Shown here: positions 1-22,432 of the stretch, one piece after another | How the letters are laid out: each line of letters starts with the position of its first letter | Position numbering within the stretch: the first letter of the stretch is position 1 | Notes under the pieces: model-generated | What the model saw: only the letters and a program-made list of their open reading frames with translations | What the model was told of the DNA's origin: nothing | Databases searched by the model: none | Origin: a virus | DNA length: 22,432 nucleotides | Virus record (IMG/VR): IMGVR_UViG_3300002835_001194 | Coordinates: 1 to 22,432 of that record | Strand: one strand, 5' to 3' | Position numbers and translations under genes: made by a program

Positions 1-83
1 AATTTTAAGATTCTTCTTTTAAATGATGAAGAAAGTTTTACTTCCTCCCTTATAATTCTTCTTATTTGCTTTTTTAAATTCAT
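1..83 (-). CDS. Start of a truncated gene with a capsid-targeting-like N-terminus
   Basis: The first 27 codons of a minus-strand gene are visible, starting with ATG at 83 and running off the left edge. The peptide begins MNLKKQIRRIIREEV and continues to about FKRRIL. It closely resembles an internal stretch (residues about 224-243) of the next gene upstream, which reads QIRRIVREEMNLPSTIKRR. The stop of that upstream gene lies 5 nt away, so the two are probably co-transcribed and partly paralogous. The basic stretch ending in I-R-E fits the (I/L)-x-E leader type seen on other proteins in the window. The function of the missing part cannot be judged. Confidence 0.7.
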   Translation of the reverse strand, partial: MNLKKQIRRIIREEVKLSSSFKRRILK

Positions 84-88
84 TTTAT

Positions 89-1306
89 TTATTTTTTAGA
101 CACTGAAAAGTAATATTTGTAAACATGTCCTTCTAATGGGTTTTTTATCAATAACTTTTGTCCACTTGGTAATGAATTTAATTTTTCTTTTACTTTATTC
201 CAATCCAAATCAGGAAACCAAGAACCAAACATTTCTAAAAACTTATTCCATCCAACTCGGCTTTGGGTAAAACCACTTCCCCCATTTCTTTCACTATGTT
301 TGTAAAATGTATAAGTTTCATTATCATCATCACTTAAAGTATTTTTTATAAAATTTAAAATAAAATCCTTATAATTGTTGGCAATATCTTTAGAAACTTG
401 ATTAATTATTTTATTACCTTCTTCATCTGACAAATGTAATATAGCGGACTCTATAATCTCATAAGAAGTATTATCACAAACCGTTTTGATTAATTCATCA
501 ACATTTTTAAAGTCAAGGAAAAAATCCATTGTGAATTTTTTCAAATAATAAAGAACTCTATCCTCACTATAATTTATTCTACGTTTTATCGTTGAAGGTA
601 GGTTCATTTCTTCTCTCACTATTCTTCTTATTTGCTCTTGTAGTTTTGTACTATCCCATGGGTATTTGACATAAGAACCAGTAAAATGGCTTCTAACTGT
701 TAATGTATATGCCTTTAAACCTAAAAATTTACTAAGAGTTGACAACACTTTTTCTTTATTTGAAATCCTAACGTCAATATCACTATCGTGTGAATAATAT
801 AACTTTATCAAATAACTCCCCTCTGTGTTATCCCAAGAAATATCATATTTAACTAACTGAGGTAATTGAAATTTTTCCACAATGCGACCCATCATTTCAA
901 TTATTTTTGGTGAATAATCAGGGTCATTTATTTCTTCTTCTTCCTCACCCAAAACTTTTTTGAAATTTTTAGATAATTTACTAAATTTGATTAACTTTAC
1001 ATTAACTGACTTAAAATTATTTTTATTTGCTTTTTGTATTCTGTGGTGACCATCAAGAATATATTTAATTGAATTATCATCATTAACTAATACAAGGACA
1101 GGATATTTTAAATTTGTCTTATCAATCTTACTCATCTCTTCAGGATTATCTCCGTGAAGAGCATGTTTCATAAGTTTTTTAGTTAACATTTTGGTTACAG
1201 GAATATCTTTAGTAATCCTTAATAATTGTTTTAAAGTAACCGTATCTTTACCTCGTGTCCATTTATCCTCCAAACTCTCTTGAATCATATTATTTTCTTC
1301 CATCAT
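89..1306 (-). CDS. ParB/sulfiredoxin-fold-like protein with a second C-terminal module
   Basis: A 405-aa protein that appears to have at least two parts. Residues about 20-120 contain DGHHR (85-89) after a beta-rich stretch (YPVLVLVNDD), the layout of ParB/sulfiredoxin-like nucleotide-binding domains, which use a [DE]GxHR motif. A Glu-rich linker (121-126) follows. Residues about 221-243 carry QIRRIVREE and a basic tail, nearly the same as the N-terminus of the truncated gene at 1-83, and a helical unknown region completes the protein. This looks like a fusion of a ParB-like domain with a module that elsewhere starts its own protein. ATG codons at 1306, 1303 and 1288 are all possible starts; the first was kept. 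DNA binding or nuclease activity is inferred only from the fold resemblance. Confidence 0.7.
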   Translation of the reverse strand: MMEENNMIQESLEDKWTRGKDTVTLKQLLRITKDIPVTKMLTKKLMKHALHGDNPEEMSKIDKTNLKYPVLVLVNDDNSIKYILDGHHRIQKANKNNFKSVNVKLIKFSKLSKNFKKVLGEEEEEINDPDYSPKIIEMMGRIVEKFQLPQLVKYDISWDNTEGSYLIKLYYSHDSDIDVRISNKEKVLSTLSKFLGLKAYTLTVRSHFTGSYVKYPWDSTKLQEQIRRIVREEMNLPSTIKRRINYSEDRVLYYLKKFTMDFFLDFKNVDELIKTVCDNTSYEIIESAILHLSDEEGNKIINQVSKDIANNYKDFILNFIKNTLSDDDNETYTFYKHSERNGGSGFTQSRVGWNKFLEMFGSWFPDLDWNKVKEKLNSLPSGQKLLIKNPLEGHVYKYYFSVSKK

Positions 1307-1336
1307 ATGATAAATATATGGAAGAAACTAATTCAT

Positions 1337-1552
1337 TTAATCTTCTTCTGAAAAGTATTTAATTATTGCGTCAGACACAATCCAAATAAACAACACAAAA
1401 AAGATTACCGCCCAAGCCAATAACGCAAATGGTGGAATTAATAACAAATATCTGTATCGATTAACCCTTGAGCCAAACTCAGATTTAAATGTTATTGCCA
1501 AGATTATATTCAAAATGAATAAATAAGATAATAAAAGGATTGTTGATGTCAT
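1337..1552 (-). CDS. Small two-helix membrane protein
   Basis: A 71-aa protein with two clear hydrophobic helices at about residues 4-21 and 35-61. A short basic loop (SRVNRYRY) separates them, and the tail is acidic (FSEED). The positive loop suggests it faces the cytoplasm. It lies 21 nt downstream of the WCT-motif gene and 30 nt upstream of the ParB-like gene, so it is probably in the same transcript. Its size and two-helix layout would suit a holin, but no endolysin is adjacent, so this is speculation. No family recognised. Confidence 0.6.
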   Translation of the reverse strand: MTSTILLLSYLFILNIILAITFKSEFGSRVNRYRYLLLIPPFALLAWAVIFFVLFIWIVSDAIIKYFSEED

Positions 1553-1573
1553 AATATTTTAATTTTATATTTT

Positions 1574-2491
1574 TTAAGCCCAACTAGGACGACCATTAAA
1601 TATTTCGTGAAGCTCATCAGGATTAACATCTTCGACAACTCTCATAGTTGGTGGTGGTACTTCGTATTCAGCGTCATTTTTACGAAAATCATAAAGTAAT
1701 TCTTCTTCTTTAATTTTTTGTTCAAGATTTAAATAAGATACGTTCGGTAAACGGTTTTCTGTTATATCTTTTACAATTAGATTTAATATATCATTAGGTA
1801 AACCACTTTCAAGTGAATCAACACGTAAATCAATTGAATTCCAAAATGAAAACTCCGGCTCATTTTCATCAAATGATTTAAAACAAGCAACTTTTAATCC
1901 TGTTTTTTTATTAATAATATAAATTAAAGAACCTCTATTTGTGTATCTAACAAAATATTCAGGATTATCCCTTGAAGTTGTACACCATTTTGTAAACGCT
2001 CCGTATTTTTTTGATGCCGCAAACGTTAAAGGTTTAACAATTAACCACTCACTATCGTCGTGTAATTTAATAATACTACCTTCCATATCTTTTGCATTTT
2101 CTTTAAGTTCAGCAAGAGTTAATTGAGTTGTTATCTGTTCAAAACTATTATATGTACTCAAATCGTTTTGTTCAATTAAACCCCTTTCATTTAACTCACA
2201 AAACTTTTTAAAAAATGTGGCATCACTACCATTCATTAATGATGGTAAAATATTAGCATATAACACCAACTGTAAATTGTTAAGACCATTTAAAAATTCT
2301 TCAGATAATTGATATTGGTCTTTTAATTCCATCATATATTCTGAACGACCAATATTAGATTTTTTATTTTTGACAATTCTTAATAATGTTTCAACGTATT
2401 TTGATTTTCCTGTGGAATTAAAAATTGATAATAAATCAATAATATTAAAACCATTATCTCCAACTTTTTTTAAATCTTGTATTCTTGACAT
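1574..2491 (-). CDS. Conserved phage protein with a KYGxxTKWCT-type block
   Basis: A 305-aa protein whose most distinctive stretch is at residues about 149-193: a Trp, a PLT motif, KYGAFTKWCTTS, an aromatic pair, then a hydrophobic LIYIIN strand. Blocks of this type (YG-x-x-T-K-W-C-T followed by a strand) recur in uncharacterised phage and Bacteroidetes proteins, but I know no assigned function. The rest is helical, and the tail is acidic and proline-containing. I placed the start at ATG 2491 (MSRIQDLKK). The reading frame stays open for 26 codons upstream, but that part is a run of Phe/Tyr/Ile encoded by leader-like AT-rich DNA and looks non-coding. Confidence 0.75.
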   Translation of the reverse strand: MSRIQDLKKVGDNGFNIIDLLSIFNSTGKSKYVETLLRIVKNKKSNIGRSEYMMELKDQYQLSEEFLNGLNNLQLVLYANILPSLMNGSDATFFKKFCELNERGLIEQNDLSTYNSFEQITTQLTLAELKENAKDMEGSIIKLHDDSEWLIVKPLTFAASKKYGAFTKWCTTSRDNPEYFVRYTNRGSLIYIINKKTGLKVACFKSFDENEPEFSFWNSIDLRVDSLESGLPNDILNLIVKDITENRLPNVSYLNLEQKIKEEELLYDFRKNDAEYEVPPPTMRVVEDVNPDELHEIFNGRPSWA

Positions 2492-2551
2492 ATTTATTTG
2501 TTTTTTATAAAAATAATAAATTACTTTGACATAATAAAGTTGTATAAATAA

Positions 2552-2585
2552 AAAAAATAAAACCCCCACCTTTTGGGTGAGGGTT
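2552..2585 (-). terminator. Intrinsic terminator of the synthetase-like gene
   Basis: On the minus strand the stem AACCC/GGGTT continues through one mismatch into CACC/GGTG around a five-base loop, followed by a T-rich run. It begins 5 nt after the stop of the gene ending at 2591, separating that gene from the 1574-2491 unit. Confidence 0.8.
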
Positions 2586-2590
2586 ATAAA

Positions 2591-3424
2591 TTATACTAAT
2601 TCTAATTGTTCTTGTTTCATTAACTCGTATGCTCTAGCCATCCTTGTCATTCCAATTCCTCCACCGAATCTTGGGAAGAAGTCAAACTTTAAGAATTCCT
2701 CAAGTTCCGCCTCAACTCTTTCTTTTCCAAATAGTTCAAACAATTTGTTCGCATATCCTCCGTTCTCAATAGTATAGAACATTTCTTTCATCGTATCAAC
2801 ATCACATGAACGTTCTGCCGAACCAATTGTTTCTTGACCATAAAGAATGACATCAACCTTGTTGAAGATTTCACCATCTTTGTTTTTCATATTCCAAAAC
2901 GGGTTTGTTCTTCTTGGGAAATGTTGAAGGGAAACCACGGGACCAATCTCTTTCCACATTCTTGATTCATGTTCATCTTCCAAGATTGTTGCATCATCAT
3001 ATTCATCACACATATCTTCATAATCAACTTCAGCCATCTCATCTGCAAATCCAAGATATGCCAATAGGTCACCTTCTAATTTGATAAGTTCTTTCATTCC
3101 ACCTTTTGATTCAAACTCAAACATTGGGAAGATTAGTTCGTGTCTTCCTGGTATTGGGTCTTTCTCTTCTCTGTATGATGTTGAAATACAGAACACACCA
3201 TTCCATTCAGGGTTCATTAGTAGTTCGTGTTCCAACCACATCTGACCTGTTTGTGGTAATGGCCAAATTAATCCTCCATATTCAAATGTTTTAACTGAAT
3301 GCGGATTCTCACACGCCGCCAAGATAGATAATCTTGATTGTGTTGGGACTTCAATAAATCCCTTTTCCAAGAAGAAATTTCTCATCTTCTGTACTAGTTC
3401 GTTGTAGATTTTTGTGTTTTTCAT
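2591..3424 (-). CDS. Core-only class II Asn/Asp-tRNA synthetase-like enzyme (possible asparagine synthetase)
   Basis: A 277-aa protein with the catalytic core of class II aminoacyl-tRNA synthetases of the Asp/Asn/Lys group. Motif 2 is visible at residues 83-105: YREE, then RHE, then FPMFEFE. GQETIGSAERS (196-206) matches the G-x-E-I-x-G-x-x-R segment of Asp/AsnRS. Motif 3 is FGGGIGMTRM (253-262) with the conserved Arg at 261. There is no N-terminal OB-fold anticodon-binding domain, since true AspRS/AsnRS are over 400 aa. The length suits the archaeal AsnRS-related asparagine synthetase, which makes asparagine from aspartate, ATP and ammonia. It could instead aminoacylate or modify another molecule. 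It is a single gene between two terminators. The synthetase-like fold is well supported; the substrate is inferred. Confidence 0.8.
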   Translation of the reverse strand: MKNTKIYNELVQKMRNFFLEKGFIEVPTQSRLSILAACENPHSVKTFEYGGLIWPLPQTGQMWLEHELLMNPEWNGVFCISTSYREEKDPIPGRHELIFPMFEFESKGGMKELIKLEGDLLAYLGFADEMAEVDYEDMCDEYDDATILEDEHESRMWKEIGPVVSLQHFPRRTNPFWNMKNKDGEIFNKVDVILYGQETIGSAERSCDVDTMKEMFYTIENGGYANKLFELFGKERVEAELEEFLKFDFFPRFGGGIGMTRMARAYELMKQEQLELV

Positions 3425-3460
3425 TTTTTGTTTTTATTTTAGTTTATTAATTTTTAGGCA

Positions 3461-3492
3461 AAAAAAAGTCCCTTCAAATAAATTGAAGGGAC
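3461..3492 (-). terminator. Strong intrinsic terminator
   Basis: A perfect 10-bp stem (GTCCCTTCAA with its complement) closes a five-base loop and is followed on the minus strand by eight T residues. It lies upstream of the synthetase-like gene and only about 90 nt downstream of another terminator, implying that something short is transcribed between them. Confidence 0.85.
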
Positions 3493-3499
3493 CTAATGA

Positions 3500-3553
3500 T
3501 TAATCATTCGTATTTTTTAATAGTCGGTTATTATCTTTTCGTTTTGTAAACAT
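3500..3553 (-). CDS. Candidate 17-residue peptide ORF between two terminators
   Basis: A tiny reading frame, MFTKRKDNNRLLKNTND, fills the gap between terminators at 3582-3606 and 3461-3492. Its ATG is preceded by TTAACTATATTTATTAACA, matching the leader of the metallopeptidase gene starting at 5650 at 18 of 19 positions. The peptide is basic and hydrophilic. The conserved leader and private terminator are the only support. It might instead mark a small RNA or a vestigial gene. Confidence 0.35.
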   Translation of the reverse strand: MFTKRKDNNRLLKNTND

Positions 3554-3572
3554 TGTTAATAAATATAGTTAA
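3554..3572 (-). repeat. Conserved 19-nt leader, copy 1
   Basis: Read on the minus strand, TTAACTATATTTATTAACA immediately precedes the ATG of the 17-codon ORF. It differs at one position from the copy before the metallopeptidase gene (5651-5669). A shorter form, ATATTTATTAA, precedes the plus-strand gene at 4735. It may be a phage-specific promoter or translation leader. Confidence 0.55.
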
Positions 3573-3581
3573 GGGCATAAA

Positions 3582-3606
3582 AAAACCTGAGATTATCTCA
3601 GGTTTT
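3582..3606 (-). terminator. Intrinsic terminator of the DoxX-like gene
   Basis: An 11-bp perfect stem (AAAACCTGAGA and its complement) with a 3-nt loop, followed on the minus strand by a run of T. It starts 6 nt after the stop of the 3613-3975 gene. Confidence 0.85.
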
Positions 3607-3612
3607 AATAAA

Positions 3613-3975
3613 TTAAAATTTAATGGTTGTGTACTTTCTTAAACAATGTCCACCCCAAGCTAAAAGTCCGAACATAATTGGTGACATAACACCTGCTCCA
3701 CCCATAGCGGATAAATGCATCGCAACAGCTCCACCCATAATCACACTGATTAAAGTAGCGCCATAAACTGATACTCTTGGAATAACTAACATAACTACAC
3801 CAAGTAATTCTAAACCACCTATTAAAGTTAAATAGTTGTCTAATTTCAAGTATTGAAAGTTTCCTACCATTTCAGCAGTTCCCATCAATTTTGAAATAGC
3901 ACCCATACCCAACATCATCGCAACGACAACACAGATTAACCATCCTAAGTTTTTTAATGTTAAATAATTTTTCAT
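3613..3975 (-). CDS. DoxX-like four-helix membrane protein
   Basis: A 120-aa integral membrane protein with about four hydrophobic helices (roughly residues 9-29, 44-66, 70-90 and 94-111). Size, the GMGAISKLMG segment in helix 1, the GGLELLGVVMLVIPR segment and the HLS dipole of helix 3 fit the DoxX/DoxX_2 family of quinone-linked or redox-associated membrane proteins. The role in a phage is unknown. It is a single gene with its own terminator, divergent from the sulfotransferase gene across a 97-bp spacer that must hold both promoters. No clear TAnnTTTG box is visible there. The family call is fairly good; function is open. Confidence 0.7.
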   Translation of the reverse strand: MKNYLTLKNLGWLICVVVAMMLGMGAISKLMGTAEMVGNFQYLKLDNYLTLIGGLELLGVVMLVIPRVSVYGATLISVIMGGAVAMHLSAMGGAGVMSPIMFGLLAWGGHCLRKYTTIKF

Positions 3976-4072
3976 ATATATTTTTTTTTCTAATCATAAT
4001 AACTATTAACCATATTGTAAAGTTTAATTAGATTTCAATTTACTAGTGATATTTTTTTTTTATTATAATATT

Positions 4073-4717
4073 ATGTCATCAAAAAAAGATAATTTTGCAA
4101 TAAACATATCCGAAAAATATAAATCGTTTGTGTGGGCTCCACCTAAAACAGGAACTACACATCTTTTTTTTGTTTTAAGACATTTTGACTTTGAAGGTTT
4201 ATCTGTTAACTACGATAGAACTGATACAACAAGAATTTATGATTACGTAACCCATAATCACTCAACTAATTTATTTTTAGGACACGAAAATTATAAATTA
4301 ATCTTAAGTGCAAGAAATCCATATAGCACTGCATTTTCATATTATTGTCATATGATGTCAAATGGTGATGTAAGTATTGAAAATTTTAGAAATTATATTT
4401 ACGGTAATTTTCCACCACAACAAAGTCGTATGAGGGTTATATTTCAGTTAGAAACAACTAGGAAACCAGATTATGTTTTAAGAGTTGAAACACTATACGA
4501 AGATTATATTAAAATACCTTTTGTTAGAAATTCTTTATTAAACACATCCGGTATTTTGAAAGACCTTTGTAGTAAAAAAATGAACCGTAGTAAATATGAT
4601 TTACCATCATTTAAAAAATTCTATACCAAAGAGTTGGCAGATTTAGTTTATTATAGTTGTCCAAATTATTTTGAATTTATGGGATATCACAAAGATTCTT
4701 GGATGGATATTGACTAA
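4073..4717 (+). CDS. Sulfotransferase-like protein
   Basis: A 214-aa protein with the two PAPS-binding signatures of sulfotransferases. The 5'-phosphosulfate loop is APPKTGTTH (residues 22-30), and the 3'-phosphate motif is ARNPYSTAFSYY (80-91, with Arg81 and Ser89). Such enzymes move a sulfuryl group from PAPS to a hydroxyl or amine, often on a sugar. At 214 aa it is short for the family. The start is ATG 4073 (MSSKKDN), since the open frame upstream encodes only a Phe/Tyr leader-like stretch. It lies about 1 kb from the glycan genes beginning with glf, so a glycan acceptor is plausible but not shown. It is one of the few plus-strand genes and is followed 17 nt later by an unknown gene. Confidence 0.75.
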   Translation: MSSKKDNFAINISEKYKSFVWAPPKTGTTHLFFVLRHFDFEGLSVNYDRTDTTRIYDYVTHNHSTNLFLGHENYKLILSARNPYSTAFSYYCHMMSNGDVSIENFRNYIYGNFPPQQSRMRVIFQLETTRKPDYVLRVETLYEDYIKIPFVRNSLLNTSGILKDLCSKKMNRSKYDLPSFKKFYTKELADLVYYSCPNYFEFMGYHKDSWMDID

Positions 4718-4734
4718 TCGACATATTTATTAAT

Positions 4735-5238
4735 ATGAAATTAATTAATTCACTTTTTTATCTTATTAATGAAACAAAACTTGACGTAGATAAAACGTTA
4801 CCATTAATTACAATATTTCAAATAGATAATAATTTAATTCGATTATATTCAACAATACACCAATCAAAAGAGCGACACGGCTCAGAAACTTTAAAACAAA
4901 TTAGAAAAAGATACCACGATAACGAACTAAGAAATCCTGTAAATTTTGACAGAGTAGGAGTTCCAAATCATATTATTAAAGATATCTTTGAAAAAGATTT
5001 TGAACAAATAAAAAAAGCATTTGAATTTTTATCAACTAAAAATAATGACAAGGTTTTAATTGTAAAAAATATTGGAGAAGAATATGATTTAGATGAGAAT
5101 ATGAAATATGTTGAAATTTTAATAGCATCTTCTGATTTAAAAAAGTATACCATAATAACATCTTTGTTTTCAAAAGATGGTGATATGTTTAAAACATTTA
5201 ATTACAATAAAAAATCCCCGAGATTTAAGTTACGTTAA
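4735..5238 (+). CDS. Unknown protein with a possible cleavable leader
   Basis: A 167-aa hydrophilic protein of no family I recognise. It starts MKLINSLFYLINETK, which ends in I-N-E and resembles the short (I/L)-x-E leaders on other proteins in the window and on T4 internal proteins. The middle (about 41-75) contains HQSKERHG and a basic RKRYHD stretch, vaguely like small RNase toxins, but no catalytic set can be assigned. The leader reads ACATATTTATTAAT before the ATG. It is downstream of the sulfotransferase gene and converges on the metallopeptidase gene, 7 nt away with no visible terminator. Confidence 0.65.
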   Translation: MKLINSLFYLINETKLDVDKTLPLITIFQIDNNLIRLYSTIHQSKERHGSETLKQIRKRYHDNELRNPVNFDRVGVPNHIIKDIFEKDFEQIKKAFEFLSTKNNDKVLIVKNIGEEYDLDENMKYVEILIASSDLKKYTIITSLFSKDGDMFKTFNYNKKSPRFKLR

Positions 5239-5245
5239 CTATAAT

Positions 5246-5650
5246 TTATTCTTCACCGTAAAGAAGTTCTTCATATTTTGGAAAAGTTTTTTCGAATTTT
5301 TTAACAAAAATACCTGACAAGGTATTTGCCATATTTTCCTCAGGACCTCCAATATCTTTTACTTTATCGGTATCTTTAAGTCCCATTTTTTGGTGTTGAT
5401 ATTCGTGAACCCACTCGTGAGATAATGTTCTTAATACATCAATTAATAATCTTTTACCAGCAAGAACTGAAATTTCACTACCAGGTTTTCTAACACCTGT
5501 AGTCATTGGGCCTTCTTTTTTTTCTAAAAAAGTAATATAGATATCATTATTTAATGGTAATTGAGAACTTAAAAACTTGGTAAAGTCTTTAAATACCTCT
5601 ATTTGATTTGGAGTATATAAATTATTAACTTGTTTGAGACACGCTTTCAT
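5246..5650 (-). CDS. Small zincin-like metallopeptidase
   Basis: A 134-aa protein with the zinc-protease signature HEWVH (residues 78-82, in a helix LRTLSHEWVHEYQHQ). GGPEENMAN (101-109) follows, whose Glu could be the third zinc ligand about 22 residues later, as in HExxH-x(n)-E zincins. The rest is small, with no signal peptide or transmembrane helix, so it would act in the cytoplasm or inside the virion. The proteolytic target is unknown; a virion-maturation or host-protein role is guesswork. The 19 nt before the ATG nearly repeat the leader of the tiny ORF at 3500-3553. That leader overlaps the stop region of glf, so glf lies downstream of this gene's start but ends before it on the opposite side of the leader. 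Confidence 0.7.
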   Translation of the reverse strand: MKACLKQVNNLYTPNQIEVFKDFTKFLSSQLPLNNDIYITFLEKKEGPMTTGVRKPGSEISVLAGKRLLIDVLRTLSHEWVHEYQHQKMGLKDTDKVKDIGGPEENMANTLSGIFVKKFEKTFPKYEELLYGEE

Positions 5651-5669
5651 TGTTAATAAATATACTTAA
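5651..5669 (-). repeat. Conserved 19-nt leader, copy 2
   Basis: Minus-strand TTAAGTATATTTATTAACA directly before the ATG at 5650 matches the copy at 3554-3572 at 18 of 19 positions and overlaps the glf stop codon. It contains TATATTTA, a weak match to both the Bacteroidetes -7 box and late-promoter-like AT motifs, but lies too close to the ATG for a normal leader. Confidence 0.5.
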
Positions 5670-6775
5670 TCCGTGATTTCACTAATTTTTTTCAAAGCTT
5701 GAGCAATTATTTGATGCATATCGTAATAAACATATGTCCCTAATCTTCCACCAAAAATATACTTATCAAGACCTTTGGTTAGTTCTTGGTACTTGTTGTA
5801 CATCTCTGTATTTTTAGTGTCTCTAATCGGATAATATGGTTCATTGGTACCATCGTAGTCTGTAGGATATTCACGACTTATAATCGTACCTTTTTGATTC
5901 TGAGGGTCAAACCATTTATGTTCAAGTATTCTTGTATATGGAACTTCAGAATCAGTATAATTGATAACAGGATTTCCTTGGAAGTTATCCTGTTCAAGTT
6001 GTTCTGTTTCCCATCTTAAACTTTTATATTCTAATTTACCGTACTGATAATCAAAGAACTTATCAATTGGACCAGTATAAATCACCTTATCGGCAATTGA
6101 GTTATAATAATCTTTGTGGTCAAAATAATTTGAATTTAATAGTACATCAATACCTTCCAACATTTTCTCAAATATTTGAGTATAACCACCAATTGGAATT
6201 CCTGTATATTTGTCATTGAAGTAATTACTATCCCAAGTAAATCTAACAGGTAATCGTTTAATTATAGATGGTGGTAATGAAGTACATGGTCTATTCCATT
6301 GTTTCTCAGTATAACCTTTAATTAGTTTTTCATAAATGTCAGTACCAACCATTGACATTGCCTGTTCTTCAAGATTAGTTACAGTTCCTTTAAACTTTTG
6401 TTTTTCAATAATATTATTTGCGTCTTCAGGATTTGTTACTCCCCACATTTGATTAAATGTCCACATATTAAAAGGTAATGTATACATCTCATCTTTGTAG
6501 TTAGCAATAACATTATGAGTATATTGTTTGAACTCGGCAAATTGGTTCACATAATCCCACAACTTTTTATCGTTTGTGTGGAATATGTGAGCACCGTAAG
6601 AATGAACGTGAATACCATTAATATTTTTGGTATAACAATTTCCACCAATATGATTTCTCGAATCAATAACCAAACATTTCTTACCTTGTTTTGTTAATTC
6701 ATAAGCACATACTGAACCAAACATTCCTGCACCTACTATTAGATAATCATATGATGGTTTAATTGGTAAAATCAT
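5666..6775 (-). CDS. glf: UDP-galactopyranose mutase
   Basis: A 369-aa, full-length enzyme that interconverts UDP-galactopyranose and UDP-galactofuranose using reduced FAD. The N-terminal dinucleotide-binding loop is GAGMFGS (15-21), followed by the acidic end of strand 2 (VIDSRNHIGGNCYT). SYGAHIFHT (about 59-67), the Trp/Tyr-rich middle and a C-terminal GRLGTYVYYDMHQ segment are all typical of bacterial UGMs. The start is ATG 6775. It is the last gene of the minus-strand glycan island. An internal 65-bp segment (5966-6030) is repeated with three mismatches at 6891-6955, just upstream of the gene. It probably supplies galactofuranose for the neighbouring glycosyltransferases. Confidence 0.93.
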   Translation of the reverse strand: MILPIKPSYDYLIVGAGMFGSVCAYELTKQGKKCLVIDSRNHIGGNCYTKNINGIHVHSYGAHIFHTNDKKLWDYVNQFAEFKQYTHNVIANYKDEMYTLPFNMWTFNQMWGVTNPEDANNIIEKQKFKGTVTNLEEQAMSMVGTDIYEKLIKGYTEKQWNRPCTSLPPSIIKRLPVRFTWDSNYFNDKYTGIPIGGYTQIFEKMLEGIDVLLNSNYFDHKDYYNSIADKVIYTGPIDKFFDYQYGKLEYKSLRWETEQLEQDNFQGNPVINYTDSEVPYTRILEHKWFDPQNQKGTIISREYPTDYDGTNEPYYPIRDTKNTEMYNKYQELTKGLDKYIFGGRLGTYVYYDMHQIIAQALKKISEITD

Positions 6776-6779
6776 TTTT

Positions 6780-6955
6780 TTATGTATGAAAAAAAATTAC
6801 AGGATGTCTATCATCATTTTTAGGGTTTTCTTCAGTAAAATAATAAAGAGCAATTGAATCCCTATTAATATCTGAAGGAGCATTTAATGGAACAGGATTT
6901 CCTTGAAAGTTATCCTGTTCAAGTTTTTCTGTTTCCCATCGTAAACTTTTATATT
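6780..6955 (-). pseudogene. Chimeric gene remnant: glf internal fragment fused to oxygenase tail
   Basis: The gap upstream of glf is made of two copied pieces. Positions 6781-6898 match 8149-8266, the end of the 2OG oxygenase gene, with two mismatches in 118 bp. Positions 6891-6955 match 5966-6030, inside glf, with three mismatches in 65 bp. The pieces join in the shared octamer AACAGGAT (6891-6898). The two reading frames agree, giving a fused peptide that runs from SLRWETE through NFQGNPV into PLNAPSD and ends FFHT with a stop at 6780-6782. There is no start codon, and the left piece begins inside glf sequence, so it is a remnant. The stop codon of the heptosyltransferase gene (6949-6951) lies inside it. 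Confidence 0.85.
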
Positions 6956-8130
6956 AATTTATTTTGTTTTAATTTTTCAATTACCATTTTTGGTGATATT
7001 TTTCTACTACACTCAAAATTTTTATTTTCAGGACAAAAACTTCCGTGATAGCAACATAGTTTATCTGCGTGTTCTTTGGAATTAAAACATCCAGTACATG
7101 CGTTGTAGTTTTTTACTCTGATACAATCTTCTTGAAACTCATACCAATCTTCGGTAAATCCTCCAATCATAACAGTTTTTTTTCCAACTGACCACGATAA
7201 CCAAGATAAACCGGAACACAAACCTATAAAAAATTCACAATGTTTTAAATACCATATACGGTCAGATAATGGAAAATCGCCATTTCTTTTTGTAATATTT
7301 TTTATGTCAGATTTTTCTTTGGATATTGAAACAATCTCATATCCAAGTTTTTTTAATTCTGGTATTAAAGTTTTCCAACCAATTTGATTATTCCATTCTT
7401 TCATCCCTAAAGATGATGAGAATTCAGATATACATATGTATTTTTTTTCAATTGGACGTTCTTCGGATGCATTATCAAAATTTGGTCTTATTTCTTTAAA
7501 TTCTAAACCTAAAATATTTGATGAGGTTTTTTGTAATGGAAATAATAGTGGATGTTCTGGATGTTTATCAACATCAAAAAAAGTTAAATCAGAAGCATAT
7601 TTTATGTTAATACCTTTTTGAAAATTTTGATTTAATTTTTTCATATATTCTTTATGAACTGAACTATTAATTCCAACACCAATTGAATATATCGCATATA
7701 CACCATCATCATTTGAGTTTGTATCAGTTAAACCTTTCCAAGTAATTTCATTATAATATGACTTAAAAAACTCATATAATTTTGTTTCAACAATTAACTC
7801 ACAATTATGTTTTTTTCTGAATTCATCACAATATGGTACCCAACCAATATTATCACCCAAAGCATTACTTTCTAATATAATTTTTACAACTTTATTATTT
7901 AAGTTTAACTCTTCTAAAAATACCTCAACACCATTTTTTAAAATTACAATTTTCCAATTGGTAAAATATTTTCGGGATGTCTTAGTCCAATATCCACATC
8001 TAAGTTGTTCTCTGTGAATTAACTCATTATTTGTGTTATCGTAGAATAAGACATCATATGTAAATCCATCATTACCAATGATGTCAACACTTGCTCCATC
8101 AATATATGATGTTCTAAAAGTTGTTTCCAT
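6949..8130 (-). CDS. TibC-like (autotransporter-type) heptosyltransferase
   Basis: A 393-aa GT9-like glycosyltransferase resembling the autotransporter heptosyltransferase family (TibC/BAHT). Residues about 45-70 hold a beta region (YWTKTSRKYFTNWKIVI). SNALGDNIGWVPY (88-100) matches the family's NALGD acceptor-side motif, and ISEFSSSLGMKEWN (234-247) and IGLCSGLSWLSW (302-313) match the nucleotide-sugar side. The C-terminus carries clustered cysteines (345, 348, 359/360, 366, 374), as in the Cys4 iron finger of TibC. Known members add heptose to adhesin proteins; a protein acceptor such as a tail fibre is inferred. It is flanked by 118-bp direct repeats, and its last two codons lie in glf-derived DNA, so it looks like an inserted cassette. 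Confidence 0.75.
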   Translation of the reverse strand: METTFRTSYIDGASVDIIGNDGFTYDVLFYDNTNNELIHREQLRCGYWTKTSRKYFTNWKIVILKNGVEVFLEELNLNNKVVKIILESNALGDNIGWVPYCDEFRKKHNCELIVETKLYEFFKSYYNEITWKGLTDTNSNDDGVYAIYSIGVGINSSVHKEYMKKLNQNFQKGINIKYASDLTFFDVDKHPEHPLLFPLQKTSSNILGLEFKEIRPNFDNASEERPIEKKYICISEFSSSLGMKEWNNQIGWKTLIPELKKLGYEIVSISKEKSDIKNITKRNGDFPLSDRIWYLKHCEFFIGLCSGLSWLSWSVGKKTVMIGGFTEDWYEFQEDCIRVKNYNACTGCFNSKEHADKLCCYHGSFCPENKNFECSRKISPKMVIEKLKQNKLI

Positions 8131-8147
8131 TTATTTAAATTATTTTT

Positions 8148-8876
8148 CTATGTATGAAAAAACATTACAGGATGTCCATCATCATTTTTAGGGTTTTCTT
8201 CAGTAAAATAATAAAGAGCAATTGAATCCCTATTAATATCTGAAGGAGCATTTAATGGAACAGGATGACCGTGTAATGAATCATCACCTATTGTAAAAAT
8301 AACAACTCTATTAAAAATTGGTTCTACTTTAACTTCAGCATTTTTCATGTTTTTATCCCATAATTCAAGATTACCTTCCCATTCACTTTTCCAATCTTTA
8401 TTGAGATAAAGTAATAAATTCAATCTACGATATATTTTTTTAAGTGGATGAACAGTATAATCTTTGTGTATTGATAATTTACCACCACTCTTAATTCTAT
8501 GAAGTCCACCACCCATTAATAATTCATCTGCCATTAAATTTTTAATGCCCGTTAACTCTTCTAAAAATTTTAACATCTCAGGAGAATTTAAATAATTAAT
8601 TAATGTTGAAGTTACAGGTAAATCTTTTGGCATATTGTTAGCGCTTTCAACATCGTGAGGCCAATAAAATTTATTAACTTGAAATGGTTCTGTCCATTTT
8701 ACAGTATCGTAAGCCCAATTTTTATTTTTATCTATTTCACTAATAACTCCATTTAATATGGATTCAGGTAAAAAGTTATCAATTACAATATATGGGAATG
8801 GTCTTGCCACTTGATATTGAGTTGAAAATTGTTTGGATATATTTAAATTTATCATACTATTATTAATTAAAATCAA
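8148..8876 (-). CDS. 2-oxoglutarate/Fe(II)-dependent oxygenase
   Basis: A 242-aa protein with the double-stranded beta-helix core of prolyl-4-hydroxylase-type oxygenases. The metal triad is visible as HKD (His137, Asp139) and His202 in SLHGHPVP; Arg216 in NRDSIALYY would bind 2-oxoglutarate. GGGLHRIKSGGKLSIHKD and RRLNLLLYLNKDW are typical family segments. It would hydroxylate a protein or sugar using O2 and 2-oxoglutarate. It overlaps the end of the upstream glycosyltransferase gene by 14 nt. An alternative ATG at 8855, 7 nt after that gene's stop, would remove the overlap and give 235 aa. Its last 39 codons are duplicated near glf. Placed among glycosyltransferases, it may prepare or alter a glycosylation site. 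Confidence 0.85.
   Translation of the reverse strand: MILINNSMINLNISKQFSTQYQVARPFPYIVIDNFLPESILNGVISEIDKNKNWAYDTVKWTEPFQVNKFYWPHDVESANNMPKDLPVTSTLINYLNSPEMLKFLEELTGIKNLMADELLMGGGLHRIKSGGKLSIHKDYTVHPLKKIYRRLNLLLYLNKDWKSEWEGNLELWDKNMKNAEVKVEPIFNRVVIFTIGDDSLHGHPVPLNAPSDINRDSIALYYFTEENPKNDDGHPVMFFHT
8149..8266. repeat. 118-bp direct repeat, partner of 6781-6898
   Basis: This is the 3' end of the oxygenase gene, duplicated 1,368 bp away with two mismatches. The two copies are in direct orientation and bracket the heptosyltransferase-like gene, so recombination between them would delete that gene while leaving both glf and the oxygenase intact. Confidence 0.9.
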
Positions 8877-10020
8877 ATTTTATACTATCTAAATTGATAG
8901 TTGGTTGTTTTATTTTATTTTCAATTTTATCCTTATATTCAATTAAGAAATTACTAGTGTCTGTGTAACATTTTCCTTCAATTAAATAAGAATAATTAGG
9001 GAATGGATTTCTTCTTTGAGGGTTTTTCATAATATCAATAATCTCAAGAATTTCTTCAAACATGTTCTTCTCTTCAAGGTAATAACAAAGATACATATAA
9101 TGTTCATTTCTACCAGGAGAGAATTGTTCCGCTAAATTGAAATACTCCATAGTTTTTTGATGGTCACCCATAAATCCATGAGCTCTTGCCATTAAAATAC
9201 AAGCAATATAACACATCTCATCTTGTCTTAACGACACTTTATTTTTATCCCACGCTTTAGTTGTTTCCAAACATCTTTCAAAGTACCAAATAGCTCTTCT
9301 TGCATATTCATCCGAATGTTGTTTTCCAAATGGAAGTTCATCAGGATTACCATAACAATCAGAATAACTCTTAGCTAAATACCACAAATGATAATGGTCT
9401 TCCAATACAGTATTACCAACAACTTTATCAATTTCTAATTCTAATGCATCTCTTAAAAATTTTCTTGGGACATACCAAGTTTGTCCATCTTGAGAAACTA
9501 AATGTCTAAATCCATAAGGCATTGTTCTTCTTTCAAATTCTTCCCCTATTTCAGGTAAATGAATTGTTTCGTGTCTTTTATCGTGTTGAAAGAACCAAGG
9601 TCTTTTAGCATTCCATAACCAAGTTCTAAAATATTTTAAATCACCAGTTTCAGCAACAAGATTATAACTATCAACAGAAGTATTGTCAAAAATAGACCAA
9701 TCAAAATCCTCATCAACGTGAAGTCTTTCATCCGCATCCATTCTTAAAATCCAATCACAACCGTGGTCAGCCTTTAAACACTCTTGTAAAGTATGGTCTC
9801 GGTTATAACCAGGAAACTGCCACGCAATTTCATACAAAAATCCAGGTATATTTTTTTCTTTGAAGAAATTTTTAATAATATCTTGTGTTCCATCTTTGGA
9901 ACCATTATCTTGTATTACCCAATAATCTATGTATCTATAACACGATTCCAACATTCTGGTTATTGTTGGTGCTTCATTTGCGACCATCGCATTTAAGCAA
10001 ATTTTTGTTTTTTTATTCAT
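8863..10020 (-). CDS. Family 2 glycosyltransferase with helical-repeat tail
   Basis: A 385-aa protein. The N-terminal ~200 residues are a GT-A domain: CLNAMVANEAPTI opens it, the nucleotide-binding strand ends at QDNGSKDGT (37-45), and the metal-binding DxD is MDADERL (94-100). The C-terminal ~150 residues are helical and TPR-like (ARRAIWYFERCLE, MARAHGFMGDHQKTMEYF). This architecture, GT2 plus TPR, is common in protein or peptide glycosyltransferases and in phage GTs. It overlaps the next upstream gene by 8 nt, so the two are translationally coupled. The donor and acceptor are unknown. Confidence 0.85.
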   Translation of the reverse strand: MNKKTKICLNAMVANEAPTITRMLESCYRYIDYWVIQDNGSKDGTQDIIKNFFKEKNIPGFLYEIAWQFPGYNRDHTLQECLKADHGCDWILRMDADERLHVDEDFDWSIFDNTSVDSYNLVAETGDLKYFRTWLWNAKRPWFFQHDKRHETIHLPEIGEEFERRTMPYGFRHLVSQDGQTWYVPRKFLRDALELEIDKVVGNTVLEDHYHLWYLAKSYSDCYGNPDELPFGKQHSDEYARRAIWYFERCLETTKAWDKNKVSLRQDEMCYIACILMARAHGFMGDHQKTMEYFNLAEQFSPGRNEHYMYLCYYLEEKNMFEEILEIIDIMKNPQRRNPFPNYSYLIEGKCYTDTSNFLIEYKDKIENKIKQPTINLDSIKFDFN

Positions 10021-11260
10021 ATATGTAGTTCATTACTTGTTCTTCTTTATGATATTTTCTAATAGCCGTACTATTTTGAAATTTTTGAGAATGTCCTAAA
10101 TCTTCAAACCAATTCCAATCGTGAAATCCTAATTCAAGTATTCTGTTATGAATTGCCAAATCATAATAATCTCTAATTAATCTAGCCCGTCTATTAATAT
10201 CTTGTGAATTATTATCTACCGTGGTATTTCTATTACTATATTGGAGATATAATACTTGTTTAACGTGAATCATTCTTGTATGTAAAAACGTTTTCATTAT
10301 AATTTCTAAATCATCAGCAACTGGAGTATTTTTGTTATGACCACCAATTTCAAGATATGTTTCTCGTTTCCACATTCTGACGTGGTCAGGCATACTAATA
10401 TTATATCTAATACTTAATGGATTAATGTCAGGGTACCAATGAGCCAAGGTATCATCACCATCAACATTAACCCAAGTGTGACCAGCATAACCAAAATCAA
10501 AATAATTATCTTCTCTACCATACCAATTACCAGACCAATCGTGGTCATAATATTTCATTTCCCCATCTTCATATTGTTCAGATACATCAGAGTATAAAAA
10601 TCCAGCATCAGGAAACTTTAATATGGCATCGTTACAAACTTCAAGACATTTATTAGTTAAAGCGTCATCGTGGTCTAATTCAACCAACCAATCACCATCG
10701 CCTAACATTGCCGCTCTATGTTTAGATAAACCAATATTACCACCACTTAAAGGAAATATTTTATGTAGTTTAACACGATAATCTTTATCCGATATTTCTT
10801 TTAATATTTTCCAAGTTTCTTCATCAGGAGAATCATCTACAACAATCCATTCCCAATTAGTTAATGTTTGATTTGCCAAACTTTGATAAGTTCTTCTAAT
10901 TCTTTCGCCTGTTTGATATGTTGGTGTAAACACACTAAATCTTGGACGTACAACCTCAAGAGCTTTAAATACTGTTTTACATACAATATCATTTGCCAAA
11001 ATATTATCAGCCAATATTTCAGAATATTGTAAATGAATTCTTCTTAATTGATAATGAGGTATATCAATTTTTAACCCTATAGAAATTATCAAATCTGGTT
11101 TATACTTAGTATAATCACCCAAAACATCATCAGTATAAGGTAAAGAATAAACAACTACTTCATCATATAAATTTTCTTGAAAATAGATGTCTGATATTAA
11201 AATCTCCGTCCCTTTTGTGTGCCAACCATAAACAATAGCACTTGGTTTTTTTGTTTTCAT
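10013..11260 (-). CDS. Family 2 glycosyltransferase with N-terminal extension
   Basis: A 415-aa protein. Residues 1-104 form an extension with a Rossmann-like look (AIVYGWHTKGTEI, DLIISIGLKID). The GT-A core begins at PRFSVFTPTYQ (106-116), with VVDDSPDEET (140-149) as the nucleotide-binding end of strand 4 and the metal-binding ELDHDD (194-199). GGHNKNTPVADDLEI supplies the typical GG and (E/D)D acceptor-side motif. It is the first glycosyltransferase of the island in transcription order, 22 nt downstream of a small unknown gene. The N-terminal domain could bind another sugar nucleotide or partner protein; this is a guess. Confidence 0.85.
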   Translation of the reverse strand: MKTKKPSAIVYGWHTKGTEILISDIYFQENLYDEVVVYSLPYTDDVLGDYTKYKPDLIISIGLKIDIPHYQLRRIHLQYSEILADNILANDIVCKTVFKALEVVRPRFSVFTPTYQTGERIRRTYQSLANQTLTNWEWIVVDDSPDEETWKILKEISDKDYRVKLHKIFPLSGGNIGLSKHRAAMLGDGDWLVELDHDDALTNKCLEVCNDAILKFPDAGFLYSDVSEQYEDGEMKYYDHDWSGNWYGREDNYFDFGYAGHTWVNVDGDDTLAHWYPDINPLSIRYNISMPDHVRMWKRETYLEIGGHNKNTPVADDLEIIMKTFLHTRMIHVKQVLYLQYSNRNTTVDNNSQDINRRARLIRDYYDLAIHNRILELGFHDWNWFEDLGHSQKFQNSTAIRKYHKEEQVMNYIYE

Positions 11261-11282
11261 TAAAAATAAAATTGTATTTTTT

Positions 11283-11633
11283 TTAATTATTTATATCTTC
11301 AAAATCTCCGTCACAACTCCAATCAGTTAAAATAAACTCTAACTCTAACCAAGTAAGATGTTTATGTGAATTAGTAATTGCTGTAGCTTTTAACCCACCA
11401 CTAGAAACTACACCTTCATTTGAACGACCACGAGTACGTTTCTTTGATAAAGATATTGCACTTTCAAATCTTTTTTTTGATGCGGATTTAAGTTCATCAA
11501 TTGTTGGAACTTTATTATCATTATGTACCCAACGCCAATTAAGAAATTTCATAACATAATGACATCTTAAAAAATCGAAGTTTTCTATGACATCATCAAT
11601 CATTTGAGCTTCTATTTTTTCTTGCTTTGTCAT
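11283..11633 (-). CDS. Small conserved phage-type protein, unknown
   Basis: A 116-aa protein with FDFLRCHYVMKFLNWRW near residues 19-35, VPTIDELK (43-50), a basic stretch KKRTRGRSN, a GGLKAT segment and a tail motif LELEFILTDWSCD. The order 'FDF..V...L.W.W ... VPT..EL ... GGLKA ... L.L.FIL..W' is one I associate with small uncharacterised phage proteins. Its start overlaps the last base of the upstream gene's stop (11633), so it is co-translated with that gene. No function can be assigned. Confidence 0.65.
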   Translation of the reverse strand: MTKQEKIEAQMIDDVIENFDFLRCHYVMKFLNWRWVHNDNKVPTIDELKSASKKRFESAISLSKKRTRGRSNEGVVSSGGLKATAITNSHKHLTWLELEFILTDWSCDGDFEDINN

Positions 11634-11821
11634 TAACCACCTATTTTCTTAATTTGATAAATGTAACCTGAATCTGAATTTACTTGAAATGCCTCACACA
11701 TCTTTTGTGCCTCATCGTTGGTTTCAAACTCCAAAACCTCACCTTGAGAATCTAATATGATTACAGGTAAGGTTTTTTTGTGACCTTTGTTTTCAATATA
11801 TTTTATAATAACATAACTCAT
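11633..11821 (-). CDS. Small unknown protein
   Basis: A 62-aa soluble protein starting MSYVIIKYIENKG, with beta-strand-like hydrophobic stretches (LPVIILDSQGEVLEF) and a helix (DEAQKMCEAFQ). The pattern suggests a compact alpha/beta fold, and phages encode many such small proteins of unknown role. The frame extends eight codons upstream to an ATG at 11845, but the ATG at 11821 was preferred because the extra peptide is Tyr/Cys-rich and its DNA looks like leader. It is likely first in the operon leading into the glycosyltransferases. Confidence 0.55.
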   Translation of the reverse strand: MSYVIIKYIENKGHKKTLPVIILDSQGEVLEFETNDEAQKMCEAFQVNSDSGYIYQIKKIGG

Positions 11822-11875
11822 ACAACAATAATAACTTAAATTCAATAATCTATCAATAGTTATTTAGAGTTTTTG

Positions 11876-11900
11876 CTCCACAAAATTATCTTTTGTGGAG
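11876..11900 (-). other. Hairpin spanning a stop codon
   Basis: A perfect 10-bp stem (CTCCACAAAA with its complement) and 5-nt loop overlap the last codons and TAA of the gene ending at 11886. On the minus strand it is followed by CAAAAACTC and not a T run, so it is a poor intrinsic terminator. It could protect a 3' end or stop transcription inefficiently. Confidence 0.5.
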
Positions 11901-12470
11901 TTGATTTACGATAAACAACATAGGTCCATCCCATCTTTTAATTTGTTTTTTTGGAACCACAAATTCCATCTCTCCTATTTCTTCAACACGTTTCATATAT
12001 TCATCACGGAAACGTTCAACCTCATTAACATTTTTAATATAATTAATTCTCATATGTTTAGCACAGGTTTTACCTAATTTACTTAACATTGAGAACTCAT
12101 CCGTTAAAGTTCTTCCACAACACATACAAATGTCACCTCTTTTTATTGTCATTTTACCAGAAAAAGTGATTTCTTTTTTACCGATGGCAATAATACGAGT
12201 AATATCCATTAACATTGGGTTAAACTCTAATTCATACTTTTCTTTTAATTTTTGTCCAACATTAATCCCTAAATGAATTGTTTGTCCAACTGTTGGCCAA
12301 TTAACATTATACACTTTTTCGTCTTTCTCTTTATTAAAGATATTAACAACCGCTTCTTCTTGTTTTTTGGTTAATTTACCATATCTAACAATAACTTCTT
12401 TCATTTTAACAACAAAAGAACTGGTTCCTTCATATTTTTGAACTTTGTCTAAGATTTCTGAGTTTGTCAT
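11886..12470 (-). CDS. Unknown protein with a zinc-ribbon-like cysteine cluster
   Basis: A 194-aa protein. Residues 115-139 hold CMCCGRTLTD, SMLSKLGKTCAKH: cysteines 115, 117, 118 and 136 plus His139. This resembles the 'C-x-x-C-G-R-x-L-T-D-x-x-S-x-x-x-G-x-G-x-x-C' module of DUF6011-type phage proteins, usually a small zinc-binding unit. An N-terminal helix pair (residues 20-50) and a beta segment (GQTIHLGINVG, DITRIIAIGKKEITFSG) precede it. It has its own promoter with a -7 TATCTTTG 22 nt before the ATG. Function unknown; nucleic-acid binding is plausible. Confidence 0.7.
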   Translation of the reverse strand: MTNSEILDKVQKYEGTSSFVVKMKEVIVRYGKLTKKQEEAVVNIFNKEKDEKVYNVNWPTVGQTIHLGINVGQKLKEKYELEFNPMLMDITRIIAIGKKEITFSGKMTIKRGDICMCCGRTLTDEFSMLSKLGKTCAKHMRINYIKNVNEVERFRDEYMKRVEEIGEMEFVVPKKQIKRWDGPMLFIVNQLHKR

Positions 12471-12492
12471 AGTTTTATTGGATTTGTTGATA

Positions 12493-12524
12493 CAAAGATA
12501 CTAATTATATTTGACTTTACAAAA
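12493..12524 (-). promoter_or_regulatory. Bacteroidetes-type promoter of the 12470 gene
   Basis: On the minus strand, -33 TTTTG and -7 TATCTTTG (TAnnTTTG) are separated by 19 nt and end 22 nt before the ATG. The spacer contains AAAGTCAAAT, which also occurs at the same distance from the -7 box in the promoter at 13035-13066. This fits host sigma-A-type recognition in Bacteroidetes. Confidence 0.75.
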
Positions 12525-12545
12525 AAAAATCCCTCGATTGAGGGA
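12521..12545 (-). terminator. Intrinsic terminator after the 12552-13010 gene
   Basis: A 6-bp stem (TCCCTC/GAGGGA) with loop GATT is followed on the minus strand by nine T residues. It starts 6 nt after the gene's stop and overlaps the -33 box of the next promoter. T residues on the other side would let it act in both directions. Confidence 0.8.
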
Positions 12546-12551
12546 CTTTTT

Positions 12552-13010
12552 TTAATTATTTGAAAATGCTTTGTCTGCCCAAGTTTTGGCTCCAACCATT
12601 TCCCACAACTTCATATCACACATATTAGGGAATGACTCTCTCATCGTTCCTACGGTAATTACTTTAAGGAACCCAAGGTCAATTGAATGCCACTTACCAC
12701 CTTTGGTTGTGTAAACGTTCATCCAGTGTCCAAACTCATTTTTTGCTTGGATATTAACCAATGAGTTTTTACTATATCCACGAATAACTTCGGAAACAAT
12801 GTCTTTACTATCGTGAATATTAATAAAACCTGCTTGACATTTGTTAGCAATACGGAACTCATACTCTTGATTCTCATCTTTTAAATGGTTAGATACCATT
12901 ACAGAAGTTCTCTTACCTTTAATGGTTGTGTCAAATGAACCATAAAATACGTCACCTGCTAAGGTTCCTTCAGTTACTTTGATGAATGTGTTTGTTGTTG
13001 TAGTTGTCAT
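12552..13010 (-). CDS. Unknown single-gene unit
   Basis: A 152-aa soluble protein starting MTTTTTNTFIKV. The pattern is mostly beta-strand (GTLAGDVFYGSFDTTIKGKRTSVMV, SLVNIQAKNEFGHWMNVYTTKGGKWHSIDLGFLKV), ending in a short helix. No family recognised. It is transcribed alone: a good promoter sits 25 nt upstream and a terminator 6 nt downstream. Private promoters like this are typical of early, host-takeover phage genes, but that timing is inferred. Confidence 0.65.
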   Translation of the reverse strand: MTTTTTNTFIKVTEGTLAGDVFYGSFDTTIKGKRTSVMVSNHLKDENQEYEFRIANKCQAGFINIHDSKDIVSEVIRGYSKNSLVNIQAKNEFGHWMNVYTTKGGKWHSIDLGFLKVITVGTMRESFPNMCDMKLWEMVGAKTWADKAFSNN

Positions 13011-13034
13011 AATCTTTTTCTTTATTTGTGTTCA

Positions 13035-13066
13035 CAAAGATAATAATAAGATTTGACTTTGCCAAA
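13035..13066 (-). promoter_or_regulatory. Bacteroidetes-type promoter of the 13010 gene
   Basis: Minus-strand -33 TTTG and -7 TATCTTTG, 20 nt apart, end 24 nt before the ATG. The spacer shares AAAGTCAAAT with the promoter at 12493-12524, each time 8 nt before the -7 box, suggesting a common regulator site or family of promoters. Confidence 0.75.
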
Positions 13067-13097
13067 TAATATTTATATTAATATAGATTATTATAAT

Positions 13098-13421
13098 ATG
13101 ACTATCACAGAAACAGCAAAAAACAAGATTTTAATCCTCAAAAGTGAAGGTAATATGGATGAAAACCACTTTGTTAGGGTTTCCGTTAAAGGTGGAGGTT
13201 GTTCAGGATTATCCTATGATTTAGATTTTGACAACAAAATTAACCCATCAGACCAAATATTTGAAGATAAAGGTGAAAAAATAGTAATGGATATGAAGTC
13301 CTTTTTATATCTTGCTGGAACAGAATTAGACTTCTCAGATGGTTTAAACGGTAAAGGATTTATATTTAACAACCCAAATGCGAGCCGTACTTGTGGGTGT
13401 GGTGAATCATTTTCTGTTTAA
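13098..13421 (+). CDS. A-type iron-sulfur carrier (IscA/SufA/ErpA family)
   Basis: A 107-aa HesB/IscA-family protein. All three cluster-binding cysteines are present: Cys35 in GGGCSGLSY and Cys99/Cys101 in the C-terminal TCGCGESFSV, the same spacing as E. coli IscA. The family accepts or delivers [2Fe-2S]/[4Fe-4S] clusters. The chosen start is ATG 13098 (MTITETAKNK), which removes an upstream AT-rich extension and gives the normal family length. It is a lone plus-strand gene abutting the convergent transglycosylase gene. Phages are known to carry hesB/iscA-like genes as auxiliary metabolic genes; here it could help iron-dependent phage or host enzymes. Confidence 0.92.
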   Translation: MTITETAKNKILILKSEGNMDENHFVRVSVKGGGCSGLSYDLDFDNKINPSDQIFEDKGEKIVMDMKSFLYLAGTELDFSDGLNGKGFIFNNPNASRTCGCGESFSV

Positions 13422-13964
13422 CTACAATTTAATCCAATGTTTAGTGTATTCCTTATTTGAGACACAAAACCGAGCATAATCATTAATTTGAGGATAACCA
13501 GTATTATAATACCCACAAGCGACTCCCCAATCCCCATATCTTTTATGTAAGTTTCTTAATAACCTCATAGAGATATGAACATTCAGGTCAATATTGTGTA
13601 ATAAATCACTCTTACTAATTTGTTTACCTGTCACATAATTAGCCGTTTTTGGCATAATCTGCATAGGACCTTTAGCTCCCGCATATGATGTTAATTTTCC
13701 GTGATAAGTCCAATCGAATGGTCCTTGATAAGTTGTTTCAAGATAGGCAATATTGTAGGCAATGTATTTTGGAACTTTATATCTTTTAGAATATTTCTCA
13801 ATTGAGGTATAAACTTGAAGGCTGTATGGTGAGTTTGGATTACCTCCAACATCTTCGAGTTTATACTCAGGAATCTCTTTAGAAACCTTCACTAAACTAA
13901 CCGTTAGGGTAATGATTACCACCAACATAATTAAGTAAAGAAATTTTAAACTATTCTTTATCAC
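13422..13964 (-). CDS. Membrane-anchored lytic transglycosylase (SLT fold)
   Basis: A 180-aa protein with an N-terminal hydrophobic helix (residues 8-25) that would serve as a signal anchor. The goose-type/SLT catalytic domain follows: AYLETTYQG contains the candidate catalytic Glu76, GAKGPMQIMPKTA (96-108) is the family's GxMQ(I/L)xPxTA block, and ACGYYNTG provides the conserved AYNxG-like segment. It would cleave peptidoglycan glycan strands with 1,6-anhydro ring formation. The start is a GTG at 13964 that shares one base with the upstream gene's TAG stop, implying coupled translation. It could serve host lysis or cell-wall penetration; a spanin or holin is not evident beyond the adjacent small membrane protein. 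Confidence 0.88.
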   Translation of the reverse strand: MIKNSLKFLYLIMLVVIITLTVSLVKVSKEIPEYKLEDVGGNPNSPYSLQVYTSIEKYSKRYKVPKYIAYNIAYLETTYQGPFDWTYHGKLTSYAGAKGPMQIMPKTANYVTGKQISKSDLLHNIDLNVHISMRLLRNLHKRYGDWGVACGYYNTGYPQINDYARFCVSNKEYTKHWIKL

Positions 13965-14275
13965 TACTTAACTGGATTAGCTTGTTGTCCCCAAATGTTT
14001 TTAGCGTAAAGGTTGAAAATTGTATAACCAATACTGTCTTGATAAACGGTATATGAACCGTCATTTTTCGAAATAATTAACAAATGATTATTCTCATCAA
14101 TTGCTAATTTTACATCAGCTCTTTTAACTGACACTGGCTTGTTTATTTTGAAACTACTTTTAATCATATTATAGTAGTATCCAATCGAAACTCCCGTACC
14201 TAAACTAACTAAGATTACGGTGTAAAGTCCAACTTGAGCAGCTGTCTTTTTTAATTTATCTTTCAAATTTTCCAT
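13964..14275 (-). CDS. Small single-helix membrane protein coupled to the transglycosylase
   Basis: A 103-aa protein with a charged N-terminal stretch (MENLKDKLKKT), one transmembrane helix at about 14-34, and a soluble C-terminal domain of mainly beta-strands (VKLAIDENNHLLIISKNDGSYTVYQD). Its TAG stop overlaps the GTG start of the transglycosylase by one base. It is placed to be a partner of that enzyme, for example an accessory lysis or envelope protein, but no family is recognised. Its ATG at 14275 follows a 34-nt gap from the upstream gene. Confidence 0.65.
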   Translation of the reverse strand: MENLKDKLKKTAAQVGLYTVILVSLGTGVSIGYYYNMIKSSFKINKPVSVKRADVKLAIDENNHLLIISKNDGSYTVYQDSIGYTIFNLYAKNIWGQQANPVK

Positions 14276-14309
14276 ATGTAAAGGTATTAAAATTTATTTG
14301 TATTATCAA

Positions 14310-14507
14310 TTATTCTTTAATGTCGTTGGGCTTGATTATAGACACCACACGACCATCTTCATTAACTTTAAGATACAACTCGTCATCCTTATTTTCAATT
14401 GAACCTTGACCCTTTAATTGAGCCCAATACTTACTCCTAACCAACTCACCAAGAGCAGAATTATTTGAGTTGTCTTTAATCTCTTCTTCAGTTATAATAA
14501 TTTTCAT
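14310..14507 (-). CDS. Small unknown protein
   Basis: A 65-aa acidic protein starting MKIIITEEEIKDN, with a possible beta hairpin at the end (LYLKVNEDGRVVSIIKP). The N-terminus is faintly like the 'KIIxLTExxL' leaders found elsewhere in the window but lacks the (I/L)-x-E end, so I do not group it with them. It lies 34 nt upstream of the membrane-protein/transglycosylase pair and may be the first gene of that transcript. It begins about 58 nt after the terminator at 14566-14596. Confidence 0.55.
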   Translation of the reverse strand: MKIIITEEEIKDNSNNSALGELVRSKYWAQLKGQGSIENKDDELYLKVNEDGRVVSIIKPNDIKE

Positions 14508-14565
14508 AGATTTGTTTTAATAAAAGATAAAAATAATTCTATTAAAAATAAACCTATTTATTTCC

Positions 14566-14596
14566 AAAAAAAAAAGAGAGACCGAAATCTCTCTTT
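14566..14596 (-). terminator. Intrinsic terminator
   Basis: A 9-bp stem (AAAGAGAGA and its complement, loop CCGAAA on the plus strand) is followed on the minus strand by a run of T. It ends the transcript of the genes starting at 15245 and closes the GC-rich 3' region at 14597-14650. Confidence 0.85.
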
Positions 14597-14650
14597 AGGG
14601 CCGCCTGAAACTCAGAACGGTCGTCCACCACCAAGTTTAAAAAACTTGGA
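14597..14650 (-). ncRNA. Candidate structured small RNA or 3' UTR element
   Basis: Between the stop of the 14653 gene and its terminator lies a stretch far richer in G and C than its surroundings. On the minus strand it begins with a perfect 8-bp hairpin (CCAAGTTT, 3-nt loop, AAACTTGG; 14631-14649). A GGTGGACGA linker and a second hairpin follow (CCG, CTGA with its complement TCAG, CGG), then the terminator stem. Three consecutive hairpins would form an RNA of about 80 nt. I do not recognise an RNA family. It may be a processed 3' end RNA or only an elaborate transcript end. Confidence 0.4.
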
Positions 14651-14652
14651 AA

Positions 14653-14967
14653 CTATTTTTCAATAATTAAGTCTTCTTTTTTAATTATTGAGTTTACAAG
14701 TTTTTCAACTTCATCAGCGTTCATCCAACCAATAACATCGTCATCCCCCTCAGGATAGAAAAATTTTGTAACAAAATCATTTGATTCTCTATTAAAGATT
14801 GCAACCTCAAATGTTTTATCAAAATCACCGTATAAACCTTTTTCACCACCAACAATAGAGAATTCAACATCTTTGTTTCCAAAACAACACATTCTACCAT
14901 CACCACCTAAATTTATTGAAATTGGGTGTGGTTTTGACCATTTTTTTATATCTTCAATTGTTATCAT
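14653..14967 (-). CDS. Unknown protein, translationally coupled
   Basis: A 104-aa acidic protein (MITIEDIKKWSKPHP) with a GGDGRMCCFGNKDVEFSIVGG segment and strands continuing through about residue 70, then a helix DEVEKLVNSIIKK. Its ATG overlaps the stop of the upstream gene as ATGA, so both are read from one transcript. That transcript starts at the promoter at 15266-15297. No family recognised. It is followed immediately by the structured RNA segment and terminator. Confidence 0.65.
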   Translation of the reverse strand: MITIEDIKKWSKPHPISINLGGDGRMCCFGNKDVEFSIVGGEKGLYGDFDKTFEVAIFNRESNDFVTKFFYPEGDDDVIGWMNADEVEKLVNSIIKKEDLIIEK

Positions 14968-15245
14968 TTTGTTTCTAATGCCTCCATTTTAGATTTGGCA
15001 ACCAAATGCTCTGCCAATGTGTAAGCGTCCACGTTAGTCGTGATAATTGAGTTAACCAAGTGTTTGTAAGGGATATGAACAAAGAACTCCACTCCGTTAA
15101 AGAATGTTAAATCGTTCTTCAATTCAATACAACCTTGAACCATCTTCAAAAACAACTTGAATTGGGTTCCGTTTACGAATGTTTCGTTCAACAATACTCC
15201 AAATGTTTCGTGTTGAATCTTGATGTTATGTGATGCCATATTCAT
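14964..15245 (-). CDS. Unknown small protein, first of a two-gene operon
   Basis: A 93-aa protein with hydrophobic strands (FGVLLNETFV, FKLFLKMVQGCIEL, GVEFFVHIPYKHLVNSIITT) and a helical end. No family recognised. It is expressed from a Bacteroidetes-type promoter whose -7 box ends 20 nt before the first ATG (15245); a second ATG two codons later (15239) is also possible. The pair with the 14653 gene ends at a terminator, so it is a compact, independently regulated unit. Confidence 0.65.
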   Translation of the reverse strand: MNMASHNIKIQHETFGVLLNETFVNGTQFKLFLKMVQGCIELKNDLTFFNGVEFFVHIPYKHLVNSIITTNVDAYTLAEHLVAKSKMEALETK

Positions 15246-15265
15246 ATCTTCGTTTGTTTAGATAA

Positions 15266-15297
15266 CAAAGATAAACAATATAATTTAAACCACAAAA
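15266..15297 (-). promoter_or_regulatory. Bacteroidetes-type promoter of the 15245 operon
   Basis: On the minus strand -33 TTTTG and -7 TATCTTTG are 19 nt apart and sit in the gap between the NUDIX stop codon and the next ATG. This promoter lacks the AAAGTCAAAT spacer element seen in two others. Confidence 0.75.
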
Positions 15298-15298
15298 T

Positions 15299-15721
15299 TT
15301 ATTTTAAAATAATTTTAATTAACTTATAAAGTTGAGTACCAGTCGCATACTCATCTATTTCTTTTATTGAATAGTATCCACATTCGGTATGTTCGTGGCC
15401 ATCTTGAGCTAATTCCAAATCAGGGTTAATTTGTTCATCAACCTCTAATAAGTAAACATACATCAATCCCTTAACATTATTACCACTTTTAGCGTATCTT
15501 GGCACCAACCCAACAAACTTTAAATTATAATCATTGATATCAATACTAGTTTCCTCAAAGAATTCTCTTTTGGCGCCATCTTGAGTTGTCTCATTTTTTT
15601 CCAAATGTCCAGCAGGTATTGACCACATATTAGGGAAATTTTCATCAGAACTTCTTTTACAAAGAAGGATTTTATCCCCACACTTAACCATCACACCCAC
15701 ATATCTTTTAGTTTTTATCAC
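15299..15721 (-). CDS. NUDIX hydrolase
   Basis: A 140-aa NUDIX-fold protein. The Nudix box is visible at residues 38-60: GHLEKNE, then seven residues, REFFEET, with Ser in place of the usual Gly of EExG. It binds divalent metal and hydrolyses a nucleoside diphosphate linked to another moiety. SIPAGHLEKNE and VLLxKR-like KILLCKRSS match the mutator/ADP-ribose-type subfamilies, but the substrate cannot be read from sequence. In a phage it could sanitise nucleotides, remove NAD-related compounds or affect RNA 5' ends. It is divergent from the DUF192 gene across a 50-bp gap. Confidence 0.9.
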   Translation of the reverse strand: MIKTKRYVGVMVKCGDKILLCKRSSDENFPNMWSIPAGHLEKNETTQDGAKREFFEETSIDINDYNLKFVGLVPRYAKSGNNVKGLMYVYLLEVDEQINPDLELAQDGHEHTECGYYSIKEIDEYATGTQLYKLIKIILK

Positions 15722-15771
15722 GATTACTATTTTTTTTGTTTAATTTATCTTTTAATTTACTATTTATAAAT

Positions 15772-16122
15772 ATGAGAGTTAAAATTAATGAAAATATTTT
15801 TAATGTAAAAACTTTAGTGGATGAAAATTCACAAGGAATTGGTATGACAGGTAAAAAGTTTGATAAAACTTTTGATGGATTATTATTCTTAATGGGTGGA
15901 AATAAACAATGTTTTTGGATGTTAAATTGTATAATTAACTTGGACATCATTATCATTAAAAATAACGTCATTGTCAATATACATCACGATTGTCCTCCTT
16001 GTGATGACGAATACGATTGTATTAGTTATTGTGGAAATGGAAATATTGTTTTGGAACTTGAAGGTGGTTCTTGTGAAGAACTAAGTATTGAACCTGGTGA
16101 TACGGTTGAATATTTATTTTGA
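15772..16122 (+). CDS. DUF192-family protein
   Basis: A 116-aa protein resembling DUF192. The pattern GLLFLMGG (36-43), CFWMLNCIINLDIIII (47-62) and VIVNIHHDCPP (66-76) is the family's signature 'G(M/L)LF...FWM.N....LD.(I/L)(F/I)I....(I/V)V.(I/V)', followed by the GGSCEELSIEPGD-type end. Extra cysteines (74, 77, 83, 87) are unusual and could bind a metal. Family function is unknown. The start at ATG 15772 was preferred because the 12 codons upstream are AT-rich leader. A palindrome TATTTATAAATA directly abuts the ATG. Its 3' end overlaps the convergent DHH gene by 9 bp. Confidence 0.8.
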   Translation: MRVKINENIFNVKTLVDENSQGIGMTGKKFDKTFDGLLFLMGGNKQCFWMLNCIINLDIIIIKNNVIVNIHHDCPPCDDEYDCISYCGNGNIVLELEGGSCEELSIEPGDTVEYLF

Positions 16123-17511
16123 TTCTGTAATCTTTTGTTTTAAAACCTTCTCAAACTCCACGGCAACCATTTTAATGAACTTAACCATCGGAGAATCCTC
16201 AGCATTAGAATCATATTTATATTGTCCTGAAGGAGGTCTTTTACCTCTTCCAAGATAATTTAAACCAGATATGTTTGTAATACATTTATGTCCACCTGAA
16301 TTGGCTTGAATTAAATCCCAAGCATTAATTCCAATTTTATCTAACATCTCTTTATGTTCCTCAGATAAATCAGTAAAAGGAGTTTCCATCATATCTTGAA
16401 TATGATTTAAAACTCTATCACCATTTTCCATAGTTGTGAACTTATCACCATATAGTGCCTTAAAGTCTTTAAAAGTAAATCCAACACTCTCAGGTCCAAC
16501 ACTGGTCTCACTAACCCACTTGATAGTTGATAATGGAATTGTTTTATCTTTTAATTGTGATTCCCATTTACCAATAACTTCTTGAGCAATTTCACCTAAG
16601 TTAACACCTTTTAATTCTCTTTCTTTGTTGAAAGGATTACAAGATGCTTGAACCAATCCCATTGGCCAAGCCATAATAAAGAAATCCGCTTCAGGATTAT
16701 TTCTAAACGCAGTGTACCTATCATATGAACCTGGTTTAAACATTGAACCACCACCATATTGAAATATAATACCATCATTAACTCTTGGAAAATCTTTCAT
16801 CTTTTCCGCATAGTCTTCAGCATTTTTTTGTAATTCTTCAGGTTTAGCAGCATTTGATTTTTTCATCCAATCTTTAATATTATTTAAAATTGAAAGTAAT
16901 GAAGGTTCAGAATCCATAACTAAACCTTCTAAAAATCCTTTTTTGTTTTTAAACGCCAATAATAATTTGTTAATAACAAACCCTAATAACATTTTATTTT
17001 TTTGTAATGATTTTTCTTTATCAAATCTATACAAATAATTAACAACTTCTTTAGGTGTAATATCGTGTTTGGCAAAATCAGCCGAATCAACAGTACTGAT
17101 TAATAAAATATCTGATGATGGGAATAATTCTTTTGGAGATACTACTTGAGATATTGTTTCAACATTTGAACGAGATGCTCTAAATGATGTTGATTTCGTA
17201 TCTTCAGCACCTGCCTGTCTATCGTGATGGTCAGTATGAATAACAAACATCGGTTTACCGTGAGCAAAATCTACAAGAACCGGCATAACGTCACCACTAG
17301 CATCATTCTTTTTAATAGCAAATTCCTTATCACCATATTGTATGATATGACTACCAACAACTTTAATACCATTATCTTCAAGGTATTTCTTCATTGCTAT
17401 AGCAGTAGTAACACCATCCAAATCTTGATGGAAATAAATTTCAGCCTTTGGATATCTTTTAGCAAGAGCATTAATCTCTCTTAATCCCGATTCTTTTAGT
17501 ATTCTTTTCAC
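16114..17511 (-). CDS. DHH-family phosphoesterase
   Basis: A 465-aa protein with the metal-binding motifs of the DHH superfamily (RecJ, NrnA, cyclic dinucleotide esterases). FHQDLDG (27-33) is motif I (HxDxDG), VLVDFAHG (78-85) is motif II and IHTDHHDRQ (91-99) is motif III with the DHH. A later SGGHKCITNISG resembles the GGGH substrate motif of the DHHA1 domain. It may hydrolyse short oligonucleotides, ssDNA or pyrophosphate-type substrates. The start codon is GTG at 17511. The N-terminus MKRILKESG has an L-x-E, so it could belong to the leader-bearing set. Its place at the end of the putative capsid-protein block, 11 nt after the peptidoglycan-binding gene, fits that weakly. Confidence 0.82.
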   Translation of the reverse strand: MKRILKESGLREINALAKRYPKAEIYFHQDLDGVTTAIAMKKYLEDNGIKVVGSHIIQYGDKEFAIKKNDASGDVMPVLVDFAHGKPMFVIHTDHHDRQAGAEDTKSTSFRASRSNVETISQVVSPKELFPSSDILLISTVDSADFAKHDITPKEVVNYLYRFDKEKSLQKNKMLLGFVINKLLLAFKNKKGFLEGLVMDSEPSLLSILNNIKDWMKKSNAAKPEELQKNAEDYAEKMKDFPRVNDGIIFQYGGGSMFKPGSYDRYTAFRNNPEADFFIMAWPMGLVQASCNPFNKERELKGVNLGEIAQEVIGKWESQLKDKTIPLSTIKWVSETSVGPESVGFTFKDFKALYGDKFTTMENGDRVLNHIQDMMETPFTDLSEEHKEMLDKIGINAWDLIQANSGGHKCITNISGLNYLGRGKRPPSGQYKYDSNAEDSPMVKFIKMVAVEFEKVLKQKITESK

Positions 17512-17522
17512 CTATTATTTAG

Positions 17523-17870
17523 TTAGAATAATTTACCAATAAAAGTTAATGCTTTGTCAATTATATCTTGGTCCAATCCTAACTTATGTAAAGCATTATA
17601 TGTTTGTGGTCCAGGTTTTCCATCTGGGTTAATTTTTTCAAATTTTTGAAATATCTCAACAGCTTTAGATGTTAGACTTCCCCATTTAGAATCCACAGGA
17701 ATTTGAAATACTTTACCACCAGCCTTAATGTTTTTCATTTTAAAATAACTATTAAGAGCATTTTGAAGTTCAAATACTTCTTGTCCACTCATTTGACTTT
17801 GTTCCGCAATAACTCTTTTAACAATATTTGTTAAATCATTTTCAGTTAATTTTATAATTTTCTTTGACAT
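17523..17870 (-). CDS. Peptidoglycan-binding protein with a capsid-targeting-like leader
   Basis: A 115-aa protein. Residues 30-98 form a PG_binding_1 domain: VFELQNALNSYF, then VDSKWGSLTSKAVEIFQK (59-76) and NPDGKPGPQTYNAL (81-94), the typical three-helix 'VDGxxGxxTxxAVxxFQ' pattern. It has no attached enzymatic domain. The N-terminus KIIKLTENDLTNIVKRVIAE (4-23) is a charged amphipathic leader ending I-A-E, the same type as T4 internal-protein leaders cut by the prohead protease; cleavage after Glu23 would free the PG-binding domain. It is separated by one base from the upstream DUF5856-like gene. Placement in the virion and ejection with DNA are inferred. Confidence 0.85.
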   Translation of the reverse strand: MSKKIIKLTENDLTNIVKRVIAEQSQMSGQEVFELQNALNSYFKMKNIKAGGKVFQIPVDSKWGSLTSKAVEIFQKFEKINPDGKPGPQTYNALHKLGLDQDIIDKALTFIGKLF

Positions 17871-17871
17871 A

Positions 17872-18243
17872 TTAATACTTTAATGTTAATAAGTATTTTA
17901 ATTTATTTGTCTCACTTAAAATTTCATCTCTGATGTTTAATAAGTCAGTGTCGTATTTGGAATCTAAAACATCAGTCATTGAAACTAAGAATTCAGTAAT
18001 ACCATCTAAAAACTCTTGCATATTAATAGTTTCAATATTTTGAAACATAATAGCAAACTCAGGTTGAAACTCAGGTCTACCATATTTACCCATAAGAGCC
18101 TCAGTAAAAGTATCAATAAGGTCATCTAAACTCTCGTAAAAAGCACCGTAAGCTCTATGTTTTGCATCTCCAAAAGTAGTCCAATGAAGGAATCTAAATT
18201 GGTTTTGTATTTGTACTAATTTTAATATTAATTCTTCTTTCAT
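17872..18243 (-). CDS. DUF5856/Dps-like helical protein
   Basis: A 123-aa, all-helical protein. LVQIQNQFRFLHWTTFGDAKHRAYGAFYESLDDLIDTFTEALMGKYG contains the 'LHWxT...H.A...(F/L)Y..L.DLID.F.E' signature of DUF5856. That pattern is widespread in T4-like and other large phages and resembles Dps/ferritin four-helix bundles. Family function is unknown; DNA binding or a virion role is possible. Unlike its neighbours it has no (I/L)-x-E leader. It is 2 nt downstream of one block gene and 1 nt upstream of the next. Confidence 0.8.
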   Translation of the reverse strand: MKEELILKLVQIQNQFRFLHWTTFGDAKHRAYGAFYESLDDLIDTFTEALMGKYGRPEFQPEFAIMFQNIETINMQEFLDGITEFLVSMTDVLDSKYDTDLLNIRDEILSETNKLKYLLTLKY

Positions 18244-18245
18244 AA

Positions 18246-18983
18246 TTATTGTGGTTTAAGTTGATTTACTCCTCGATTTACCGTAGGTGCAGGATTTTGA
18301 GCCGATTGTAATGGTGTTCCAACTTTTTGTATTGGAGCTGTGAATGCCGAATTAGGTTTTTCTGACTTAATTTTTTCTAATTGTGATTTCATAAAAGGAG
18401 ATTCTTTTTCATTTTCAACTGAAGTATTTAAAGATTGAAGATATTCTTTACCATATAAAGTCCAAGCTTTTTTAGTTCTAAAACCAAAATTACCATAACC
18501 AGCTCCTTTGTTTAAAACACCATTAGTAAAACCTGTTGCCCAATTTTTAGCATTTGTATCTAACCAGTCTTGAAATAATTTAACACCTTCAATATTTTTT
18601 AATTCACTTGGTATCGGAGTTTTTTGGTTAACCTTATCACCTAACGTAGAAACATTCGTTTTAAATTCAGGGTCATTACAAGTATAATTTTGAACAATTT
18701 TCATAACAATATTCCATTTTTTACCATTATTATAATAATTGTAATTATCTATTTGATAAAATTCAGAACCTTTAGGTGTTTTACCTTTTTTTGCCTTTGG
18801 GTGTTTAACAACACAAGGATATTTTGACCAATCAGTTGTTGTATTTGTTGTACTTCCTATAGATGGTGCATACACAGATGGTGTGGTATTAACCGCTGCG
18901 GCTTGTTCAGAGATAACAATACCTCTTTTATAGTTCAATAAAAACTTCATTGAACTTATTTCTTCATTAATTTGTTTTTTCAT
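18246..18983 (-). CDS. Unknown virion-type protein with a capsid-targeting-like leader
   Basis: A 245-aa protein. The N-terminus, MKKQINEEISSMKFL followed by NYKRGIVISEQ, ends in I-S-E (24-26); an Ala/Thr/Ser-rich linker then leads to a domain with Cys-containing strands (WSKYPCVVKHPKAK, QNYTCNDPEF) and a long hydrophilic tail rich in Asn, Pro and Gln. The two Cys could pair in an oxidising setting. No family recognised. Tight spacing (2 nt and 9 nt) places it in the same four-gene block, and the leader suggests it is packaged in the capsid and trimmed. Confidence 0.7.
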   Translation of the reverse strand: MKKQINEEISSMKFLLNYKRGIVISEQAAAVNTTPSVYAPSIGSTTNTTTDWSKYPCVVKHPKAKKGKTPKGSEFYQIDNYNYYNNGKKWNIVMKIVQNYTCNDPEFKTNVSTLGDKVNQKTPIPSELKNIEGVKLFQDWLDTNAKNWATGFTNGVLNKGAGYGNFGFRTKKAWTLYGKEYLQSLNTSVENEKESPFMKSQLEKIKSEKPNSAFTAPIQKVGTPLQSAQNPAPTVNRGVNQLKPQ

Positions 18984-18992
18984 ATTTTTTTT

Positions 18993-19967
18993 TTAGTTAA
19001 ATGATAATGCATCGTTTAATCCTTTTCCAAAAGTTTTAGATAAAAAGTTTTGGATTTGGTCACTTCCTTGTGATGAGTTTGAATTATTTTGTGATGTTTG
19101 TTGTTGTGATGAATTATTTTGATTTACAACCGTGTCTTCTTTTTCATAATTTTGAGCAATATAATCACTAGTTTTTGGGTCTTCGGCAATTTTTTTTCTG
19201 AATTCTTCGTCTTCAGACATTTTTCTTTCAAAAGTTGTTAAAGATGGTATACCAAAATATGCTAATAAATTATTAGCGCCAATAAATTTTCTAAAAGAAT
19301 TTCTTCTATCTTGTCTAGCACTAACATTTATCCACCATTTTTTGATACCTTTTTCAGGTATAACATTATTTTTTGCAAAGTATTTTGACAATGTTTGTTT
19401 TTGATAATAATCTTTTAACCCTGTTTTAAATAAACCACCAGATATAACTTCTTTACTTCCAGCCTTTATTCCTGAAACAGCTTTACTACCACCAGCAATC
19501 ATATTTAACCCCTCACTTAATTTTGAACCTAAACTAGAATTTACTTTACTTATACTTTGAACTGTTTTTTCAACCACAGGTGCTTTAACATACCCAGCTA
19601 AACTACTATACTTTTTAGCTATCTGAGGATTTTTTGCCAAATAGTCCGTTAATGTTTTACCTCCAGCTTTCATAGCTGTAGAAGCTTCTTTACTCCCTTT
19701 GAATAATCTAATAATTGGTTTAGCAATAAAATCTCCAACAGTTGGGATTAAAGCAATTAACATTAACGCAGCATATAATTTTTCACCTTTATATAGATAA
19801 TAACATATTAAAGCTATGTCAGCAACTTCACCAATTACAGGAACAAATCCCGCAGCCATTAAAATGTTTTCAAAACTAAACAAAGATTCGTTTAGTGTTT
19901 CTTTTTCATTTAAAACTTCACTAGTTATTATGTCTAATTGTCTTTCTGTTAAAATTATTGACGGCAT
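18993..19967 (-). CDS. Membrane-inserting protein with a leader; candidate ejection protein
   Basis: A 324-aa protein. Residues 1-21 (IILTERQLDIITSEVLNE) form a leader ending L-N-E. Two hydrophobic helices follow (about 34-58 and 63-85), with GFVPVIGEVADIA and ALIPTVGDFIA; the 'xPVxGDxxD' look recurs in pore-forming and toxin-associated membrane domains. A basic, mostly helical region comes next, and the tail (about 277-310) is Asn/Gln/Ser-rich, low complexity. It would be the first gene of the minus-strand block, and a palindromic TATTTATAAATA lies 8 nt before its ATG. Passage through the host envelope during DNA entry is a reasonable guess; nothing shows it directly. Confidence 0.7.
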   Translation of the reverse strand: MPSIILTERQLDIITSEVLNEKETLNESLFSFENILMAAGFVPVIGEVADIALICYYLYKGEKLYAALMLIALIPTVGDFIAKPIIRLFKGSKEASTAMKAGGKTLTDYLAKNPQIAKKYSSLAGYVKAPVVEKTVQSISKVNSSLGSKLSEGLNMIAGGSKAVSGIKAGSKEVISGGLFKTGLKDYYQKQTLSKYFAKNNVIPEKGIKKWWINVSARQDRRNSFRKFIGANNLLAYFGIPSLTTFERKMSEDEEFRKKIAEDPKTSDYIAQNYEKEDTVVNQNNSSQQQTSQNNSNSSQGSDQIQNFLSKTFGKGLNDALSFN

Positions 19968-19975
19968 TTGATTTT

Positions 19976-19987
19976 TATTTATAAATA
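19976..19987 (-). promoter_or_regulatory. Possible late promoter (TATAAATA palindrome)
   Basis: TATTTATAAATA contains the T4-type late core TATAAATA on both strands. On the minus strand it ends 8 nt before the ATG of the capsid-block gene. The motif is not rare in AT-rich DNA, so this is tentative. Confidence 0.3.
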
Positions 19988-20016
19988 CCTGTTAAAAGAA
20001 AAAAAAATCTTATTTA

Positions 20017-20048
20017 TTTTGTTAACACCATATAAAATCGTATCTTTG
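20017..20048 (+). promoter_or_regulatory. Bacteroidetes-type promoter of the 35-aa gene
   Basis: Plus-strand -33 TTTTG (20017-20021) and -7 TATCTTTG (20041-20048), 19 nt apart, end 18 nt before the ATG at 20067. It is the only clear plus-strand member of the set and drives a single tiny gene. Confidence 0.75.
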
Positions 20049-20066
20049 TTAAAATCACACAAAATT

Positions 20067-20174
20067 ATGAAAAAGATGTATAAACTATATTCGGTGGAAA
20101 TTAAAACATTATTAAAAATAATTGGAATTGGTTTTGTTTCAATAATATTACTTAAACTTGGTATTGTTAAATAA
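20067..20174 (+). CDS. 35-residue single-helix membrane protein
   Basis: The reading frame MKKMYKLYSVEIKTLLKIIG continues with a hydrophobic helix to LGIVK and a stop, 35 aa in all. The basic N-terminus and a single helix of about 16-18 residues suggest insertion with the N-terminus in the cytoplasm. Support comes from a well-formed promoter just upstream and a terminator stem right after the stop codon, so it is a free-standing mini-gene. Such small membrane proteins in phages often block host functions or superinfection; the role here is unknown. The frame is open further upstream, but the promoter excludes a longer start. Confidence 0.7.
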   Translation: MKKMYKLYSVEIKTLLKIIGIGFVSIILLKLGIVK

Positions 20175-20175
20175 A

Positions 20176-20195
20176 AAAGGGTCTTACGACCCTTT
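20176..20195. terminator. Bidirectional intrinsic terminator
   Basis: An 8-bp stem (AAAGGGTC/GACCCTTT) with loop TTAC lies between the convergent 35-aa gene and the methyltransferase gene. The T run is good on the minus strand and weaker on the plus strand. Confidence 0.8.
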
Positions 20196-20203
20196 ATTTA
20201 ATG

Positions 20204-21070
20204 TTATACTGTTACAATATCTTTTATTTCTAATTTTAATTGTTTCTTTTGGTCAACAAAACCTTGAACTCTTTTTTTGGCAACTTCCGTATAGTTTTGA
20301 GAAAGTTCCACTCCTAACCATTTTCTATCTAAAGTCTCTGCGGCAACCATACTTGTTCCACTACCACAGAATGGGTCAAGAACTACATCATTCTTATATG
20401 TAAGGATTTTGATTGCCTTAGTCGGAATGTCCATAGAGAATGTTGCTTTAGTCATTTGTTTTGTGTCGGCAAAATAATTCCATTGTCCAAAAACTAAATC
20501 CATAAATTCTCTTTTTGATTCTTCAGGATATAATACTTTCTTTTTAAATGTACCATCCTCTTGTTCCACATTATCAATAACACCAACCCATTCAGGTTCA
20601 CCTTTAATCTTTTTAATGTGGTTTTTCTTATAAGCAAGAACTACACACTCTTTTGGATTATAAATGTATGGTGCTGATGGTGACATCCAAGAACCCCAAG
20701 CTGTGGTCTTACTTCTATGTGGTGAACTTTCTTCAAGGTCAACAACTCCAAAGAATTTAAATCCAACCTTTTTCATAACACCCCAAAACTCTGCCATAAA
20801 TAAAACTCTTCCACCTCTTTCTTGTGTATTGGTTTCATATGGAATGTTTACTGCGATTCTACCATCATCTTTTAATACACGTAAGGCTTGAGTTAACCAC
20901 TCTTCTGTGAACACCCAGTAATTCTCCATTGTCATATCATCTTGATGTGTATCGTAGTTGATATTACAATTATATGGTGGTGATGTTACGATTAAGTCTA
21001 CGGAACCTTCAGGAAGTTTTCCCATTTCCTCTCTACAATCTCCGTTTATAATTTTTCCTGTTTCTATCAT
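20204..21070 (-). CDS. Beta-class DNA methyltransferase (N6-adenine or N4-cytosine)
   Basis: A 288-aa S-adenosylmethionine-dependent DNA methyltransferase. The catalytic motif IV TSPPYN lies near the start (29-34) and the SAM-binding motif I DPFCGSGTS (232-240) near the end, followed by GVELSQNY. This order defines the beta class, PF01555 (N6_N4_Mtase). SPPY is seen in both m4C and m6A enzymes, so the base cannot be settled. I used ATG 21070, 5 nt after the upstream stop, and not 21097, which overlaps that gene. No restriction endonuclease is adjacent, so it is an orphan enzyme, probably for protecting phage DNA. The target site is unknown. Confidence 0.92.
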   Translation of the reverse strand: MIETGKIINGDCREEMGKLPEGSVDLIVTSPPYNCNINYDTHQDDMTMENYWVFTEEWLTQALRVLKDDGRIAVNIPYETNTQERGGRVLFMAEFWGVMKKVGFKFFGVVDLEESSPHRSKTTAWGSWMSPSAPYIYNPKECVVLAYKKNHIKKIKGEPEWVGVIDNVEQEDGTFKKKVLYPEESKREFMDLVFGQWNYFADTKQMTKATFSMDIPTKAIKILTYKNDVVLDPFCGSGTSMVAAETLDRKWLGVELSQNYTEVAKKRVQGFVDQKKQLKLEIKDIVTV

Positions 21071-21075
21071 ATCTT

Positions 21076-21366
21076 TTAATTTTCGTGGTATTCCCACTCG
21101 TCGTTATTTTTAATCATATTAATTGGAAGGTCTAAGAATATTGCGTTTTGTTCTCCTGCGTATAGACCAACTATGTTATAGTAATAAAACTCTTCGGCTT
21201 CCAAACTATCCATTCCATCTCTTTCCATTAGAATTGATAATATCTTTTCTTTGGAATATAATATTCTTGGTCCATTACCAAACTCTTCGGCAATACCTAT
21301 AATTGCTCCTTCGAGACCATCTAATAATATGGCTCCTTCAGCCTTTTCGTGAATATCAACTAACAT
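21076..21366 (-). CDS. Unknown acidic protein
   Basis: A 96-aa protein with residue pattern AILLDGLEGAIIGIAEEFGNGPRILYSKEKILSILMERDGM, then aromatic FYYYNIVGLYAGEQNAIFLD. I have the impression of a small conserved phage family with an 'LDG(L/F)(D/E)(D/E)AI(I/V)G' start, but cannot name it. The start overlaps the DUF3310 gene's end by 11 nt, so both are in one operon leading into the methyltransferase. Confidence 0.65.
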   Translation of the reverse strand: MLVDIHEKAEGAILLDGLEGAIIGIAEEFGNGPRILYSKEKILSILMERDGMDSLEAEEFYYYNIVGLYAGEQNAIFLDLPINMIKNNDEWEYHEN

Positions 21367-21580
21367 TATCTTCTAAGTTTTTAATTTTTCTTTCAAGATA
21401 CCATAAGGCTTTCTTTAGGTCTTGAAGTTCTTTGTCTGCCCCTTTTTTTCCCGCTCTTGAAATATATTTTACGGTGTTTCCAATATGAAAATCTAAATCC
21501 CAAGCCTCAATAACTTTGATGGCTTCGTATTGATTATCTTCACCACCATAATGATTAGGGTGATTAACTTGTTCTGTCAT
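21356..21580 (-). CDS. DUF3310-family protein
   Basis: A 74-aa protein matching DUF3310: VNHPNHYGG near the N-terminus, EAIKVIEAWDLDFHIGNTVKYISRAGKKG in the middle and DLKKALWYLERKI at the end. The family is frequent in phages, and T7 gp1.7 (a nucleotide kinase) carries a related segment; the small stand-alone versions have no settled function. A link to nucleotide handling is therefore only possible. It overlaps the upstream gene by 17 nt and the downstream gene by 11 nt, so the order is fixed in one transcript. Confidence 0.88.
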   Translation of the reverse strand: MTEQVNHPNHYGGEDNQYEAIKVIEAWDLDFHIGNTVKYISRAGKKGADKELQDLKKALWYLERKIKNLEDNVS

Positions 21581-21959
21581 TGTTTGTATATAATAATTTA
21601 ACTTTATTAATATCTACAACAAATCTAAACTTAATTAACATTAAATTATCTTTACCGTAATCACATTTTTGTTCCATATTTGCACCGACAACTTCAAACC
21701 TTAATCCATTAACCACAACACCAGTTGGGTCAAGATAATCAATCTCAATATCTGTCATTTTAAACAAATCTGACGGATTGAACGAATATTCTGTTGTCTC
21801 ATAAATTTCGGTAGTAAAGATTAATTTTTCACCTTCATTTATTATTTTGAATTTCCTAAATAGATATTCAGGAACAAATACGTCTTTGTTGAATCTTATT
21901 AAGAATCTATTTGTCTTTAAAGGTTCAAATGGTTTAAAATTTTCAAATTGCTTTTCCAT
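21564..21959 (-). CDS. Unknown beta-rich protein
   Basis: A 131-aa protein. LKTNRFLIRFNKDVFVPEYLFRKFKII (14-40) opens a beta-rich region, with EIDYLDPTGVVVNGLRFEV and a final MLIKFRFVVD strand. The 'NRFLIRF ... VPEYLFRKF' start is similar in style to tail-tube and baseplate beta-barrel proteins of myophages, but I cannot confirm that and treat it as a guess. It lies 11 nt after the winged-helix gene. Confidence 0.65.
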   Translation of the reverse strand: MEKQFENFKPFEPLKTNRFLIRFNKDVFVPEYLFRKFKIINEGEKLIFTTEIYETTEYSFNPSDLFKMTDIEIDYLDPTGVVVNGLRFEVVGANMEQKCDYGKDNLMLIKFRFVVDINKVKLLYTNNDRTS

Positions 21960-21970
21960 TTTTTTTAAAT

Positions 21971-22171
21971 TTAGTCTTTTTTTTCTATATGTTTAATTAC
22001 AAAATAATCTTTAGCATAACCACTTTCCTCAACAATTCCATCTTCAATTAATTTATTAATTATTTCTCTAGTTTTATCCATTGGTAGTTTAAGGATATAC
22101 TGACTAATATAGCCAATATGAATTGGTTGTCTTAATTTAGCTATTAAGATTTTTTCTGCTTCTTTTTCCAT
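21971..22171 (-). CDS. Small winged-helix-like DNA-binding protein
   Basis: A 66-aa protein beginning MEKEAEKILIAKLRQPI. The order helix, helix, recognition helix (MDKTREIINKLIEDG), then a short beta wing (IVEESGYAKDYFVIKH) matches a winged helix-turn-helix, so it may bind DNA as a small regulator. The start is ATG 22171; a TTG three codons upstream (22180) is less likely because it would overlap the upstream gene's stop at 22173. Target unknown. Confidence 0.65.
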   Translation of the reverse strand: MEKEAEKILIAKLRQPIHIGYISQYILKLPMDKTREIINKLIEDGIVEESGYAKDYFVIKHIEKKD

Positions 22172-22172
22172 A

Positions 22173-22343
22173 CTATTCAAAAATTATGTTTTCTTTTTCT
22201 ACGTATTCACGGAAGATTTTTTCCGCTTCTTCGTATGTTTTATACATACCGAGAATTGAATCTAATTCAACTGGTTCTGTAACCCCAAACTTACCATTTT
22301 TAGTTTGGTAGATAAATGTGTCTAAGATTTCTTGGGTAATCAT
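22173..22343 (-). CDS. 56-residue unknown protein
   Basis: A short reading frame starting MITQEILDTFIYQTKNGKFG and ending EKENIIFE, 56 aa, soluble with alternating strands and a C-terminal helix (YKTYEEAEKIFREYVEKE). Its ATG overlaps the TGA of the preceding gene (ATGA), and its TAG stop is one base before the next gene's ATG. This tight packing, together with sensible codon content, supports it as real. No family recognised. Confidence 0.7.
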   Translation of the reverse strand: MITQEILDTFIYQTKNGKFGVTEPVELDSILGMYKTYEEAEKIFREYVEKENIIFE

Positions 22344-22432
22344 TTTTTCTTTCCGTGTTTTTTAGATTTGGTTTCTACTTCTTCGGTTGATTTTGTTTTG
22401 GTTGCCTTGGTTGCTTTCCATTCTAATTTTGC
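22340..22432 (-). CDS. C-terminal end of a truncated gene
   Basis: The last 30 residues of a minus-strand gene enter from the right edge: AKLEWKATKATKTKSTEEVE, then a run of Lys with one His and a TGA stop. It is a low-complexity basic tail, as often found on phage nucleic-acid-binding proteins. The stop overlaps the start of the next gene by 4 nt (ATGA). The identity of the gene cannot be told. Confidence 0.6.
   Translation of the reverse strand, partial: AKLEWKATKATKTKSTEEVETKSKKHGKKK

Follow-up and report, generated by a model that had tools for sequence, protein, structure and literature searches.

Illegitimate and homeologous recombination are well described in phages (PMC2327257, PMC2993671), as is segmental tandem duplication delimited by microhomology (PMC13096335); the published case is an unstable amplification of recent origin, under selection and accompanied by a homing endonuclease. 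Most joins left by phage mosaicism cannot be read, being either too old or too clean. Here we analyzed a 22,432-nucleotide stretch of an uncultured phage (IMG/VR record IMGVR_UViG_3300002835_001194, hereafter the window) in which a gap of about 180 bases between two sugar-modification genes is a patchwork of leftovers from two neighboring genes. Both parents of the join are visible, and it is therefore possible to reconstruct in part how a glycosyltransferase gene came into an operon and left its neighbors unbroken.

As in described mosaic joints (PMC2327257, PMC2993671), the window displays cargo at a gene boundary, very short homology, and no visible mobile-element signature. Unlike those joints, it retains readable leftovers of both parents, and its resident glf survives beside a truncated copy. 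Segmental tandem duplication (PMC13096335) likewise has a short shared sequence delimiting the repeat unit and a truncated gene at the border; the window differs in that it appears to record an old, single event in which the spare copy was replaced by another gene, with no endonuclease seen nearby. The patchwork, termed here the scar, is a real, unusually legible but ordinary case of known phage mosaicism rather than a new system, because gene ends left over in a comparable way occur at two other loci.

Results and Discussion

Genes of the island

The minus-strand operon runs in the order gt2, gt1, oxygenase, heptosyltransferase, scar, glf (Table 1), with the oxygenase matching PF13640. Compared with the Aah/TibC family (TIGR04414), the heptosyltransferase scores above the curated cut-off (231.4 versus 200 bits) in a profile match of two stretches, the best of which reaches profile position 372 of 374, and its sequence also matches 4rap, a solved TibC entry; its gene, however, resides in a phage island beside glf and two glycosyltransferase genes. 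The preliminary description had placed the stop codon of this gene inside glf-derived DNA, and the TAA is indeed part of a glf-derived TATAAAAG read in another frame. The encoded protein nevertheless has the full length expected of the family, so nothing important was lost. The last codons resemble those of the homologue in locus L184, whose protein extends two residues further.

Table 1. Coordinates of the scar and surrounding genes within the window
Feature	Position	Strand	Remark
glf, UDP-galactopyranose mutase, intact	5666..6775	-	5966-6030 is the source copy; TIGR00031
Oxygenase repeat continued through the stop codon into the first 7 glf bases	6769..6780	-	10/12 versus 8137-8148
Copy of oxygenase 3' end	6781..6898	-	118 bases, 116 identical to 8149-8266
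Copy of glf interior	6891..6955	-	62/65 identical to 5966-6030
Octamer AACAGGAT (gene strand ATCCTGTT), the join	6891..6898	.	common to glf and the oxygenase gene
Heptosyltransferase gene, Aah/TibC family	6949..8130	-	stop codon 6951-6949 within glf-derived DNA
Heptosyltransferase gene leader	8131..8148	-	resembles glf leader and start, ATG to ATA
2OG-Fe(II) oxygenase gene	8148..8858	-	in-frame ATG first occurs near 8852; source copy at the 3' end, 8149-8266
Glycosyltransferase gt1	8863..10020	-	immediately before glf in relatives; forms the insertion's left border (2.09 kb)

Structure of the scar

Read on the gene strand, the heptosyltransferase stop is followed by 65 bases of glf interior and then by 118 bases of the oxygenase 3' end, the composition originally proposed for the gap. 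Three mismatches (6906, 6926 and 6941) separate the glf copy from its source and two (6795 and 6809) the oxygenase copy. The glf match extends weakly, with a 2-base gap, to 6961/6038. The oxygenase repeat is longer than first noted, continuing past the stop codon, where 6780 and 8148 differ, down to 6769/8137. Independent searches recovered both direct repeats with self-BLAST E values of 1.5e-57 and 1.9e-24, which exclude chance.

The join had been assigned to a shared octamer, and this assignment holds: similarity to each parent stops on either side of the 8 shared bases at 6891-6898. As a special hotspot the octamer was rejected, with glf and the oxygenase gene sharing 58 octamer pairs and stretches of up to 12 bases. 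The reading frame is unbroken across the join, as claimed earlier (KSLRWETEKLEQDNFQGNPV/PLNAPSDINRDS...FFHT-stop, with the slash at the join), and the octamer occupies the same codon phase in both genes; this continuity carries little weight, since a random join keeps the frame 1 time in 3. No ATG, GTG or TTG occurs in the frame spanning the join, and "in-frame" therefore has no coding meaning here. Nor does the term "chimeric" imply a product, a functional chimera being ruled out by the missing start codon.

Relatives and the 2.09-kb insertion

Closer glf relatives in IMG/VR have the order gt2-gt1-glf. Comparison of the same locus uncovered scar-free versions in about a dozen of them, in which gt1 is followed immediately by glf and the stop and start codons of the two mostly overlap; gt1 ends at, or a few bases from, the glf start in L004, L008, L009-L014, L019 and L020. 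Window gt1 ends in ...TTTGATTTTAATTAA and window glf keeps AAATGATTTTA, as in L014. Thus, the oxygenase gene, the heptosyltransferase gene and the scar together constitute an insertion of 2.09 kb, placed precisely between gt1 and glf. Collectively, insert-free relatives and the 8-base join support the earlier proposal of microhomology recombination between two genes of the same island.

The oxygenase gene has moved, as its closest homologues (73 and 70%), found in L004 and L009, are located upstream of a gene that fuses methyltransferase with gt2. Between gt2 and glf, L005 has a glycosyltransferase fused to an oxygenase domain (50%). Heptosyltransferase homologues (34-44%) are located downstream of glf in L005-L007, and the best one (47%) is that of L184, a locus devoid of the other island genes searched for. 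Profile searches, which returned many homologues at roughly 33-73% identity, found the oxygenase-heptosyltransferase-glf order in no record; single-sequence searches found no close relatives of the oxygenase or heptosyltransferase, and homologues of the two in named phages were only distant. Among relatives the gt1-glf state is common, and neither parental arrangement (gt1-oxygenase-glf alone, or oxygenase-heptosyltransferase-truncated glf) was found. Degenerate-pattern searches for the exact join, which may have left out near-identical records, returned only tail-fibre-type ORFs from viral_contigs and only unrelated frames from genome_contigs. In records of 44 relatives, all matches to scar DNA were explained by ordinary oxygenase tails plus one glf.

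Fusions of island genes also occur in relatives, joining oxygenase to glycosyltransferase (L005:2940-4793) and methyltransferase to gt2 (L004:3019-4854, L009:3022-4854), and heptosyltransferase homologues there lie within open frames of 764-1234 codons.

At all three sites where scar and window glf differ, a small number in 65 bases, the scar carries the base of L005 and not that of window glf, and the glf part of the scar has no private substitution. This pattern mildly favors a second phage, or an older state of glf, as the source of the scar alleles. The suggestion that DNA of a related phage was involved is therefore compatible with the data and mildly favored. Window glf itself shows a patchy relationship to L004 and L005, a pattern that frequent recombination of glf would produce.

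Proposed origin and rival explanations

The scar is likely the dead remnant of a gene capture via ectopic recombination in a phage glycosylation island. Under this proposal, an oxygenase gene would have arrived between gt1 and glf. A single exchange at ATCCTGTT would then have joined glf interior to oxygenase 3' end on separate DNA molecules, the partner being a co-infecting relative or a sister copy, to give the order oxygenase, truncated glf, oxygenase tail, intact glf. Before or after this exchange, the heptosyltransferase gene would have replaced most of the truncated glf, so that its first bases and a piece from about codons 247-270 were left. The phage would thereby gain a gene and retain a working glf. 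Remnants of glf do flank the heptosyltransferase gene, with first bases before it and codons from about 247 to 270 after it. The match ahead of the gene is short and AT-rich: the repeat fixes the register, in which its leader AAAAATAATTT agrees with AAAAATGATTT, the leader and start of glf, at 10 of 11 positions, and 0 of 600 other 11-mers from gene leaders of the window reached 10/11 against the glf leader and start. Because the leader matches the start of glf and a glf piece follows the gene, the heptosyltransferase gene seems to sit inside a former second glf copy whose core was replaced.

Tandem duplication within one genome is a serious possibility, albeit one we hold to be short of probable. 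Slippage at the octamer would have doubled a segment of about 0.93 kb that extends from oxygenase 3' end to glf interior, after which the heptosyltransferase gene would have taken the place of the spare glf part. Such an event would be expected to join glf interior back to oxygenase 3' end at 8 shared bases, the two scar parts have diverged to a similar extent (3/65 and 2/118), and duplication with microhomology borders has been reported in phage T6 (PMC13096335). Of the duplication unit, the window retains the start (oxygenase tail and glf start) and the end (glf interior), with the heptosyltransferase gene in place of the middle. Agreement of the scar with L005 at 3/3 sites, however, means that every change would have had to occur in the functional glf while the dead copy stayed unaltered, a requirement that speaks against duplication.

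Misjoining of two strains in the sample during assembly or library construction is very unlikely. The window is a metagenome contig and the exact join is absent from the other records searched, as an artifact would predict, but the join shares only 8 bases, too few to mislead a k-mer assembler. Furthermore, neither copied part is identical to its counterpart elsewhere in the window, so they are not duplicates of the same assembled sequence, and both neighboring genes are full length and intact. It is also very unlikely that the gap has been kept for a function, for example as a leader for glf expression or as a repeat through which the heptosyltransferase gene could be reversibly lost and regained. 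The 130-base direct repeats flanking the cargo would support precise excision to gt1-oxygenase-glf; against a function, the scar is conserved in no relative, and both of its substitutions within the oxygenase frame are nonsynonymous. No terminator was found in the scar and promoter-like matches were no more frequent than in shuffled sequence, and a role as regulatory element was accordingly rejected. With neither an in-frame start codon nor a promoter or terminator signal, the scar is probably inert. The 130-base direct repeats, spaced 1368 bases apart, could nonetheless let the heptosyltransferase gene be lost again by homologous recombination.

Comparable leftovers at other loci

A survey of 118 non-redundant loci (1.1 Mb; 1,280 ORFs including the window) revealed comparable leftovers at two other loci, L112 and L062. 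L112 has the order exonuclease, oxygenase 1, exonuclease-tail copy, oxygenase 2, where the exonuclease tail (L112:4960-5035 and 5758-5833) is copied between two divergent tandem oxygenase genes in the same topology as in the window. In L062, a galE tail remnant of 39 codons (L062:2200-2316), 79% identical to galE at 5170-5898, directly follows full galE near glf. Other self-repeats in the relatives inspected were not scars, being mostly collagen-like or tail-fibre sequences, shared N-terminal peptides, and leader repeats at gene starts.

The rate implied by the two additional leftovers suggests that gene-end remnants next to cargo genes could be surveyed systematically. That large phages of this kind generally duplicate, then replace, with ectopic exchange doubling a resident gene and newcomer cargo taking the spare copy, is a speculative and rather doubtful extension of these findings. 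If true, the resident gene would never be lost, leftover repeats would make the cargo removable again, and the process would leave partial gene ends beside cargo genes as fingerprints, as in the window, L112 and L062.

Other repeats in the window

Repeated leaders with TATCTTTG (form TAnnTTTG) were observed upstream of genes in the window (12473-12530 and 13015-13072) and in L013 (590-631 and 1960-2002); we take them to resemble Bacteroidota promoters. The decamer TTATCTTTGT, with at most 1 mismatch, was not over-represented in the window as a whole. Unrelated proteins have a common N-terminal peptide, LTENDLxxIVKRVIxE (window 17523-17870/18993-19967, 10-76/576-642; L221:1-447/2839-3333), which might act as a tag for sorting or packaging, comparable to the T4 capsid-targeting sequence. 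In L221, the peptide is shared together with about 60 bases of leader, the DNA being 89% identical.

Follow-up and report, generated by a model that had tools for sequence, protein, structure and literature searches.

The locus at positions 17523-19967 of the window (the whole stretch analysed, 22,432 nucleotides, positions 1 to 22,432 of IMG/VR record IMGVR_UViG_3300002835_001194) raises the question of why otherwise unrelated phage proteins should begin alike. Three of its four minus-strand genes encode proteins that start with a leader: MSKKIIKLTENDLTNIVKRVIAE followed by Q, MKKQINEEISSMKFLLNYKRGIVISE followed by Q, and MPSIILTERQLDIITSEVLNE followed by K and, further on, by TLNE and S. These starts are as stated in the initial annotation, which read them as a candidate capsid-targeting signal of the phage T4 kind; the fourth gene encodes a leaderless DUF5856 protein (Table 1). 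We conclude that the leaders are real and widespread: in large, mostly uncultured phages, dozens of unrelated proteins begin with one of a small number of short tag types, each with the cleavage motif of a T4-type head protease at its end. On the evidence of sequence comparison, we consider it likely that large T4-like phages, whose host group is probably the Bacteroidota, use them as exchangeable capsid-targeting propeptides, and that the leaders represent an expanded, cassette-swapping form of the T4 system.

Table 1. Leaders, leader-bearing proteins and leader-like sites in the window.
Feature	Position	Strand	Evidence
Type-4 leader MNLKKQIRRIIREE of an ORF interrupted by the contig end	42..83	-	Seed, chosen by hand, for the type-4 profile
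Internal copy of a type-4 leader, KLQEQIRRIVREE (residues 221-233), at a domain junction in ORF 89-1306	608..646	-	
Small protein, start MKIIITEEE, marginal type-3 start	14310..14507	-	Profile i-E 0.089, weak
DHH-family core protein, start VKRILKE before SG (GTG start)	16114..17511	-	PF01368 E 3.8e-4, under its cut-off
Peptidoglycan-binding protein with leader, 115 aa	17523..17870	-	PF01471 E 3.9e-12; type-1 leader profile match (this leader is itself a seed of that profile)
Type-1 leader, residues 1-23, predicted cut between E23 and Q24	17802..17870	-	Leader set comparison
DUF5856 / starvation-inducible-regulator-like core protein, leaderless	17872..18243	-	PF19174 E 2.6e-16; phrog_858 E 4.5e-17
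Leader-bearing protein, 245 aa	18246..18983	-	7-member alignment
Type-2 leader, residues 1-26, predicted cut between E26 and Q27	18906..18983	-	7 homologues
Leader-bearing protein, 324 aa, N-terminal half hydrophobic	18993..19967	-	37-member alignment
Type-3 leader, residues 1-27, predicted cut between E27 and S28	19887..19967	-	37-member family alignment

At E 0.1 neither Pfam nor PHROG contained a family matching the 245-aa protein, and no family scored above its cut-off for the 324-aa protein. The 245-aa protein was considered as a second peptidoglycan-binding domain, for which profile comparison gave no support (A5 vs A6, probability 0.5%). AF2 models of the 324-aa and 245-aa proteins were too poor to use (mean pLDDT 43.4 and 47.5). 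Searched by tblastn against named phages, the 324-aa protein gave no match and the bare leader a single weak one. Among the seven homologues of the 245-aa protein, the leader is strongly conserved through ISEQ and the sequence beyond is hypervariable. In the family of the 324-aa protein, the aligned boundary Glu is invariant (37 of 37) while leader length varies from 21 to 59 residues, and the predicted cut therefore moves to E27; the initial placement of the boundary at a Glu stands, but not its position between E21 and K22. Residue P3 in this family is L in 19, I in 15 and V in 3 members, and P1' is S in 15, A in 14 and G in 1, so that S or A occupies P1' in 29 of 37. A departure from T4 at P1' had been noted for the leaders in general; it does not extend to most members of this family, and it holds for most type-1 leaders.

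Type-1 leaders were collected with a DNA pattern that omitted the final Glu and accepted five residues at P3 (I, L, V, M or F). This gave 93 unique cases in the window and L001-L130, where they occupy 81 loci. Although absent from the pattern, Glu came next in 92 of the 93, and P3 was I or L in 89. P1' was Q in 47, S in 9, A in 2 and G in 2, and conservation ended sharply after Glu+1. Body length allowed comparison in 89 cases, and these fell into 63 unrelated families (single linkage at E < 0.01). Viral contigs contained at least 120 matching stretches.

Resemblance of this sort might reflect paralogy among small proteins, or might arise by chance where the sequence is AT-rich and encodes much Lys, Glu and Ile, and the bare (L/I)xE motif is indeed common and only weakly enriched at N-termini (it occurs at residues 5-20 in 28% of window genes, and in 8-30% for later segments). 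Because it is too common, whole-leader profiles were adopted; the N-terminal signal resides in the whole leader, not in the bare motif. A set of 700 proteins, each 150 aa or longer and encoded by the window or one of five related contigs, however, contained 106 pairs that were alike over residues 1-35 and unlike in the rest, compared with 6, 6 and 5 pairs for control segments at residues 36-70, 71-105 and 106-140. Together with the 63 type-1 body families, this confirms sharing on unrelated proteins and leaves paralogy or chance a next to negligible probability. The leader profiles (for types 2-5 the seeds were chosen by hand, window proteins among them) gave 309 N-terminal matches vs 9 elsewhere in 2159 unique proteins, with 171 body families by the same linkage. 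Scanning relatives with such profiles, a course the initial annotation had proposed, thus recovered shared, exchangeable leaders ending at an all but invariant Glu.

Exchange was observed in both directions. The same body occurs with another leader type, plainly so in four families among 54 pairs (e.g., L013 and L022, type 1 vs type 5), and the slot upstream of the DHH gene is occupied by such a gene in 70 of 80 loci, with a leader in 70 of 70 and with one leader on six different bodies; the slot and swap counts rest on the leader profiles, including types 2-5 with their hand-picked seeds. For 90 of 376 leader-bearing proteins, a homologue of the body was found in which no leader was called; some of these homologues have sub-threshold leaders. 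Cassette exchange at one locus would also be expected if the shared start were a DNA or translation-initiation element (a mobile start cassette, or a late-gene ribosome-binding context) encoding a functionless peptide, and an A-rich start context is common to leader genes. Such an element is nevertheless extremely unlikely. Synonymous positions have diverged where residues are kept (0.82 at codon positions 1/2 and 0.57 at position 3 in leaders, 0.30/0.34 downstream; 90 sequences), the codons of invariant leader residues vary, and leader types unlike in sequence substitute for one another on one body. The codon pattern indicates that leader conservation acts on the protein, not on the DNA.

The largest recognisable cargo group binds or cuts peptidoglycan. 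Part of the identifiable cargo would thus act outside the cytoplasm, as expected if the leaders directed export or maturation in the manner of host signals and were cut by a bacterial peptidase. We read the leader as charged and devoid of a hydrophobic signal core, however, and a collection of 84,980 prokaryote genomes contained only four matching stretches, two on one phage-like contig and one that is non-N-terminal and Glu-less, which makes a host-type signal very unlikely. One Prevotellaceae contig with chromosomal neighbours carries a type-1-like start. The description of the leaders as amphipathic applies to type 1 as a set (71 distinct leaders, mean moment 0.53 vs 0.29 when shuffled, with 6% of shuffles attaining the observed mean); it does not apply to the three window leaders singly (p 0.17, 0.48 and 0.37).

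The T4 capsid targeting sequence (IPI-IPIII and Alt; protease gp21) is likewise a short N-terminal propeptide on unrelated proteins that ends in (L/I)xE, and IPII and IPIII both start MKTYQEFIAE before A. Cleavage of the T4 type is described as following L/I-x-E, and the gp22 cut as a Glu-Ala bond (accessible text of PMC9026906). In the system proposed here, we infer that the leader would bind the prohead core (scaffold) during head assembly, so that the attached protein becomes enclosed. A gp21-type prohead protease would then cut after the Glu of (L/I/V)-x-E and free the mature protein inside the head, from which it would be delivered into the next cell along with the DNA. As in T4, cargo is variable, and leader-bearing relatives also encode the gp21-type S77 protease as well as the portal (gp20) and the capsid protein (gp23).

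Head genes were sought in 26 long records (51-296 kb), which favour T4-like phages, and 30 shorter ones (14-59 kb), all leader-bearing and part of the matches listed. Of the 26 long records, 15 carry the gp21-type protease, and these coincide exactly with the records having a T4-type portal. Over all 56 the protease was found in 20, among them G015, which is collinear with the window; it is also present in G007. The cultured relative Flavobacterium phage vB_FspM_immuto_2-6A has annotated genes for gp20, gp23 and a prohead protease, and some of its proteins start, by eye, in a leader-like manner. In the remaining 36 records gp21 was not found, and the portal, sought in 11 of these, was likewise missing. 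All 13 long records with gp23 above the cut-off also carry gp21, and G009, where gp21 was not found, gave a weak gp23 match below the cut-off. The HK97-type capsid family (PF05065) was found in none of the 56. The protease that had been anticipated is thus encoded by relatives but not by the window, where no prohead protease was found; the S78 protease (PF04586), searched in the window alone, is absent from it as well. Neither ten contigs of the window's DHH clade nor G001 yielded gp21, and no portal was found in four tested contigs of that clade or in G001, which is without most of the region holding the head genes in G015. Across the window's own clade, head genes were found in no contig.

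In relatives, the first ~60 residues of the capsid protein end in L-(I/L)-(N/T)-E before A or S in 9 of 9 capsid sequences among those listed; type-1 P1', mostly Q, is unlike the A/S of this site. The N-region of the scaffold, read by eye, carries (L/V)xE before Q in 11 of 13. Leader profiles gave no match to the scaffold, so a shared core-binding motif is unsupported, as is the scaffold as a leader look-alike. Modular leaders, a boundary Glu and cassette exchange are evident from the sequences, and relatives have the matching protease and type of capsid site; these favour the capsid-targeting reading, while the window's own genome and closest clade contribute no head module to it. Besides that absence, the predominance of Q at P1' of type 1 and the lack of amphipathic character in the window leaders taken singly weigh against it.

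Leader and body swaps prove modularity alone, and would equally be produced by an exchangeable, uncut helix that docks the protein to a membrane site, the baseplate or an infection compartment, its final Glu lying in a helix cap or binding surface. Two type-1 leaders are at the protein C-terminus (L122, and L087, the sole Glu-less case of the 93), where cutting would free little, and the predominance of Q over A/S at P1' of type 1 also suits a helix of this kind. We judge it unlikely, since conservation breaks off sharply at Glu+1, the boundary Glu of the 324-aa family is kept despite varying leader length, and every one of the 15 leader-bearing records that has a portal also has gp21. T4 Alt is described as processed at its C-terminus as well (accessible text of PMC9026906), and C-terminal leader copies are therefore no argument against cutting.

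As capsid-targeting propeptides, the leaders would differ from those of T4 in several respects. They form several families with lengths of ~13-59 residues, where the leaders of the T4 internal proteins have 10-19 (accessible text of PMC9026906). Two records, 294 and 296 kb in length, had 31 and 43 leader genes called at i-E < 0.02, compared with a handful in T4. The mostly Gln P1' of type 1, the swapping of leader types on one body and the internal leaders of fusion proteins further set them apart. In phiKZ and SPN3US, many head proteins have cleaved propeptides and a distant gp21 homologue is encoded (gp175 and gp245, respectively; accessible text of PMC9026906), but the phiKZ motif is S/A-x-E, whereas P3 is L, I or V throughout the 324-aa family, and heads here appear, from genes of relatives, to be T4-type (gp20, gp23). 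Freshwater bS21 phages of Bacteroidetes resemble G007 and G015 in having a reverse-strand S21 gene between portal and prohead protease; the accessible text describes no leaders (PMC9723584). Polyvalent or MuF-linked effectors packaged in heads are likewise packaged, injected proteins predicted by comparative genomics, although that prediction, in the accessible text, is based on genes being fused to head genes or lying near them (PMC9503650), and ours on an exchangeable leader and a protease site. Judged by titles and abstract openings, with few subscription papers among them, no listed paper concerns leaders of this kind in phages from metagenomes or of Bacteroidota.

Annotation is lacking for nearly all leader-bearing genes. 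Matches to 13 Pfam families were obtained among 148 leader families vs 67 Pfam families among 148 length-matched controls (best 25 of the 67 listed), and PHROG gave 42 for the leader families (best 25 listed). A PADLOC scan of leader proteins produced one weak match apiece for seven families. The YRG-motif proteins of LR756508 look like ADP-ribosyltransferases by this motif, but seven of them lacked a convincing Pfam match, so this identity is not claimed. If the capsid-targeting reading is correct, sequence alone would predict, across a large, mostly uncultured phage group, the set of proteins that accompanies phage DNA into the host, virion cargo would become directly testable by proteomics, and natural leader-cargo pairs would be suggested for protein delivery by phage heads. 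More tentatively, the leaders may constitute a general cargo-loading code, with interchangeable leader families, tens of swappable cargo cassettes per genome and fusions with internal leaders, through which a sizeable share of the function-unknown accessory genome arrives with the virion instead of being made after infection.

The same style of start had been suggested elsewhere in the window. At positions 1-83 there is indeed a leader, but of another type (Table 1). For the candidate at 4735, MKLINSLFYLINE, comparison of six genomes or contigs yielded no homologue, and it is unsupported. The candidate start at 17511, given as MKRILKE, keeps the form (I/L)xE(S/T)G in all 73 homologous ORFs that contain the marker used, but belongs to a core protein. 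By eye, the body that comes after the internal type-4 copy follows an N-terminal leader in L218:424-1944.

The leader system, in which a short N-terminal stretch ending in a (L/I)xE-type site precedes otherwise unrelated proteins (bodies), is real, widespread and modular. A bare (L/I)xE motif is little proof, occurring at residues 5-20 in 28% of window genes and in later segments in 8-30%; the shared unit is the whole leader. A comparison of 700 proteins (150 aa or longer) encoded by the window and by five related contigs gave 106 pairs alike at the N-terminus (residues 1-35) and nowhere else; with three control segments from inside the proteins the counts were 6, 6 and 5. Clusters with similar starts and unrelated bodies suggested five leader types: type 1, LTExDLxxIVKRVIxEQ; type 2, around LLNYxRGxVISEQ; type 3, IITExQYxxL; type 4, QExIRKVLREE; and type 5, ITEEEKxRILxMH...LxEQ. 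The scan of relatives with a leader profile proposed in the initial annotation bore out the N-terminal placement: five profiles (types 2-5 from hand-picked seeds, with a window start among the seeds of every type except 5) were run on 2159 unique proteins and matched 309 at the N-terminus and 9 at another position. Those 309 carry bodies of 171 families, and the two records of 294 and 296 kb hold 31 and 43 leader genes, respectively (i-E < 0.02).

A DNA pattern for the type-1 core, LTExDLxx(hydrophobic)(V/I)KRV(hydrophobic), which omits the final Glu, matched at least 120 stretches in viral contigs, and 93 unique cases were read from the window and fetched loci. Two residues past the core stands Glu in 92/93 and Gly in one, and the nearest ATG lies 5-7 residues from the core in 88/93. 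The residue after Glu (P1') is Q in 47, N in 11, S in 9, D in 8, E in 7 and another in 11, and no position beyond Glu+1 is conserved. The 89 bodies long enough for comparison fall into 63 unrelated families. Codon identity in 90 leaders is 0.82 at positions 1/2 and 0.57 at position 3; it is therefore the peptide, not the DNA, that is conserved.

Features of the window and of fetched loci
Location	Strand	Feature	Remarks
Window, in 17523-19967	-	Peptidoglycan-binding protein	PF01471, E 3.9e-12
Window, in 17523-19967	-	DUF5856 protein	Family match; no leader start
Window, in 17523-19967	-	Protein without known family (245 aa)	Leader start
Window, in 17523-19967	-	Protein with hydrophobic N-terminal half, last of block	Leader start
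Window 16114-17511	-	DHH-family core protein	(I/L)xE(S/T)G(L/I)R near start in 73/73 homologous ORFs
Window 89-1306		Fusion protein	Leader (608-646) retained at internal domain junction
Window 2591-3424		Putative class II aminoacyl-tRNA synthetase core, by appearance	80% identity to a G015 protein
L218:424-1944		Fusion protein	Order leader-body-leader-body
L122:8926-9147; L087		Proteins with C-terminal leader-like motif	Type 1
L040:4015-5319; L214:12057-13199; L129:9776-10426		Proteins with C-terminal leader-like motif	Type 2
L248:4499-6220 (LR756508)		gp21 gene	Apparent intein; LAGLIDADG_3 over cut-off, Intein_splicing below
L248:25715-31591 (LR756508)		Consecutive genes after gp23	Short MK(F/L)KxLLxE-like starts, YRG/YRA motifs
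L335:165-773		Protein on Prevotellaceae contig	Start MKQLIILTESDLHNIVKRVIDE

The window, a virus record of 22,432 bases, is probably a fragment. Leaders do stand at the starts of three of the four genes in its minus-strand block, as initially annotated, the DUF5856 protein being the exception. They end in IAE↓Q, ISE↓Q and, in the last protein, LNE↓K followed six residues on by LNE↓S (arrows mark the boundary after Glu). The amphipathic character ascribed to them was not found in any of the three taken individually. Structure models of window proteins were unusable. The start motif of the DHH-family protein is possibly a minimal leader, and the L218 fusion looks, from its sequence, as if it were a processed polyprotein.

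At the window's own locus the same leader carries different bodies. Of 80 DHH loci compared (the best 80 of 597), 70 have upstream of the DHH gene a gene that belongs to one of six body families (sizes 47, 10, 8, 2, 2 and 1), always with a leader (70/70). Peptidoglycan-binding domains occur in two of the six (PF01471 in one, LysM in the other). In record G015 the neighbouring core genes show collinearity with those of the window, and the leader genes are absent at that place. Homologous bodies with different leader types make up 54 pairs, some of them weak or partial matches, among which a leader swap on one body is plain in four families; for example, body identity is 83% between L013 (type 1) and L022 (type 5) and 80% between L038 (type 1) and L262 (type 3). 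Some 90 of the leader proteins have body homologues in which no leader was called; among the first 40 of these, sub-threshold leaders and true absences both occur. Reciprocal best hits between G015 and a second record, G017, were obtained for 3/31 leader genes and 140/325 other genes, and in the reverse direction for 5/43 and 138/310, which marks the leader genes as accessory.

The 148 longest leader-bearing families (of 171) matched 13 Pfam families, versus 67 Pfam families for 148 length-matched leaderless controls, 70 of which share a locus with their partner; leader-bearing bodies are thus mostly without a known family. Six of the 13 are cell-wall families (LysM, two phage lysozyme families, M23, PG_binding_1 and YkuD), a theme with few proteins behind it. 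Control matches include IMPDH, HSP70, portal, PhoH, methylase, epimerase and also M23.

Cleavage of the last window protein had been placed after E21. Among the 37 homologues aligned, of 52 unique ones found, the aligned Glu before the body is invariant, and the predicted cut therefore falls between E27 and S28. Their leaders span 21 to 59 residues, with L (19), I (15) or V (3) two residues before Glu (P3) and S (15), A (14), E (5), V (2) or G (1) at P1'; in the two V cases (L093 and L270) the body-adjacent Glu is a second one located downstream, as read in the alignment. Seven homologues of the 245-aa protein show strong leader conservation up to ISEQ and then a hypervariable stretch. In a protein encoded ahead of the presumed terminase gene in three records (MKTYKKRINE↓APIEYDGPERM in G015, MGNLTEKELDRIVNKIINE↓APIDYDGPERM in G017 and MSKKVREQIEYDGPERM in G007), the predicted cut is the onset of the conserved part.

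The expected gp21-like prohead protease is present in 15 of 26 long leader-bearing records, the identical set to the 15 with a T4 portal; the window gave no S77 or S78 protease match. All 13 long records with gp23 (T4 capsid protein) over cut-off have gp21; in a fourteenth, G009, the gp23 match is weak and under cut-off, and gp21 was not found. gp21 occurs in 5/30 further leader-bearing records, and PF05065 (HK97-family capsid protein) in 0/56. G007, picked up via one protein sharing just the leader (residues 1-25) with a window protein, encodes gp21 (E 4.1e-25) and gp23. Neither G001 (145.5 kb) nor any of ten contigs from the DHH clade to which the window belongs (the longest 138 kb) gave a gp21 match, and no portal was found in G001 or in four tested of the ten; to the 50-165 kb part of G015, where head and tail genes lie, G001 gave no more than scattered matches. 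The head module is therefore probably simply not on these contigs. The capsid N-terminal segment of about 60 residues ends ...FLINE↓A, ...HLINE↓A/S or ...ALLTE↓A (nine listed sequences). On our reading, 11 of 13 scaffold proteins have (L/V)xE↓Q after a conserved N-terminal region, so that Gln at P1' may be usual in this group; the leader profiles did not match the scaffold.

PMC9026906 describes 10-19-residue propeptides directing T4 internal proteins to the core (for IPIII, ten N-terminal residues are enough), and its authors suggest that the capsid targeting sequence (CTS) may let T4-like phages bring various proteins into heads; this kind of system is thus already known from that account. 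Our literature search found no description of the expanded form and none joining capsid targeting sequence with metagenomics. Judged from sequence, the leader system is most probably a relative of T4 capsid targeting on a much larger scale, and we hold with reasonable confidence to this reading, which predicts loading, cutting and delivery of the bodies.

Leader-gene starts have an A-rich context with no evident Shine-Dalgarno motif, a combination that fits Bacteroidota. In G007 and G015 a reverse-strand ribosomal protein S21 gene lies between portal and protease, the same arrangement as in freshwater phages with assigned Bacteroidetes hosts in PMC9723584. Flavobacterium phage immuto is the top isolate in the capsid comparison by covered length x identity (38.5% over 68%, 285 bits); the corresponding figures for Microcystis phage Mel-JY01 are 42.3% over 55% and 297 bits. 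The five leader profiles match immuto weakly, and by eye it has leader-like starts, for instance MRTLQEKYNAIQEGKFSKEHFIAE↓A in a protein encoded between portal and protease. Phage LR756508 (484 kb) has, by eye, type-4-like starts on about 18 genes around gp21 and gp23; Pfam gave no convincing family for the consecutive genes after gp23. Four stretches matched in the prokaryote collection: one is non-N-terminal and without Glu, another is N-terminal in a protein of a Prevotellaceae contig and has chromosomal genes around it, and the remaining two share a phage-like contig that is catalogued as Prochlorococcus. This 64-kb contig (L332, L333), which has several leader-bearing genes, is probably a phage contig.
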